The position numbers and the translations under genes were made by a program. A stretch of 64,000 bases of DNA from an uncultured Desulfosoma sp. GTDB taxonomy: Bacteria > Desulfobacterota > Syntrophobacteria > Syntrophobacterales > DSM-9756. The stretch's first letter is position 1, and each line of letters starts with the position of its first letter. The notes under the pieces are model-generated. The model saw nothing but the letters and a program-made list of their open reading frames with translations, ran no database searches and was not told the DNA's origin. The stretch lies in assembly GCA_937960435.1 (NCBI GenBank), contig CALGPN010000037.1, positions 1 through 64,000 on the forward strand, given 5' to 3'. Below, in pieces: positions 1-64,000 of the stretch.

Positions 1-13
1 CCCCAACCTACGG
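1..13 (+). repeat. Truncated (window edge) dispersed hairpin repeat copy
   Basis: ccccaacctacgg equals the 3' half of the repeat. Confidence 0.7.
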
Positions 14-39
14 ATTGTACGTTATTCGGGTAGTGGGGG

Positions 40-798
40 CTAGGAAGAAGGCGGGGATTCCTCGATGATTTGGGGAACGAGCTCGCCCGCTTTGCCGAGA
101 AGACTCACGTTAAAGGCCCGGCTGTAGGGAGTGGGCTCCAGGTTGATTTCCACCACGAAGGCGCCGTGCTGCTGAGCGTAGAGTCCCATGGAGGCCGCTG
201 GCTGGACCACCCCCGACGTGCCGATAACCACCATGACATCGCAGCGTTCCAGGTTGTCGTAAGCGGTCTGAAGCACGTGAGAGTCGAGAGATTCGCCGAA
301 CCACACCACGTCGGGGCGCAGCATGGCGCCGCAGGCCTCGCAGTAAGGAGGATAAGGAATGGGGAGGCGCCGGTCCTCGCTTTTCCGGCCGCATCCACAG
401 CACCGAACCCACCAGATGTTGCCGTGGAGTTCCACCACGGCTCGCGAACCGGCGGCCTGATGGAGTCCGTCGATATTCTGGGTAAGCAGAACGAAATCGG
501 GCGTCCGATTTTCCAGGGTGACAAGAGCCATGTGGGCGGCGTTGGGTTTCAGCGGAGCCAGCACCTGGCGGCGGTAGTTGTAAAATTCCCACACAAGCTG
601 GGGATTTCGAGCAAACGCCTCCGGTGTGGCCAAGTCCGTGGCTCGGTATTCCCGCCACAGCCCCCCCGCCCCGCGAAACGTCGGCACGCCCGATTCCGCC
701 GATATGCCGGCCCCTGTGAGCACCAAAACCCGCCGGGCCTGCCGGATTTTTTCCCGAACCAGTTCGATATTCTTCGCCACTTGATCCGGTCGACTCAC
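40..798 (-). CDS. Sir2-family NAD-dependent protein deacylase (sirtuin)
   Basis: ORF with GAGIS, TQNIDGLH, HGN and two CxxC zinc pairs (CCGC..CEAC), VVIGTSGVVQPA; likely GTG start at 798 overlapping the TGA of the upstream gene rather than the ATG at 921. Confidence 0.9.
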   Translation of the reverse strand: MSRPDQVAKNIELVREKIRQARRVLVLTGAGISAESGVPTFRGAGGLWREYRATDLATPEAFARNPQLVWEFYNYRRQVLAPLKPNAAHMALVTLENRTPDFVLLTQNIDGLHQAAGSRAVVELHGNIWWVRCCGCGRKSEDRRLPIPYPPYCEACGAMLRPDVVWFGESLDSHVLQTAYDNLERCDVMVVIGTSGVVQPAASMGLYAQQHGAFVVEINLEPTPYSRAFNVSLLGKAGELVPQIIEESPPSS

Positions 799-1601
799 AA
801 CTCGCCTCCCTCGTCCAGGGATTGCAAAATGTCGTAAATATCCAGCCCGCGGCGCCGAAATCCCTCCAGGCCATAGACCATGTTGGCCTCCAACACCCAC
901 CATCGGCCATGAGCATGGCAAATATCCAGACCCACCTCGTCAAACCGGCACACCTTCACCGTCCATCGAGCAAAGTCCAAGGCCTCGTCAGGAACGGCGT
1001 CAAAGCATATGGCCCCGCCACGAGATACATTGTTTCGAAATTCCCCGGGCCTCGCGATGCGCCAATAAGCGTGGACAACACGACCGGCAATCAGCACCAC
1101 GCGAAGATCCCGATCGATGGGAAGGTATTCCTGAATATAGGCCGGGTGGTGGTCGGCCAAATATCGGCGCAGGTCCTCTTCCGTTCGGACCAACCAGACG
1201 CCTTCCCCCTGGGAGGACCCCACCGGGTTTTTCGCGATCATGGGAAAGGAGAAATCGCCCAGGATCCTGGAAAGTCTCTTTCTACCGTAATAGAGCCGCG
1301 TGCGGGGATGAGGGACTTCCAGTAACTGAAACAGAGCCGTTTGGCGGATCTTGTGCCCCATGAAGCCATAGTAGTTTTGAGGGAAAACCTTTTTACCCAG
1401 AGACCGGAAAAGATCCTCGTAGAGGCGGCTGGGATAGTAAACGACGGGGCTTTGCAGCAAGTTGTCGCGAATCTCTTCCGGATAATCCAGCCAATTGGGC
1501 TGGACGCCGATGCACCGAAAGGAGGGGCACCGGCGTAGACGCTTGCCCAAGGAAAGACGCTTTTGGGAGACTTCGGGATTTTCCTCTTGTTCGGAAGACA
1601 T
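795..1601 (-). CDS. RimK-like ATP-grasp domain protein
   Basis: PMIAKNPVGSSQGEGVWLV, YIQEYLPIDRDLRVVLIAGRVVHAYWR, GLDICHAHGRWWVLEANMV are ATP-grasp ligase hallmarks. Confidence 0.8.
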   Translation of the reverse strand: MSSEQEENPEVSQKRLSLGKRLRRCPSFRCIGVQPNWLDYPEEIRDNLLQSPVVYYPSRLYEDLFRSLGKKVFPQNYYGFMGHKIRQTALFQLLEVPHPRTRLYYGRKRLSRILGDFSFPMIAKNPVGSSQGEGVWLVRTEEDLRRYLADHHPAYIQEYLPIDRDLRVVLIAGRVVHAYWRIARPGEFRNNVSRGGAICFDAVPDEALDFARWTVKVCRFDEVGLDICHAHGRWWVLEANMVYGLEGFRRRGLDIYDILQSLDEGGEL

Positions 1602-1758
1602 TGTGGCCTCGCCAAGCCCTTGAGTTCAGCGTGGAAAGTCGCCTCGAGGGCGGCCGGGATTTTTCGGTTCCTTACGCCCTCGAATTTTATGTGACACACG
1701 GGCGGTTCGCGTGTCAAAATTTTTGCGATTCACCCTCTCAACCGAAAGGAGTAGCGCC

Positions 1759-2349
1759 ATGGTGCGCATTGTCGCCTTGTACGGAAGCCCCAGAAGATCC
1801 GGGAACACTTCCACCTTGCTCAACCATGCCGTCGAAGGCGCTCGGGAGGCAGGAGCGGCCGTAGAGTGCTTCTACCTCAGGGACCTTAAGATTTCTCCGT
1901 GTCTGGAACTCTACGGCTGCAAAAAATCCGGCCGCTGCGTCATTGAAGATGATTTCCACAAGGTAGCGGAAGCCGTCTCGGGCGCTCACGGGATCATGCT
2001 CGCCTCGCCTATTTTCTTTTATACCGTTTCCGCTCACACAAAAATTTTCATGGACCGGTGCCAATCCCTTTGGGTCAAGCGCTATTGGATTGACGGCATT
2101 CCTTTCGGGTCCAAGGACTACCCCCGGCGGGGGTTTTTTATTGCGGCGGGAGCGACGCACGGCAAGAAACTCTTTGACGGGGTGCTGCTCACGGTTCGGT
2201 ACTTTTTCGACGCCGTCGGCGCCGATCTCTGGGGAAGTCTTCTGGTTCGCGGGGTCGATGCCGAAGGCGACATTCTGAAGCGGCCCGAAGACTTGATTGC
2301 CGCTCGGGAAAAGGGTAAAGAGTTCGCCCGGGTGTTGTCCGGGTGTTGA
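1759..2349 (+). CDS. NADPH-dependent FMN reductase / flavodoxin-family protein
   Basis: N-terminal VALYGSPRRSGNTSTLL phosphate-binding loop, GIMLASPIFFYTVSAHTKIFMDR; ATG 1759 preceded by aaagga. Confidence 0.85.
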   Translation: MVRIVALYGSPRRSGNTSTLLNHAVEGAREAGAAVECFYLRDLKISPCLELYGCKKSGRCVIEDDFHKVAEAVSGAHGIMLASPIFFYTVSAHTKIFMDRCQSLWVKRYWIDGIPFGSKDYPRRGFFIAAGATHGKKLFDGVLLTVRYFFDAVGADLWGSLLVRGVDAEGDILKRPEDLIAAREKGKEFARVLSGC

Positions 2350-2381
2350 GCGGGGGTTCGGGTTGCAGGTGAAATTCAGGT

Positions 2382-2414
2382 GTTGGGGTTCGCTGCGCTC
2401 ACCCCAACCTACGG
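2382..2414 (+). repeat. Dispersed hairpin repeat GTTGGGGTTCGCTKCGCTCACCCCAACCTAC
   Basis: Matches copies at 8947, 9023, 14313, 41064, 61361, 61435. Confidence 0.9.
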
Positions 2415-2586
2415 CTGGCTGGGTTTCAGGCGGAAATGATTTAGATTGGCATGGTCGCCACCTTCGCCTGAGCCTTCAACGGTGCGGGTTAAGGGCTGGG
2501 ATGAGTGAGGCGAGCCTCAGGTAGCGGTGGCAAGGAACAGAGAGAGCCAAGGGTTTCGTAAAGGGTCGGTCGGGGTTGTGAAGCGG

Positions 2587-3246
2587 ATGATGGAAGAGAG
2601 AAGCCAGAAAGCTTTTGTTGTTCTCAACAGCATTTTCGTCGGCAGCCTGGTCATCGCCTCGGTTTTGGCCAGCAAGATCATCACGGTTTTCGGCATGGTG
2701 GTCCCCGCCGGGGTGCTCGCCTACTGCATCACCTTCGTGGTCACCGACGTCGTGAGCGAACTGTGGGGACGAGACAAAGCCAACACGGTGGTCTTGGGCG
2801 GCTTTGTGGCGCTCCTTTTTTCTTTGTTCTTGGTGCGCCTCGCCCTGCTGTGGCCGCCCGCCGCTTTTTGGCCGCACGATTCGGCCTTTCGAACCATTCT
2901 GGACAGCACCTCGCGGATCATCGTCGCCTCGTTCAGCGCCTATCTTCTGAGCCAATACCATGACGTGTGGGCCTTTCACCTGCTGCGGCGGCTGACGGGC
3001 GGGAGGCACCTCTGGATCCGAAACAACGTCTCCACAGCCGTCTCCCAGCTCATCGACACCGTGGTTTTCATCACCGTCGCCTTCTATGGTGTCATGCCCG
3101 TGACCCCTTTGATTTTGGGCCAATGGGTTCTCAAACTCACCATCGCCCTTCTGGACACCCCCGTCATCTACTTCGTCGTCTGGCTCCTGAAAAACCGCCG
3201 GTGGGCTCCACCGGAGCCCGCTTTTTCCCAATCGGCGGTGCAGTGA
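2587..3246 (+). CDS. Queuosine precursor transporter (YhhQ/VUT family)
   Basis: Polytopic membrane protein, SKIITVFGMVVPAGVLAYCITFVVTDVVSELWG signature. Confidence 0.85.
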   Translation: MMEERSQKAFVVLNSIFVGSLVIASVLASKIITVFGMVVPAGVLAYCITFVVTDVVSELWGRDKANTVVLGGFVALLFSLFLVRLALLWPPAAFWPHDSAFRTILDSTSRIIVASFSAYLLSQYHDVWAFHLLRRLTGGRHLWIRNNVSTAVSQLIDTVVFITVAFYGVMPVTPLILGQWVLKLTIALLDTPVIYFVVWLLKNRRWAPPEPAFSQSAVQ

Positions 3247-3253
3247 GGGACCT

Positions 3254-5029
3254 GTGAGCCGCCGCGGGCCGGAACAGCCCCATGGGCGGGATGCGGGGAA
3301 CGCTTTCCGGCTGCTTAAGCCTCTGGCGGGCCGATACGTGTGGCGGCTTGCGGCCGGCTTTCTCTGCCTCGCCGTTGTCGACGTCCTCCAGCTGTGGATT
3401 CCCCGCGTGATGAAGCACGCCGTGGACGGCGTCTCGGCCGGCGAAGACACGGCCCTCCTTGTTCGACGCGCGGCCCAGATCGTTGGCCTGGCCCTGCTCA
3501 TCGCCGTCCTGAGGTATTTCTGGCGATTCTTTCTCTTGGGTTTTTCCCGGCTCTTGGAAAGAGATATCCGGCAGGAAATGGTGAGCCATGTGCTCACACT
3601 GGATCGCACCGCCCTTCATCGCCGAAGCACGGGGGACATCCTCGCCCTTTCGGGCAACGATCTCGCCTCGGTGCAGCTTGCCGCCGGCATGGGTCTGGTG
3701 GCTTTTGTGGATGCGGTGTTCATGAGCGTCGCCGCTTTGGCGTTCATGGCCGCCCTGCATGGTCGATTGACCGCCATTGCCGTCGCTCCCCTCCCCCTTT
3801 TGGCCCTTTTGACCCGATCCCTCTCGGGGAAGCTGCACCGCCGCTTCGTCCAGGTTCAAGAAAAATTTTCCGAACTCACGGAATGCGCCCGAACCACTCT
3901 CGCCTCCATCCGCCTCTTCAAGGCCTACAATCAGGAAGAAGCCCAGACGGCGCGCTTCGATGCCCTAGGGCGGGCTTACGTGCACCACAACCTCAAGGCG
4001 GCCATGGTCCAAGGGACGCTCTTCCCCTTTGCCGGCCTGGTGGGCAACGCCAGCATGGTGTTGGTACTCTATTTCGGCGGCCGCCTCACCATGGAGCGGA
4101 CCATCAGCCCCGGGGATTTCGTGGCCTTTATCGCCTACCTCCACCTGCTCACCTGGCCCATGATGGCCTTCGGATGGGTCGCCAACCTATTCCAGAGGGG
4201 CCTCACCAGCCTCAATCGCATCCGGGATCTTCTTTCGGACCGCCCAGCTCTGCAGGACCCCTGCGCTCCTGTTGCCGCGCCTCCTCCTCCCTTGACGCTC
4301 CGACTGCATGAATGCACTTTTGCCTACCCGGGCATGGAAAAACCTGTGCTGCGCCAATGCTCCATCACACTGGGACCCGGCATCACCGGCCTGATCGGTC
4401 CCACGGGTTCGGGTAAATCCACGCTGTGCCAAATCCTCACCCGCCTTTATCCCGTTCCCGACGGGACCTACACCGTGAACGGAATCGACGTCAACCGAAT
4501 GCGTGTGGCCGACGTCCGGTCTCTGATCGCCTACGTCCCTCAGGACGGCGTCCTTTTTTCCGACACCATCGCCGCCAACATCGCCTTGGGGAAACCCGAT
4601 GCCACGGAGAGGGAAATTCACGAGGCGGCTCGCGCCACGGCCATCCATGAAGAAATCCTCGCCATGGAAGCCGGCTATGAAACACGCATCGGGGAAAAGG
4701 GGGTGCGCCTCTCCGGCGGCCAGCGCCAAAGGATCGCTTTGGCGCGGGCCCTTCTTGTCGATCGCCCCATTCTCATCATCGACGACGGGCTCTCGGCCGT
4801 GGATGCGGAAACCGAACAAATCATTTTGCGGCACTTGGCCCAATATGGCCGCCATAGAATCTGCCTTGTCATTTCCCACAGGATCGCCCAACTTCTGGAC
4901 GCCCATCGCCTCCTCGTCATGGAAGACGGCCGGGTCGTCGACGCCGGGAGCCACGACGAGCTGTTGGAGAGAAACGCCTTTTATCGAACGATCCATGAGC
5001 ACCAAACCCGCATGTCGTGCATGGAATAA
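3254..5029 (+). CDS. ABC exporter half-transporter (TMD-NBD), degenerate catalytic site
   Basis: Walker A GPTGSGKST, LSGGQRQRIALARALL, Walker B LIIDDG (Asp in place of catalytic Glu). Confidence 0.92.
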   Translation: MSRRGPEQPHGRDAGNAFRLLKPLAGRYVWRLAAGFLCLAVVDVLQLWIPRVMKHAVDGVSAGEDTALLVRRAAQIVGLALLIAVLRYFWRFFLLGFSRLLERDIRQEMVSHVLTLDRTALHRRSTGDILALSGNDLASVQLAAGMGLVAFVDAVFMSVAALAFMAALHGRLTAIAVAPLPLLALLTRSLSGKLHRRFVQVQEKFSELTECARTTLASIRLFKAYNQEEAQTARFDALGRAYVHHNLKAAMVQGTLFPFAGLVGNASMVLVLYFGGRLTMERTISPGDFVAFIAYLHLLTWPMMAFGWVANLFQRGLTSLNRIRDLLSDRPALQDPCAPVAAPPPPLTLRLHECTFAYPGMEKPVLRQCSITLGPGITGLIGPTGSGKSTLCQILTRLYPVPDGTYTVNGIDVNRMRVADVRSLIAYVPQDGVLFSDTIAANIALGKPDATEREIHEAARATAIHEEILAMEAGYETRIGEKGVRLSGGQRQRIALARALLVDRPILIIDDGLSAVDAETEQIILRHLAQYGRHRICLVISHRIAQLLDAHRLLVMEDGRVVDAGSHDELLERNAFYRTIHEHQTRMSCME

Positions 5030-5035
5030 CGCGCT

Positions 5036-6883
5036 ATGCATTACGGCTATGGATACTTCGAAGAGGCTCATCTGGGGCGCATAAGAGACATAAGGCTGTG
5101 GAGGCGCCTCATGGAAGTCCTCCGGCCTTACTGGAAGCCGATTCTCGGAGCGGTCGTCCTCTCCTTGCTCATTTCGGCCGCAGGACTGGCCATCCCCTCC
5201 GTGGTACGAACGGGCGTGGACGGCTATATCACGCGCGAGGCCCTGGCCTTGACGGAACGTCTTCGCGGCCTGCGTCAGGTGTCTTTCATTTTCATCGGGC
5301 TCATGGCCGTCGGCTTTGCGGCTAATTTCTTTCAAGTCGTCCTATTGGAGTGGGCTGGCCAGCGGGTGATGCACGCCCTTCGCCAGCGCCTTTTTCATCA
5401 CGTGGTTCATCTGGATGTGGCCTTTTTCAATGCGCATCCTGTGGGCAAACTGACCACCCGGCTCACCAACGACATTCAAAACATGCACGAGGCCATGACT
5501 TCGGTCGTGGTCACCGTCTTTAACGACCTCATTCAGCTTTTCGGCATCCTGGCGATTTTGTTTTGGTTGGATTGGCGTCTCACAGGGCTCCTGTGCACCG
5601 TCATCCCCATCGTTTTGGCGGCGACCTGGTGGTTCAGCCGTTTGGCCCGGGAATCCTTTCGAGATCTTCGCACGCGCTTGGCACGGATGAACGCCTTTTT
5701 GCAGGAAGTCCTCGGCGGTCTTTCCGTCATCCAGACTTTTCAACGGGAAAAGGATACCGCCGCCCGCTTCGAAGAACTCAACGGCGCCCATCTCCGGGCC
5801 GCCTTTCGCCAGATCCACATCTTTGGTTTTTTCATGCCGTTCATTGAAGTCATGCATTCATCGGCCGTCGCCCTCATGATCTGGTTCGGCGGAGGGGAAA
5901 TCGTCCGAGATCGGATGTCCTTGGGGACGTTGATCGCCTTCTTGTCCTATGTGCGCCTCTGTTTTCAGCCTTTGCGGGAACTGTCCCAGAAATACTCCAT
6001 CGTGCAGTCCGCTCTGGCGTCGGCGGAGCGTATTTTTGAGCTTCTGGACACCCGCCCGGCGGGGCCGGATTTCTCCGCCGCCGTGAGGCTCCCTCATGTG
6101 CGAGGGGCTCTCACCTTTGACCGGGTCTCCTTTGCCTATGATTCCGGCCGCCCCGTGCTCCAGAACATCACCTTTCACATCGAGCCGGGGGAAACCGTCG
6201 CGGTGGTCGGCGCCACCGGGGCCGGCAAAACCACATTGATCAATTTGTTGGAACGCTTCTATGAGCCCTCCGACGGGTGCATTCTTCTCGACGGGCATGA
6301 CATCCGAGACCTGGACGTGCATTGGCTGCGGCGGCAGATCGGACTTGTCATGCAAGACGTGTTCCTCGTTCCCGGTACCCTTCGCCAAAACATTTGCCTG
6401 GACCTCTCCTTGGACCCGCGTGCGCTGGAACGTGTCGTGGCACACGCTCGCCTCGACTCCGTCGTGGCCCGTCTGCCTCAAGGGCTCGACACCCCCATCG
6501 GCCCCGGCGGGATCGACCTCTCTGCGGGGCAAAAGCAGCTTCTCGCCTTCGCCCGGGTGTTGGCCCGGGACCCCAAGATCCTTATCCTTGACGAAGCCAC
6601 TTCCAATGTGGATTCATCCACGGAATGGGAGGTGGAAAAAGCCTTGCAAGATGTTTTGGCGGGCCGCACGGGAATCGTCATTGCGCACCGGCTGTCGACG
6701 GTTCGAAGAGCGTCCCGGATTTTCGTCCTAGAAGGGGGGAGATTGGTGGAAACCGGAAGTCACGAGGACCTGATCCGAAAGGACGGCCTGTACGCCCGAC
6801 TGCTCCGGTTGAGTCTCGCCTGCATTCCAACACACGAGAACAGTGTGTCACGGGAATCCCACGAACCGCAAACCGCGAAATAG
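5036..6883 (+). CDS. ABC exporter half-transporter (TMD-NBD), canonical catalytic site
   Basis: Walker A GATGAGKTT, signature LSAGQKQLLAFARVL, Walker B ILILDEATS; 6 bp downstream of partner. Confidence 0.92.
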   Translation: MHYGYGYFEEAHLGRIRDIRLWRRLMEVLRPYWKPILGAVVLSLLISAAGLAIPSVVRTGVDGYITREALALTERLRGLRQVSFIFIGLMAVGFAANFFQVVLLEWAGQRVMHALRQRLFHHVVHLDVAFFNAHPVGKLTTRLTNDIQNMHEAMTSVVVTVFNDLIQLFGILAILFWLDWRLTGLLCTVIPIVLAATWWFSRLARESFRDLRTRLARMNAFLQEVLGGLSVIQTFQREKDTAARFEELNGAHLRAAFRQIHIFGFFMPFIEVMHSSAVALMIWFGGGEIVRDRMSLGTLIAFLSYVRLCFQPLRELSQKYSIVQSALASAERIFELLDTRPAGPDFSAAVRLPHVRGALTFDRVSFAYDSGRPVLQNITFHIEPGETVAVVGATGAGKTTLINLLERFYEPSDGCILLDGHDIRDLDVHWLRRQIGLVMQDVFLVPGTLRQNICLDLSLDPRALERVVAHARLDSVVARLPQGLDTPIGPGGIDLSAGQKQLLAFARVLARDPKILILDEATSNVDSSTEWEVEKALQDVLAGRTGIVIAHRLSTVRRASRIFVLEGGRLVETGSHEDLIRKDGLYARLLRLSLACIPTHENSVSRESHEPQTAK

Positions 6884-6894
6884 AGGAGCATGGT

Positions 6895-7392
6895 ATGACA
6901 GTACAAGGGCTCAAGAATCGGCTTATCTTCCCCGTGGTGGGGTTCATGATCATGGGGCTTCTGGGGTCGAGCGCCGCTCAGCCTCCGGTGAGCAACATGG
7001 GAGGGTGGGAAAAAGGGGGGGCATACGATCGCCTTTATAACGCTCAGGAATTGGACAAGATCAAGGGCACGGTCGTGAAGATTCAGGAAGTGACCCCTAT
7101 GGAAGGCATGAGCCCCGGGGTGGCTTTGATGGTCGAGGACAAGGACGGAACCAAGGCCTTGGTGCATCTGGGCCCGCGCTGGTTTATCGACCCGAAAACC
7201 ATGGGCATCCAGGTCGGGGACACGGTCAAGATCACGGGCTGCTGGGCGGATATTAAGGGTCAGGAAGTCTTCATGGCATCGAAAGTCAAGAAAGGCGACC
7301 AGTTCGAATTCAAAGTGCGTCTCACCAAGGACGGCACCCCGTTTTGGACCATGAGCCCCGAGGAACTGGCCAAAGAGCGCGCCGCCGATTAG
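6895..7392 (+). CDS. Secreted protein of unknown function, possible OB-fold
   Basis: ATG 6895 inside ORF 6625..7392; hydrophobic N-terminal segment then GTVVKIQEVTPMEG..VQVGDTVKITGCWADI. Confidence 0.65.
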   Translation: MTVQGLKNRLIFPVVGFMIMGLLGSSAAQPPVSNMGGWEKGGAYDRLYNAQELDKIKGTVVKIQEVTPMEGMSPGVALMVEDKDGTKALVHLGPRWFIDPKTMGIQVGDTVKITGCWADIKGQEVFMASKVKKGDQFEFKVRLTKDGTPFWTMSPEELAKERAAD

Positions 7393-7396
7393 CGCC

Positions 7397-8515
7397 ATGT
7401 GGACTTTTCTCCTCGTTTTCCTCACCGTCTATACGGGCATGCATGCGGTGTTCTATCACCGCGTGCATGTGCTTTTTGCCGATCGCAAAGAACTTTTGTT
7501 CGCCTTTACGGCCTTCCTCGCCCTCATGATCCTATCCCCTATATTCTGCCGTGTTTTGGAACGCGGCGGATGGGAAACCCAAGCGCGCCTTTTGGCTCAT
7601 GTAGGGTACCCCTGGATGGGGTTTTTGTTTTTGGCGTTCTGGTGTTCGTTGGTCCTCGGCGCCTTCAATGGGGTACTCTGGGGACTTCATCGCTACGCCG
7701 GCTTGGACGTCACCCGCATCCCGGAAAAACCGTCCGCCGTTTTGGTGCTCGTCACGGCAGGGGCCCTCACCCTTTATGGCGCTTTCGAAGCCCGGAACAT
7801 TCGCATTGAACGGATTCGCCTGGAAACGGAAAAGCTTCCCCCTCACATGCCGCGCATTGTCGTGGCCCAAATTTCCGACGTGCATCTGGGGCTCAACGGG
7901 CGGGAAGCCCGTGTCGAGAGGATCCTCCAGGCCGTCCAAGCCGTCAATCCGGATCTGCTCGTTTCCACTGGGGATTTGGTGGACGGGGCGCCCCATTCCT
8001 TGGAACCGTTGCTTGCGCTGTTCCAAAAGGTCCGGCCGCCTCTAGGCAAAGTGGCCATTGTGGGAAATCACGAATACTATGTGGGTCTCCAAGGAGCCTC
8101 AGAGTGGACACGGCGGGCCGGTTTCACGCTGCTCAGGGATCATGCCACCACCGTGGCGGGCGTTCTCAACGTGGTGGGCGCGGACGACACCTGGAAAGAC
8201 CGTCCCGAGACGGAATCCGCCCTGCTTCAAGCGGCACCCAACGGCCTGTTCACCTTGTATTTGAAGCACAGACCCCAGATATGCCCGGAAACCGTCGGCC
8301 TTTTCGACCTCCAGCTTTCCGGACATACGCATCGAGGCCAGATTTTCCCCTTCTCCCTTTTCGTCGCCCTGATGTATCCTTTTTTTAACGGCACATACGA
8401 CGTGGGCAAGGGATCCATGCTTCACACGAGCCGCGGCACGGGCACTTGGGGACCGCCGATCCGGGTGCTGGCTCCGCCGGAACTGACCGTAGTCGAAATT
8501 GTCCGAAAGGACTGA
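7397..8515 (+). CDS. Membrane-anchored metallophosphoesterase
   Basis: Four N-terminal TM-like segments then ISDVHLG, STGDLVDG, VGNHEYY, LSGHTHRGQ. Confidence 0.92.
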   Translation: MWTFLLVFLTVYTGMHAVFYHRVHVLFADRKELLFAFTAFLALMILSPIFCRVLERGGWETQARLLAHVGYPWMGFLFLAFWCSLVLGAFNGVLWGLHRYAGLDVTRIPEKPSAVLVLVTAGALTLYGAFEARNIRIERIRLETEKLPPHMPRIVVAQISDVHLGLNGREARVERILQAVQAVNPDLLVSTGDLVDGAPHSLEPLLALFQKVRPPLGKVAIVGNHEYYVGLQGASEWTRRAGFTLLRDHATTVAGVLNVVGADDTWKDRPETESALLQAAPNGLFTLYLKHRPQICPETVGLFDLQLSGHTHRGQIFPFSLFVALMYPFFNGTYDVGKGSMLHTSRGTGTWGPPIRVLAPPELTVVEIVRKD

Positions 8516-8588
8516 GTCCGGCGGCTCCACTCACTTGGACGGAGTCCTTGGCATTCAGAAGCTTCTCGAAAACACGGGGGGTCTCGCC

Positions 8589-8936
8589 ATGGACAAAAAC
8601 CGATGGCTGTATCTCACGGGCGCGTTACTTTACGTCAACTTCACGGCCCTGCTCATTCTGGGACTCCTGCTGAAATTCGCCATCCCCACCGGGCGGCTCG
8701 CCGGGGGATCGCCCCCTCGGTTTCTGGGCGTCGCCCGCCACAGTTGGGCCGATGTGCATGGCACATTGGGGATTTTGTTTGTGGTGCTCGTCGGGATCCA
8801 CATCGCACTTAACTGGACCTGGGTCGTCAACTCCTCAAAACGCTACTTCCAAGACAAGTGGGCGAAGGCCCTTTTGATTCTCAGCGCGGTGTGGGTGCCC
8901 GTCATTTTCGTCGGCTGGATCGTATCGCGGTTCTAG
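8589..8936 (+). CDS. DUF4405-like membrane protein
   Basis: ATG 8589; W.DVHGTLGILFVVLVGIHIALNWTWV pattern of cytochrome-b-like DUF4405 proteins. Confidence 0.7.
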   Translation: MDKNRWLYLTGALLYVNFTALLILGLLLKFAIPTGRLAGGSPPRFLGVARHSWADVHGTLGILFVVLVGIHIALNWTWVVNSSKRYFQDKWAKALLILSAVWVPVIFVGWIVSRF

Positions 8937-8942
8937 GGTGTG

Positions 8943-8982
8943 GAGCGTTGGGGTTCGCTGCGCTCACCCCAACCTACGAATC
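8943..8982 (+). repeat. Dispersed hairpin repeat copy (extended GAGCG...CGAATC)
   Basis: gagcgttggggttcgctgcgctcaccccaacctacgaatc. Confidence 0.9.
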
Positions 8983-9018
8983 TACGACTCTGGGGTTGCA
9001 GGCTGTTCGGCGGCTGTC

Positions 9019-9058
9019 GAGCGTTGGGGTTCGCTGCGCTCACCCCAACCTACGAATC
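9019..9058 (+). repeat. Dispersed hairpin repeat copy, 76 bp after previous
   Basis: gagcgttggggttcgctgcgctcaccccaacctacgaatc. Confidence 0.9.
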
Positions 9059-9069
9059 CGCATGGGGCC

Positions 9070-10941
9070 CTAGAAGACGATGCCGTCGTCACTCCAGCGA
9101 AAAGTTTCCCCGTTGAGTACAAGTTTTTCCTTGGCGAACCACAAGGCATCCCCTTCCTTCTTGTCTCCTTTGGGCTCTTCAGGGTTCCCCGAAGCGTTCT
9201 GCTCGGTGCGCCCGGCATCGGCGAAAAGGAACCTGGAGTATTTCACGATCTTCGCGACCTGCTTTTCCGATGGGACGATCGTGGCCGCGAAGACCATTTC
9301 AATCTTATAGTCTTCTTTAGCGCCTCGGTCCTCGGCAAGCTTTTCCCGCCACAGGGACACGACAATCCGGGCCTGTCTCCGGTTCTTTATGAACTTCTTT
9401 GTCGACAGCACATCCTTGAACGTCAGGACGCTGACTTCGGGATGGTTGCGAAGCGGGGTCACTTCTGACGGCTGAAACGTGTGCTCCCCCTCGTCATCCA
9501 TGAGACGCAGGTGCACCGTGAGGTTGTCGGCCATCCATCGGCTCGGCAAAAGCAGCGCCAGATTATCTCCGCGAAAGACGTTAAGGGGATTAAGCATGGA
9601 TTTGTTTTCGGCCAGCAGGAGCACATGGTCGAACTCCCCTTGGATCCGGCGCAGGATGTCCCGGTTGCGCAGTTGCCCGTAGAGCCACAGGACATCGTAA
9701 TTTTTAACTTTATCGTTCTTGAGGATGGCATCCATGATGCGGTCGAACACGTCGCTTCGCGCTTTAAGCAACAGAGCCGGCCCCATGGCGCGCATCATTT
9801 CGGGATCCTCGATGAACGCCAAATACCCGTTGTCTAGGTTCCTCAGGATCAGGCGGCCGGCCGTGTCTGTGTCCCCGAGACGCGCGTAATGCAGGGCGGC
9901 AAAAAGGATATTGCCCCAATCTTCGTCGTCCGAATTGGCCAGGACCACGTCGAGATCACGCCGGATTTGGGCCGGTGAGGCACTTTGAACGGTAAGCATG
10001 ATCCTGTGCATGGCGGTGGATGCCGCGAAGGGGTCTTTTCTCAAGATTCCTTGATGGATGTTCTGAAACTGGGTGAAGCAAAAGAGCGCCTCCTGGGCGT
10101 TACCCATTTCGTAGGCGGACTGCCCCCGATAGTACCAGTAGGGGGGGAACTTTTGAAAGGCGCTCTCCAGCCGCTCCAGCTTGCGGTATCGGCGCTCGAT
10201 GTCCGGTTCCTTAAGAATGGCCGTGTAGTCGCTGAGTTGCTTTTCATTGAGGCGCCATTCGTCGGGCAGCTGGTATCGCCGCATGAGGTCCCAGGAATAT
10301 TTGAGCAACTTCTTGTAGAAATTGTTGAGGCCTTGGAGGGTAGCCGCCTCGATTTTCCAGGCCGCCTCTTCCCGTTCCTTCTTGTACTCGTCCAACCTGT
10401 CCCGATAGTTGAAGTAGAAGGAGCCCACGTTGAGCATGGCATTGAGAACGCCCATGTAGGGATTGAGCAGCAGGTCCGTTTCGAGGATCCTTTTTCTCAG
10501 ACGCTTTTTCAGTTCGGTCTGGACGTTCTTTTCGTAGGTGCGAGACAGCGCGGCGCGTTCGTGTTCTTGGATTTTGGAGCTGGTGAGGAGGTCCATGAGT
10601 TCCTGCAACAGGCTGATGATGTCGGCGTCCGGGATTTTGTTGAGATTCAAGTTGTTGATGATCGTGTTGTATTCCTGGTCCAGCACCACTTTGTCGTTGT
10701 ACGTGATGATGTGAGTCAAGGAGACGGCGATCTGGTTCAACGCCTGGAGAACCTGCAGCTGAACGTCAACATCCTGCCCTTGTCCGGTGACCGGCAGGGG
10801 CGGGCCGACATCCGAAAACGCCGCCGGTACCGCCGAAAACACCGCAAGGGAGAAAAGGACACCTCGAAAGCCCAACCCGATTTTCCGCCGAAGACCGCGG
10901 ATGTTGCCTTTTCCGGTTCGCAAGACCTTCATCTTCTTCAC
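9070..10941 (-). CDS. Large secreted helical-repeat-like hypothetical protein
   Basis: 623 aa intact ORF, signal-like N-terminus (LGFRGVLFSLAVFSAVPAAFS), alpha-rich body with TPR-like PYWYYRGQSAYEMGNAQEALFCF. Confidence 0.7.
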   Translation of the reverse strand: MKKMKVLRTGKGNIRGLRRKIGLGFRGVLFSLAVFSAVPAAFSDVGPPLPVTGQGQDVDVQLQVLQALNQIAVSLTHIITYNDKVVLDQEYNTIINNLNLNKIPDADIISLLQELMDLLTSSKIQEHERAALSRTYEKNVQTELKKRLRKRILETDLLLNPYMGVLNAMLNVGSFYFNYRDRLDEYKKEREEAAWKIEAATLQGLNNFYKKLLKYSWDLMRRYQLPDEWRLNEKQLSDYTAILKEPDIERRYRKLERLESAFQKFPPYWYYRGQSAYEMGNAQEALFCFTQFQNIHQGILRKDPFAASTAMHRIMLTVQSASPAQIRRDLDVVLANSDDEDWGNILFAALHYARLGDTDTAGRLILRNLDNGYLAFIEDPEMMRAMGPALLLKARSDVFDRIMDAILKNDKVKNYDVLWLYGQLRNRDILRRIQGEFDHVLLLAENKSMLNPLNVFRGDNLALLLPSRWMADNLTVHLRLMDDEGEHTFQPSEVTPLRNHPEVSVLTFKDVLSTKKFIKNRRQARIVVSLWREKLAEDRGAKEDYKIEMVFAATIVPSEKQVAKIVKYSRFLFADAGRTEQNASGNPEEPKGDKKEGDALWFAKEKLVLNGETFRWSDDGIVF

Positions 10942-11156
10942 GCTCCCACACGTTCAAGAAATCCCCTCGCTTTGGGACGAAACCACCCCGAGGGGCACAT
11001 GTACCATAAGTGCGCCGAAGACCGCCAGTGCGAGCCCTTGCGGGGAAGCACCGGCCTTGACGAATCGTATGGCGTTCTCTTAGTATGAACTAATCTTCAC
11101 AAAAGGCATGGACCGGTTCCGTGGGGAACAGAGCGCGACAGGGAAAGGAGGCGGAG

Positions 11157-12116
11157 ATGGTCTTTCGTACTGCGGGGATTGAAGTGGCACCGTGGGTGCC
11201 ACCGTTGGTCGCCTTCGTCATTTCTTTTTTCACGTCCATGGGAGGGGTTTCCGGGGCGTTTCTCCTGCTGCCTTTTCAAATGTCGTTTCTCGGCTATACG
11301 CACCCTTCGGTCAGCGCCACCAACCAGCTTTTTAATATCGTCGCCATTCCCAGTGGGGTCTATCGCTATTGGAAGGAAGGCCGGATGGTCTGGCCCTTGA
11401 CCTGGGTCGTGGTCATCGGCACGCTGCCGGGCGTCCTTATTGGCGCCGTCGTCCGGGTGGCCTATCTGCCGAACCCGAAGAATTTTAAGCTTTTTGCCGC
11501 CGCCGTGTTGCTCTACATCGGCCTGAGGATGGTGCAGGATCTGGTCAAAGCAAACACCGGGACCCCGTCGAAAGCTGATGCGGAAAAGAGGTTCCAGGAA
11601 ATGGTACGCCGCCACCGGGCCATGGCCTCCCAATCCGGCGGGCAATCCCTTCAGCCGCTGCCGTCGGTGAAAGTGACCCATTTCAATACCCGCCGGCTCG
11701 GTTACACGTTTTATGAAGAATCCTACGATGTGCCGTTTTGGGGGATCTTCGCCCTGGCCTTCATCGTGGGCATTGTAGGCGGCATTTACGGCATCGGCGG
11801 CGGGGCGATCATCGCGCCTTTCTTTGTCACCTTTTTCAAACTCCCGGTGTACACGGTAGCCGGAGCAGCCCTCATGGGCACCTTTGTCACCTCCGTGGCC
11901 GGCGTGGCCTTCTATCAAGCCCTGGCCCCCTTTTACCCCACCATGTCCGTGGCCCCGGACTGGCTCCTCGGCGTCCTTTTCGGCGTCGGCGGGATGGCGG
12001 GCATGTATCTGGGCGCACGATGCCAAAAATACGTTCCGGCCAAAGCCATCAAATGGATGTTGGCCGCCATCATCGTCTTCACGGCCGTAAAATACATCGT
12101 AGGCTTTTTCCAATGA
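11157..12116 (+). CDS. Sulfite exporter TauE/SafE (TSUP) family permease
   Basis: Polytopic, SATNQLFNIVAIPSGVYRYWKEGR and GIVGGIYGIGGGAIIAPF motifs; SD aaaggagg before ATG 11157. Confidence 0.88.
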   Translation: MVFRTAGIEVAPWVPPLVAFVISFFTSMGGVSGAFLLLPFQMSFLGYTHPSVSATNQLFNIVAIPSGVYRYWKEGRMVWPLTWVVVIGTLPGVLIGAVVRVAYLPNPKNFKLFAAAVLLYIGLRMVQDLVKANTGTPSKADAEKRFQEMVRRHRAMASQSGGQSLQPLPSVKVTHFNTRRLGYTFYEESYDVPFWGIFALAFIVGIVGGIYGIGGGAIIAPFFVTFFKLPVYTVAGAALMGTFVTSVAGVAFYQALAPFYPTMSVAPDWLLGVLFGVGGMAGMYLGARCQKYVPAKAIKWMLAAIIVFTAVKYIVGFFQ

Positions 12117-12165
12117 ACACGCACCCCCGCGCGAGGCGAGGTGGGGAGCTGCGGAACCTGGGCTA

Positions 12166-12194
12166 TTGACATAGGGAACAGTTCTTTGTATATG
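12166..12194 (+). promoter_or_regulatory. Sigma70-type promoter
   Basis: TTGACA (12166-12171), 17-bp spacer, TATATG (12189-12194). Confidence 0.7.
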
Positions 12195-12206
12195 ACCTCC
12201 ACATGA

Positions 12207-12270
12207 TCAAGGCAATGAAGTCTGCCTGAACCGCCCCTGCCCGAACGGCGGGGATGATGACTTCTCCACG
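12207..12270 (+). ncRNA. Fluoride (crcB-type) riboswitch aptamer
   Basis: GGC-AAUGAAGUCU-GCC-UGAAC-[hairpin CCCCuGCC/GGCGGGG]-AUGAUGACUUCUCCAC; P1 GGC/GCC, pseudoknot GAAGUC (12217-12222) with GACUUC (12259-12264); lines up with remembered T. petrophila and P. syringae fluoride aptamers. Confidence 0.83.
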
Positions 12271-12350
12271 GCGAGGGGTTGTCAAAAGGTGGCAACCGCC
12301 ATTCGGCGTGAGGTTCGCGTTCAGGCATGTCGCTGTTTTTCCTGACAAAG

Positions 12351-12380
12351 ACCCCACCCGCATGGCGGCTGGGGTTTTTT
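12351..12380 (+). terminator. Intrinsic terminator of the riboswitch leader
   Basis: ACCCCACCCGC-ATG-GCGGCTGGGGT (one mismatch) followed by a U tract (ggggtttttt). Confidence 0.8.
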
Positions 12381-12414
12381 GATTTGATGCCAACATCATC
12401 AGGAGGTCGCGGGG

Positions 12415-14244
12415 ATGCTGGAACGATATCGACAGATGCAGGCCCGGCTTCTGAAAGTCTTGGAAGACATCCGGAACCTGAAAAAAAATGATTCCGACGA
12501 TGTCTTCGTCGGCCAAGTGGACGAATTGGCGGAAAAAGTTCGCCAAAGTGCCTTTTACCTTGTGGTCCTCGGTGAATTCAAACGAGGCAAAAGCACCCTC
12601 GTCAACGCCATCCTTAAAGATAACATCCTCCCTACCGCCGTGGTGCCGCTCACATCCATCGTGACCATGATCCGCTACGGCCCCGAGGAAGAAATTCTCG
12701 TGCGGTTCAAAGACGGCAAAACCCAAACCATCGATCGACGTCATCTGGTCGACTATGTCACCGAAAGAGGCAACCCGGATAATGCCAAAGGCGTGAACCG
12801 CGTGGAAATCGCCTATCCGGCGGAAACCCTTCGCGGCGGCGTCCACCTCATCGACACACCGGGGGTGGGCTCGATTTTCGAGACGAACACGCAGGCCACA
12901 TACGACTTCTTGCCCAAAGTGGATGCGGCCCTCTTTCTCTTTACGGTGGATCCCCCCATCAGCCAATCGGAGTTGGCGTTTTTGCGCGACGTGCGCCAAT
13001 ATGTCAGCAAGATCTTTTTTGTCCAAAACAAGATCGACTACGTGGATCCCGAAGATCGTGAAGAGTCCCTGGAATTTTCCAAACAGGTGCTCAAGGGCGT
13101 CATCCAGGACGGGGAAATTCGAATCTTGCCCCTTTCCGCCAAGCTGGCCCTGGAAGGACGGCTCAAGGAAGACCGCGAGAAAATCGCCCAAAGCTACTTT
13201 CCTCAGCTGGAAGAAGTCCTGACGCACTTTCTTACCCAGGAAAAGGGCCGTGTGCTCCTTCAATCCGCCACCCAGTCGGCCCGAAAGATGTTGAATGATG
13301 TAGAGTTTTCCGTCCAGCTGGAGCAGAAAGCCATTGAGATGCCGCTTCAGGATCTTGAACAGAGAATCGCCCTCTTCCAGAAAGAACTTCAAAAGATTCG
13401 GAGGGACCGCGAAGAGAACAGCTATTATTTTGAAGCCGAAATCAAACGGATCATGGCGTGGCTGGACCGAGAACTGAAGCGCCTGCAAAAGGACCATTTG
13501 CCGGAACTCATGGAACAGCTGCGCCAAGAGGGGGAAAAGAACCAACATTTGCCCGTTTCCCGATATGTGGAAAAGATGGAGAGCGTGCTCAACGAAGGGA
13601 TCGTCCGCACCTTCGACGACTGGATCGTCAATGAGGAAAAGGCCCTGAACGAAGAATTCGCTCGGGTCTCCCGCCAATACTCGGACCGGACCAACCAAGT
13701 TATTGAACGCCTCATTCAGGCTTCCGCCAAACTTTTCGACATCCCCTTCGAAACCATTCAAACGGATGAGTGTTTGCGGGCCGACAGCCGGTTTTATTAT
13801 CTTTTGGGAGATCCTCCGCGATTTTTCGACATCGCGGGCGCAGTGGATTTCTTTTCCCGAAAACTCATGCCTACAAGTTTTTCTCAAAAAAGGGTTTTAA
13901 GCAACCTCATGAAAAAACTGCCGGAGCGGATCGATGCCAACTGCGGCCGGGTCCGTTCCGATTTCATGCGTCGTCTCCAAGAGAGCTTTCTCACTTTCCG
14001 ATGGAACTTGAATGCCAAGATCGACACTACGGCCCAGGGCATTCAAGACGCCCTGGAAAAGGCCGTGGCTATGCAAAAGGCCGGAGCGGTCGAAAGGGAT
14101 CAGAAGATCGCCTTGCTCAACCAAAAAATGCGGACCATCGCTGCCATCAAAGAGGAACTGCGTCAAATGGCGCAACAGATTTCCACAGGAGATGCGGAAG
14201 AAGCTCAAATGGGCATGATGTGCTCCAGCACCGTCCGGGTGTAA
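12415..14244 (+). CDS. Dynamin-family (bacterial dynamin-like) GTPase
   Basis: GEFKRGKSTLVNAIL (G1), LIDTPGVGS (G3), NKID (G4), long coiled-coil C-terminus; SD aggagg. Confidence 0.88.
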   Translation: MLERYRQMQARLLKVLEDIRNLKKNDSDDVFVGQVDELAEKVRQSAFYLVVLGEFKRGKSTLVNAILKDNILPTAVVPLTSIVTMIRYGPEEEILVRFKDGKTQTIDRRHLVDYVTERGNPDNAKGVNRVEIAYPAETLRGGVHLIDTPGVGSIFETNTQATYDFLPKVDAALFLFTVDPPISQSELAFLRDVRQYVSKIFFVQNKIDYVDPEDREESLEFSKQVLKGVIQDGEIRILPLSAKLALEGRLKEDREKIAQSYFPQLEEVLTHFLTQEKGRVLLQSATQSARKMLNDVEFSVQLEQKAIEMPLQDLEQRIALFQKELQKIRRDREENSYYFEAEIKRIMAWLDRELKRLQKDHLPELMEQLRQEGEKNQHLPVSRYVEKMESVLNEGIVRTFDDWIVNEEKALNEEFARVSRQYSDRTNQVIERLIQASAKLFDIPFETIQTDECLRADSRFYYLLGDPPRFFDIAGAVDFFSRKLMPTSFSQKRVLSNLMKKLPERIDANCGRVRSDFMRRLQESFLTFRWNLNAKIDTTAQGIQDALEKAVAMQKAGAVERDQKIALLNQKMRTIAAIKEELRQMAQQISTGDAEEAQMGMMCSSTVRV

Positions 14245-14434
14245 GGATTGGGTTCCATTGCCTCACCGCAACCTAAAGCGGTGGAGAAAAGAAAGGATTT
14301 TCATGGGTCTCTGTTGGGGTTCGCTTCGCTCACCCCAACCTACACGGGTAAAGTAAGGGAGGATTTTCGGAGCCTTAAGTTGGGGTTCGCTTCGCTCACC
14401 CAATCAACGCCAGTGAAGATAGGGGAGGATTTTT
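14245..14434 (+). repeat. Three tandem copies of a 66-bp unit (hairpin plus GGGAGGATTTT RBS-like motif)
   Basis: GGATTTT at 14295, 14361, 14427 and GTTGGGG-type hairpin start at 14247 (degenerate), 14313, 14379: constant 66-bp period. Confidence 0.85.
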
Positions 14435-15919
14435 ATGGCCATTAGTTTGGCTTTGATCATCGTCCTAGGGCTTGGCGCCGATTACGTTTTCAAAAAGCTG
14501 AAGCTGCCGGGGCTCGTGGGCATGCTGCTGGTAGGCATTTTGGTGGGACCCTATGTCTTGGGACTCATGCGCCCCGAGATGATGCAAGTATCCGCGGATT
14601 TTCGAAAAATCGCTCTGATCGTCATCCTCCTTCGTGCCGGCTTTGAACTGCATCGGGACACGCTCAACCGGGTCGGCCGCGCGGCCTTGACCATGAGCGC
14701 CGTGCCCGCCATTTTCGAAATTCTCGGCGTCATGCTGGTCGCCCCCAAATGGCTGGGAATAAGCCTTTTGGAAGCGGCCATCCTCGGCGCCATCTTAGGG
14801 GCCGTGTCCCCTGCCGTCGTCGTCCCCCTCATGATCGACTACATGGATCGTGGCCTGGGAACGAAAAAGGGGGTTCCCACCTTGATTCTCGGCGCGTCCT
14901 CGGTGGACGACGTTTTCGTCATCGTTCTTTTCACAATTTTCCTCGGCATGTACGGCGGCGGCAAGGTGAATATCTGGGCAAAGCTCGCCGAAATTCCCAT
15001 TTCCATCGTCCTGGGCATTCTTGTGGGAGCCATCCCCGGCTATCTTCTCTACAAACTTTTCGTAACTTATGATTGGAAACCGCCCAAAAGGACGCTTCTC
15101 GTCCTCGGGGTGTCCATTGTACTCACGTGGATCGAATCGGCCGTGGAACATTGGGTCCCGGTGGCAAGCCTGCTCGGGGTTATGGCCATCGGGTTCGTCA
15201 TCCTCGAAAAGGCCGAACCCATCGCCCACCTCATTTCTCAAAAGCTCAAAAAGCTCTGGGTCTTCGCCGAACTGCTCCTCTTCGTCCTCGTAGGGGCTCA
15301 GGTGAATATCCACGTGGCGTGGAAGGCGGGGCTTGCCGGCACCGCGGTCATTTTCGTCGGCCTCATCTTTCGCAGCATCGGCACGTGGGTCTCATTGTTG
15401 GGAACGCCGCTGAATTGGAAAGAAAAACTCTTTTGCGTCGTCGCCTACATTCCCAAGGCCACCGTCCAGGCGGCCATCGGCGCCGTGCCCATGGCCGCCG
15501 GCGTCGCCTCCGGTGAAGTCATCCTGGCCGTGGCCGTCTTGTCCATCATCCTCACCGCCCCTCTGGGCGCCATCGGGATCATACTTATAGGGGACAAATG
15601 CTTGGACAAAGGGGACGTAAGCCCCTATCGGTTCAAAGAACTGCGGGCCAAGTTGGATCTTCCACGCGTCGGCGAACGTGTGCGCAGCAAGCGCTATGGC
15701 ACCGTGTGGAAAATTATCGAAGAAAAAGAAACTTGGATCCCTGTCCCGGCACACTTAGGCGGATCGGTGTTTCCCGACGGCAAAATGCCGGCCATCGTCA
15801 TTCGCTTTTGGAAGGAAGAAAGCGCCAAGGGGCCGGGTACCGGAAAAACCATGACGTACCGCTACAGCCAGCTGGACCCTTCCTTCCAGGAGCATTGGGA
15901 AGTGCTCTACGACTGGTAG
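14435..15919 (+). CDS. Cation:proton antiporter (CPA family) with soluble C-terminal extension
   Basis: Polytopic N-terminal ~400 aa (GLVGMLLVGILVGPYVLGLM, LRAGFELHRD, LGAILGAVSPAVVVPLM), C-terminal ~85 aa soluble. Confidence 0.85.
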   Translation: MAISLALIIVLGLGADYVFKKLKLPGLVGMLLVGILVGPYVLGLMRPEMMQVSADFRKIALIVILLRAGFELHRDTLNRVGRAALTMSAVPAIFEILGVMLVAPKWLGISLLEAAILGAILGAVSPAVVVPLMIDYMDRGLGTKKGVPTLILGASSVDDVFVIVLFTIFLGMYGGGKVNIWAKLAEIPISIVLGILVGAIPGYLLYKLFVTYDWKPPKRTLLVLGVSIVLTWIESAVEHWVPVASLLGVMAIGFVILEKAEPIAHLISQKLKKLWVFAELLLFVLVGAQVNIHVAWKAGLAGTAVIFVGLIFRSIGTWVSLLGTPLNWKEKLFCVVAYIPKATVQAAIGAVPMAAGVASGEVILAVAVLSIILTAPLGAIGIILIGDKCLDKGDVSPYRFKELRAKLDLPRVGERVRSKRYGTVWKIIEEKETWIPVPAHLGGSVFPDGKMPAIVIRFWKEESAKGPGTGKTMTYRYSQLDPSFQEHWEVLYDW

Positions 15920-15923
15920 CGAT

Positions 15924-16367
15924 TCAGCTCGCTGCAAGCACGCCGTGCACCCACCGCTCCAGTGTTGGCGCATCCATAGCGCCGGAACGGCGCGCCACCT
16001 CACGCCCGTTCTTAAAAATCACCACAGTGGGAATGCTTCGAATTCCGTAGCGTGAGGCTAAACTTGGCTCTTCCTCCGTGTTGACCTTGAGAAACCGCAC
16101 GCGCGGCTCCAGACGCCGCGCCGCCGATTCGAAGGCCGGCGCCATCATGCGACATGGACCGCACCACGGCGCCCAAAAATCCACCACCACAGGAATGTGC
16201 GAACGGCTCACCTGCTTTTCGAAAGCCGAAGCGTTCACGGCGATAGGGTGCCCCGCAAACAGCGCCGCCGAACATCGGCCGCACTTGGGAACCGCACCCA
16301 CGCGGTTCCCGTCTACCCGATTGACCGCCTCACATTCAGGACAGACGACATGCACCACCTCTGACAT
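15924..16367 (-). CDS. trxC: Thioredoxin 2 (N-terminal zinc ribbon)
   Basis: CPEC/CGRC zinc ribbon then VVVDFWAPWCGPCRMM. Confidence 0.88.
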   Translation of the reverse strand: MSEVVHVVCPECEAVNRVDGNRVGAVPKCGRCSAALFAGHPIAVNASAFEKQVSRSHIPVVVDFWAPWCGPCRMMAPAFESAARRLEPRVRFLKVNTEEEPSLASRYGIRSIPTVVIFKNGREVARRSGAMDAPTLERWVHGVLAAS

Positions 16368-16502
16368 TGTCGTATTCACCTCCTGCACTTTTTGCGTCGA
16401 TGCTTTCACCGACTAAATTAGGAAGCTTCCGAGCCTTCGTAAAGACGCCCCTTGACAACAGGCCCGAGCAATGACTTATGCCAATGGAGGGAGGAAAGCG
16501 CC

Positions 16503-17156
16503 ATGGAAAACCCAAAGGAAAATTTCTGGAGACTTCGCCTGGAAGCTTTGAAAGGGAAACTGGAAAAAAACAACTTTACCGTGGATGTGGTGGACCGTTT
16601 GGAGGAGGCGCGAGAACTGGTTTTGGGAAAGATCCTTTCGGCGCGGAACCCAAAATCCGTCTCCTGGGGCGGATCCATGACGTTCGTCTCCTGCGGTCTT
16701 TACGAGGTTTTGCGCACCCGAAAGGACCTGGAGGTCATCGACACCTTCGAAAAAGGGGTCCCTTTTGAAGAAATGCTGGAGCGCCGTCGGCGGGCTCTCC
16801 TTGTTGACCTTTTCTTTACCGGCACCAATGCGGTGACCGAACAAGGTCATTTGGTCAATCTGGATATGTACGGCAATCGAGTGGCGGCGCTCACCTTCGG
16901 CCCCCGAGCCGTGGTCGTTCTCATCGGCCGAAACAAGATTGTCCCCGATCTGGAAAGCGCTTTCCATCGAGTCAAGGAATACGCCGCGCCCATCAACGCC
17001 ATGCGCCTGGATAAGAAAACCCCGTGCGTCAAGACCGGCGTGTGCCAAGACTGCTCAAGCCCCGAGAGAATTTGCAACCATTGGACCGTCACGGCCAAGT
17101 GCTTCCCTAAGGGACGGATCCACATCGTGCTGATCAACCAGGACTGCGGGATTTAG
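16503..17156 (+). CDS. LUD-domain protein (lactate utilisation / DUF162-like)
   Basis: SVSWGGSMTFVSCGLYEVL, FFTGTNAVTEQGHLVNLDMYGNRVAALTFGP. Confidence 0.85.
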   Translation: MENPKENFWRLRLEALKGKLEKNNFTVDVVDRLEEARELVLGKILSARNPKSVSWGGSMTFVSCGLYEVLRTRKDLEVIDTFEKGVPFEEMLERRRRALLVDLFFTGTNAVTEQGHLVNLDMYGNRVAALTFGPRAVVVLIGRNKIVPDLESAFHRVKEYAAPINAMRLDKKTPCVKTGVCQDCSSPERICNHWTVTAKCFPKGRIHIVLINQDCGI

Positions 17157-17382
17157 CCCGTGCAGCGAACGGCTGGGGATCGCCGAAGATGGCGCTCAAC
17201 ACCCCCTGAACTCGAAGCGACCCTGGAAGTTCAGGGGACCGAGAATAGGTCAAAACTCCCACAGTGGTTGAGTCCGGTAAATTTCGACCGGCCGTGTCCT
17301 GCCGCGGGACTTTTTCGCAAGGGTGTCAAAGAGAAAACGAAAACCCCAGAACACATCGTCACAGAGATTGGAGCCTCGGACA

Positions 17383-18294
17383 ATGGAAAAAGCCGACGTG
17401 GTGATCATCGGAACCGGCCCCGCCGGTCTTCAGGCGGCCATTCATGCGGCCCGAAAGAGAGTGAGAACGGTTGTGGTGGGCAAAACGGCCAAAAGCAGCG
17501 CCTGGCGAGCCCATGTGGAAAACTTTTGCTGCATGCCCCACACGACGGGGCAAGAAATGCTCATTCAGGGGCGGCGCCAAGCCGAACAATTTGGGGCCTT
17601 GTTTGTGGATGAAGATGTGGTTGGGCTTGAAAAGCAGGACGATGTTTTCCTCGTCCATCTGGAATCGGGCCGGGACTTGGAGGCGCGGGCCTTAGTTTTG
17701 GCCATGGGCATTTCTCGCAAAAAGTTGGGTGTCCCCGGGGAAAAGGAATTGTTGGGCAAGGGGGTGAGCTATTGTGTGGAGTGCGACGCCAATTTTTTCC
17801 GCGGCGTTCCCGTAGCCGTGGTGGGGTGCGAAAGCGCCGCCGTTTCGGGAGCCCTCATCCTGCTTTTTACCGCCTCCGAAGTGCATCTCGTGTGCGAGAG
17901 GCTCCAAGTGGCGAACACGTTGGCTGAAAAGCTTCGGGAAAGCGCCGTTCAGGTGCACGAGGGCCTCACGGTGATCCGGATCGAAGGCACGGACGCGGTG
18001 AAAGGCCTTGTCCTCGATGACGGGACGCATCTTCCCGTGGAGGGCGTTTTTATCGAATTGGGCGCCAAGGGCGCCCTGGAACTGGCCACGGCCTTGGGGG
18101 TGGATCTCGATCCCGAAAGCTTTCAGTACATCCTTACCAACAAAAAACAGGAGACCAACGTACCCGGAGTTTACGCCGCCGGCGACATTTGCGGGCCGCC
18201 ATGGCAGATCGCCAAGGCGGTCGGGGAAGGCTGCGTGGCCGGCCTTGAAGCGGCGGACTATGTGCGCCGGCACCTCAGCAAGACGGCGCCTTAA
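17383..18294 (+). CDS. Thioredoxin-reductase-like NAD(P)/FAD oxidoreductase
   Basis: VVIIGTGPAGLQAAIHA, YCVECDANFF, GVYAAGDICG. Confidence 0.82.
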   Translation: MEKADVVIIGTGPAGLQAAIHAARKRVRTVVVGKTAKSSAWRAHVENFCCMPHTTGQEMLIQGRRQAEQFGALFVDEDVVGLEKQDDVFLVHLESGRDLEARALVLAMGISRKKLGVPGEKELLGKGVSYCVECDANFFRGVPVAVVGCESAAVSGALILLFTASEVHLVCERLQVANTLAEKLRESAVQVHEGLTVIRIEGTDAVKGLVLDDGTHLPVEGVFIELGAKGALELATALGVDLDPESFQYILTNKKQETNVPGVYAAGDICGPPWQIAKAVGEGCVAGLEAADYVRRHLSKTAP

Positions 18295-18519
18295 CCGCGT
18301 TCGCACGACATCAAAATTCTGGTGGGGATTGTCGCATATCCTCATGGGCCAGGAAACGACGGTTCATGAGGCCCTTGTCGGCCGAGTACCCGTATGAGTC
18401 TCTCAGAAGGCCCACGAAATGGTGCTTGAGCGGGAGTTCGCGCATCGCTTCGGCGTCTTATGCAGATCAAAGGGTTCCGTCGCAGGGCATAAGGCCTTCC
18501 CCTGGAGCACAGGCACAAG

Positions 18520-19014
18520 TTATGCCGAAAAGCCCGGGGGCGGAGCGGCAGGTTCGGTGCAGGGAGCCGCAAGAAGTCGGGGAATCGTCCGGGCGCGGTA
18601 TCGGAAAATCCAGGCGATGAGCGCCCCGATTCCGGGGCCGGCCCATTCTCCCACGGGATACAAGGGCAGGGCCCACTGTACCCGGTCTTCCATCCACACA
18701 CCGCCCCCGCACGGCTCAAATGTATGCGTGTGCAGCCACAAACGGTATGGGCCACGAATTTGCTCATCCACGAAGCGCCTTGGAGGTTCCCAGACGGCAA
18801 TGCGCGTCGTCCAGCCGAAGGGGATCCCGAAAAGCCTCAGCCGGTAGTCGATGATCGTCCCGGCTCCCATGGGGATGGGCAAAGGCGTGAGAATCCGAAA
18901 ATGGAGTGCCGGCGGGGTGATGCGTTCCAGATTGGCCGCATCGGCAAAGAAGGGAAACACGCGATCGAGGGAATGGCGCAGCAAAATGCGCGTCGCAAAG
19001 GTTCTGACCCGCAT
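18520..19014 (-). CDS. SRPBCC / polyketide-cyclase-like ligand-binding protein
   Basis: FPFFADAANLERITPPALHFRILTPLP, GPYRLWLHTHTFEPCGGGVWMEDRVQWALP; ATG at 19014. Confidence 0.75.
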   Translation of the reverse strand: MRVRTFATRILLRHSLDRVFPFFADAANLERITPPALHFRILTPLPIPMGAGTIIDYRLRLFGIPFGWTTRIAVWEPPRRFVDEQIRGPYRLWLHTHTFEPCGGGVWMEDRVQWALPLYPVGEWAGPGIGALIAWIFRYRARTIPRLLAAPCTEPAAPPPGFSA

Positions 19015-19156
19015 GCCTAGGGCGCGCCCGCCGACTGGAGGGCTCTCGACCGGGGGCCGCCGGCCCTCAAAGGAACGGGGGATCCCCGGATGGTTTCCGG
19101 GAACCGCTGAAGGAAATAGGAAGAACCCCTCGCGGCTCGGCAAGGAGGCGGAACGA

Positions 19157-19624
19157 ATGGAAGAGTTCTTGAAGGAATTTCCCGTGGTCATCGAACTTCC
19201 CGTCGTCTGGGGTGAGATGGACGCTTTCCGGCACGTGAACAACGTGGTCTACTTCCGCTATTTCGAAACGGCCCGAATCGCCTACTTTCGGGCAATGAAT
19301 TACATGGAAATCATGGAGGAAACAGGCATGGGCCCGATTCTCGCCTCGGCCCAATGCCGCTATAGATTCCCCCTCACCTACCCGGACACGGTTTCCGTGG
19401 GAGCTCGCGTCACCGACCTGGAAACAGACCGCTTCCTCATGGTCTATCGCATCGTGAGCCACCGGCATCGGCGGATCGCCGCCGAAGGGGACGCTGTGGT
19501 CGTGTCCTACGACTATCGAAACCGGACCAAAGCGCCCCTGCCCGATGTGGTGCGCCGTTATATTCTCGAACTGGAAAAGAAAACCTCCGAACGGCTTTCC
19601 GAAAACGCCCCGCATGAGGGCTGA
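19157..19624 (+). CDS. Acyl-CoA thioesterase (4HBT hotdog family)
   Basis: VVWGEMDAFRHVNNVVYFRYFETARIAYF. Confidence 0.88.
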   Translation: MEEFLKEFPVVIELPVVWGEMDAFRHVNNVVYFRYFETARIAYFRAMNYMEIMEETGMGPILASAQCRYRFPLTYPDTVSVGARVTDLETDRFLMVYRIVSHRHRRIAAEGDAVVVSYDYRNRTKAPLPDVVRRYILELEKKTSERLSENAPHEG

Positions 19625-19760
19625 TTCCCTAAGCCTGAGGGCCGCGCGCCGCTCAGATGTGACGCCGGGCCTCCCGGGAAACATTCCTTTTCCGAAGCCC
19701 CGGCGCCGGTGGACTCCGGGACGCTCGCGCGTCCCCGGTGTCATCTCTCTTTCGGCCCGG

Positions 19761-20573
19761 TTATCCGGCCTCGGCGATTTGGGTTGAAATTACCCCGTAG
19801 GGCAACGCCACGGTGGCTTTCAAAAGCACTGTGGGGTGGTCCACCGCGGTCCAGATACGGGCCGAAGATTTTTCCAAAACGTGGGGTTTTCCGGAAACCA
19901 CCTTCACTTTCACGTCCCAGAACTCGGCGGTCTGATTCCCAGCCGGTGTGGCGACATCTTCGCGCCCAGCGGGAATCATGCGCACCTCGAACACCCTCTT
20001 GCCGTCCGTGATGGACAGGGAGGACGGCCTCTGCGCCGCCCCGAGAAAACGGTAGACGCCCCCCAGAGGATCGACGGTTCCTGCAGGGACGGGCATGGTT
20101 CGCCGATGCCTCCCATTCTTGAACACTTCCACGCCGGCATTCTTTTCGCCGAAAATCAGGAGCTCCGTGTTTGGCTTGGCGCGCCCTGCCCGGGTTTCTT
20201 CCCAATACCGCAAAGCCCCGAGGCTTTCGGCGAGAAGCCGGGATTCGGCGTCGATTTTCATGGGGTAGACGGCGTCCATGAGCGATTCGGTTCGACCGGC
20301 CAACATCACCAGGGCTTCGTCTCCTGCCCGGGCGACCCGCAGGGTGACTTTTCCTGCAGGCATGCCGTTCCAAAAAATGCTATACGAGAAACTTCGGGGA
20401 GAGCTGCCGGATGTTGAAGCGTTTTCCACCGAGCGTGCCTCGGGGGACGTCGCGAGCATGAAAAGGACTGCCAGCGCCAGGAGGACCGCATCATGTCCGT
20501 AACCCGGCTTGTGTTGACCACAGCGGCTTTTTACGGAATCTATTGCGGGCTTCTTTTCGTTTTTCAACGCCAT
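19761..20573 (-). CDS. DUF3108-like exported protein
   Basis: FSYSIFWNGMPAGKVTLRV...YPMKIDAESRLL; start codon uncertain (20573 would overlap the divergent gene). Confidence 0.6.
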   Translation of the reverse strand: MALKNEKKPAIDSVKSRCGQHKPGYGHDAVLLALAVLFMLATSPEARSVENASTSGSSPRSFSYSIFWNGMPAGKVTLRVARAGDEALVMLAGRTESLMDAVYPMKIDAESRLLAESLGALRYWEETRAGRAKPNTELLIFGEKNAGVEVFKNGRHRRTMPVPAGTVDPLGGVYRFLGAAQRPSSLSITDGKRVFEVRMIPAGREDVATPAGNQTAEFWDVKVKVVSGKPHVLEKSSARIWTAVDHPTVLLKATVALPYGVISTQIAEAG

Positions 20574-21302
20574 CTCATCTTCCCCGCCCTTTTTGTGGGC
20601 AGTCCTCAATTTCCTTCTCCTTCGACGCCCATGGAACGCCTCTGGGTGGACATTCCCGGCGCTCGCGTGGAAGGTTGGCTCCTGCTGAGCCCCACTGCTG
20701 AAGGGAAGCGAAAACCGCTTGTTTTGTTCGCCCATGGGAACGGCGAACTTATCGACATCTGGCCGGAGACCTTTCAGAGCCTCACCCGGCGCGGTCTCCA
20801 CGTGCTTCTCGTGGAATATCCCGGCTACGGCCGATCCACGGGAAAACCGTCCCAGAAATCCATCACCGAAGCGCTTTGCGCCGCTTATGACCGGATCGTC
20901 GCTCGGTCGGACGTGGATCCTTCCCGGATTATTCTCATGGGCCGATCCATCGGAGGCGGCGCCGCATGCGCCGTGGCGGCCGAAAGACCTTCGGCGGCCC
21001 TCGTTCTCCTGTCCACCTTTACGAGCCTGCGTCCTTTCGCCCGCCGGTACTTGGCGCCGAGCTTTCTCCTCCGCGACCCCTTTGACAACCTAGCGGTCGT
21101 GTCGTCTTACCGTGGCCCCGTGCTCATCGTGCATGGAAAACATGACACCGTGGTCCCTTACAGCCATGGGAAGGCCCTGGCCGAAGCCGCCCCTTCGGGC
21201 CGGCTCATCACGTACGACGCCGATCATAACGACTGTCCCCCGGACTGGGAAGTTTTCTTCGATGCGCTGACGGACTTTCTTAAGGGCGTGCATGTGCTTT
21301 GA
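20493..21302 (+). CDS. Alpha/beta hydrolase
   Basis: FAHGNGE, LVEYPGYGRSTG, GRSIGGGAA, GKHDTVVP. Confidence 0.88.
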   Translation: MSVTRLVLTTAAFYGIYCGLLFVFQRHLIFPALFVGSPQFPSPSTPMERLWVDIPGARVEGWLLLSPTAEGKRKPLVLFAHGNGELIDIWPETFQSLTRRGLHVLLVEYPGYGRSTGKPSQKSITEALCAAYDRIVARSDVDPSRIILMGRSIGGGAACAVAAERPSAALVLLSTFTSLRPFARRYLAPSFLLRDPFDNLAVVSSYRGPVLIVHGKHDTVVPYSHGKALAEAAPSGRLITYDADHNDCPPDWEVFFDALTDFLKGVHVL

Positions 21303-21464
21303 AGGTTTAAAGCGATTCCCGCCATGCCCGCCCCCGTGGATCGACTTTTCTCCTTCGAAAATTCGGGCTTTCTGAGTATAAGAAATACAAAAGCTTTCCA
21401 GGCAAGAGGTGATTCAGCTCCTTAGGCCACTCCCACGACCGCCCCCTCATGGAAAGAGGCTGCC

Positions 21465-22373
21465 ATGGACTGGAACCTTTTCTCCCTCAAGGTTTTTTCG
21501 GAAGTCGCTCGGCAGAAGAATTTTACGAAGGCGGCAAAAATCTTGGGACTGACCCAACCGGCTGTGAGCCTTCAGGTGCAGAACCTGGAAAAACAATTGG
21601 GCTGTCCCCTGTTGATTCGAAACAGGACGGGCGAGATGACGCTTACGGAAGCAGGTCAAGTGGTTTTGCGCTATATGGAAAACATTGAAAGAGTTTTTCA
21701 GAATCTTCGAAGAGACCTGGAACCCTGGAGCTCGGCCCGGAACCAGGTGGCCATCGGCTGCTGCTGCATCGCCGGCGAGCACATCGTGCCCTCTTACACG
21801 GTGGCTTTTCGCCGTATTCGGCCCAACACTACGGTGCAATGTCACGTGGGACGATGCGTCGACATATTCGGCCGCGTTCTCGACGGTTCCCTGGATGTGG
21901 CCATTGCGGGCATCCCGCCCCGCGACCCTCGGCTCGTGCATGTGCCCTTCGTCCAAATGCCTTTAGCATGCTTTGAAGCCCGACGGGACTCTTCACGACG
22001 GCGCCTGTCCATCAAAGACCTGATTTTGGAACCTGTGGTCCTTCGCGAGGAGGGCTCTGGAACCCGAGTCGCCTTTGCAAAATTTCTCGAACAGCACGGC
22101 CTGGCCCTGGATAGGTGCCCTATTGCCGCCACCTCTGAAAGCAACGAAGCCCTCAAGGAAATGGTCGCCAAAGGCATGGGCTGGTCTATCTTGCCCACTG
22201 TGGTTATTCAAAAAGAGCTGGAGCAAGGACGATTGAGCCTCATCGAACTTATGGAAGGCTGCCCGGTGCAGGATTTTTTTGTCGTCTACCGAAAACACGC
22301 CCTTTTGAACGGTCCTCAAAAGGAATTTGTGCATCTGTTGCTGCAAGAACCCTACCTCCACCACGTGCCCTGA
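21465..22373 (+). CDS. LysR-family transcriptional regulator
   Basis: N-terminal HTH FSEVARQKNFTKAAKILGLTQPAVSLQVQNLEKQLGCPLLIR. Confidence 0.92.
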   Translation: MDWNLFSLKVFSEVARQKNFTKAAKILGLTQPAVSLQVQNLEKQLGCPLLIRNRTGEMTLTEAGQVVLRYMENIERVFQNLRRDLEPWSSARNQVAIGCCCIAGEHIVPSYTVAFRRIRPNTTVQCHVGRCVDIFGRVLDGSLDVAIAGIPPRDPRLVHVPFVQMPLACFEARRDSSRRRLSIKDLILEPVVLREEGSGTRVAFAKFLEQHGLALDRCPIAATSESNEALKEMVAKGMGWSILPTVVIQKELEQGRLSLIELMEGCPVQDFFVVYRKHALLNGPQKEFVHLLLQEPYLHHVP

Positions 22374-22720
22374 AAGGGGACTTCTCTGATGCACCATAAA
22401 GCCGGCTTATAAGGTCAAAGGAATTTTCAATTAGACATCCCTCCCTGCGCCGATTATCGGTAAAAGCGTGGGGGCGCTGTCGTGGGCCATGCATGAGGCC
22501 TTCTTCACGTCCGGTGTCTTCCCCGCGCATTGTCCCTTCCTCACACTGCATCCATTCTCCACGAACCCCCTCTCTTCGTAAGATCCTACGCATCGCCATG
22601 CGGCTTCGGCGCACTCCATTCACTTCATGGAACTTTGGGGTGAATCCCGCGTCTCACAACAAGTCCCGCACCCAGTCCGAGGGTGCAGGGTGCGGGCCGA
22701 AAGGGAAAGGAGGGAGATTT

Positions 22721-24925
22721 ATGGCACCATTGAGCCGGCGCGAGTTCCTGCAATGGACCACGGGAGGGGTAGCGGCCGCAGCCCTTTCCGATTGGGTCTT
22801 TTTCAAGAAAATCTTGTGGGCGACTCCGGAAGAAGGGGAAAAGCTTTTCTATCATTCATGCCACATTTGCGACTGCAACTGCGGCATGATCTATCAAATG
22901 AAAAACGGGCGCATTGTGGAGATGCGCGGCAACCCGGCAGATAAGCTCGGTGCCGCCGGAAAGCTGTGCGTCAAAGGATATTCCACGCCTCGCCTTTATC
23001 ACGATCCGTGTCGGTTATCCCATCCGCTGCAACGGACAAACCCTCGAAAAGGCCGAGACCAAGACCCGGCCTGGAAAATCATCACATGGGACGAAGCGTT
23101 CAATCTTGTGGGGGAGCAATTTCGGCGTGCCTACGATCAGTACGGCCCGGAGTCTATCCTCCTGTTTGCCCGTGCAAAGCCCTGGGACTCCCATCTCCAA
23201 TATGCCATCGGCACACCCAACCAATTATGTCACGTGGATACCTGCTACATCAACCACGAGGTAGCAGGGAAGGCTGTTTCGGGGCAACGCATCTGGGGTT
23301 GGGATTTTTCCCACGCCAAGTACATCGTGGGATTCGGATACGACCAGCCCGGCAAAAGCAAGAACATTCATCAAAGGGAGTTCATGGAAGCCCGCCGCAA
23401 CGGCGCCAAGATCGTTATTTTTGACCCGAGACTCTCCGAAACCGCTCAAAAAGCCGACCTGTGGATTCCCATCCGGCCGGGCACGGACTTGGCGGCACTT
23501 CTCGCCATGATCCACGTGATCATCGATCAAGGGCTATACGATAAGGGGTTCGTCGAAAAATACACGGTCGGCTTCGACAAACTCAAACCCCATGTGGCCA
23601 AATACACACCCCAATGGGCGGAAAAGATCTGCGACGTTCCGGCCCAGACCCTTGTTCAGATCGCCCGGGAATTCGGCTCCATTCGCCCGGCGACCCTGGC
23701 CTATCACAAGCGGGATGCAGGCGGCCCCGTTTTCATGAATTCCTTCCAAACCGCCCATGCCATGCTTGTCCTCCAAGCCCTCGTGGGGTCCTTGGACCGA
23801 CCGGGAGGGCTCTATTTTTCCCGAACACCGAAACTGCCTTCCATCAAAGACGTCTATCAACTCTCCTATCCCGATCTCCAAGGAAAAGCGCGTTTTGACG
23901 ACCCCGAAAACCTGACCCCTCTGGCGTTCAAAGCCCAAAAAGCGGGATTCAGCACGGCCGCCGACGCCATTTTGAATGACGCCAAACCCCACGTCGCACT
24001 CTTCCACAGCTACAACACGACCTCCTTTTCAAACCCGCAGCGTTTTGAACAGGCCTTGAAAAAATTGGACTTCATCGTCAACGTGGACATGTATCTCACG
24101 GAACTGGGCATGTATGCCGACGTCGTTTTGCCGGAAAACCTCTGGATCGAGAGCAGCGGCTTTACGGAGCGAAGCTACCAAGCCGAAAGACCGCAAATCC
24201 TCTTGGACGAAGGAGCGCCTAAGCTCCACGACACGAAAAGTTACGGCGAAATTGTCAACGGCATTCTCGCCGCCATGAAGCTCTACGATTTCGTCGTAGA
24301 CCCCAAAAAGTTCACGCCGGCTCAGCTGAAGGCTTTGGGTCTGGACAAGGACACGCTGCGTCAAGCGGGTGGAGTGTTTGACAGCGGAGAACCCTTTAAG
24401 CCCACCGAACAGTTCAAAACGCCCAGCGGCAAGATCGAACTCTACAGCACCGTTTTGGAACAAGCCGGACATGCCCCCATGCCCGAATGGGTGGAACCCG
24501 CCGTCAAGCCGACCTCGGAATACCCGTATTATGTTGTCACCCATCACCTCCCCTGGATGCGGATGTTGAAAAACGCCAACGACCCCATCCTCAAGGACCT
24601 CCAGTGCGAAAACAAAGCCCATATCCATCCTTCCGTGGCGCAAAAGCTGGGGGTTAAGGAGAAAGATTTCGTATGGCTGGAGACTCCCGTGGGCCGCATC
24701 AAACTCAAAGTGGCCGTCACCGAGGGCATTCGTCCCGACACTGTGATGACCGAACACGGGTTCGGCATTTGGGCGAAAGGCCGATGCCAGGGCTTTGGTT
24801 GGGGACAAAACGAAGGGGAAATTCTTCCCGACAGAACCCTTGCGGAGATGAAACGATGGAAACGGCATGCCGCAGGCCGAGGAGTGGGAATCTGCGATAC
24901 GACGGTGCGCATCACCAAGGCCTAA
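22721..24925 (+). CDS. TAT-exported molybdopterin oxidoreductase (DMSO reductase family, PsrA/PhsA-like)
   Basis: SRREFLQW TAT motif, CHICDCNCGM...GKLCVKG 4Fe-4S motif, HVDTCYINHEV putative Cys ligand; ATG 22721 with SD aaaggaggg. Confidence 0.88.
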   Translation: MAPLSRREFLQWTTGGVAAAALSDWVFFKKILWATPEEGEKLFYHSCHICDCNCGMIYQMKNGRIVEMRGNPADKLGAAGKLCVKGYSTPRLYHDPCRLSHPLQRTNPRKGRDQDPAWKIITWDEAFNLVGEQFRRAYDQYGPESILLFARAKPWDSHLQYAIGTPNQLCHVDTCYINHEVAGKAVSGQRIWGWDFSHAKYIVGFGYDQPGKSKNIHQREFMEARRNGAKIVIFDPRLSETAQKADLWIPIRPGTDLAALLAMIHVIIDQGLYDKGFVEKYTVGFDKLKPHVAKYTPQWAEKICDVPAQTLVQIAREFGSIRPATLAYHKRDAGGPVFMNSFQTAHAMLVLQALVGSLDRPGGLYFSRTPKLPSIKDVYQLSYPDLQGKARFDDPENLTPLAFKAQKAGFSTAADAILNDAKPHVALFHSYNTTSFSNPQRFEQALKKLDFIVNVDMYLTELGMYADVVLPENLWIESSGFTERSYQAERPQILLDEGAPKLHDTKSYGEIVNGILAAMKLYDFVVDPKKFTPAQLKALGLDKDTLRQAGGVFDSGEPFKPTEQFKTPSGKIELYSTVLEQAGHAPMPEWVEPAVKPTSEYPYYVVTHHLPWMRMLKNANDPILKDLQCENKAHIHPSVAQKLGVKEKDFVWLETPVGRIKLKVAVTEGIRPDTVMTEHGFGIWAKGRCQGFGWGQNEGEILPDRTLAEMKRWKRHAAGRGVGICDTTVRITKA

Positions 24926-24951
24926 CGGGATTGGACAAGGAAAGAGCCCGT

Positions 24952-25566
24952 ATGCTGGCTCCTGTTTTGGCCTGGGCGAAAACGGCCGCACGTTATCCCC
25001 GATCGGCGGACCACATGGAGGCCGTTCTCGAGCTTTCGGAACCTCTTGTGCATTGGCTGGCGGCCGCCCAACCCCTGTTGGAGGAATTCCTGGGCTGGTG
25101 GATCGAGAGTCCGCACGCGGCTCTGGAAGCGCACCAGGTGGAATATACCCGGCTCTTCGTGGCCCGCTGGGGCGGAATCCCTGTTCCCCTTTACGCTTCC
25201 TGGTATTTGGACCGCGAGACCTTCCGGGGCGCCGCGGCGGAGGTTACCGCGGGCTTCTATGAAAAATGGGGACTGGCGTGGCGTGAGACGGATCTCAAGG
25301 CGCCGCCGGATCACCTGGCTGTAGAATTGGAATTTCTGGAGATTCTCTGCCGGGACGTTCTAACCGCGCCCCGCGAGGCGGCCGAGGTCACCTTATCGGC
25401 TTTGGCACTTTGGCAGGAGTTTCGCTCGTCCCATTTCGATCGTTGGGTTCCCTGCTGCGCCGTGGCCATGGGACGACACGCCACCCTGCCCGTTTACAAA
25501 GTCTTGGCGCTGACTCTGACCCATCTCTGCGAGGAGGACCAGGCTCATGAAGGACACCACCCGTGA
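24952..25566 (+). CDS. TorD-like molybdoenzyme maturation chaperone
   Basis: All-helical, EYTRLFV...PLYASWYLD...PPDHLAVELEFLEIL typical of TorD family. Confidence 0.82.
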   Translation: MLAPVLAWAKTAARYPRSADHMEAVLELSEPLVHWLAAAQPLLEEFLGWWIESPHAALEAHQVEYTRLFVARWGGIPVPLYASWYLDRETFRGAAAEVTAGFYEKWGLAWRETDLKAPPDHLAVELEFLEILCRDVLTAPREAAEVTLSALALWQEFRSSHFDRWVPCCAVAMGRHATLPVYKVLALTLTHLCEEDQAHEGHHP

Positions 25567-26161
25567 TCGATACGTTATGGTCTACAATGCGGATTTGTGC
25601 ATCGGATGCGGCGCGTGCAGCATCGAATGCCGCCGCTACTACGGTTTGGATGAAAAAGGGAGTTTCCGGGTGCGGATCGAAACCAAGGAAACCGGAACGT
25701 TTCCCGATGTGACCCTGGAGCATGTGCGGGTGTCCTGCGCCCATTGCGCCAACGCCGAATGCATCAAGGAATGCCCGACAGGGGCCACTTTCCGTGCCGA
25801 AGACGGCTTCGTGCTCATCACCCAGGAGCGATGCATCGGCTGCGGCGCCTGCGTCGACGCCTGTCCGTACGGGGCTCGCTACATGCGCCAAGTGGGTCAA
25901 ATGCTCAAGGCCGACAAATGTGCGTGGTGCTATGCGAGGGTCTATGAAGGGGGAAAACCGGTGTGCGTCGAAAAATGCATCACCGGGGCTCTTGTCTTCG
26001 GTCTTTCCTCGGATCCGGTCATCAAGGCGGCCTTGGAAGAACCCGGCACGGACGTCTATCACCCCGAATACAACACGAAACCTCAACTGTACCGCAAGAC
26101 CGTGCGACTGCGGCAAAAAGACGTCAAAGTGCTGGTCCGAATCCCGCAGCCCATGGCTTGA
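25547..26161 (+). CDS. Ferredoxin-like 4Fe-4S electron-transfer subunit
   Basis: CIGCGACSIEC, CAHCANAECIKECP, CIGCGACVDACP, CAWC..CVEKC. Confidence 0.92.
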   Translation: MKDTTRDRYVMVYNADLCIGCGACSIECRRYYGLDEKGSFRVRIETKETGTFPDVTLEHVRVSCAHCANAECIKECPTGATFRAEDGFVLITQERCIGCGACVDACPYGARYMRQVGQMLKADKCAWCYARVYEGGKPVCVEKCITGALVFGLSSDPVIKAALEEPGTDVYHPEYNTKPQLYRKTVRLRQKDVKVLVRIPQPMA

Positions 26162-26220
26162 CGCCCGGCCCGCTTTTGGCAGCCGGTTGCGGTCCGCAGA
26201 CGTGGGAAGGCCTCGCGGCA

Positions 26221-27561
26221 TCACCCTTCCAAGGCGGCCGCCAGGACTTCCATGGGGTGGTACACGGGAAGGTCAAGGAGGTGCTGGAACTGAAGGCGGC
26301 AACTGAGGCAGTCCGTGACGACGGCTTCAGGAGCCGCTTTCCTTATTTTCTCTATAAGAGAAGCCCCCAGCTGCATGGAGGCATCGTAAAAATTCTTTTT
26401 GTAACCCAAACTTCCTCCCATGCCGCAACAGTCGGTGCTGCTCCCGATGAGTTCCAGCTGGAGGCCGGGAATCTTTCGAAGGATTTTAGCATAAGGGGTG
26501 CCGATTCCCTGCTCCCTTTGATGGCACGGAGCGTAATAGACCCATCGTCCTTTGAGGGGGCGAAGTGGGCCGGGAAATCCCCCTTCCGCGAGACGTCGGG
26601 CCAAATACTCGCCGGCATCAAAAACAGAGTCGGCAAGGCGGAGGCGTTCCGACGGGTCTAACGCCGAAAAGGCGTCATCAGCCAGGGAGCTGGCCCCGTA
26701 ATTCGGGGAAGAGGCTTCGCCGTGGCGTCCCGAGTCTGTGCATCCTGTGGCAAGACAAGCGTTTTCCTTGAGGATCCCTTTCATGAAATAACCGCATGTG
26801 GGACATGAACAAACAATGTCGAATCCCTCGCCGGCCAAACCTAGAAGCCTCTCCATATTGGCCCGAATGCGCCGAAGGCTTCGCGCCATATCGCCTTCCA
26901 CCACCGTGGGCATGCCGCAACACTCTTGCGGCGGCACATAAACGGCCAATCCAAACCGTTGGAAAACGGCCGTGACGGCACGGGCGACCTCCGGAAAGAG
27001 ATAAGCCGCCGTGCACCCGCTAAAATAGGCGATCCGCCGAGTGCCCGCTTGCGCCGGCGGTTTACGGTCCAGGCCGCGGCGGGCCGCCCAGGAAAAAAAA
27101 TTCTCGGCGGCAAGCGGCGGCAGTGTCCGCTGGGGATGCAACTCAAAGAACTTCTGAAAAAGCCGACGCACCACGGGAAGAGAAAAAAGAGCGTTAAGGG
27201 CTTTGGGCGCGATACGCCCAAGGCGTCCGAAGGTCTGGAGGTCGGACAGGACACGGGCGCCCGGCTTTATCCCTTCGTCTTGCACCCGCGCCGCTTTGGC
27301 CTGAATCACGTTCGCCCGCACATCGGGGCACGGACACAAGCCGCACAAGGTGCAACGGTCCGTCACGTCCCGAAGGGCATCGGCACGGAGCGACTGCTTT
27401 TTTGTCAGGGCCTCATCGTAGCGCCTATAAATTTCAGGAAAGACCAAACAGCTCTCATCCATGAGGAAGCGGCAGATGTCGCAGTCCGTGCATCCCTCGA
27501 AAAAACGCTGCAGGGGATCTTGAGCCGCCTGGGGATTCTTTTCGCGTTTGTCGGCATGCAT
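26221..27561 (-). CDS. (Fe-S)-binding protein, HdrD/GlpC-like (CCG domains)
   Basis: CTDCDICRFLMDESC and CTLCGLCPCPD clusters, CCGMPTVVEGD, CSCPTCGYF, CCGMGGSLGYK. Confidence 0.85.
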   Translation of the reverse strand: MHADKREKNPQAAQDPLQRFFEGCTDCDICRFLMDESCLVFPEIYRRYDEALTKKQSLRADALRDVTDRCTLCGLCPCPDVRANVIQAKAARVQDEGIKPGARVLSDLQTFGRLGRIAPKALNALFSLPVVRRLFQKFFELHPQRTLPPLAAENFFSWAARRGLDRKPPAQAGTRRIAYFSGCTAAYLFPEVARAVTAVFQRFGLAVYVPPQECCGMPTVVEGDMARSLRRIRANMERLLGLAGEGFDIVCSCPTCGYFMKGILKENACLATGCTDSGRHGEASSPNYGASSLADDAFSALDPSERLRLADSVFDAGEYLARRLAEGGFPGPLRPLKGRWVYYAPCHQREQGIGTPYAKILRKIPGLQLELIGSSTDCCGMGGSLGYKKNFYDASMQLGASLIEKIRKAAPEAVVTDCLSCRLQFQHLLDLPVYHPMEVLAAALEG

Positions 27562-27579
27562 CCGCAGTTCTCTCTTTGA

Positions 27580-27732
27580 TTAATCCAGGTGGGATTTCAG
27601 AGCCTTGCGTTCGTCGGCTTCGATCCTTTTCAAAAACACCTTGATGAGGCGCAGGGCCTCGTCCTTGTCTCCGTCTAGGACGATCCCTTTCATGGCTACG
27701 TATTCTTCCGGGGTCACGGTTAAGACGGGCAT
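27580..27732 (-). CDS. Small (50 aa) hypothetical protein, paralogous to next
   Basis: MPVLTVTPEEYVAMKGIVLDGDKDEALRLIKVFLKRIEADERKALKSHLD. Confidence 0.65.
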   Translation of the reverse strand: MPVLTVTPEEYVAMKGIVLDGDKDEALRLIKVFLKRIEADERKALKSHLD

Positions 27733-27746
27733 GAGCTGCCTCCATA

Positions 27747-27956
27747 TCAGCCTTTCGAGAACTCGTCCTTTTGGCCGGGGCTGTATCCAACATCGAAAAC
27801 AGGCACACAATGCATCTTGAGCGCCTCCCGCACCTTTTTGGCCAAAACCGACCGCACCAGCTCCAGAGCCTCCGCGGGATCCCCGTCCAGGTCCACTCGC
27901 AAGATCTCTTGAACCTCATCGGCGGTCAAGTTCAGCACGATGTTTTTGAGTCTCAC
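27747..27956 (-). CDS. Small (69 aa) hypothetical protein, paralogous to previous
   Basis: Shares LDGDxxEALxLxxxxLxKxxxALKxH with the 50-aa neighbour. Confidence 0.65.
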   Translation of the reverse strand: MRLKNIVLNLTADEVQEILRVDLDGDPAEALELVRSVLAKKVREALKMHCVPVFDVGYSPGQKDEFSKG

Positions 27957-28014
27957 CGTTCAGCCTCCCTCAATGCAAGCGACTTCCTGCGCCCCGACCG
28001 CCCTTCCCTCCTGC

Positions 28015-31000
28015 TCATCCCCAAATCTTTCCGAACCAGCGGCGCGTATCGTCCAGCAGGCTGTAGGTCACAGGAGTGATCACCAGGGTCATGACCGTTC
28101 CCACCAGCAGTCCCATACCGGCGGCGGTGGCCAGCGGCGACATGCGCTCCAGCCCCACGGCGGTTTCCAGGATCATGGGCAGCATCCCGACGAAGGTAGA
28201 CACGGTGGTCATGAGCACCGGGCGCAGCCTCAGCCGCACGGCCTCTTCCATGGCTTGGTCCCGCGTCATGCCCTGTTCGATTCCCTGGCGGATAAAATCG
28301 ATGAGAAAAATCGAGTTGTTGATCACAACCCCCGCCAGAAGCACCATGCCCATCATGGCCGGCATGCACATGGGCTTGGCGAAGAGAAGCAACCCCCAGA
28401 GAGATCCGATGACCGCCAAAGGAATCGCCACGAGGATGGGAAACGGTAAAAGAAAAGATCGGAAGGTCCCCATGAGGAGCACCACGAGCAGGACAAGGCC
28501 CAGCATGAGCGCTCCCATAATCCTTTGCATGCTCTCCTGCATGTCGGCGGCCGTGCCGCTCATTTTGATCCGCACACCTCCGGGCAACTCCGTCCGGGCC
28601 AGAACATCTTGAAGACGCGAAAGGACATGGCTCATGGGCCGTCCCACGTTATAGGCCGTGATGTCGATGGTATTTTCCAAATCCTCCCGCGTGATGAGCG
28701 TCTGGGTGGTCTCCTGCGTCACCTCTGCCAAAGTTCGCAAAGGCACGGCCCCTTGGGCCGTGGGAATAGGGAGACTTTCCAGCTTTTTGGGGCTGTCCAC
28801 CCAGACGTCGTCGTAAGCCACACGGATGGGCACATCGAGAAAGCCGTGAAGGCGGAGCCCCGAAACGGGCACGCCGCCCACGGCCGTTCGAAGCACCCGC
28901 GCCGTCTCGCCCGGCGTGGTCCCATAGAGGCGGGCCGTTCGCGAATCCACGGCCACTCTCACCTCCTCCTTGTCCATCCACCAGCCCGGAACGACGTCGG
29001 ACAGCCCCGAAATGCCCTTCATTCCCTCCATGATGTCCGCTGCCGTGTCCCAGAGAGCTTCACGGCTGTGGCCTCCCATGATGACAAGATCAATGGGCGC
29101 GCGAGCCGTACTCATGACCGTTGCGCCGTATTCATAGATCTGCAGAGACCGAATACCTGGAATTTCCTGAATTTTTCTCCGCCACGCATTCTGAATCTCC
29201 CAAATGGTTTTTTCCCTCTGATCGCGGGTCGTCAAGGTCACAATGATGGCAACCTTTTGAGCCGTTTGCGCACCGGCGCCAAAAGAAACCTGCCCCGGTT
29301 CGGACCCCACGGTGGAGGAGATCATCCGCACACTGGGTTCTTCCTGAACGATGCCTTCCACGACGCGGAGCACCTCTTCAACCCGGCCGACGGACGCCGA
29401 TGGCGGCATTTCGAACAAAATGTTGACGAAGCCCGCGTCCATGGGGGGCATGAGATCACGGCCGATGAGGGGCGGGACAATACGCAGTGTGAGGAGGAGG
29501 GCCAACATGGCCGACCCTAGGGCGATCAGGCGGCGGCGCAGGGCCCGTCGAACAAGTCCTGTGTAGAAAGCTCCGAGTCTCTCCACACCGCGGTTAAAGG
29601 GAAGAGCCAGTCGCTCCAAGAGATTTCTCGAAGCCTTCCCCTCGGCGGAAGGATTTCCGATAAGCTTCAGAGCCACGGGAGGGACGACGAAAACAGCGAC
29701 AAGCAATGACCCGATCAGGGCGTAGCACAGGGTGAGGGTGAAACGCCGCATGACCTGCTGCACGTAGCCCCCCGCAAACATGATAGGAACCAGCATCACC
29801 ACGGTGGTGAGAAGCCCCGCCGTAATCGACAGAAGAATTTCCCCCACGGCGCCTTCCACGCACCGCACAGGATCGCCCGGGCACAACCGTTGGTGTCGAT
29901 GGATGTTTTCCACCACGACCACCGTCGCATCGACAACCATGCCGGTCGCGATGATCAACCCGGAGAGAGTGACCACATTGAGGGTGTGCCCTGTGAGACC
30001 AAGGAGGGCGAGGGCGAAGAGGAACGATAGAGGGATGCTTACCAGAGACACGGCGGAGGTTCGAAGATCCGCCAGGAACAAAAAGATGATGATCACCGTC
30101 AAGGCGATGGACATATAGAGGGAGGAGCGCATGCCGGCGGTGTTGCGTTCGATGAGCGGCTGCTGGTCGTTGGTGATCTCGAATTCGACCTGCGGCCACT
30201 GTTTCTTCATCAGGGGAAGAGCCGCTTTGACGGCGCGGATGGCCGCCATGACGTTACCGCCTTCGGCCCGAAGCACGTTGATGCCTATGGCGGGCTTGCC
30301 GTTTCCGTGATAGAGGCTGCGGAGGTCTTCAATGCCTAATTCGACGCGGGCCACGTCCTTGAGGCGCACATAGGCATCCCGGGTCTGTTTGACGACCACG
30401 TTTTCCACATCCATCACATCCCGAAATTCCCCCACGGTTTTCACGAGCCGTTCCGAGCGAGAATCCTGCATAAATCCTGCTGGCACGGTGATGTTGTACT
30501 CCTGAACGGCCGTCATGACGTCCCTGGGCGTCACGCCGTAGGCTTCCAGACGGTCTCGATCCAGCCGGATGTTCACCTGAAGCTGGTGCCCGCCGAAGGT
30601 GTCCACATCGGCCACATGGGGAAGACGGAGCAAGGCGTCTTTGATGTCGTTGTCCGCGAGCAGACGCACCTCGCCCAAGCTCAGTCCCGACTCTGGCTTG
30701 GGACGCACGGCAAGGGTAATGACGGGACGCGTGGCGTCCGTGATGCGGTAGATGCGGGGTTCCAGAATATCTTCGGGCAAGTCGGCCCGAATGCGGCTTA
30801 GGGCGTTTTGAATGTCGGTGACGGCTTCCCCGATGGGTTTTTCATAACCGAACTGGGCGTTAATGGATGCCACCTCATCCCGAGACGTGGAGGAGAGTTT
30901 GGTCAACCCGGAAAGGCTCGAGAGCTCCTTTTCCACCACCTCCGTGATGCGCCGGTTGATGTCCACGGCCGCCGCGCCGGGCTGCACGATGATGACGGCC

Positions 31001-31134
31001 GCCTGCGGCGGGTTCGTATCGGGAAAATATTCCACGGGCATGGTGAAGAAAGCCCTCAGGCCCATCACAGCGACGATCAAGCCGCCAACCAGGACGGCCC
31101 AAGGGTTTCGCAACGCCCAGCCGTGCGGACTCAT
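28015..31134 (-). CDS. RND efflux transporter permease
   Basis: 1039 aa; EYFPDTNPPQAAVIIVQPGAAAVDINRRITEVVEKEL, GMVVDATVVVVENI. Confidence 0.93.
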   Translation of the reverse strand: MSPHGWALRNPWAVLVGGLIVAVMGLRAFFTMPVEYFPDTNPPQAAVIIVQPGAAAVDINRRITEVVEKELSSLSGLTKLSSTSRDEVASINAQFGYEKPIGEAVTDIQNALSRIRADLPEDILEPRIYRITDATRPVITLAVRPKPESGLSLGEVRLLADNDIKDALLRLPHVADVDTFGGHQLQVNIRLDRDRLEAYGVTPRDVMTAVQEYNITVPAGFMQDSRSERLVKTVGEFRDVMDVENVVVKQTRDAYVRLKDVARVELGIEDLRSLYHGNGKPAIGINVLRAEGGNVMAAIRAVKAALPLMKKQWPQVEFEITNDQQPLIERNTAGMRSSLYMSIALTVIIIFLFLADLRTSAVSLVSIPLSFLFALALLGLTGHTLNVVTLSGLIIATGMVVDATVVVVENIHRHQRLCPGDPVRCVEGAVGEILLSITAGLLTTVVMLVPIMFAGGYVQQVMRRFTLTLCYALIGSLLVAVFVVPPVALKLIGNPSAEGKASRNLLERLALPFNRGVERLGAFYTGLVRRALRRRLIALGSAMLALLLTLRIVPPLIGRDLMPPMDAGFVNILFEMPPSASVGRVEEVLRVVEGIVQEEPSVRMISSTVGSEPGQVSFGAGAQTAQKVAIIVTLTTRDQREKTIWEIQNAWRRKIQEIPGIRSLQIYEYGATVMSTARAPIDLVIMGGHSREALWDTAADIMEGMKGISGLSDVVPGWWMDKEEVRVAVDSRTARLYGTTPGETARVLRTAVGGVPVSGLRLHGFLDVPIRVAYDDVWVDSPKKLESLPIPTAQGAVPLRTLAEVTQETTQTLITREDLENTIDITAYNVGRPMSHVLSRLQDVLARTELPGGVRIKMSGTAADMQESMQRIMGALMLGLVLLVVLLMGTFRSFLLPFPILVAIPLAVIGSLWGLLLFAKPMCMPAMMGMVLLAGVVINNSIFLIDFIRQGIEQGMTRDQAMEEAVRLRLRPVLMTTVSTFVGMLPMILETAVGLERMSPLATAAGMGLLVGTVMTLVITPVTYSLLDDTRRWFGKIWG

Positions 31135-32339
31135 GAGCGCCCCTCCGTTTTCACCAAGAGGCCCTCATGACGGCGGACCCACTGCAAGTATTCACCCACG
31201 GCAGTCTGCTCCCCAGGGCGAATCTCCCCTCGCACCAGGGCCCTGTGCTCCGCAACTAAGCCAACTTCCACAGGAACCTTCACCAAGCGCCCGTCGCGAA
31301 CCGCATACACCGAGAAGGTCCCATCGGCTCCCGGGACCAGAGCCTGCCTGGAAACGCTCAACCCCTCCCCTTCCCGAACCACCGCCTCTACGGCTACAAA
31401 GGATCCGGGGCGAAGCGGGGCGTCGCACGTCCATGGAAACTCTGATTCCACGCGTACCGATTTGAAGGCTTCCATGGCCGGAAAGATGCGGGTGATGGCT
31501 ATCTCCTTCGGCAGGCCGGTGTATTCTTCAGGCCAATGGACACGAAGGCTTTGGCCGGGGCGCAAAACCATGAGGTCTTCTTGAACGGCATCCACGGCAA
31601 GCTTAGCGGCGGAGCAGTCCATTATTTCGAGCACCGGGACGCCGGGTTTGGCCAAATCCCCCGGATCCACCAGGCGACGGGTCACCACGCCGCGGAAAGG
31701 GGCTTCAATCCGCGTGTAGGAAAGCCGGGTTTCGGCTTCTTTGAGCTGAGCTTTGGCGGCGTCCACCTCCCGTTTGGCGCTGCGCCCCTCCGCGGCCAAG
31801 GATTCCCAACGGCCCAGGGCCGACGTCAAGCGATTGCGCGAGGCGTCCAACGCCGAGGCGCTGATCCCCTTTTTCTCAAAAAGAGCCCGATCCCTATCGA
31901 ATTCCTGCCGATAATATTCCACGTCCTTCCGAGCGGCTGCTTCCGAAGCGGCGACGGCAGCGAGCTTGGCTTGGAGGGCCTGAACCTTTGCTTTGAGGGT
32001 TTCCAGTTCCGCCCGTAGATCCCGATCGTCGAGAACAACCATGAGGTCTCCCTGGGCGACGGCGTCGCCTTCATTGACGAGAACGGCAACGACGTCTGCC
32101 GTCAGCCGAGGGGACACGGCGGCTTGCGCTGCCGCCTCAAGCCGCGCCAGATAGCGAAGGGTGTCAGCAAGTTTTTCATGGCGCACCGTATCGGTTTCCA
32201 TCGGCACCGGCCGCTCTTTCCACACGGGGGCCGACGCAAGCCGCTGTCGGGCGCGGTGCACCCCGATGACCAGCACGACCACAACGACGGCACACACCAG
32301 AACGACCCAAAACCTTGGACCCCATATTCGCTTTTCCAT
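31131..32339 (-). CDS. RND periplasmic adaptor (membrane fusion protein)
   Basis: N-terminal anchor, VSPRLTADVVAVLVNEGDAVAQGDLMVVLDDRDLRAELE, coiled hairpin, YTRIEAPFRGVVTRRLVDPGD. Confidence 0.92.
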   Translation of the reverse strand: MEKRIWGPRFWVVLVCAVVVVVLVIGVHRARQRLASAPVWKERPVPMETDTVRHEKLADTLRYLARLEAAAQAAVSPRLTADVVAVLVNEGDAVAQGDLMVVLDDRDLRAELETLKAKVQALQAKLAAVAASEAAARKDVEYYRQEFDRDRALFEKKGISASALDASRNRLTSALGRWESLAAEGRSAKREVDAAKAQLKEAETRLSYTRIEAPFRGVVTRRLVDPGDLAKPGVPVLEIMDCSAAKLAVDAVQEDLMVLRPGQSLRVHWPEEYTGLPKEIAITRIFPAMEAFKSVRVESEFPWTCDAPLRPGSFVAVEAVVREGEGLSVSRQALVPGADGTFSVYAVRDGRLVKVPVEVGLVAEHRALVRGEIRPGEQTAVGEYLQWVRRHEGLLVKTEGRS

Positions 32340-32469
32340 GGGCTTCGTCTCTCGCTTCCGCTCGGGCTCCTGCCTCTAGGGGGTAGATCGTCCCTGGAAC
32401 GCCGCCAAGACCCATCCCTCCAGGGAGCTCCTCCAAGAAGGATGCCTCACCTTAACCGATTGATCATCT

Positions 32470-33864
32470 TCAGCGTAAACTTTCTGCCGGGTCCCGGCCG
32501 AGGGCCCGATCGCGCTCCATGAGCGCAATGTGCGCATCCACCACGGCCTGTGAGTACTCCACTTCCGCTTGAAGCAAGGCCGCCTGCGCATCCAGGACAT
32601 CGTTGATGCTGTTTTTCCCCGCCGCGTATTTCTCCCGCTCAATGCGAAGCGTTTCTTCCGCCACCGTCAAGGCCGAGCGCGTTACGTCCGTTCTTTCCAT
32701 GGCGTCGTTAAGGACCGTGAGCGCCCTTTCCACGTCTTTGCGAATTTCCAGCTCCACCGCCCGGAGTTGCTCCCGCGCCCGATGCTCGAGCAGCTTCGCC
32801 TGCTGGACGTTCGCCTGAACGGCACCGCCTCGAAACAGCGGCACATCCACCTGCATTCCCATAGCCCATGTGTCCTCGTGGGACAACCCAGCGGAAGGCT
32901 CGTCTGCATCGTAGGGGAGCCCATGACGCAGGCCGTAACGCCCAAAAGCGGAAACTTGAGGCCAATGATCGGCTCGGGCGGCCCGCACTGCCTGGGCCGC
33001 CGCCTGGGCCGCCGCCTGGGCCGCCTTTTTCTCCGGGCGCTTTTCCATAGCCTCGCGAAGCGCCTCGTCTTGGGACATCGGTGAAACCCTAGGCCTTTCC
33101 AGAGACCCGGAAACTTCAAAAGACGGCCGCCCCGCGACTTCCAAACCCATGAGCCGCCCGAGGAACACCAAGAGCACCTGGCGGTCGGCCCGAAGGGACG
33201 ACAGTTTTTGAGTGAGGCTTGAGACCCGCACGTTGATTTTCATGAGATCCACGGGCGCGGCCCTTCCCACATCCAACTGATCCTGCACCAGTTTTGCCTG
33301 AGCATCCAGGGCTTTCAGGGAGCCTTCCGTAGCGCGCACGACTTGGTCCGACTGAAGGATCTTATAGAAAACCGAGGCCGTGTTGAGGACGACGTCGTGG
33401 GTCGTCGCCGTGAGATCCCAAAGAGTGCGTTCCGCCCCGAGCTCCGCCGATCGGACGGCAGCTGCCCGACGTCCTCCCTCAAAAAGGAGGACCCGCCCGA
33501 TAAGCGCTGTATCCACCATATCTCGATCGAAGACGCCGGGGTCATTATTGGCATGCGCCGGCACGAGGCGTTGGGGTTCGCCGAAACGGGAGTAGGTCCA
33601 CTGCGCATCCAAAGACGGCCAGTACGCCGCCCGGGCTTTCGTCCTTTCCTGCTGTGCCGCCTCGAGGCCGTAGCGCTGCGCTCGAATCTCGGGATTTTTT
33701 TCCAGAGCTGTGGTGATGCAGTCTTTGAGCGTGAAGATGTCGGCGGCCGAGGCGGCGCCAACCGCTCCGATGGCAAGACTCCACAGAAGAGCGCATTTCG
33801 CAAGGGTCCGAAAAAGGGCCCACCAGCCTAAAGCTCCGAAGGAAAAAGTGCCCATGTCCTGCAT
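32470..33864 (-). CDS. TolC-family outer membrane efflux protein
   Basis: NPEIRAQRYGLEAAQQERTKARAAYWPSLDAQ..., two long coiled-coil halves, third gene of RND operon. Confidence 0.9.
   Translation of the reverse strand: MQDMGTFSFGALGWWALFRTLAKCALLWSLAIGAVGAASAADIFTLKDCITTALEKNPEIRAQRYGLEAAQQERTKARAAYWPSLDAQWTYSRFGEPQRLVPAHANNDPGVFDRDMVDTALIGRVLLFEGGRRAAAVRSAELGAERTLWDLTATTHDVVLNTASVFYKILQSDQVVRATEGSLKALDAQAKLVQDQLDVGRAAPVDLMKINVRVSSLTQKLSSLRADRQVLLVFLGRLMGLEVAGRPSFEVSGSLERPRVSPMSQDEALREAMEKRPEKKAAQAAAQAAAQAVRAARADHWPQVSAFGRYGLRHGLPYDADEPSAGLSHEDTWAMGMQVDVPLFRGGAVQANVQQAKLLEHRAREQLRAVELEIRKDVERALTVLNDAMERTDVTRSALTVAEETLRIEREKYAAGKNSINDVLDAQAALLQAEVEYSQAVVDAHIALMERDRALGRDPAESLR
32990..33025. 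repeat. 12-bp in-frame tandem repeat (GCCTGGGCCGCC x3) within TolC-like CDS
   Basis: Three perfect copies encoding an Ala/Gln-rich AAQA stretch. Confidence 0.9.
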
Positions 33865-33953
33865 CTCCCTTTTCCGTCAGTGCCCTCACGCTCCGGGACA
33901 CGGCCTTTCGGAAACGTTCCCACGTTGCCGGGAAAAAGATGGAGCGCGGTACC

Positions 33954-34673
33954 TTAAGCTGGGATAAAGGGTCGGAGAATGAAATAAACGCCCAGAAGGC
34001 CCACGGCGACGCCGGCCGCTTTACGAAACCACAGGCTCCCCTGCTGAAACGTGCCGCTGGCCATGAGTCTCCTCACAAGGGCCGTAAAACTTCCCGCAAC
34101 GGCGATGGGCACGCAATGACCGATGCCGAAAAGAACAATGGAAACGACGCCAGTAAGGATTTTTTCCTGCACCGTGATGATCGCCAAAATAGGCGCAATG
34201 AAACCGAAGGTGCAGGTTCCGGAAAGGATCCCGTAGCCCAGTCCCAGCACCAGGGCACCCCGAAGGCCCCGGAGGCGAAGCTTCGCCAAACGCGTCCCCG
34301 AAAGGGAGCACACGGCGACGCCCATCATGTCCAGGGCCAACCACAGCAAAAGGACACCCACCACGATCGTCCAATAGGGGCTCACATCTCCCAACATCCG
34401 GCCCAGAAAGGAACAGACAATGCCAATGGCCGCAATGGTCAGAAAAAGTCCCAGCGTGAAAACCACAGCGTATCGGGCGGCTTCCCGGGGCGCCAAGATT
34501 CGCTGCTGGCCCGCCACATAGCTCACCACCAACGGGATGGACGCCATATGACAGGGACTCAACAGCACCGAAATCATACCCCAGAGGAAACACCCCGCCC
34601 AGGCCAGGCCCCCTTGGGTGCTCATCCACGTGTTGACCATCAAAAAAACATCCTGCACGGTTCCTCTCCTCAC
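33954..34673 (-). CDS. CcdA/DsbD-like cytochrome c biogenesis transmembrane protein
   Basis: LSPCHMASIPLVVSYVAGQQ, GLGYGILSGTCTFGFIAPIL; polytopic. Confidence 0.85.
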   Translation of the reverse strand: MRRGTVQDVFLMVNTWMSTQGGLAWAGCFLWGMISVLLSPCHMASIPLVVSYVAGQQRILAPREAARYAVVFTLGLFLTIAAIGIVCSFLGRMLGDVSPYWTIVVGVLLLWLALDMMGVAVCSLSGTRLAKLRLRGLRGALVLGLGYGILSGTCTFGFIAPILAIITVQEKILTGVVSIVLFGIGHCVPIAVAGSFTALVRRLMASGTFQQGSLWFRKAAGVAVGLLGVYFILRPFIPA

Positions 34674-34682
34674 CGATTGCGG

Positions 34683-35078
34683 TTACTGCACCCCCAACTT
34701 GGTCAAAACGTGCACGATGCTTTTTTTGTCCAAAAATCCTTCGTGCCGAAAAACCTCCCGGCCTTCTTTGTCGTAAAAGATCTGGGTCGGAATGACGCGG
34801 ATGCCGAACTTGGGCGCCGCCTGACGATCTTTCCACACATCGATAAAAATGATCGCCGCCCGGCCTTCATATTCCTTTTGCACTTCCTTCAAAACGGGTT
34901 CCATCATTTTGCAGGGAATGCACTCGTGGGCGCCCAAATCCACCATAGTGACCATGCCTTTGACGGGAATGTCCTGGACAGCTTCGCTCGCCCCGGCTGA
35001 ACCCGCCGTCAGAAGCCCCCACACCACAACCGACATCACCAGAACCATGACCGGAAAAACCAACGCGCGCCGATTCAT
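34683..35078 (-). CDS. Exported thioredoxin-family protein
   Basis: Signal-like N-terminus, VDLGAHECIPCKMMEPVLKEVQKEYEG...GIRVIPTQIFYDKEG. Confidence 0.88.
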   Translation of the reverse strand: MNRRALVFPVMVLVMSVVVWGLLTAGSAGASEAVQDIPVKGMVTMVDLGAHECIPCKMMEPVLKEVQKEYEGRAAIIFIDVWKDRQAAPKFGIRVIPTQIFYDKEGREVFRHEGFLDKKSIVHVLTKLGVQ

Positions 35079-36772
35079 TCTTGTGTCCTCACTGTTTCTT
35101 TGCCGCAAAGATCTGCATCCTTCCCCATCCGCGTTTTGTGCCTCTTCATGATGCGCCAAGTCGTCACGGCCGAAATGATAAATAGCACGGCATCCCGGGC
35201 GACGCTCACCTTCATGGAACTCATCCCGGACGAGCCGCCCGAACCGAAACACCCACAGTCCACGTCCAAACCGCGGACCAGATTGAACACGACAGCCCCC
35301 AGAAAAACCCCCAGGAGCGCCGTCGCCAGGCTCAAGGCCCCCGGCAGCCAAAAACCCGCCACGAGGCATACCCCGACCAAAGCTTCCAGCCATGGAAGGA
35401 TCAAGGCCACGGCGTTCACCGCCCAGGAGGGGACAAGCTGGTAGTTGTCGACTGTCTGGGCGAAATCCAACGGCTGCAGGATCTTTTCATACGCGGCAAC
35501 CAAGAACACCAGGCCCAAAAGGAGACGCGCCGCCGTCAGTGCCCCCCGCTCCCATCGTTCGCCGACCTTTTGGACGCCCACCCGCGCCGGCGCCTCCCAT
35601 GCGTGCGCCTCATGAGCGGTATCTTCACCGGGCACCGCACAAACCTCACCTTGAGCGCCCCCGGGGCAAGACATTTCACACAACAGCGATCCATTGCCGC
35701 ACGATTGGGTCTCCAACTGGATGATAGGATGATCGATCCCAAAACGGCGATGAAGGACGTCGCCGGCGAGGCGCCTCACCTGTTCCACTTCGCTGAGCTT
35801 TTGGTCCGGGACCACCAGATGGCAGGAAAAAGCGATGCTCGAAGAGCTCACCTGCCAGGCGTGAAGGTAATGGGCGTTGACCACGCCCGGGAGAGCCTCG
35901 AGGGTCTCCTTGATCCTGGCGATCTCTACATGACGCGGAGCGGCATTCAGGAGCACCGCCACGGCTTCCTGAAGGACGGCCCAACAGTTTTTGAGGATGA
36001 AGGCGACGATGATCACGGAAAGCAGCGGATCAAGCCATGTCCACGGGCGAATCATGAGGACGGCGCCGGTAATGAGTACGGCCACGGAGGTGAGCACATC
36101 CCCGACCATGTGAAGGAACGCCCCGCGCACGTTGAGATTGCGGGCGGCGTCCGCATGCAACAGAAGCGCCGAAAGGCCGTTGCCCACCACGCCCACCGCC
36201 GCCAAGGCCATGACCCAACCGCCGGAGACGTCCCGAGGGTGTCGGAATCGCTCGAGGCCTTCGTAAAGGATCACCGAACAAGCGCCCGCAAGAATGAGGA
36301 CGTTGACCAGGGCGGCGAGGATTTCCACGCGACGGAATCCGAAGGTGTGGCGCGATGTCGCACCGCGACGCCCGATACGCCATGCGCCGTAGGCGATGAG
36401 AAGGGCTGCGAAATCGCTGAAATTATGGACGGCGTCCGAAAGAAGCGCCACGCTGTCGGCCAGGATGCCGCCCACGATTTGGGCGGCCGGAATGAGCAGG
36501 TTGAGCCCCATGGTGAAGAGCAGCCGTCCTCCGGACACCTCTTCCGACGCCGGCCCATGAACATGGACGCCCGACTTGGAATGTCCGTGGGGTTCTTCGG
36601 TCATCGGGGTAAAAAGACGCTCACCGTGGCCAGATGACGAGGCGTGATTCTCGAGATCATCGTGGCCGTCATGATGCGGGGATTCCTCATCGTGGGCGTG
36701 CACGACCCCCTTAAGGTCCCGACGATTGTCACTTTCCATCGGGAAACAGCATCTCCTCTCTTCCAGGGGCAC
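35075..36772 (-). CDS. CDF cation efflux protein fused to MauE/DoxX-like membrane domain
   Basis: His-rich N-terminus, ADSVALLSDAVHNFSDFAAL (CDF), Cys-rich linker, then LLLGLVFLVAAYEKILQPLDFAQTVDNYQLVP...DVDCGCFG (MauE/DoxX). Confidence 0.85.
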   Translation of the reverse strand: MPLEERRCCFPMESDNRRDLKGVVHAHDEESPHHDGHDDLENHASSSGHGERLFTPMTEEPHGHSKSGVHVHGPASEEVSGGRLLFTMGLNLLIPAAQIVGGILADSVALLSDAVHNFSDFAALLIAYGAWRIGRRGATSRHTFGFRRVEILAALVNVLILAGACSVILYEGLERFRHPRDVSGGWVMALAAVGVVGNGLSALLLHADAARNLNVRGAFLHMVGDVLTSVAVLITGAVLMIRPWTWLDPLLSVIIVAFILKNCWAVLQEAVAVLLNAAPRHVEIARIKETLEALPGVVNAHYLHAWQVSSSSIAFSCHLVVPDQKLSEVEQVRRLAGDVLHRRFGIDHPIIQLETQSCGNGSLLCEMSCPGGAQGEVCAVPGEDTAHEAHAWEAPARVGVQKVGERWERGALTAARLLLGLVFLVAAYEKILQPLDFAQTVDNYQLVPSWAVNAVALILPWLEALVGVCLVAGFWLPGALSLATALLGVFLGAVVFNLVRGLDVDCGCFGSGGSSGMSSMKVSVARDAVLFIISAVTTWRIMKRHKTRMGKDADLCGKETVRTQE

Positions 36773-36821
36773 CCGAGCGGTCGGCGGATCGCGGTGAGGC
36801 CGCTTCCCGTGAAGTGGGATA

Positions 36822-37325
36822 TCACGGACCCGTGCTCGTGGGCAAATCGTGCTCCGTCCACACCGACCATCCGTTGGCCAGAACCATGACGTGGGTATAG
36901 CCCCGGGCGATCAAAGCCACAGCCAGTTCATAACTCAGATCACAGCCTTCACCGTCGCAGTAGGTCACGATAGGTGTCTCTTTGGGGATGTCCGCAAGGA
37001 CGACGGGGGCTCTTTCCTCAAAAGCACCCCACGGGAGATTCAAGGCCCCTTCAATGTGGCCCCGAGCGTAGGCCTCAGGGCTCCGCGCATCCAAGAAGAC
37101 AGCCTCTTTAGTGAAAAAAAGAATCTGAGCTTCCTCAAGAGGAATCTCGAGCCCCAGCACGCCTTCCGCCGTGGCGGGGGAAGCGGGCGACCCATCTCCA
37201 AGCCAAGGGAGACCGTCGGAACGAAGCCCGTTGGAAACCACTGACAGAACACAGGCCAACGCCACCAACGCTCCGCTCTGCCAGATGGCTTCCCGCCATG
37301 GATATGTCCCGCCCTTTCTTCGCAT
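36822..37325 (-). CDS. Membrane-anchored rhodanese-domain protein
   Basis: AVFLDARSPEAYARGHIEGALNLPW, IVTYCDGEGCDLSYELA. Confidence 0.85.
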   Translation of the reverse strand: MRRKGGTYPWREAIWQSGALVALACVLSVVSNGLRSDGLPWLGDGSPASPATAEGVLGLEIPLEEAQILFFTKEAVFLDARSPEAYARGHIEGALNLPWGAFEERAPVVLADIPKETPIVTYCDGEGCDLSYELAVALIARGYTHVMVLANGWSVWTEHDLPTSTGP

Positions 37326-37493
37326 TCCTGACTTTTCTTCCCTCTATCAGAATGTTTGTAATTTGCCGAGACAAGATCCTTTTTCCCGCGCCGAGCACAT
37401 TCCCGTCTCGGGGCACGGGCGTCCGCGGCGGAACACTCCTTCAAGCCGGATCCGGGGACCCTCAACCCGTAGCCCTTTTCACCGACACGCTCC

Positions 37494-38777
37494 TTAGCGA
37501 ATCTTGGCCTTCAATTCGCTCAGCTCCCGACGCATGGCTGCCACGTCCTCCATGAGGCCAGCGACAGCTTCATGGAGATTCATGCCCCGGAGCCAGTCCG
37601 CAAACCAGTGGCGGGTGGCGAGGCAGATTTTCACGAGCATGAGCATGACAGGCACTTCGATCAGAACCCCCACGACAGTAGCCAATGCAGCACCCGAAGA
37701 CAAGCCGAAGAGAAGGGTAGCCGTGGCGATGGCCACTTCAAAGTGATTGGACGCCCCGATCATTGCCGCAGGGGCCGCGTCTTCATAGTGGAGTTTTAAC
37801 AACTTGGCCAAGCCATAACCGAGCCAGAAAATCAGGTTCGTCTGAATAAAGAGCGGGATGGCGATCCAAAGAATCGTCAAAGGATTGCCGATGATGACGT
37901 CGCCTTTGAAGGAAAAGAGCAAGATTAGGGTGATGAGCAGCGCGATGATCGTCACGGGGGTGAGTACATGAAGGAATCTTTGCTGAAACCACTCGATTCC
38001 CTTGGATCGGATGATGAACTTTCTGGAAAAATAGCCTGCCACCAGGGGAAGTGCCACATAGATCCCAATGGAAAGGACCAGAGCCTGCCACGGCACGGGA
38101 AGCCGTCCCACCCCAAGCAGGAATCCGCCCAAAGGTCCATAGAGAAGAAGCATAGTCAAACTGTTGATGGCCACCATCACCAATGTCAGTCCATCGTTGC
38201 CGCGGGCAAGGTACCCCCACACCAACACCATGGCCGTGCATGGGGCGATTCCTAGAAGAATACAACCGGCCAGGTAGCTGCGCCACAGGGGCACTGCCAT
38301 CATTTTGACGCCGTTGTGGAGGACCACCGTGCCCACCCCGTGGGTTGCCCCTACCGGAAGGTTCAACCCTAAGGGCATCTTCACGTAATCCATGGCCTCC
38401 GGGCCGATAAATCTTTGAAAAATGTAACCTAAAAAGATTAACGCAAGAAAATACATGGTAAAAGGCTTGATCGCCCAGTTGATGAAAAGGGTGAGGCCCA
38501 CCGGCTTGAGGCTCTTTCCCGCCCTCACCACTTCACCAAAGTCGATCTTCACCATGATGGGATACATCATGAAGAAAAGACACACAGCGATGGGAATGGA
38601 GACCACCGGCGCCTCATTGACGGTGATGGCCAACCCATCCAAGTATCGGGCCACCTCCGGCGCGATCCGGCCGAGTATGATGCCGGCCGCGATACATAAG
38701 ATGACCCAAATGGAAAGGTATTTTTCGAAAAAGCTCAGCCCTCGACCTTCTTTTTGGATTGCCGCTTCCGCTGCCAT
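37494..38777 (-). CDS. ACR3-family arsenite efflux transporter
   Basis: [84 protein letters not shown]. Confidence 0.92.
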
Positions 38778-39016
38778 GGTGTCCACCTCCCGCGTGTTCT
38801 GCCCTCTCAACGATACATTCTTTTTGGGCAATATTAATTGGCCTCCGCCCTATGGGGCGGCACGGCCGGTTGCAAAGTCCCTTGGGGGAGATCTCCTTGC
38901 TCCATCAAGAACAAGGTGATTTCCACATGGCCTCGTTTTCATATAAGCAGTTTGCCTCGCTGTCAAGCGCCCTCTTTGACGTGCGGGCAGCGAAACGGCA
39001 CTATACCGAAAGGGGC

Positions 39017-39045
39017 TTGACAGATATGCATTATATTACTAAATA
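39017..39045 (+). promoter_or_regulatory. Candidate promoter of the COG0701 permease with embedded operator
   Basis: TTGACA 39017-39022, 17-bp spacer containing GATATGCATTATATTAC, TAAATA at -10. Confidence 0.5.
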
Positions 39046-39109
39046 GCAATACGGTACAATCGGGGCTTGCCCCGGATGCAGCGGACATTCAGATCAAGGA
39101 GGAAAAACC

Positions 39110-40486
39110 ATGGCGCGGGTCAATGCGACTCACACGGATGTCGGTCTTGAAGAGACCCAGGCGGTTCAAGAAGAAGAAAGCCAGATTCAATGGGCGGAAA
39201 TCTGGAAACCTCTGAGCGTCCTCGTCGGCGCTTTTCTCATTTTCTTCTGGCTTCCCATAACAAACGAGCGATTCCGGGGCGCGGTCCTGGAATCCTTGGC
39301 CCTGGTCAAGTGGTACGCCCAGGAACACGTTCTCTTGTGTTTGGTTCCCGCCTTTTTTATCGCCGGGGCCATTTCCTGTTTCGTCTCCCAAGCGGCGGTC
39401 ATGAAATATCTCGGCGCCGGGGCAAAGAAACTGCTTGCCTACGGCGTCGCTTCGGTTTCCGGAAGTATTTTGGCCGTGTGCTCATGCACGGTGCTGCCGC
39501 TTTTTGCGGGCATTTGGAAGCGAGGGGCAGGCTTGGGGCCGGCCATCGCTTTTCTCTACTCGGGACCAGCCATCAACGTTTTGGCCATCGTGCTCACGGC
39601 GAGGATCCTCGGCCTTCCACTAGGGATTGCCCGGGCTGTGGGAGCCATATCCTTCAGCGTCATCATCGGCCTCATCATGCATCTCGTTTACCGAAAGGAA
39701 GAGCAAGCCAAGGCGGCGGCCGCCCTCCACATGCCGGCTCCAGAGGTGGAGCGGCCCCTATGGCAAAATGTCGTTTATTTTGCAAGCATGGTCGGCGTGC
39801 TCATCTTCGCCACCTGGGGAAAACCCTCATCGCCCGTAGGCTTCTGGAACGCGGTGTACTCCGTGAAATGGTATCTGTGCGGCGCCTTCGCCCTCTTTTT
39901 GGGGTACCTGCTCATCCAATGGTTCCGGGTCAAAGCAGTGAAAATTGTCCTTTCGGCGCTGATCGTGGCGGCTCTCGCCTTCCTTTTTCCTCACGAACCT
40001 CTGATCGCCTTTTCGGCGGGAATCATCCTCTTCACGGTTTGCCTCACAACGACGCGGGGCGAGACGGAAACCTGGTTTCTGGCCACGTGGGATTTCACCA
40101 AACAGATCACACCACTCCTTTTCGGCGGCGTCCTCGCAGCAGGGCTTCTGCTCGGCCGTCCCGACGGTGCCGAGGGCCTCATTCCATCCCGATGGGTGAG
40201 CGGCCTTGTGGGCGGCAATTCCCTGGGAGCCAATTTATTCGCCGCGGTCGTCGGGGCGTTCATGTACTTTGCCACCTTGACGGAAGTGCCCATTCTTCAG
40301 GGCCTCATCGGCGCCGGCATGGGCAAGGGGCCCGCTTTGGCTCTGCTTCTTGCGGGGCCGGCTCTCAGTCTTCCCAACATGCTGGTCATTCGAAGCGTTC
40401 TCGGCACAAAAAAAACCGTGGTGTTTGTCACTCTCGTCATCCTGATGTCCACAGCGGCGGGCATCCTCTTCGGCACCTTTTTCTAG
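39110..40486 (+). CDS. COG0701-type permease (ArsP / SO_0444-like)
   Basis: VSGSILAVCSCTVLPLFAGIWKRGAGLGPAIAFLYSGPAINVLAIVLTARILG. Confidence 0.88.
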   Translation: MARVNATHTDVGLEETQAVQEEESQIQWAEIWKPLSVLVGAFLIFFWLPITNERFRGAVLESLALVKWYAQEHVLLCLVPAFFIAGAISCFVSQAAVMKYLGAGAKKLLAYGVASVSGSILAVCSCTVLPLFAGIWKRGAGLGPAIAFLYSGPAINVLAIVLTARILGLPLGIARAVGAISFSVIIGLIMHLVYRKEEQAKAAAALHMPAPEVERPLWQNVVYFASMVGVLIFATWGKPSSPVGFWNAVYSVKWYLCGAFALFLGYLLIQWFRVKAVKIVLSALIVAALAFLFPHEPLIAFSAGIILFTVCLTTTRGETETWFLATWDFTKQITPLLFGGVLAAGLLLGRPDGAEGLIPSRWVSGLVGGNSLGANLFAAVVGAFMYFATLTEVPILQGLIGAGMGKGPALALLLAGPALSLPNMLVIRSVLGTKKTVVFVTLVILMSTAAGILFGTFF

Positions 40487-40638
40487 GTCGGGTTCTAGAC
40501 AAGGACGAAAGTCGTTCGAGCGGCGTTCGGACGGCTTTCTCCTCTTAAAACGTCGACGTTTCGCCTGTCTCGCACGGCGACCGTGCTTCAAGGGGGCATG
40601 AGGCCACCCCGATCATGAGTCTTGGAGAACCTCCCCTT

Positions 40639-40803
40639 CTAAGCTACCTTCCTTATGATCTCCGCCAGGTCGTCCTCCACAGACATCACGCGTTTCTCCA
40701 GCCGCCCGTAGTCCTCACGGCGTGCCATGGCGTCATAAAGCCGATCCATACGCCGGTTGTTCTGATCCAGGCGCTCGATGAGGTTCCCGCGCATCGTGTC
40801 CAT
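40639..40803 (-). CDS. Small coiled-coil protein (54 aa), possibly 5'-frameshifted
   Basis: Read manually: MDTMRGNLIERLDQNNRRMDRLYDAMARREDYGRLEKRVMSVEDDLAEIIRKVA*; below the 60-aa cutoff of the ORF track. Confidence 0.4.
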   Translation of the reverse strand: MDTMRGNLIERLDQNNRRMDRLYDAMARREDYGRLEKRVMSVEDDLAEIIRKVA

Positions 40804-41063
40804 CCCTGCACCACAGCACGAACGGTTTCCATCATCTCCATGTGTTACCTGCGGACCGACTCCTTAAGATCTTGCCGCAGAGATATTTTCTCGGCCCATC
40901 TTTATCTTAGCCTCGACCATCAAGAAGAACGCCCGAAGACTCGCGACCGTTTGGTCACAAACGGGGCAATTAAACCCCAGCTCCAAATGGGAAGAGGTAG
41001 CCCTTTCCTGGAAAATTTCGTCCATTGGGAGCGCAAGGATTTGCCGCAAAGCTGGTGATTTGT

Positions 41064-41094
41064 GTTGGGGTTCGCTGCGCTCACCCCAACCTAC
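41064..41094 (+). repeat. Dispersed hairpin repeat copy
   Basis: gttggggttcgctgcgctcaccccaacctac. Confidence 0.9.
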
Positions 41095-41202
41095 AAGAAG
41101 AAAAACGGCGCTCAGACCGACCGAAAAAAGGAAAAAGGGCGACACCGGTAGCAGGGAAAACGAAGAGAGCGGAGAGACGTCCCGGCAACGGCGGAAGACG
41201 GC

Positions 41203-41625
41203 TCAGAGTTCAAGGGTTTCCACAAAGGTTTTGATTTCGTCGCGGACACGGCGGTAATGGCTCATGGCTTCTTCTTCAGTGGCGGCACCGGCGGCCAGAA
41301 CGGGCGGGTCATCGAAGGGGACATGCATCTTTTTTGTCGTCGCGGGGAAAAAAGGACAAGATTCCTGAGCATGACCGCACAGGGTGACCACGTAGTGATA
41401 GTCCTGGGCCGGAAGCTCGTCCACCGCTTTCGAACGTTGCCCGCTGATATCGATCCCCACTTCCGCCATGGCTTTCACCGCGCGGGGGTCAAGCCCCTTC
41501 GGGTCCACTCCCGCCGAAAAGGCTTCCAGCCGGTCTCCTTTAAGAGCTCTCGTCCACGCCTCCGCCATCTGGCTTCGGCAAGAATTGCCCGTGCACAAAA
41601 ACAGGATGCGTTTGCGTTCCGCCAC
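41203..41625 (-). CDS. arsC: Arsenate reductase ArsC (LMW-PTP/thioredoxin-coupled type)
   Basis: ILFLCTGNSCRSQMAEAW, distal Cys residues CGHAQESC. Confidence 0.92.
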   Translation of the reverse strand: MAERKRILFLCTGNSCRSQMAEAWTRALKGDRLEAFSAGVDPKGLDPRAVKAMAEVGIDISGQRSKAVDELPAQDYHYVVTLCGHAQESCPFFPATTKKMHVPFDDPPVLAAGAATEEEAMSHYRRVRDEIKTFVETLEL

Positions 41626-41654
41626 GGCGCGCCCCTTTCATCCTGATAACAGTG

Positions 41655-42179
41655 TCAGCCATTGAGGTCGAACGGTTCGAGATAGGCCTGAAGCGCTTGG
41701 AGCTGCTCGGGGCTCAGATGCGGGCAGTGTTCCGGGCCGCGGCCGCCTTCGGCCACCTGTACGGCAAAGACGGTGCATGTGGGATAGCCGCAGTCTTTGC
41801 AATTGGTTTTGGGCAAGTGTTTGAGGATCGCAAACACTTGGGGCTTTTTCATCGGTTCGTATTTTGGCGTGATTTCGTTGCGCTTTTCCCAGATGCTGTT
41901 GATTTCATCCCGAAGCCACTGGAGGATCTTGTCCGCTTCCTCGGGTTCCTTCAAAGCGTTGATGGCGATTTCCCGCGGGTGCACCGTGATGAGCTTACCG
42001 TGCACCTTGAAAGTCACTGACATCGGCTCCCGCGTGAATTGGGATCCCCCGAGCACCGCATTGAGGTACGGAATGACCTCCCCCACGTCTTGATCCAAGT
42101 GGGCGATGCAATGGAGCGATTGAAAGCTCGGATTGCATTCCGGTCGGAAAATTTCTTTTCGATAGCTCCGGAGCAACAT
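41655..42179 (-). CDS. (Fe-S) cluster protein with CxxCGYPTC motif
   Basis: LPKTNCKDCGYPTCTVFAVQVAEGG...HCPHL. Confidence 0.78.
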   Translation of the reverse strand: MLLRSYRKEIFRPECNPSFQSLHCIAHLDQDVGEVIPYLNAVLGGSQFTREPMSVTFKVHGKLITVHPREIAINALKEPEEADKILQWLRDEINSIWEKRNEITPKYEPMKKPQVFAILKHLPKTNCKDCGYPTCTVFAVQVAEGGRGPEHCPHLSPEQLQALQAYLEPFDLNG

Positions 42180-42305
42180 AAGGCACCTCCTTTGTTTCGG
42201 GTACCTTCCGGGTTTGGCGGCGCCCTGGAAATTCTGCGACGGCCTCGCCTCCGGGCGCCGTCTCGAGCAAATATTGTTCGCCCAAATCAAAAGAGAATGG
42301 CCGTA

Positions 42306-42737
42306 TCAACCGCAGCAGACCATCCCGGAAGAGGCCTCCGTGGGAAGGTCCTTGCACGCTTCCTTCACGGCCGCCTTCACTTTTTCGATGGTTTCCCGTT
42401 CCAACTGAAAATTCTTGTTCTTTTCAATCCCCAGATCCGTCAAAACAACGTAGGCCTTCAGCGGCGCCTGGATGTGCTCCAAAATGGCCTTGGCACACCC
42501 GACGTTGCAGCCGTCGATGGCCACCATGGCCGGCGTGTCTTGGGCGGATCGGACAAATCCCGACAGATGGGCGCCGATCCCCGCCAGACAAAACATCTTT
42601 CCAAAACCCTCCACCGTGAGTTCCACTGCCGCCTGGTTTGACAATTGGCCCACGTTGGACCCGCCCGAGCAGGCGAGAATCATCACGTTGCCTTGGGGAG
42701 AAGCCCCCGTTTCACAACATTGTTCGGCCATTGGCAC
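42306..42737 (-). CDS. DGC-domain putative zinc-binding protein
   Basis: ILACSGGSNVGQLSNQAA...AIDGCNVGCAKAILE. Confidence 0.82.
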   Translation of the reverse strand: MPMAEQCCETGASPQGNVMILACSGGSNVGQLSNQAAVELTVEGFGKMFCLAGIGAHLSGFVRSAQDTPAMVAIDGCNVGCAKAILEHIQAPLKAYVVLTDLGIEKNKNFQLERETIEKVKAAVKEACKDLPTEASSGMVCCG

Positions 42738-42755
42738 TCCTCCGTTCGACGAAGC

Positions 42756-42995
42756 TTACGACGCTGCCTTGATCCATGCAACGACTTCTTCCTTCTTGGG
42801 AATCTTCCCCACGGATTTCACTTCGCCGTTAATAACCACAGCCGGTGTGCCGAAAACCCCATAGCTTGCAATGTCCATGGCATCCGTCACATGGTCTACG
42901 GAAACCTGCAATCCGACTTCAGCCAGGGCTTCCTTCACCACCGCTTCCGTTTGATGGCACTTCTTGCATCCCGGTCCCAGCACTTTGATGTCCAT
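42756..42995 (-). CDS. Small thioredoxin-family (redox-active disulfide 2) protein
   Basis: MDIKVLGPGCKKCHQTEAVVKEAL...GVFGTPAVVINGEVKSVGKIP. Confidence 0.9.
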   Translation of the reverse strand: MDIKVLGPGCKKCHQTEAVVKEALAEVGLQVSVDHVTDAMDIASYGVFGTPAVVINGEVKSVGKIPKKEEVVAWIKAAS

Positions 42996-43200
42996 AAAAA
43001 AAACCTCCTGAGTTCGCCGCTGGAGCTTCTACTCTATGCCCTCTTCACCCCCTCAGAGGGCAAAGGGCGCCGGTAAAACAACCTTCTCCGCTCCAACGCA
43101 TTCGGAGAGGCGCCCTTCCCATCTATCCCTTTCAGCCTTTCCTCCCTGGTGCCCACTCGCGAAACCGGGCTCAAGGGCTGAGCCCTCGGACACCGCAACG

Positions 43201-43740
43201 TTATGGATGGGGCGATGCGGTTTTGAGCGCCTGAACCAAGCGTTTTTTCAATTCCGAGCGAGGCGGAACGCGCCCGGAAAAAAGCACCTGCCGCCCGACC
43301 ATCAACGCGGGCACCCCGAGAATTCCCAGCTGGCCGATGGCCATGGGATCGCGCACATGATCCACACTGACCGAAATCTTTTCTTCATTGAGAATATCCA
43401 TCACGAGACGTTCCAGTGCGTCGCACTGCGCGCAGCCCGGCCCGACCACGAGAACCGACATGGGATCCGGCGGTTCGTCTTCCGTGACAGATTCCCCGAC
43501 AAACCGCTGCCATTCCCGATATAACGCCTTCGCGTAATCGCCTCGCGCGCCTGAAGGAATGTAGTTGTCCGCCGCGAGACGCTGCAACAAAGCCTCTTTG
43601 ATCTCCTCGGGGGACTGACCCCAGAGGGATGATGCCGCCTCCTGAAGGGCCTCGTCAAGACCCACCACGCCCACCGTTTGTTTGCCGATACGCACCTGAC
43701 GGACTGACTTCATTCTATCCCTCTCGTCTGTCGAGCGCAA
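43201..43740 (-). CDS. Two-domain protein: N-terminal helical domain plus C-terminal redox-active disulfide domain
   Basis: N-term VGVVGLDEALQEAASSLWGQSPEEIKEALLQRLAADNYIP; C-term VLVVGPGCAQCDALERLVMDIL...LGVPALMVGRQVLFSGRVP. Confidence 0.78.
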   Translation of the reverse strand: MRSTDERDRMKSVRQVRIGKQTVGVVGLDEALQEAASSLWGQSPEEIKEALLQRLAADNYIPSGARGDYAKALYREWQRFVGESVTEDEPPDPMSVLVVGPGCAQCDALERLVMDILNEEKISVSVDHVRDPMAIGQLGILGVPALMVGRQVLFSGRVPPRSELKKRLVQALKTASPHP

Positions 43741-44072
43741 ACCATGCCGCGATCCAATTCGGGAACCTTTCTCAGGACGGCCTGGATTTCGGGATCGTCA
43801 TTGAGCCAGTGTTTGAGGCTCCCGAGGAGCATGGCCGCATAGGGGCTGCTTTGCCCGTCCGCGGGCCGGTAGTTCACCCAGAGCCCGTCTTTGCGCTTTT
43901 CCACGAGACCTGCATCTTCGAGGATCTTGAGATGCTTGGATACGGTCGGCTGAGCCAGCCCGAGTCCCGCCTGGATCTCGCACACGCACAGTTCCCGGCG
44001 GTTGAGCATCTTGAGAATCTTCACCCGATTGGGATCGCACAGGGCTTTCATGACCCGAATAAATTCTTTCAT
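43710..44072 (-). CDS. ArsR-family transcriptional repressor
   Basis: MKALCDPNRVKILKMLNRRELCVCEIQAGLGLAQPTVSKHLKILEDAGLV; CxC motif in recognition region. Confidence 0.92.
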   Translation of the reverse strand: MKEFIRVMKALCDPNRVKILKMLNRRELCVCEIQAGLGLAQPTVSKHLKILEDAGLVEKRKDGLWVNYRPADGQSSPYAAMLLGSLKHWLNDDPEIQAVLRKVPELDRGMVCARQTRGIE

Positions 44073-44093
44073 CGCGCCTCCTGTCATAGATCG

Positions 44094-44111
44094 CGATATG
44101 GTAATATATCG
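44094..44111. promoter_or_regulatory. Candidate ArsR operator
   Basis: CGATAT-ggtaat-ATATCG perfect inverted repeat 22 bp upstream of arsR start. Confidence 0.55.
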
Positions 44112-44211
44112 TTTCATAACGGCGGTCAAGTCCAAGCAGACCAAAGTGTCCGCCCCACTTCACGGTGCCGTCGGTGAAGACCTGTGCGTCCGCCCGAACA
44201 CCCCATCACCC

Positions 44212-47112
44212 TTACAATACCTGTGTCACAGGGATCCTTGTCCCCATCCCTTTCATCGCCTCCGATGTCCCCAGGACCACAACTCGCCCTTTGTCCCGAA
44301 GAACATCTAAAACCTCCCCAAAGGCGCGAAAATCCGCCGCCTCAGTTCCCAAAACTTCTTCCCGCATGCGTTGGCGCGCCTCGTCGTCATCCCCGGTGAG
44401 GTGGCGCACGAAGGACGCGAACCCCTTGGCGTCGGGCAAAAGATGCCGGTCCAGATCGCCGATGACGCCGATGACGGCCTTGGTCAATTCGTCGTGGTGA
44501 AGGGCGAGGTTTTTTAAAAAATCCGCACACTGGTCGAAAACTTCCAAGGTCTTCTCGACGTTCGGATCCCGGTAGGAAACCATGGCGAAGTCCCCGGAAA
44601 AACGGTCCAGCTGGCAGAAGGCGCCGTAAGCCCCTCCCTGAACCCGAACTCGGTCCCAGAGATACGCGGTTCGAAGATAATGGCTCACCACCAAGGCACA
44701 TCCCCGAAATTGGAATCCCGCCTCACGCAGATTGGCCCCCTTCGCGACGAAGTTCACCTGCATAGGACCCGCAAAGCCTTCGTCGGGAGGAAAAACTTCC
44801 GGAAGCCATGCCGCGGGTGACACGTCACGGCGCGGGAGCGACGTTAGAAGTTCTTCCACGGGACCGGCGGCTTCTTTCCAGGAAGCCGCATCGACGGTCA
44901 CATTGACACGGAGCCCCCCGAAAGCCAAAACGCACCGCCGCACGTCCTCCAAGTCCGCCAAAACGCCGTCCCAGTCCGTTTCCACCCTCTGAGCGAGCTT
45001 TCGCAGAAAAAAGAGAGAATCGATGCCCTTCATCTTCTCTTCGGCCCAATGAGCCCGATGGAACCGGGCCTTGAGTCTTCGGGAAACGAACCGGTGCCCT
45101 TCGGGAATGAGGTGCGCTTCCCTCCGGGCCTTGGATTCCAAAAGGATCTGCCGGAAGCGGTCACGATTGTCCAAGCGCACTCCGGTGACGATATCCTGCA
45201 AGATGGCGCAAAGGTCGGGCACCTGTCGGATCAAGGCCTTGCCTCGAAGGAAGAGCCAGGCCCCGGTGGTTTCGCCGTCGGCGCACACGGCCGTACTCGT
45301 CTGGACAAAAATGCCCCCCGTCTTTCGGCTGATGCGTTCGTTCAGCGTGGCGTAGTCTTCTTTATCGGTCCCCATCTCCAGCAGGGCGCGGCCGAAAAGG
45401 GGCACGTAGCCCAGCAAGGGTGCCGGAACGCCCGAAAGGTCGAAGGCCAGGTCCAGGTAGAAAATGCCGTTGGTGAAAAGGTCGTGGGTGAGCACAGGAA
45501 CGCCGGCTAGGGTTTCTTCCTCCGCGGGGATTTTCTTGTTTTCCCGGTCCAGATCGTCCAAACGCAGGCTGGGAATCGTCGCCAAGGCTTCCGGCGGATC
45601 CGGCGTTTCCTGAAGGGCCCGCAGCGTCTTCGTTTCTTCGACGATTCGCCGGATTTCCTCCGGCGGCAAAGCGGCTTTTACTGCGGCCAATTTCCGGTCT
45701 TCTTCCGCCTTGTACCGCTCTTCCAGCGTCGGGTCCGGCTCTAAAAACACCGTCGCCCGATGGGGGTTTTTTACCCAATAGCGCATCAAAAGATCTTCCA
45801 AATACCGGGTGCCGGCCAAAGCTTTTTCTTTCACGGCGGCCAAGGGCTTTTCAAAGGCCACCAGCGCCAGGGGATCCCCGTCATAGAGCCACGTGGTGAG
45901 CGCCCGCAGCATCAGAGCGAGGCCCCGGGGATACTGGCCCGTGTTGTTTTCTCGCAGGCGAAATTCCACGGTGTTGAGCGCCGCTTCCACGGTGTCCCTG
46001 GGGATGCCTTTTTCGGCGAGATCTTCCAACACTCGGATTACAAGGCCTTCCACCCGTTCCAGGTTTTCCGAGGCGACACCTTTAAGGCCCGTGGAAAACA
46101 GCATTTGGCGCAGTTCCCCTTCCAAGCCCACACCAGCCAAGTCTTCCCCGAGTCCCGACTCGATCAGAGCGCGCCGAAGGGGTGAGCCCGGCATGCCGAG
46201 AAGAATGTACTCGAGCACATGGAGGGCTAGGTTCGTTTCGGCGGGTTCCGTCGGCGCGAGCAGCCAATTGACGGTGACCATGGCCTTGGGGGGCTGGTCT
46301 TTGCCCACGGCATAAGTCTTGGCGACACGGCGGGGTTCGTTGAAAGGCGCTTGCAAGGGGACGGTGCTGTCAACCCGGCGCGTTGGAAAATCTTTGAGAA
46401 CCCCACCCAAGATCTCGAGGCGTTTTTGGGGATCGTCGTCGCCATAAAAGTAAAACCAGGCGTTGGAGGGGTGGTAGTAGGTCTCGTGAAAGGCTTTGAA
46501 CTGTTCATAGGTCAGGGAGGGGATCACCCGAGGATCCCCACCGGAATCTACGCCGTAAGGCGTATCCGGAAAGACGCTTTGCTGGCTGTATTCCACAATG
46601 AGCCGGTCGGGGGAGGAATAGGCCCCGCGCATTTCGTTATAAACGACCCCTTTGTAAGTCAGGGGATCACTCGGGTCTTCCAATTCGTAATGCCATCCTT
46701 CCTGTTTAAAAATCCAAGGGGTGAGCCGGGGATAGAAAACGGCGTCCAGATAGACGTCGATGAGGTTATAGAAGTCTTGGTGGTTTTGGCTGGCAACGGG
46801 GTAACACGTCTTGTCCGGGTAGGTGAAGGCATTGAGAAAAGTCTGTAGAGACCCTTTGAGGAGCTCCACGAAGGGCTCTTTGACGGGATACTTGCGCGAC
46901 CCGCAGAGCACGGAGTGTTCCAGAATATGGGGAAGCCCTGTGGCGTCCGGGGGAGGTGTCCGGAAGGTCACGCCGAAGACCTTGTTTTCATCATCGTTTT
47001 CCATGGATAGGATTCGGGCGCCCGTGGGCCCGTGGGTGTAGATTTTGGCGTGCGTCTTAATCTCTTCAACAAACACCTCTCGAACCAATTGGAAATCGCC
47101 TTGTTGCGACAT
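44212..47112 (-). CDS. M16C insulinase-type metallopeptidase (presequence-protease-like)
   Basis: GLPHILEHSVLCGSRKYPVKEPFVELLKGSLQTFLNAFTYPDKTCYP (HxxEH); ATG 47112 preceded by gaggagg. Confidence 0.9.
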   Translation of the reverse strand: MSQQGDFQLVREVFVEEIKTHAKIYTHGPTGARILSMENDDENKVFGVTFRTPPPDATGLPHILEHSVLCGSRKYPVKEPFVELLKGSLQTFLNAFTYPDKTCYPVASQNHQDFYNLIDVYLDAVFYPRLTPWIFKQEGWHYELEDPSDPLTYKGVVYNEMRGAYSSPDRLIVEYSQQSVFPDTPYGVDSGGDPRVIPSLTYEQFKAFHETYYHPSNAWFYFYGDDDPQKRLEILGGVLKDFPTRRVDSTVPLQAPFNEPRRVAKTYAVGKDQPPKAMVTVNWLLAPTEPAETNLALHVLEYILLGMPGSPLRRALIESGLGEDLAGVGLEGELRQMLFSTGLKGVASENLERVEGLVIRVLEDLAEKGIPRDTVEAALNTVEFRLRENNTGQYPRGLALMLRALTTWLYDGDPLALVAFEKPLAAVKEKALAGTRYLEDLLMRYWVKNPHRATVFLEPDPTLEERYKAEEDRKLAAVKAALPPEEIRRIVEETKTLRALQETPDPPEALATIPSLRLDDLDRENKKIPAEEETLAGVPVLTHDLFTNGIFYLDLAFDLSGVPAPLLGYVPLFGRALLEMGTDKEDYATLNERISRKTGGIFVQTSTAVCADGETTGAWLFLRGKALIRQVPDLCAILQDIVTGVRLDNRDRFRQILLESKARREAHLIPEGHRFVSRRLKARFHRAHWAEEKMKGIDSLFFLRKLAQRVETDWDGVLADLEDVRRCVLAFGGLRVNVTVDAASWKEAAGPVEELLTSLPRRDVSPAAWLPEVFPPDEGFAGPMQVNFVAKGANLREAGFQFRGCALVVSHYLRTAYLWDRVRVQGGAYGAFCQLDRFSGDFAMVSYRDPNVEKTLEVFDQCADFLKNLALHHDELTKAVIGVIGDLDRHLLPDAKGFASFVRHLTGDDDEARQRMREEVLGTEAADFRAFGEVLDVLRDKGRVVVLGTSEAMKGMGTRIPVTQVL

Positions 47113-47320
47113 GGAAAGAGCCTCCTCGTCGTGTTCCACGATGGTGGGCACGGCGCCCACACCGGCAGACGGCGTCCGGATTTGTTGCCCGTTAACGGTT
47201 TAAGCTGAAAAGAAACCGTGTTAAGAAAGCAAGGTAACCAGGGCGGGTGGCAAAGAAAAGAATTTTCTCAACCTAGGGTACGGGCGGAGGCACACGGTGG
47301 GACGGTGTTTTTCAGGGAGA

Positions 47321-48259
47321 ATGAGAAAAGGCTTTCCGGTGAAGGCGATTGCGGCGGTTTTGCTCGGGATGCTGATGGGGATCGAAGGCGCCCAGGCGGC
47401 AGATCCTTTTTTCGGCGTGCGGAAACTCTTGGAAGCCGAAGGCTATCCATCGAAACCCTTGGAGACGGTCTTTTCCAGCCTAGGGTCGCCTGTTTACAGC
47501 AACGTGGCGCTGTCCATGAAAATTCGTGAAAGTGCTCTCAACTACAACGCTTTTCTTGAACCTCCGGTCTTGGCTCAAGCGGAAGATTTTTGGAAGGCCC
47601 ATGAAGAAGCTCTTCGCCGCGCCGGGACGTTGTATGGGGTGGACCCTTCGGTCATCGTGGCCGTCCTCCTGGTGGAAACCCGTCTGGGCCAAAACACCGG
47701 GTCCCATCCTGTGGCGGCGACTCTCGCCACCTTCGCTCTGATGCTCGACCCGGCAGAGCGCGATCGCGTCTGGCGGATGCTCTCGGAAAGCGACCGGGCC
47801 CGATGGACTCGGAGCCGTTTCGACGCCAAGCTGGAACAGAGGGCGTCTTGGGCCTTAAAGGAATTGCGGGCGCTTCTCACGCTGGTGGAAAAGGGCTACA
47901 CGGATGCGGCACAATGGCGCGGATCTTACATGGCCGCGGTGGGCTGGCCCCAGTTTCTCCCTTCCAGCCTTCTCCACTACGGGGCGGACGGCGACGGCGA
48001 CGGGTTCGTGGATCTCTATTGCCCGGCCGACGCCTTTGCCAGCATCGCACGCTACCTCAAATTGAACGGATGGGAAAACGACGCCCCATGGGAACAGCAG
48101 GAAAAGGTCATCCTTCGGTACAACAACAGCCGACCTTACGCGGAAACCATCCTGGAAGCCGCCCGCCGACTGCGGGAATCTAGGGCGTCCGCCCGTGGCC
48201 CGGCGTCGGACAACGTTCCCATGACGGAGGCGCCGGCGGCGCCAAAAACTTCATCTTAG
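47321..48259 (+). CDS. MltB-like lytic murein transglycosylase
   Basis: SVIVAVLLVETRLGQNTG, GSYMAAVGWPQFLPSSLLHYGADGDGDGFVDLY. Confidence 0.88.
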   Translation: MRKGFPVKAIAAVLLGMLMGIEGAQAADPFFGVRKLLEAEGYPSKPLETVFSSLGSPVYSNVALSMKIRESALNYNAFLEPPVLAQAEDFWKAHEEALRRAGTLYGVDPSVIVAVLLVETRLGQNTGSHPVAATLATFALMLDPAERDRVWRMLSESDRARWTRSRFDAKLEQRASWALKELRALLTLVEKGYTDAAQWRGSYMAAVGWPQFLPSSLLHYGADGDGDGFVDLYCPADAFASIARYLKLNGWENDAPWEQQEKVILRYNNSRPYAETILEAARRLRESRASARGPASDNVPMTEAPAAPKTSS

Positions 48260-48750
48260 GCGCCGCGCAAGCGCTCGATGAGTTTCTTTTCCACCACGTC
48301 GGGCACCAAGCCCTTGACATCCCCGCCGGAAACCACCACTTCTTTGATAATCCGGGAACTGATATAGATCCACCGCATGCCGGTCATGAGATAGAGCGTT
48401 TCGATATTGTTGTTGAGCTTTCGGTTCATGAGAGCCATTTGGAATTCGTACTCGAAATCACTCACGGCCCGAAGCCCCCTGAGGATAGCCCGGGCTCCTA
48501 CGCGATCGACGTAATTGACCAAGAGGCCGTCGAAAGTGTCCACGTCGATGCGGCCCGCCAGCGGATGCCCCACCAAAGAGCCACGAATCATGTCCATCCG
48601 CTCTTCCAGGGAAAACAAAGGGTTTTTGGCGGGATTGCTGGCGACGGCAATGATCACGCGATCGAAGATTTTTAATGCCCGCTCGAGAAGATCCAGATGC
48701 CCGTTGGTGATGGGATCGAAAGAACCTGGATAGACGGCCAGCTTGTCCAT
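48256..48750 (-). CDS. coaD: Phosphopantetheine adenylyltransferase
   Basis: MDKLAVYPGSFDPITNGHLDLLERAL, YVDRVGARAILRGLRAVSDFEYEFQMALMN. Confidence 0.95.
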   Translation of the reverse strand: MDKLAVYPGSFDPITNGHLDLLERALKIFDRVIIAVASNPAKNPLFSLEERMDMIRGSLVGHPLAGRIDVDTFDGLLVNYVDRVGARAILRGLRAVSDFEYEFQMALMNRKLNNNIETLYLMTGMRWIYISSRIIKEVVVSGGDVKGLVPDVVEKKLIERLRGA

Positions 48751-48855
48751 GCCCCCTCCTCGACGTTTTGAGACGTTCAGTCTTCCACTTCCCCTGCCGA
48801 CCCCAAAAGAAGGGAGGAACATAGCGCCTCGGTTTGCGAAAGTCAAAGAATAGGG

Positions 48856-49170
48856 CTATGCGGCGGTTTCTTTTTCCTCAGACGCCACCGTCAGGGTCAA
48901 AGATCGGGCCTCCGTGATCCGCACCTGATCTCCAGGGGCAAGGCTCGAAGAACCGGACGCTTTCCACCTCTCCCCATCCACCATGACCGTTCCGGTCCTC
49001 CCGTCCCAATCCATCACGCGCGCTCGCCTGCCCACAAGGGCCTCAAGGCCCGTTCGAGGCGGACGGTCACGCATTTTCCAGCGAAAAAGCACGGGAAAGA
49101 TCACATGCTCACACACTTCGAAAGCTACAACGGCACAAACGATTCCTGCGAAGAGCTTTTCCACATCCAT
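48856..49170 (-). CDS. NfeD-like C-terminal domain membrane protein
   Basis: TM segment followed by GRRARVMDWDGRTGTVMVDGERWKASG. Confidence 0.7.
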   Translation of the reverse strand: MDVEKLFAGIVCAVVAFEVCEHVIFPVLFRWKMRDRPPRTGLEALVGRRARVMDWDGRTGTVMVDGERWKASGSSSLAPGDQVRITEARSLTLTVASEEKETAA

Positions 49171-49209
49171 GGGCGGGTGTCGGATCTCAGGGCCGACTTC
49201 GGAGCATCT

Positions 49210-49863
49210 TCAATCCAGGTATTGATGCCCGAGAAACAATAGGCCGAAAACCGCGGCCACAAGAATCGCGTTCGTGTGCACCCACCGAACCGAACGGAGC
49301 AAAGGCTTGGGAATGAGGCCAAATTTCATCGAGAGCCCCATGAGGCCCACAAGGAAGATCAGAAACAGGGCCCACTCGGGAAGGCTTGTGGATCGGCACC
49401 ATGAAAGCTTGAGGTGGATCAAAGCCGTCAGGATGGCCATGGAATTGAGGATGTAGTGAAAGGGCATGAGATCCTTTCTGAACCAAGCGTACCATTCGAC
49501 CGCCTTTTTCTTGACCCCGCCGGCTGCCCTTCGCAGGGCAAAGCGCCGAAGAATCACCGTTCCGGCAACGGGAATGTTTCCCACGGCGAAGAGCCACGCG
49601 GCGGCCTGCCCCGTCGCTTCGTTGCCGTGATCTCCCCGGCCCGCGCGGCCCTGCCCTTCGGAGATGTGCTCAGCGAGATCCCCGAGGATTCCATGTTTCG
49701 AACTCTTGCGGTGATCCGCATGGGCCACGGAAAAGCTGTTGAGCGCCACCACAAGGCCCACAATTAGGGCCCATATCCACGGCCTACGGCCCATGGCCAC
49801 CTCCTCTTCCCGGGGGGTTCCCATGAATTCAGCCTGTTCCACCGATGAATCCGAAAGGGACAC
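49210..49863 (-). CDS. Hypothetical multi-pass membrane protein
   Basis: Signal/TM then 3-4 TM helices; start may be 49794. Confidence 0.55.
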   Translation of the reverse strand: MSLSDSSVEQAEFMGTPREEEVAMGRRPWIWALIVGLVVALNSFSVAHADHRKSSKHGILGDLAEHISEGQGRAGRGDHGNEATGQAAAWLFAVGNIPVAGTVILRRFALRRAAGGVKKKAVEWYAWFRKDLMPFHYILNSMAILTALIHLKLSWCRSTSLPEWALFLIFLVGLMGLSMKFGLIPKPLLRSVRWVHTNAILVAAVFGLLFLGHQYLD

Positions 49864-49881
49864 CAGGCAAACAAATCGATA

Positions 49882-50745
49882 CTATGCCTGGGACGGCGGG
49901 ATAAAAAGAATCGGCAGTGTGACATTTCGGGCCACATGAAACGCTACACTTCCCATGAGAATCGCTCCGAAAAATCCTCTTCCCTGTGTGCCCATGACCA
50001 GAATGGAATAATCGCCCCTCCGGGCCAGCTGCACGATTTCCTGCTTGGGGGCGCCGTAGAGCAAATCGATGGTCACGTCCGCCGCGCCCAATTCCCTCAG
50101 TCGGTTCTCCAATCGCTTCAAACGCTCCATGTCGATGCGACGGCTTTCATCCTGATCGGTTGCGACGTTCGTCCGGTCCTGGACGTGGCACAAAGTCACC
50201 CTCTTCCCGCCCCTTTTCACTATTTCCTCCACATAGCGGAAAGCGCGCTCGGCTGTGTCGGAAAAATCCGTCGGGTACAAAACGTGCCTTCTTGGATCGC
50301 ATTCGATTTCCTCACAAGCGGTTTGTCCCTGTTCCTGAATCGGTTTGATATGGAGCAGAAGGACGGGAAGGGTCGACGATTGGAGGACCGCGTTGGCCGT
50401 TCCGCCGAGGAAGAACTCGGCCCAGAGGCTTCTCCCTTGAGACCCGAGCACGATCAGGGAACATCCGTTGTCGGCGGCCTGGCGAATAATTTCGATGTGG
50501 GGCAGTCCCAAATTCATTTTGGCTTCCACCCGCAGTCCTTGATTCTCGAGAAGCTTGGCTTGTCTCTCGAACGATTCCCTCGACAAATCCATGAGCTGGG
50601 GACCGAGCGTTCCGACATTTCGGATATTCAGACAATGGAGTAAGATTGCTTCCTCCGCCCCCAAGGCTTTCAAGGCGCCGATCGTGCACACCACTCTTTC
50701 GGAAGCTTGGCTGAGATCCGTGGCCACAAGCAGTTTTCGGAACAT
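49882..50745 (-). CDS. Two-domain universal stress protein (UspA family)
   Basis: Two Usp repeats: MFRKLLVATDLSQAS...LIVLGSQGRS and HVLYPTDFSDTAERAF...ILVMGTQGRGFFGAILMGSVA. Confidence 0.92.
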   Translation of the reverse strand: MFRKLLVATDLSQASERVVCTIGALKALGAEEAILLHCLNIRNVGTLGPQLMDLSRESFERQAKLLENQGLRVEAKMNLGLPHIEIIRQAADNGCSLIVLGSQGRSLWAEFFLGGTANAVLQSSTLPVLLLHIKPIQEQGQTACEEIECDPRRHVLYPTDFSDTAERAFRYVEEIVKRGGKRVTLCHVQDRTNVATDQDESRRIDMERLKRLENRLRELGAADVTIDLLYGAPKQEIVQLARRGDYSILVMGTQGRGFFGAILMGSVAFHVARNVTLPILFIPPSQA

Positions 50746-50780
50746 GGCTTTTCCCTCCTCCATTTGCAGGGCCTAGGCGT

Positions 50781-51146
50781 TCATGGCGATTCTTTCCCAA
50801 TGGGCTCTGTGGCTTGCGATCTTTTCCCATCCACGCGCATCGTGGTCAATTGCGCTGCATCCCGACGCATCTGAGGATCCTCGGCCACCTCCTCGGTGAT
50901 CCAGTTGAGGAGCTTCGGGGGAAATTCCTCCGAAAGTCGGTAATAGACCCAACGGCCTTCCTTGCGAGCCTTGACCAGGTGCGCTTTTTTAAGCACATCC
51001 ATGTGTCTTGAGACCGTGCCCATGGCGAGGCCGAGCATTTCCGCGATGTCGCACACGCACAGCTCCCCGGAACTTCTGAGCGCCAGAAGCGTTCGCAGCC
51101 GGTTCGGATCCGAAACGGCCTTGAAAATTCCGATAAGGCGTTCCAT
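50781..51146 (-). CDS. ArsR-family transcriptional repressor
   Basis: FKAVSDPNRLRTLLALRSSGELCVCDIAEMLGLAMGTVSRHMDVLKKAHLV. Confidence 0.9.
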   Translation of the reverse strand: MERLIGIFKAVSDPNRLRTLLALRSSGELCVCDIAEMLGLAMGTVSRHMDVLKKAHLVKARKEGRWVYYRLSEEFPPKLLNWITEEVAEDPQMRRDAAQLTTMRVDGKRSQATEPIGKESP

Positions 51147-51169
51147 GCGGGCCTCTCATTGTTATTTAG

Positions 51170-51186
51170 CTAATCATAGAAATTAG
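51170..51186. promoter_or_regulatory. Candidate ArsR-type operator upstream of the second arsR-like gene
   Basis: CTAAT-catagaa-ATTAG inverted repeat just upstream of the start codon. Confidence 0.4.
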
Positions 51187-51288
51187 AACACGGCCTCGGG
51201 GCCCCGTCAATCGGGAAAAGGGCATTCTAAAAAACCGAGCCATCCCAGGATCCACCCAGTGAGAACAGAGCGAGGGCCGTTAAGGGCT

Positions 51289-51849
51289 TCAGGAGGGGTC
51301 GCTCACGCGCCGAAAGAAAGTGACGCCCACCGTGCCGTAGCGACGCCGATCCTCTGCTTTCCAGGGAGGCAAAAAGTCCGCAATGGAGTCCTGTTCGTGG
51401 TGTTCGGCGATGACGAGAGCGCCCGTGTCGGCGACGGGATCCAGGATCTCCAAGGTTTTGTCGATCCACCCTTTGCCGTAGGGAGGGTCCATGAAGATGA
51501 GGTCGAACAGGCGGTTTTGGGAGGCGAGACGGGAGACGGCGGCGGAGGCGCTCATGGCCAGGATTTCCCCCTCCCGAGGGCGGACGCCGCACCGCTCCAA
51601 ATTGGCGCGTATCAAGACCACCGATGATCGCTGGTGATCGACGAAGACGGCATGAGCCGCTCCCCGGCTGAGGGCTTCCAGACCCATGGCCCCTGTTCCG
51701 GCGAAGAGATCCAGGACGCGGCTTCCCACAACCCTTTCCCCAAGAATGCTGAAGACGGCTTCTCGCACCCGATCCGCCGTCGGCCGGACGGCCGCCGACT
51801 TCGGGGCCGCCAGGTTCCTTCCACGAAAACGTCCCGCGATGATCCGCAC
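51289..51849 (-). CDS. rsmD: 16S rRNA (guanine966-N2)-methyltransferase
   Basis: VRIIAGRFRGRNL, RPTADRVREAVFSIL, DLFAGTGAMGLEALSRGA, FMDPPYGKG. Confidence 0.93.
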   Translation of the reverse strand: MRIIAGRFRGRNLAAPKSAAVRPTADRVREAVFSILGERVVGSRVLDLFAGTGAMGLEALSRGAAHAVFVDHQRSSVVLIRANLERCGVRPREGEILAMSASAAVSRLASQNRLFDLIFMDPPYGKGWIDKTLEILDPVADTGALVIAEHHEQDSIADFLPPWKAEDRRRYGTVGVTFFRRVSDPS

Positions 51850-52001
51850 GAAAGCTCCCACAAAATTTCGGGGGGCACACAGGTCCGCCCCGACAGGTGC
51901 CCTGCGACCCACCGGCATACCCCGGGAAAAACACCTTACGGCGTGCGACGCGACCGGAGTTCTCCTCAGGTGTGCGTCCGCCCCCCGTAAAAGCCCGCAG
52001 A

Positions 52002-52023
52002 GGCGCACCGGTGTAGGTGCGCC
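52002..52023. repeat. Perfect 8-bp-arm hairpin GGCGCACC-ggtgta-GGTGCGCC
   Basis: Inverted repeat just 3' of asd on the minus strand. Confidence 0.8.
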
Positions 52024-52044
52024 CGAATGGCCGCGATCTTAAAA

Positions 52045-53073
52045 TCAGGGAACCCGCAGGAGGTCTTCCCGCATCAAGATTTCTGCAATCTGGACGGCGT
52101 TGGTGGCGGCGCCTTTGCGAATATTGTCGGCCACAACCCACATCACGAGGCCGTATTCCACGGAAATGTCTTTACGGATGCGGCCGACGAAGGTTTCGTC
52201 CCGCCCGGCTGCATCCATCGGCATGGGATAGCGGTTCAAACTCGGTTCGTCCACCACCACAACCCCTTCCGCCTTCCGGAGCAGCGCTCGGGCTTCTTCC
52301 ACGCTCAAGGGGCGATGCGTTTCCACGGCCACGGATTCGCTGTGGCCGTAATAGACCGGCACCCGGACGGTGGTGGCGCACACCTGAATGGTCGGGTCTT
52401 CAAAGATCTTTCGAGTCTCGTTGACCATCTTCATTTCTTCTTCGGTGTAACCCGTATCCAGAAACGCTCCGATATGCGGCAGGCAATTGAAAGCGATCTG
52501 ATGCGGATAGACGGCTCGCGGCACAGGCCGGGCCTGGACGATGGCCTGCACCTGGGCTTCCAGCTCGAAGACGGCCTTTTGCCCCGTCCCGGAAACGGCC
52601 TGGAACGTCGTAACCACGATCCGTTTGATTTTCGCCGCATCCTGGATGGGCTTGAGAGCCACCACCATCTGGATCGTCGAGCAGTTGGGATTGGCGATGA
52701 TCCCCTTATGGGTGCGGACCGCATGGGGATTGACTTCCGGGACGACGAGGGGCACCTCAGGATCCATCCGAAACGCGCTGGAATTGTCCACCACGACGCA
52801 GCCCGCCTGTGCCGCAAGGGGCGCAAAGCGGCGGCTGACGCCGGCGCCCGCCGAAAACAAAGCCAATTGGACGCCGTCGAAGGACCGCTCGGTGAGTTCC
52901 TCCACCGTGATCATCTTGTCCTGAAAAGAGACCTTTTTCCCTGCCGATCGGGCCGAGGCGAGGGCCTTGAGGGAAACCACGGGGAAACGACGCTCTTCCA
53001 ACACCTTGATCATCATGGTGCCCACGGCTCCCGTGGCACCGACCACAGCGACGCGATAACCCTTTTCAGCCAT
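52045..53073 (-). CDS. asd: Aspartate-semialdehyde dehydrogenase
   Basis: VAVVGATGAVGTMMIKVLEERRFP, IANPNCSTIQMVVALKPI. Confidence 0.95.
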   Translation of the reverse strand: MAEKGYRVAVVGATGAVGTMMIKVLEERRFPVVSLKALASARSAGKKVSFQDKMITVEELTERSFDGVQLALFSAGAGVSRRFAPLAAQAGCVVVDNSSAFRMDPEVPLVVPEVNPHAVRTHKGIIANPNCSTIQMVVALKPIQDAAKIKRIVVTTFQAVSGTGQKAVFELEAQVQAIVQARPVPRAVYPHQIAFNCLPHIGAFLDTGYTEEEMKMVNETRKIFEDPTIQVCATTVRVPVYYGHSESVAVETHRPLSVEEARALLRKAEGVVVVDEPSLNRYPMPMDAAGRDETFVGRIRKDISVEYGLVMWVVADNIRKGAATNAVQIAEILMREDLLRVP

Positions 53074-53080
53074 TGTTGCT

Positions 53081-53629
53081 TCAGCTCCTCGATTCCCAGA
53101 GGTGACGTTTCTTCACATAGCCCATGAGGCCCCCGGATTGCAGCAGCTCGATCATGAAAGGCGGCACGGGCGCCGCCTGGTAGGATCTTCCCCGGGTGAC
53201 GTTGTGGATCTCCCCCGTTTCCAAGCACACGGAAAACGTGTCCCCTTGGCCGGCTTCCCGAACAGCCTCCGGGCATTCCAAAATGGGAAGACCCATATTG
53301 AAGGCGTTCCGATAAAAGATTCGGGCGAAGCTCACGGCAATCACACAGGAAACCCCTGCGGCCTTAATGGCGATGGGCGCATGTTCTCGGGACGATCCGC
53401 AGCCGAAGTTTTTGCCCGCCACGAGGATGTCTCCCGGCCGCACCTTGCCGGGGAACTCGGGGTCCGCGTCTTCCATGCAGTGTTTGGCCAGTTCCTGAGG
53501 ATCGGACGTGTTCAAGTACCGCGCGGGGATGATGGCGTCGGTGTCCACATCGTCACCGAAAATCCATATGGACCCTGTGAATTGGTTCGCGCCGTCGCCG
53601 CAAGGGCGTCTCGCCGTTGGTCCTGTCAT
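53081..53629 (-). CDS. leuD: 3-isopropylmalate dehydratase small subunit
   Basis: [39 protein letters not shown]. Confidence 0.93.
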
Positions 53630-53743
53630 TTTCCCCCTCTTTCTCGTCTGTCCTTCTCAATAGGATAAAGCCCCCCCGAGCGCTCTTTCCCCCCAGAGTG
53701 AAGAAAGGCCGCGTGGTAGGGCTCACCGTTTGTGATCCGCTTC

Positions 53744-55006
53744 CTAACGCACCTCATCCGGATGGGCGATACGCCCCAGGACGGCCGAAGCCGCTGCCAC
53801 GGCCGGAGAGCTCAGGTAAACCTCACTCTCCGGATGGCCCATACGGCCCACAAAGTTTCGGTTCGTCGTCGCCACAGCCCGTTCCCCGGCGGCCAGGATG
53901 CCCATATGCCCGCCCAGACACGGCCCGCACGTGGGGGTGCTCACCGCCGCTTCCGCATCGAGGAAAATCTGAAGGAGCCCTTCGTCCAGGGCGTCCCGAT
54001 AAATCTTTTGGGTAGCCGGGATGACGAGGCAGCGCACGGACGAATGGACCTTGCGGCCTTTGAGCACGGCGGCGGCTTCCCGCAGGTCTTCCAGCCTGCC
54101 GTTGGTGCAACTGCCGATAACCACCTGGTCGATGGGGATCTCGGGCAGATCGGTCACCGGCTTCACGTTTTCCGGCAGATGCGGCAGCGCCACCATGGGA
54201 TCCAAGGTGGAAACATCCCATTCATGAATGGTTTCGTAGCGCGCGTCGGCATCGGAAGCGTAAAAGGTGTAAGGCCTTTGGGCGCGGCCCTCGATGTACT
54301 GCCGGGTGATCTCGTCCGGGGCGAAGAGCCCCACCTTCGCCCCCGCTTCGATGGCCATGTTGGCCATGGTCATGCGATGGCTCATGGGAAGGTTTTCGAT
54401 TACCGGCCCAGTGAATTCCATGGCCATGTAGCGCGCGCCGTCCACGCCGATTTGCCCGATGGTATACAGGATCAGGTCTTTGCCGCCCACCCACGGCTTC
54501 AGCCGCCCATGGTAAACGAACTTCATGCTGGCCGGCACCTTGAACCACGTGGTGCCCGTGATCATGGCCGCTGCCAGATCAGTGCTCCCGACCCCGGTGG
54601 CGAAAGCCCCTAAGGCCCCGTAGGTGCATGTGTGGCTGTCCGCCCCGATGACCACGTCTCCCGGAAGCACCAGGCCCAGCTCGGGAAGCAGGGCATGCTC
54701 CACGCCCATGCGGCCGACTTCGAAGTAATGGGCAATGCCGAATTCGCGCGCAAAATCCCGAAGGATCTTCACCTGCATCGCCGAGGCGATGTCTTTGTTG
54801 GGCGTGAAGTGGTCGGGAATCAGGGCCACCCGCTGCGGATCGAAAACCTTTCGGGCTCCCGATTCGCGGAAGGCTTTAATGGCGATAGGGGCCGTAATGT
54901 CGTTTCCGAAACAGAAATCCACGCGCACTTCCAGCAGCTCACCGGGATGGACGTTCCCACGGTCCGTATGCGCCGCCAGGATCTTTTCCGCAAGAGTCAT
55001 GGGCAT
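53744..55006 (-). CDS. leuC: 3-isopropylmalate dehydratase large subunit
   Basis: [46 protein letters not shown]. Confidence 0.93.
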
Positions 55007-55029
55007 GGAACGTTCCTTCCGCTCGAGGT

Positions 55030-55866
55030 TCAGCTTGCCGAGGATCCGTTTTCCCTGGGGATTTCGCACGTTTTCGATCCGTTTTCCGCCACCTTGGGGC
55101 GCCTCACCGCTCGCACGACATAGCGCACCGGCCCGGAAAGGACGTAAAGGGTGAAGATGATGAAGAGCATCACCGAGGGTTTAGCCGCCACGACGGTCAC
55201 CAGGAGCACCAGCACAAAAAGGACGGGAAGGGGCCTTCCCTTCACCACTTCCAATTCTTTGAAACTGTCGAAGGGAATGCTGCTCACCATCAGGAAACCC
55301 AAAACATACGTCATGAGCAAAAAGACCACATGGGCAGGACTGAAATCCGGCCCTTTGACTTTCAAAAGAAATAGTACGGTGGTGGCCACCATGCAGGCCG
55401 CCCCGGGGATAGGCAACCCCGTGAAATACTTCTTGCTGCCCGTCCCCGTCTGCACGTTGAAACGAGCAAGCCGCAACGCGCCGCAGGCGACAAAGAGAAA
55501 GCCAGCCAGCCAGCCCAAACGGCCGAAGGGTTTCAGCGCCCACAGGTAAATGAGCAATCCAGGGCCGACGCCGAAAGCCACCAAATCCGCCAGTGAGTCG
55601 TATTCGACCCCGAAGCGGCTTGTCCCCTTTGTCCAACGCGCCACTTTGCCGTCTAGGATGTCGAACACACACGAGATGAGGATGGCGATGGCGGCCTTGT
55701 CGTAATGGCCGTTGATGCTGCTGACGATGCCGTAGAACCCGGAGAACAAATTGGCCGTGGTGAAAAGGTTCGGGATCACGTAGGTCACCGGTCCGGCCTG
55801 GCCGTCTTCGGACCATCGCTTCTTTTTCCGCCGCTTGGAATAAAACCGATTTACGGGATTCGACAT
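55030..55866 (-). CDS. pssA: CDP-diacylglycerol--serine O-phosphatidyltransferase
   Basis: [34 protein letters not shown] (CDP-alcohol phosphotransferase motif). Confidence 0.92.
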
Positions 55867-56531
55867 AGGATCGTCTCCCCGGCAAAGACCTTCTGACCTT
55901 TGCGGACCAGGACTTCGCCTGCTGAAGGAATATAGACATCGAGTCGGGAACCGAATCGGATCATGCCGAAACGCTCCCCCTGCCGGAGGTCGTCCCCGAC
56001 TTTAGGCCAAAACACGATGCGGCGCGCGATGAGCCCCGCCACTTGGGTGACCACCACGAACGACCCGGAGCCGGTCTCGAAATGAACCCAGTTCTGTTCG
56101 TTTTCCAGCCCGGCTTTATCTTTGTCCGCCGGGAGGAAGCTCCCTTTTTGGTAAAAGACGTCCACCACACGCCCGTCCACCGGCGCCCGGTTCACATGGA
56201 CATCGAAAACGTTCATGAAAATGCTGATCTTCCAGCATGACCGGTGCGTGAACCGGGGTTCCACCGTCCTTTCCACAACGATTACCCGGCCGTCGGCCGG
56301 AGACACCACATCGCCGGGCCGGGCATTGGACCATCGGACGGGATCGCGAAAGAAATGGACCATGAGGACCGTCACGGCAGCGAGGACCACCGAAGGGACG
56401 GCCCATCCCAAAACCGCCGCCGTCATCGTCAGAAAGACCCCCATGAGCACATAGGGGAGGCCTTCCGCAATGAAGGGGACGTGGTTTCGTAAGCGCCGAA
56501 AATCCGACTGTTTCGAAGACTCGTCCATCAA
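55851..56531 (-). CDS. psd: Phosphatidylserine decarboxylase proenzyme (short type)
   Basis: VVSPADGRVIVVE, DVHVNRAPVDGRV, MIRFGSRLDVYIP (GS cleavage site). Confidence 0.92.
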   Translation of the reverse strand: MMDESSKQSDFRRLRNHVPFIAEGLPYVLMGVFLTMTAAVLGWAVPSVVLAAVTVLMVHFFRDPVRWSNARPGDVVSPADGRVIVVERTVEPRFTHRSCWKISIFMNVFDVHVNRAPVDGRVVDVFYQKGSFLPADKDKAGLENEQNWVHFETGSGSFVVVTQVAGLIARRIVFWPKVGDDLRQGERFGMIRFGSRLDVYIPSAGEVLVRKGQKVFAGETILCRIP

Positions 56532-56681
56532 CGCCGACTTGTCCTCTCCCCGGTCTTTACTCTACCCTTTTCCCCATTCGAGGAAAACGCATCAAGAACC
56601 CCCAGGGTGCCCTTTCACTCCGTGGGGGGGAACACCGCCCCCTCCCCGTCCCGACTCAGACCGCGAAGCTTCAAAACCCGC

Positions 56682-57683
56682 CTAGGCGAACTCTTTGGCG
56701 TCCAAGAAAGGCATCATGGCGCGCAGCCGCTTGCCCACTTGTTCCACGAGATGGCCTCGTTCGCGCTGCCGGATCGCTCGAAACATGGGAGTTCCGGCCT
56801 GGTTTTCCAGGATCCATTCTCGGGCAAAAGCCCCCGTTTGGATTTCCTGCAAAATTTTCTTCATTTCCCGGCGGGTCTCTTCCGTGATGATCCGCTTGCC
56901 GCGCGTATAGTCGCCGTATTCGGCGGTATCACTGATGGAATAGCGCATGTACGACAAGCCGCCTTGATAGATGAGATCCACAATGAGTTTCAATTCGTGC
57001 ATGCATTCGAAGAAGGCGATTTCCGGCTGGTAGCCAGCTTCCACCAAAGTTTCGAACCCTGCTTTGATGAGTTCGGACACCCCGCCGCATAGGACAACCT
57101 GTTCCCCGAATAGATCCGTTTCCGTCTCTTCCTGAAACGTGGTTTCCATAACCCCGGCTCGGGTGGCGCCGATGCCGCGGGCGTAGGCGAGGGCCGTCTG
57201 GAGGGCGTGGCCGCTGGCATCTTGATGAATCGCCACCAAAGCCGGCACACCGGCTCCCCGCACGTATTCGCTGCGCACAAGATGCCCCGGCCCTTTGGGG
57301 GCCACCATGATCACGTCCACGTCTTTCGGGGGCACGATCTGACCGAAATGGATGTTGAATCCATGGGAAAAGAGAAGCGTCTTACCCCGGGTCATGAAGG
57401 GGGCCACATCCTCTCGATAGAGCCGCGCCTGGATGTGGTCCGGGACCAGCATTTGAACGACGTCGGCTTTTTCCGCCGCTTCCCGAGCGCTCACGGGCTG
57501 GAATCCGTCTTCCACCGCCCGATCGTAGTTGGCGGACCCCGGCCTTTGCCCGACAATGACCTGAATGCCGCTGTCGCGCAGATTCTGGGCCTGAGCGTGG
57601 CCCTGGCTGCCGTAGCCGATCACGGCCACTGTTTTTCCCTGAAGAAACTTCCCATCGGCATCCGCTTCATAAAAAATCCGCAT
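56682..57683 (-). CDS. ilvC: Ketol-acid reductoisomerase
   Basis: [43 protein letters not shown] 57683. Confidence 0.95.
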
Positions 57684-57705
57684 GGACTCTCCTCCTCGCA
57701 AGGGA

Positions 57706-58212
57706 TCAATGTTTTTTTGCACGCGCCAGGGCCGCTTTGCCCGTGCGGGCCACTTCGACAATGCCGATCTGGCCGAGAAGCTCCAAAATGGCCTGGATCT
57801 TTCCATCGTCCCCGGTCACTTCGATGGTGTAAAAGTGAGGGCTCACATCCACCACCTTGGCCCGGAAGATGTCGACAATGCGAAGGACTTCGGCCCGAGT
57901 GTGCTGTTCAGCGCGAACTTTGATCAGGGCCATTTCTCGTTCCACGAATTCCGTGTCGCGAAAGTCAAAGACTTTGATCACATTGACGAGTTTATTGAGT
58001 TGTTTGATGATCTGTTCCAGGATGTGCTGGTCTCCTGTGGTGACCAGAGTGATGCGCGACAGGCCCGGCTCGTTGGTCTCCGCCACCGTGAGGGATTCGA
58101 TGTTGAACCCGCGGCCGCTGAAAAGCCCCGCCACTCGAGACAGCACGCCCGGCTGGTTCTCCACCAGCACGCCGATGGTATGCTTCAGTCCGTTTGGTCT
58201 TGTCATGCTCAT
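57706..58212 (-). CDS. ilvN: Acetolactate synthase small subunit
   Basis: [47 protein letters not shown]. Confidence 0.93.
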
Positions 58213-59939
58213 ACCAGTAACATCTCCGAAATTTCTTTGCCTGCCGGCACCATGGGATAAACGCCCTCTTCGGGGTTCACCCAGAAATCCATCATCACCG
58301 GGCGCCGCGTGGAAAAAGCCTCCCGCAAGACCGGCTCCACATCTTCGGGTTTTGTGGCTCGAAGCCCTACCGCTCCGTAGGCGTCGGCCAATTTGACAAA
58401 ATCCGGGGACGCATCCAAACACGTGGCGCAGTAGTTCTTGTTATAGAAAAGCTCCTGCCATTGACGGACCATGCCGAGAAACCTGTTGTTCAAGATGGCG
58501 ATCTTTACCGGCAGGTCATTGCACACGGCCGTCATCATTTCCTGGATGTTCATCTGAATACTGCCGTCCCCGGCCACATCGATCACCAGGCGGTCGGGAA
58601 AAGCGACCTGAGCGCCGATGGCCGCCGGAAGGCCGTAGCCCATGGTGCCCAAGCCTCCAGAGGTGAGCAGGGTGCGGGGTCGGGTGAAATGGAAGTATTG
58701 AGCCGTCCACATCTGGTTTTGGCCCACTTCCGTCGTAATGATGGCATCTTCACTGGCCAGCTCGAAAATTTTTTCCACCACGTACTGCGGCTTGATCCCC
58801 TCCCCTTCCTGCTTGTAGGCCAGAGGATAGGTTTCCCGCCACTGGCGGATCTGATCCAGCCACGGGAACCGGATCTCCTCAAGGTTCTCGATGGGTTCCT
58901 TCTCCACCAGTTCGTTGAGCCGCTGGAGAGCCTTCTTGCAGTCGCCCACGATGGGGATGTCCACGAGAACGTTCTTGCTGATGCTTGTGGGATCCACGTC
59001 GATATGAATAATCTTCGCCTTGGGCGCAAACCCCGATATTTTTCCAGTGACTCGGTCGTCGAAGCGCGCCCCGATGGCAAACAGGACATCGCAGTTCTGC
59101 ACGGCCATATTGGCGCGAAACGTGCCATGCATGCCCAACATGCCCAGCCACAGAGGGTGCAAGACCCTTTCCCCGTTTTCCTTCTTTATAACCGCCGGGA
59201 AGCCTCCTAGGCCCATGAGGGTGGTGGTCACGGGGGCCTGGAGCATTTCCGCAAGGCGCAGCAGCTCTTTGTGGGCGCTGGAGATGATCACACCGCCGCC
59301 GGCGTAGAGCACCGGACGCTTTGCGGTTTTCAGGAGCTCCCACGCTCGATGAATCTGGCCCTGGTGGGGCTCCACCGTCGGCCGGTACCCACGCAGATGT
59401 ACCGCTTTGGGGTAGCGAAATTCCGTCGACGCCTGAATCACATCTTTGGGTAAATCCACGAGCACCGGGCCCGGCCGGCCCGTTCGGGCCAAGTAGAAGG
59501 CTTCCCGAATGATCCGGGCGAGATCGTTGACGTCTTTGACCAGATAATTGTGCTTGGTGCAGGGGCGTGTGATCCCGACGATGTCCACTTCCTGAAAGGC
59601 GTCATTGCCGATGAGCGGCGTCGGGACCTGACCCGTAAAAATCACCATGGGCACCGAATCCATGTAGGCCGTGGCAATGCCGGTAACCGTGTTGGTGGCG
59701 CCGGGGCCGGAAGTGACCAAACAAACGCCCACTTTGCCCGTAGCCCGCGCGTAGCCGTCGGCCATGTGCGCCGCGCCCTGTTCGTGCCGTACCAAAATGT
59801 GACGGATGGGATGGTTGGGCATTTCATGGTAAATGTCCAAGACGGCCCCGCCCGGAAAGCCGAAAATGACCTCGACACCTTCCTTTTTGAGACATTCGAA
59901 AAAAATTTGGGCTCCTGTGAGTTTCATGGGCTTCCTCAA
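58209..59939 (-). CDS. ilvB: Acetolactate synthase large subunit
   Basis: [61 protein letters not shown]. Confidence 0.95.
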
Positions 59940-60048
59940 AAGACCTCGAGGGCACCGGTTGCGGTGGATCGTCGCACGGCACCCCCGCAGAGGGTTTGAT
60001 GGTGGCTAACTTATTTTCTTTCCTCGCCTTTCCTTGTGATGAAAGGTC

Positions 60049-60077
60049 ACCATAGAGAAATTGCGTCTTGGTGTCAA
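60049..60077 (-). promoter_or_regulatory. Sigma70-type promoter upstream of ilvB
   Basis: Minus strand TTGACA-17 bp-TATGGT (60077..60049). Confidence 0.6.
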
Positions 60078-60160
60078 CGCCCACGCATTGACAAACCCTC
60101 GGCGTTGTAAGATGTTGTCTCCGGGTCGGTTGCGCCGAAACTCGCCAAAAGGATAAGGTC

Positions 60161-60637
60161 ATGAAGGTTCAACCTCATTGCGCGGTGACCTTGAGCTATA
60201 CCGTGAAACCCGGCGACGAGGAGCCCTTTCCGTTTCCCACCGGTCCCTTTCGCATGGAATGCCTCGTGGGACACGGCCGCCTGCTGCCGCCCTTGGAACA
60301 GGCCATCATGGGCTTGGATGAGGGAGATCAGGTGGATGTGGATCTGAAGCCCGGCCAATTCGTCGAAGACGCCTCTCCAGGGCGGCTCGTCCCTATACCC
60401 GTGGACAACATTGCCGAGGAAGGCCCACACCCGGAAGGGTCCATTCGTCATCTCATGGACGAAGCCCGACGCCTCCAGCCCTTTCGTGTCGTCAAACACG
60501 ACGGCGCCGTCGTGTGGGCGGATTTCAGCCATCCTTTCGCGGGACGGTCTTTCCGCCTTCGGGTCCGGGTGGAAAAAGTCCGCTGGGCCACGCTGGAAGA
60601 AATCAAAACCGCCGCGCAGTACGGCGCACCTCATTGA
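60161..60637 (+). CDS. FKBP-type peptidyl-prolyl cis-trans isomerase (SlyD-like)
   Basis: VTLSYTVKPGDEEPF, RMECLVGHGRLLPPLEQAIMGLDEGDQVDVDL. Confidence 0.88.
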   Translation: MKVQPHCAVTLSYTVKPGDEEPFPFPTGPFRMECLVGHGRLLPPLEQAIMGLDEGDQVDVDLKPGQFVEDASPGRLVPIPVDNIAEEGPHPEGSIRHLMDEARRLQPFRVVKHDGAVVWADFSHPFAGRSFRLRVRVEKVRWATLEEIKTAAQYGAPH

Positions 60638-60649
60638 GGCCCTGAAAGC

Positions 60650-61294
60650 ATGTTCATGGATCCGGAAAAAGACCTCCTAGGCTCGGATGAACGCAGCCGA
60701 AACGAAGAACTCAGCGCCGTCGCCCGATTCTTTTTCGAGATGGGCATGCTCAAGCGCACGGCCCGTTCGGGATTTCAGTTTTTGGGGACCGGCAAAGAAT
60801 CCGTGGCAGACCACTCCTTTCGGGTCGCCGTCATCGGCTACGCCCTGGCGCGGTTGACCGCGCATCCCGATCCCTATCGAGTCCTGTGCCTGTGCCTGTT
60901 CCATGACGCGCCGGAAGCGCGCACCGGGGATATGAATTACGTGAACAAGCAATATGTGACGGTCCACGAGGCCAAAGCCGTCCGCGATCTCACGAGCCCG
61001 CTTCCTTTCGGGGACGAATTGCGCTCTTTTATCGAAGAATATCGGGAAGGCACTTCGGAAGCGGCCCGGCTGGCCCACGATGCGGACCAGTTGGATCTCT
61101 TGCTGGAACTCAAGCAGCAAAAGGACCTGGGCAACGCCTATGCCGAAGACTGGATCCGATACGCCCTGGAGCGTCTTCAAACCCCGGTGGGTCGGCACAG
61201 CGCCCGGGTCATCCTCGAGACCGATTCCGCCGCGTGGTGGTTCGACGGCCATGACGATTGGTGGGCCAAACCCCGCCGGGAGTCGTCCGAGTGA
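60650..61294 (+). CDS. HD-domain phosphohydrolase (YfbR/5'-nucleotidase-like)
   Basis: VADHSFRVAVIGYALA, LFHDAPEARTGDMNYVNKQYV, ADQLDLLLELKQQ. Confidence 0.88.
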   Translation: MFMDPEKDLLGSDERSRNEELSAVARFFFEMGMLKRTARSGFQFLGTGKESVADHSFRVAVIGYALARLTAHPDPYRVLCLCLFHDAPEARTGDMNYVNKQYVTVHEAKAVRDLTSPLPFGDELRSFIEEYREGTSEAARLAHDADQLDLLLELKQQKDLGNAYAEDWIRYALERLQTPVGRHSARVILETDSAAWWFDGHDDWWAKPRRESSE

Positions 61295-61312
61295 GGTGGA
61301 AGGGCCATTTTT

Positions 61313-61340
61313 GTCGGGGTTCGCTGCGCTCAGCCGGAGC
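61313..61340 (+). repeat. Degenerate dispersed hairpin repeat copy
   Basis: gtcggggttcgctgcgctcagccggagc. Confidence 0.6.
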
Positions 61341-61360
61341 GCGGCTTCACTAGTCCTTCT

Positions 61361-61391
61361 GTTGGGGGTCGCTGCGCTCACCCCAACCTAC
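61361..61391 (+). repeat. Dispersed hairpin repeat copy
   Basis: gttgggggtcgctgcgctcaccccaacctac. Confidence 0.9.
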
Positions 61392-61434
61392 AGCGCTACA
61401 CATCACCCAAACGGTATAAAATGTCCCAACGCGA

Positions 61435-61465
61435 GTTGGGGTTCGCTGCGCTCACCCCAACCTAC
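61435..61465 (+). repeat. Dispersed hairpin repeat copy
   Basis: gttggggttcgctgcgctcaccccaacctac. Confidence 0.9.
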
Positions 61466-61501
61466 GGGTTACCTTGACGTACGCGCTCGCTCGATAATCC
61501 C

Positions 61502-61867
61502 TCATCCCTTCTTTTTGGGTTTGCGGTCCAAGAGGGAAACCACCTTGGCGGGCGCCTCGCCGGAGTCTTTTCGCTGCGGGGCCGACTCGCCCCCTTCCCG
61601 TTCGTCCTCGTCGCCGGGTGACGCACCTTCTTCGGCCGGGGCCTCCACTTTGACCAGGCGCATGGGGTGGCCTCCCATGGTGAATTCTTCGCCGTTGATA
61701 TAAGCTTCCCGCAAAATCCAAGTGACCGTAATGATGGGAACCTGGAGGACCAGCATCTTCACCTGCCACCACTCCGGCTTGGGATCCGGGGATATCTTTT
61801 CAATACGGGCAAAAAACGCTGGCTTCCCTTCGATATGAACCAAAACCAAATCGCCCTCTTTTGTCAT
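61502..61867 (-). CDS. Conserved-looking hypothetical protein (121 aa)
   Basis: Intact ORF, MTKEGDLVLVHIEGKPAFFARIEKISPDPKPEWWQVKMLVLQVP; good coding character. Confidence 0.6.
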   Translation of the reverse strand: MTKEGDLVLVHIEGKPAFFARIEKISPDPKPEWWQVKMLVLQVPIITVTWILREAYINGEEFTMGGHPMRLVKVEAPAEEGASPGDEDEREGGESAPQRKDSGEAPAKVVSLLDRKPKKKG

Positions 61868-61897
61868 GGATCGCGAACTCTCCCTGACCCCTTTTGA

Positions 61898-62839
61898 TTA
61901 CCCGGCTGTTTTGGCAGCCCTTTTCGCTTCATCGATGCGCTCCAACAGGCGCCGGATCCTTTCTCCGGCCCGAAGCCCATCCACCCATTCCCTTGGAAGA
62001 CCCGCATAGCCATGGTGCGCTCCCAAAACCATCCCCACCAGAAGGCCGCGGCCCGCCGAGTCCCCTCCGGCCATGACATTCTGGATGAGTCCCTCGCGGA
62101 GATCTTCGGCGTAGCGCACAATGAGATGCACCACGGACGGAAAGGCCCCGTCCACCGCACAGCTTTGCCCGAAGTCCAGAACCGCCGCTTCCGTTTCCAT
62201 GGAAGCGCTTTCCAGCCCATGCCGCACGGAGGTCGCCAAAGGACCCTGAAGGGACATCTCGTAAAGCACGGCTTCCAGAGCGTCTCCCGGCGGGCTTCCT
62301 GCAAGAACATGGAGAGTCACCCGGGCGAAATATGCCGCCGCCGTGAGCACCATCGGGTGATTGTGGGTCATGGCCGTCTGCGCCTCAACCGCCGCCACGC
62401 ATTCTTGGGGATCGTCCCGATAGGCGTAAAGGACCGGAGCCATCCGCCCAGCGCCCGCCAGGTCCGACGACGAGGACCCCGAGGCGTCGGGACCATGGCC
62501 CTCGCCGAATCGCTGCAGCGTCGCCTTCGTGGCCTTATCCACATAGCCTCCGTAATCTTTGAACAGATTTCGCCATCTCGAGGCGAAATCCGAAAGATGG
62601 AAGCGCCCGCCGTTTTCCGCCACAGATTCCAAGAGAACGAGCATCTGATCGCCATAATGGGTCAAATCCCCGGCTCCTTTTCCGGGATGATAGGAATCCG
62701 GCCCCGGCGTCACGTAGTGCTCCACACGTCCGAATCGTTTTCGAATGACCGCCGGGTCGTAGATCCAATGCGCTCCCAGGGCCAAGGCATCGGCGGCAAA
62801 GGCCGCCCACAACATTCCATGAGCTCTATCGTCCATCAT
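61898..62839 (-). CDS. ADP-ribosylglycohydrolase (DraG) family protein
   Basis: GMLWAAFAADALALGAHWIYDP, THYGDQMLVLLES, GGDSAGRGLLVGMVLGAHHG. Confidence 0.85.
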   Translation of the reverse strand: MMDDRAHGMLWAAFAADALALGAHWIYDPAVIRKRFGRVEHYVTPGPDSYHPGKGAGDLTHYGDQMLVLLESVAENGGRFHLSDFASRWRNLFKDYGGYVDKATKATLQRFGEGHGPDASGSSSSDLAGAGRMAPVLYAYRDDPQECVAAVEAQTAMTHNHPMVLTAAAYFARVTLHVLAGSPPGDALEAVLYEMSLQGPLATSVRHGLESASMETEAAVLDFGQSCAVDGAFPSVVHLIVRYAEDLREGLIQNVMAGGDSAGRGLLVGMVLGAHHGYAGLPREWVDGLRAGERIRRLLERIDEAKRAAKTAG

Positions 62840-62940
62840 GAGTTTTCTGCGCCTTTAATTTGTGCTTCGGGTTGGCATTCCGGGGACTGGGTCCCCCACG
62901 GTCCGGATTTCCACGAACGGCCGCGCGTCATACCGACGGC

Positions 62941-64000
62941 CTAGGGCCATTGTGCCTGCATGGCCAGGACATGGCGGCAGCAGCGGTGATGATACGTCAC
63001 ATCCACTCCATAACGCGACTGGAGCCTTTCGTCCATGAGGAATTGCCCCGTTGGAACATCTTCTACGAGACAGCCTTGATGGAGGACCAGGGCACGGTCC
63101 GTGAGTGCGGACACAAAGCAGAGGTCGTGACTAATGAGGATCAGGGTGGTGCGAAGTTCGTCCAAAATTTTAAGAAGCCGCTCTTCGTTTTCCGGGTCCA
63201 GATTGGCCGTCGGTTCGTCCAAAATGAGCACCTGAGGGTCCATGGCGAGAACGGCCGCAAGGGACAGTCTTTTTTTCTCGCCGCCGCTCAGGTGGTGAGG
63301 CACCCGATTCTCCATGCCTTCCAAACCGACTCGGGCCAGCGCCTCGTGGACCCGGCGGCGCAGATCGGCGCCTTTCATCCCCAAGTGTTTGAGCCCGAAG
63401 GCCACTTCATCAAAGACATTGGAGGAGACCACCTGGTCCATGGAATCCTGAAAGACAATCCCCACATGGCGCCACAAATCTTTCCGCAACCTCCCGCGGA
63501 CGACCTCCCCGCGGAAACGGTAGGTCCCGAAGCCGCTCCGAATTCCCACAAGCACCGAAGCCAATGTAGATTTTCCCGCACCGTTTTCCCCAAGCAGGGC
63601 GATGCGCTCCCCCTCGTGGACATGAAACGAAAGACGCCGAAGCCCCCACGTGCCGTCCGCGTAGCGAAAGGAGTAATCTTCAAGCTCCATCAAGGGGGTT
63701 CGAGAGGCTCCGCAGCCCTCAGGGGTAGATCGAAGGGATGCCGGATGCCCGTGGGCGGCGGCTGGATTTTCCGGAGTGTCTTGGGCGGGGGAATCCATGC
63801 AGCACCGAAAACGGAATGTGAAATCCAACCCGTGTTCCCTCAGGGAGGGGCGGTGGGCGATCAGGGCGTCAAAATCGGTGTCGTGGTGCAAAGCCCCTCG
63901 TTGCAGCACTACGGCCCGGCGACACAATTCGTAAAGGAACAAAAGGTCGTGGCTGATACAAAGAAGTGTTCCCGAAAACCCGCTCAGCACTTCAAGAAGC
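62941..64000 (-). CDS. Tandem-ATPase ECF/CbiO-type ABC protein (5' end outside window)
   Basis: C-terminal remnant of one NBD (LLCISHDLLFLYELCRRAVVLQRG) followed by a full NBD (GENGAGKST, LSGGEKKRLSLAAVLAMDPQVLILDEPT). Confidence 0.82.
   Translation of the reverse strand, partial: LLEVLSGFSGTLLCISHDLLFLYELCRRAVVLQRGALHHDTDFDALIAHRPSLREHGLDFTFRFRCCMDSPAQDTPENPAAAHGHPASLRSTPEGCGASRTPLMELEDYSFRYADGTWGLRRLSFHVHEGERIALLGENGAGKSTLASVLVGIRSGFGTYRFRGEVVRGRLRKDLWRHVGIVFQDSMDQVVSSNVFDEVAFGLKHLGMKGADLRRRVHEALARVGLEGMENRVPHHLSGGEKKRLSLAAVLAMDPQVLILDEPTANLDPENEERLLKILDELRTTLILISHDLCFVSALTDRALVLHQGCLVEDVPTGQFLMDERLQSRYGVDVTYHHRCCRHVLAMQAQWP

Follow-up and report, generated by a model that had tools for sequence, protein, structure and literature searches.

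The window analysed here, a stretch of 64,000 nucleotides from an uncultured Desulfosoma sp., probably contains an operon induced by fluoride, in which the first gene encodes a membrane-maintaining dynamin of a distinct, widespread family that is normally under fluoride riboswitches. That fluoride controls the dynamin gene of the window is, on sequence grounds, close to certain, while membrane maintenance as the role of its product, argued by analogy, is somewhat favoured. The leader elements and genes described below lie on the forward strand.

The sole Rfam match within the window is a fluoride riboswitch aptamer at 12202-12273 (RF01734, scoring 40.1 bits where the cut-off is 34, E 1.2e-07), which is also the single fluoride riboswitch detected genome-wide. 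Its pseudoknot arms, GAAGTC at 12217-12222 and GACTTC at 12259-12264, are fully complementary as judged by eye. The aptamer scores below most others, and its 3' end reads UUCUCC where UUCUAC is usual, a variant shared only with the congener G001. Promoter-like hexamers, TTGACA at 12166-12171 and TATATG at 12189-12194 with a 17-nt spacer and 10 of 12 consensus matches, would place the transcript start near the aptamer, which sits between them and the dynamin gene. In 66 leaders of the family, the highest-scoring promoter-like site 5' of the aptamer averaged 9.3 out of 12, compared with 7.4 in shuffles. Further downstream, sequence and folds indicate an intrinsic terminator at 12351-12380 (ACCCCA-CCCGC-ATG-GCGG-C-TGGGGT followed by six T), and a Shine-Dalgarno sequence, AGGAGG, occupies 12401-12406, 8 nt 5' of the ATG. 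The initial annotation had described a leader followed by a 609-aa dynamin gene with a strong Shine-Dalgarno sequence, and the RF01734, Dynamin_N and AGGAGG assignments agree with it. It had also raised the prospect of an independent promoter 3' of the terminator; a consensus promoter scan of the forward strand from the terminator to the start codon found no promoter-like site.

In the usual transcription-terminating ON form of the fluoride switch, the pseudoknot strand pairs with a downstream segment that is followed by a U-run. For 67 leaders, we compared the pairing of the aptamer's 3' pseudoknot strand with the leader, from the aptamer to the start codon, against shuffles; the mean z was -2.57, and p was <= 0.05 in 51 of them. 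A U-run is often located directly 3' of the complementary segment, as in L128 (GATGACTTCTGC...GGGCAGGAGTTTTTTTTT). By this sequence arrangement, most family leaders resemble a transcription-terminating fluoride ON switch placed directly 5' of the dynamin. Complementarity reached z -2.32 (p 0.02) in the window and was not significant in the congener locus L033 (p 0.16). The leader of the window differs from the usual form in having a competitor hairpin, a possible antiterminator and a separate terminator. The hairpin, predicted by folding the transcript to 12300, is a 12-bp helix with arms at 12255-12266 and 12273-12284 that would take up the pseudoknot strand without fluoride. The 3' arm of the possible antiterminator, at 12343-12355, would pair with GGGGTTGTCA at 12275-12284; this tentative pairing is seen in the holo-constrained fold to 12366 and is absent from the full-length lowest-energy fold, so that this part is a kinetic model. 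In prediction, the three elements reach the same end as the canonical switch: once Mg2+-fluoride is bound, the pseudoknot would dock and termination would be prevented, allowing both the dynamin and the antiporter encoded behind it to be made.

The dynamin-like GTPase (609 aa, 12415-14244) matches PF00350 Dynamin_N with an E value of 8.8e-25 and 88.1 bits, against a cut-off of 27, and its G1 to G4 GTPase motifs, GxxKRGKST, T80/T84, DTPG and NKxD, are invariant across 22 riboswitch-linked family members. An AlphaFold model built from a deeper alignment reached a pLDDT of 81.9 (77 in an earlier model) and is closest to BDLP (TM-score 0.72) and IniA (TM-score up to 0.62); BDLP-like neck and trunk helical bundles are present in the model. 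A hydrophobic loop at approximately residues 442-486, unordered, of low confidence and with numerous aromatic and aliphatic side chains, occupies the expected position of the trunk tip and is a candidate membrane-binding tip. No transmembrane segment was found in the protein. Among named families, the NCBI cut-offs lie far above the scores obtained for DynA (NF052648, 82 of 1600 bits, a partial match to an equivalog profile), LeoA (NF041922, 21 of 325) and CrfC (NF007368, 28 of 1146).

The association between riboswitch and dynamin recurs widely. In 60 related genomes, 42 of which carry a fluoride riboswitch, matches obtained with the window dynamin as protein query were joined by coordinates to the riboswitch sites. 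Each of the best 24 matches begins 40-142 nt downstream of a same-strand riboswitch, and none of those ranked 25 to 45 has one; counted from the RNA side, a dynamin is the gene directly behind 29 of the 81 riboswitch sites. An even draw of 99 genomes, restricted to the phylum of the window and meant to avoid favouring near relatives, was searched with RF01734 and a 49-sequence dynamin profile. Twelve genomes contained the dynamin family at E <= 1e-60, with a riboswitch directly upstream in 11 of them, at a distance of about 40-200 nt when coordinates were compared. The twelfth, G010, falls in a clade adjoining the membrane pyrophosphatase HppA.

Beyond the phylum, a scan of named genomes returned 80 dynamin loci in Thermodesulfobacteriota, Nitrospirota, Bacillota, Actinomycetota, KSB1 and others; we had started it from riboswitch-linked dynamins, which biases it towards their branch, and loci were not chosen by whether they had the RNA. 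A riboswitch lies within 500 nt upstream in 63 of these 80 loci, the weakest of them scoring just 18-26 bits with a home-made RNA model, and in several loci beyond the 63 (L139, L145, L154 and L162) the dynamin is part of a longer operon behind a riboswitch. The home-made model had been built from these relatives, and to check it for circularity we examined 19 distant loci with Rfam: RF01734 scored above its cut-off in all 19 and lay directly before the dynamin in 18, whereas the nearest site in L145 is two genes upstream with the same orientation. In a tree of 101 dynamins, which has some long branches and unsure deep joins, the riboswitch state is strongly clustered. A riboswitch-less clade of the order of the window nests inside riboswitch-linked Nitrospirota sequences, which, in this unrooted tree, suggests that the switch was lost there. 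Since the pairing recurs, chance is excluded as its cause. The initial annotation had proposed the dynamin as part of a fluoride response and had regarded a failure of the context to recur in related genomes as fatal to the idea; the massive recurrence among relatives, in the even draw and across phyla strongly supports its proposal.

In eight loci (L073, L074, L076, L077, L081, L083, L084 and L085), the related riboswitch-less dynamin clade adjoins genes for HppA-type membrane pyrophosphatases. Decayed dynamin copies are located behind intact fluoride riboswitches at L072:2199-3239, L092:2353-3006 and G013:C17:78476-78649.

The second gene of the probable operon encodes a 494-aa protein of the Na+/H+ exchanger family (14435-15919; PF00999, E 7.4e-48), a neighbour that the initial annotation does not mention. 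The gap between the dynamin and this antiporter is 190 nt, and their co-transcription is likely. Two palindromic, REP-like repeat copies containing GGTTCGCTTCGCTCACC lie within the gap, at 14318-14410, and could affect the mRNA. Na+/H+ antiporters rank second in frequency among the genes under fluoride riboswitches (PMC11139923). In genomes such as G002 to G008, close homologues of this one have a fluoride riboswitch to themselves, and the antiporter has one of its own in most family members. The dynamin is absent from G002, G004, G005 and G007 despite their antiporter riboswitch, a point against the reading preferred here. One might suppose that the riboswitch of the window serves the antiporter and that the dynamin is a passenger inserted between them. 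However, separate riboswitches lead dynamin and antiporter in G003, G006, G011 and G014, whereas a single one lies 5' of both genes in the window and G001; many dynamin loci lack an antiporter, and more than a third of the riboswitch sites in relatives directly lead a dynamin, as counted above. We rejected this very improbable explanation on account of the dynamins with separate riboswitches, which largely refute it.

The initial annotation had seen no CrcB gene in the window, and the same can be said of the whole genome, where no CrcB match was found; its one CLC-type protein is encoded on another contig and, examined for CLC-F character, has GREGP and GVFGP, with no match of the GSGIP type. 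Among the 60 relatives, 17 have CrcB, and these include no member of the window's own family, f1. No sampled genome of families f1, f2, f5 and f6 has a CrcB match, although most have a fluoride riboswitch in front of antiporter or dynamin genes.

Gene maps place the dynamin alone under a riboswitch, together with antiporters, or inside fluoride islands that also hold CrcB, DUF190, a CPA2 antiporter, UspA, enolase and a HAD phosphatase. The dynamin and the fluoride channel CrcB are within one operon in G015 (riboswitch-dynamin-CrcB-DUF190, a 27-nt gap separating dynamin from CrcB) and in G025 (riboswitch-CrcB-DUF190-dynamin). Such operons, along with those shared with antiporters in the window, L033, L057, L059, L060, L124, L128 and L150, are what would be expected if the dynamin clustered, placed or turned over the antiporter or the fluoride channel instead of repairing membranes. 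This seems rather unlikely to us, considering the many loci in which a riboswitch leads only the dynamin and no transporter adjoins (such as L113, L064 and L068).

Other genes recur in these neighbourhoods. Long dynamins of about 870 aa are encoded at L062:2081-4699, L089:4714-7293 and L090:5612-8248, the last with a riboswitch directly upstream; that of L062, the one tested, has a C-terminal DUF6062 domain (PF19538). Separate related short genes lie 3' of dynamins at L149:1978-2703 and L170:2681-3406, and the fusion hints that DUF6062 may be a partner of fluoride dynamins. Uncharacterised genes recurrent in fluoride islands (L145:5256-6415, L171:318-2854, L164:5615-6058 and L091:3791-4544) encode zinc-ribbon/HEAT, HEAT-repeat and STAND-like ATPase proteins and small helical proteins without a Pfam match. 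MutS domain V-like genes are found directly behind fluoride riboswitches at L032:7021-8625, L034 near 9276, L041:6355-8007, L102:301-1893 and L089:15795-17390, in some cases with the variant riboswitch 3' end CTCTACGGAGAA.

Enolase also adjoins the dynamin in some loci (L160 and L132), an arrangement compatible with a different kind of explanation, in which the fluoride complexes AlFx, BeFx and MgF3- inhibit the GTPase and its synthesis is raised to offset the loss; enolase and pyrophosphatase are riboswitch genes for which such compensation has been put forward (PMC11139923). Yet the dynamin family is accessory, being absent from some close relatives and decayed in L072 and L092, and a paralogue clade of the same genomes lacks the riboswitch. 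An accessory family with riboswitch-less paralogues suggests a dedicated stress gene instead of a housekeeping target, and we judge compensation unlikely.

The preferred reading, membrane maintenance, draws on characterized dynamins. BDLP of Nostoc punctiforme (PDB 2j69), the best sequence match of the window dynamin among solved structures (E 2.9e-40), has the same modelled fold of GTPase, neck and long helical trunk, although identity is only about 18% in the structural alignment and the window protein is shorter, with a different tip. Mycobacterial IniA (PDB 6j72) is similar in size and fold, at about 15% identity; it is a stress-induced protein that mediates membrane fission (PMC6715688), its inducers being anti-tuberculosis drugs. 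DynA of Bacillus subtilis, which acts in membrane surveillance (PMC8844932), and the paired Campylobacter DLPs (PDB 5owv/5oxf) represent surveillance or tethering dynamins; DynA is a double-length protein, whereas the window dynamin is single and its family mostly unpaired. On entering the cell as HF, fluoride depresses both the internal pH and the proton-motive force (PMC11139923). From the precedents of IniA and DynA and this effect on the proton-motive force, we infer a membrane role, which would fit both the BDLP/IniA-like fold and the adjoining transporters. The dynamin would act like BDLP, IniA or DynA: its trunk tip would mediate oligomerisation at the inner membrane, and GTP would be used to seal or remodel membrane that leaks protons and HF. 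Sealing would in turn preserve the proton-motive force needed by the antiporter and by fluoride export.

Both the RNA and the protein fold are of known kinds; what is new is the conserved pairing and the function that it implies. The RF01734 regulon, comprising crcB, eriC/CLC-F, Na+/H+ antiporter, UspA, enolase, pyrophosphatase and MutS-like genes, has the same aptamer, kind of switch and operon partners, but the gene controlled here encodes a dynamin-like GTPase, which was not found in the gene lists examined. A search of the available literature returned no paper joining a fluoride riboswitch with a dynamin or GTPase, and the initial annotation likewise took a dynamin role in fluoride stress not to have been described; an entry in an old supplementary table is possible.

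Known fluoride resistance consists of exporters, pH balance and the replacement of inhibited enzymes. Dedicated fluoride-response dynamins in several phyla could constitute a third, membrane-defending arm of resistance beside export and pH balance and, together with the antiporter, the main riboswitch-controlled defence where CrcB is missing, as it is here; we regard this as quite possible, if somewhat short of probable. On this view, fluoride complexes may also act directly on the GTPase cycle of the dynamin, as a second sensor at the protein level. A whole dynamin family under a fluoride switch suggests that fluoride toxicity owes much to damaged or leaky membranes, a contribution that has gone unrecognised. 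Bacterial dynamins, which are poorly understood, would thereby gain a defined small-ion inducer, making their function testable by the addition of fluoride.

Follow-up and report, generated by a model that had tools for sequence, protein, structure and literature searches.

A fluoride riboswitch of family RF01734 predicted to control a dynamin-like GTPase and an NHA2-like antiporter in an uncultured Desulfosoma sp.

In the 64,000-nucleotide stretch of DNA analysed here (the window), a fluoride riboswitch at the start of an operon transcript very probably switches on, probably through a relay from pseudoknot to switch hairpin to antiterminator, the genes of a BDLP-type dynamin-like GTPase and an NHA2-like cation:proton antiporter, which would answer the acid and membrane stress caused by HF. 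The RNA family is known, whereas its downstream target, a dynamin-like GTPase together with an antiporter, is provisionally new.

The riboswitch aptamer

Judged by its sequence, the RNA is a fluoride riboswitch of the known family RF01734, and fluoride binding is predicted. Rfam cmscan gave an RF01734 match at 12202-12273 on the forward strand with 40.1 bits against a gathering threshold of 34 (E = 1.2e-7 for 64 kb). No other Rfam family reached its gathering threshold in the window, and a whole-genome search returned this match as the single one in the 3.0-Mb genome. The first-pass annotation had proposed a fluoride (crcB-type) riboswitch at this place; the above-threshold score and the covariation in orthologous leaders, which is strong in P1, P3 and the pseudoknot, confirm it. 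The elements of the aptamer are as follows.

12202-12273, forward strand: fluoride riboswitch aptamer (RF01734), from cmscan and covariation in 45 leaders
12211-12214 with 12223-12226, forward strand: helix P1, GGCA/UGCC, paired in 100% of cells (45 leaders), with compensatory change in 3 of 4 pairs
12217-12222 with 12259-12264, forward strand: pseudoknot of 6 bp, GAAGUC/GACUUC, paired in 100% of cells (45 leaders), with compensatory change in 4 of 6 pairs
12235-12241 with 12247-12253, forward strand: P3 hairpin, from the Rfam alignment, RNAfold and compensatory changes in relatives

The P1 strands GGC (12211-12213) and GCC (12224-12226) and both pseudoknot strands lie where they had been located before. 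The earlier span of 12207-12270 also placed the elements correctly, although the string quoted for it starts at 12209, and the three P1 pairs described there are present, but a fourth pair, A12214-U12223, had been overlooked; here A-U replaces, by compensatory change, the G-C normally found.

Covariation was assessed by aligning the window aptamer with 44 riboswitches that precede genes homologous to that of the GTPase; these relatives were picked by the protein that follows and not by their RNA. In this alignment, which leans somewhat towards the model because the aptamer positions were then set with RF01734, P1, pseudoknot and P3 are paired in 97.4% of cells as compared to 87.3% after shuffling and 34-56% after sliding. 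Compensatory changes occur in 11 of the 14 pairs, and both-sided changes were observed in 81 cells versus 22.5 in shuffles.

The core residues A12215, U12216 and G12217, the stretch U12255-G-A12257-U-G and U12265 are all present. The A-U-G after P1, the U-G-A-U-G before the 3' strand of the pseudoknot and the linchpin A and U form the conserved core around the ion site in the crystal structure. The linchpin U, which an A usually follows (UAC), is followed by a C both in the window and in a sibling genome.

Leader organization and proposed switching mechanism

The leader around the aptamer contains the following signals.

12166-12171 and 12189-12194, forward strand: sigma-70-like promoter, TTGACA and TATATG with a 17-nt spacer, identified by eye
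12255-12266 with 12273-12284, forward strand: switch hairpin H1, UGAUGACUUCUC with GAGGGGUUGUCA (RNAfold -12.9 kcal/mol, shuffle p 0.004)
12275-12284 with 12343-12355, forward strand: proposed antiterminator, GGGGUUGUCA with UGACAAAGACCCC (duplex -14.6 kcal/mol)
12350-12376, running to 12382, forward strand: intrinsic terminator stem followed by U6 (RNAfold -17.5 kcal/mol, sequence)
12401-12406, forward strand: Shine-Dalgarno sequence AGGAGG, 8 nt before the ATG (sequence)

A consensus-like promoter had been claimed upstream of the aptamer. It is visible by eye, and most of the relatives sampled likewise have TTGACA ahead of the aptamer, although a stricter consensus scan of the plus strand gave no match, since it demands a final T in the -10 element and TATATG has a G there. 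The terminator claimed downstream was found as well; it is evident by eye and on folding, and a consensus scan of the plus strand missed it on account of one mismatch in the stem. With every base pair preserved, A-U-G and U-G-A-U-G-A-C of the core kept, promoter, terminator and Shine-Dalgarno sequence undamaged, and the same leader and gene order retained in the sibling genome, it is very unlikely that the aptamer is a decayed or non-functional relic, even if 40.1 bits is a modest score and window and sibling share the unusual C after the linchpin U.

In the published mechanism the 3' strand of the pseudoknot doubles as the terminator base, and the terminator is kept from forming when fluoride is bound (PMC11077080). 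The window shares with the canonical RF01734 riboswitch the aptamer layout, the pseudoknot, the conserved core and the location at the beginning of a terminator-bearing 5' leader, but this overlap is absent: the pseudoknot strand at 12259-12264 is separate from the terminator stem at 12350-12376, and the hairpin that does overlap the strand has no U-run after it. Because the terminator begins 86 nt past the pseudoknot 3' strand, the picture of direct competition does not apply unchanged. The hairpin H1 is built in part from the aptamer core and the 3' strand of the pseudoknot and thus excludes the aptamer; equivalent hairpins occur in the leaders of 18 relatives, and H1 would be the switching element. 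Without fluoride, H1 would capture the pseudoknot strand, the downstream terminator would form and transcription would stop. With the Mg-fluoride complex bound, the pseudoknot would be locked and H1 could not form; its 3' arm, left free, would pair with the terminator 5' arm, and read-through by RNA polymerase would follow.

Automatic classification of 64 GTPase-linked leaders, which carries some errors, several distant terminators having been mis-called, assigned 38 to a direct type, in which the terminator hairpin overlaps the pseudoknot strand, and 18 to a relay-like type, in which an overlapping hairpin without U-run is followed by a second terminator further downstream. By its overlapping hairpin, distant terminator and antiterminator candidate the window is of the relay-like type; its H1 was taken from RNAfold, the automatic hairpin finder having missed it (G-U pairs). 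Within the 18 relay-like leaders the complementarity between the H1 3' arm and the terminator arm is -17.5 kcal/mol within leaders versus -16.0 kcal/mol between them (permutation p 0.005) and -12.2 kcal/mol for shuffled sequences. The window antiterminator duplex gives p 0.08 against shuffles, which is weak by itself, and it is therefore proposed here as a candidate, not claimed as shown; full-leader thermodynamic folds (RNAfold) favour other long-range pairings. In view of these two results, it is from the relatives that we infer the relay, for which the sequences give moderate support in that group and weak support in the window alone. The window leader probably switches in this way.

The main alternative is a genuine aptamer under canonical control by direct overlap, or under translational control by exposure of the ribosome site, with the distant terminator being incidental. 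We regard this as unlikely. The overlapping terminator hairpin of the 38 direct leaders is the published design (PMC11077080) and the antiterminator duplex of the window alone is not significant, but window and sibling have no U-run after the hairpin that overlaps the pseudoknot and do have a strong terminator downstream, and in the closest relatives an H1 is retained with complementarity between its 3' arm and the 5' arm of the terminator. Translational control is further disfavoured by the location of the Shine-Dalgarno sequence about 25 nt past the terminator, with no complementary aptamer strand seen by eye. In the direct and relay types alike, fluoride would turn expression on, a direction that we assign by analogy with the upregulation of downstream genes by the fluoride riboswitch (PMC11139923). 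The relay platform, if confirmed, would mean that a fluoride aptamer can be connected to a terminator with which it has no contact.

The downstream operon and its proteins

A gene for a TauE-family transporter ends at 12116, upstream of the leader. The aptamer precedes a GTPase-antiporter operon, and the same gene families follow other RF01734 matches, as is to be expected of the leader of fluoride-response genes.

12415-14244, forward strand: BDLP-type dynamin-like GTPase, 609 amino acids (Pfam Dynamin_N, 8.8e-25)
14435-15919, forward strand: CPA2/NHA2-like cation:proton antiporter, 494 amino acids, DD motif at 158-159 (Pfam PF00999, 7.4e-48)
15617-15919, forward strand: C-terminal domain of the antiporter, about 100 amino acids (tblastn)

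The two genes are separated by a gap of 190 nt (14245-14434). Since this gap carries two hairpin repeats, co-transcription in the window is deduced from the sibling genome, where a single riboswitch precedes both genes and only 4 nt separate them, which supports their assignment to one operon. The short palindromic repeat GGGTTCGCTKCGCTCACCC is REP-like and occurs seven times in the window (2386, 8951, 9027, 14317, 14383, 41068 and 61439; 0 expected), twice of these between the GTPase and antiporter genes. In the gap it alternates with near-repeats of the antiporter ribosome-site region (AGGATTTTC / GGGAGGATTTTC / GGGGAGGATTTTTATGG).

The GTPase has an intact P-loop (GEFKRGKST), DTPG and NKID, and the motifs GxFKRGKST, DTPG and NK-D are invariant in the alignment of the family, so that G1 to G4 are all accounted for. 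Its profile matches the BDLP of Nostoc (PDB 2j68) with E 7.5e-39. The AlphaFold model (mean pLDDT 75) has BDLP 2j69 as its best Foldseek match with a TM-score of 0.76 on the query, which suggests a common whole-length fold including the long helical neck and trunk characteristic of BDLP; residues 446-486, at the expected tip, where a membrane-inserting paddle would lie, are modelled with low confidence. Sequence identity to the Nostoc protein is 18% in the structural alignment, and the window GTPase differs from it by its position under a fluoride riboswitch; its membrane activity is a prediction. DynA from Bacillus subtilis, IniA, the Campylobacter DLP pair, LeoA and CrfC belong to the same superfamily and give weak profile matches, but the window protein scores far under the NCBIfam equivalog cut-offs. 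Whereas DynA is a fusion, the window GTPase is a single-unit protein.

For the antiporter the best profile match is with structures of NHA2 (SLC9B2; PDB 7b4l, E 1.7e-47). It shares the Na_H_Exchanger domain and the DD motif with NHA2/SLC9B2 and CPA2 antiporters such as NapA, with D158 and D159 invariant in its alignment, and differs from them by the extra C-terminal domain.

Recurrence of the riboswitch upstream of dynamin-like GTPases

RF01734 was found in 33 of 40 genomes of the order, with 72 matches. The first gene after these riboswitches is most commonly this GTPase (22 matches), followed by the window-type antiporter (14, of which 3 consist of the C-terminal domain only), CrcB (7), other Na/H antiporters (7) and enolase (5); NuoH/HyfC-like, MutS-like and other genes make up the remainder. 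The targets already known for fluoride riboswitches include exporters, antiporters, enolase, MutS and formate-lyase-type genes (PMC11139923, PMC2864571). The gene classes listed in PMC11139923 do not include a dynamin-like GTPase, which is the first gene in the window.

When GTPase loci were gathered by protein sequence alone, with one genome per GTDB species, 68 of 80 had an RF01734 match at or above the gathering threshold upstream on the same strand, 60 of these within 400 nt. Near-threshold matches at three more loci bring this to 71 of 80, against a chance expectation of about 0.0006 per locus, an enrichment estimate that assumes independence and is illustrative only. The linked loci come from Desulfobacterota, Nitrospirota, Bacillota (Pelotomaculum, Desulfotruncus), KSB1 and Atribacteria. 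That the aptamer is a chance resemblance and no riboswitch at all has a negligible probability: what can be said for it is the generic caution that short motifs may recur by chance, whereas the E value over the window is 1.2e-7 and the homologous loci, with the same element upstream of 68 of them, refute it computationally.

In a tree of 115 members of the GTPase family, riboswitch linkage is spread over the family, apart from one clade of family-f2 paralogues. Whole-genome searches in the order found no RF01734 match beside these f2 paralogues, which serve as a negative control, and dynamins of this type are thus not always fluoride-regulated. The dynamin family behaves as a recurrent member of the fluoride regulon. 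Our literature search found no report linking the fluoride riboswitch with a dynamin; the novelty of the link is provisional because the 2012 primary paper (Baker et al.) lies outside that search. Where the fluoride riboswitch stands before a gene, it can be taken as a dependable sign of a response to fluoride. Its repeated occurrence thus gives this dynamin family a physiological signal of a kind missing for most bacterial dynamins, and makes the family's role testable.

Several further arrangements were observed among these loci. A divergent dynamin subfamily (G029:C189, G013:C36:4768, G014:C304:11152, G009:C1:3492125 and G016:C89), several members of which have about 900 amino acids, is in part encoded by the second gene after enolase in riboswitch operons. 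Pairs of fluoride riboswitches stand back to back on opposite strands, each before one of two divergent genes, at G011:C31:39824/40086, G033:C81:6983/7135, G016:C322:1501/1703 and G013:C36:14959/15440, and likewise at L113, L114, L122, L126 and L145. In the Nitrospirota loci L130, L146, L153, L158, L162 and L167, at least two consecutive genes (Na/H antiporter, UspA, GTPase) each have their own fluoride riboswitch, on one strand and about 1.7-2.2 kb apart. Within about 60 nt downstream of the aptamer at L107:53-115 there is a second aptamer-like copy (GGUGAUGGGGUUCACC...GCUGAUAACUCCUAC), and the two may form a tandem fluoride riboswitch. Finally, the fluoride riboswitch at G010:C17:78263-78331 is followed by a GTPase remnant of about 72 codons and then by an MFS transporter gene, apparently a case of GTPase decay in which the switch was taken over by another gene.

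Physiological role

The most likely physiology is an answer to HF acid and membrane stress by the antiporter and the dynamin, the two products of the switched-on genes. HF would enter as a weak acid, acidify the cell and stress the membrane; the antiporter would restore ion and pH balance and the dynamin may stabilise or repair the membrane. Among the target classes of fluoride riboswitches, Na+/H+ antiporters rank second in frequency after exporters, and they counter the acidification of the cytoplasm by incoming HF (PMC11139923). A role in membrane surveillance has been described for the bacterial dynamin DynA of B. subtilis (PMC8844932). On the strength of these two precedents, a function in membrane maintenance is the leading guess for the window dynamin, by analogy.

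GDP-AlFx locks dynamin-type GTPases. The GTPase might accordingly be induced as an enzyme poisoned by fluoride (AlF4- or MgF3- with GDP), of which the cell makes more, as for enolase. Enolase is a published riboswitch target explained in this manner (PMC11139923), and enolase genes belong to the same riboswitch regulon here, but the explanation gives no reason why this GTPase should be singled out over essential GTPases, and a near paralogue in the same genomes has no riboswitch link; poisoning therefore appears an improbable basis for the induction as compared to a part in the HF stress response.

Missing exporters and the antiporter

Fluc/CrcB and CLC-F exporters are the usual first genes after fluoride riboswitches and are found in this regulatory position in sister genomes, whereas neither was detected in the window genome, in which the riboswitch precedes GTPase and antiporter. 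A search for CrcB (PF02537) gave no match in this genome (G000, 95% complete) or in the 7 others that belong to the family. The signature of CLC-F fluoride exporters is GREGT/V (PMC11139923). The single CLC of the genome has GREGP instead and was rejected as a fluoride exporter; the other CLCs of the family have GREGP or GSEGP where readable, the diagnostic residues being masked or unreadable at one locus (L216/L228).

CrcB and the window-type antiporter hardly occur together. In the order, CrcB accompanies the antiporter in 0 of 14 genomes versus 17 of 26 genomes otherwise, and in the class in 0 of 26 versus 17 of 31. In a sample from the phylum, limited to genomes with a completeness of 90% or more, the corresponding figures are 1 of 19 versus 123 of 239 (Fisher 5e-5). 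The exclusion is confounded by phylogeny; inside family f2 alone the figures are 0 of 3 versus 17 of 24 (p 0.04). Because of the one exception in the phylum sample (G209), the exclusion is a strong tendency and not a rule. It is what one would expect if the antiporter had replaced the exporter, in a direct or an indirect way, but is no proof of this. This near mutual exclusion suggests how bacteria without a known fluoride exporter may cope.

One could go further and propose that in these lineages the riboswitch-controlled NHA2-like antiporter, which has a C-terminal domain of its own, stands in for the missing exporters, by fluoride/proton exchange or indirectly, and that the dynamin, likewise under the riboswitch, is a dedicated fluoride-tolerance protein, the two forming an exporter-independent fluoride defence; this stronger proposal we consider unlikely. 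The C-terminal domain itself has no Pfam family at E 1 and no PDB match. Its pattern is PRVGxxVRSKKYGTxWRV... with an NWEVV-like end, and it is also encoded by stand-alone genes of about 90 codons, either directly under fluoride riboswitches or right after the riboswitch-linked GTPase (L040:11273-11539, L041:8760-8518, L058:7899-7654, L122, L126, L127, L145 and L039).
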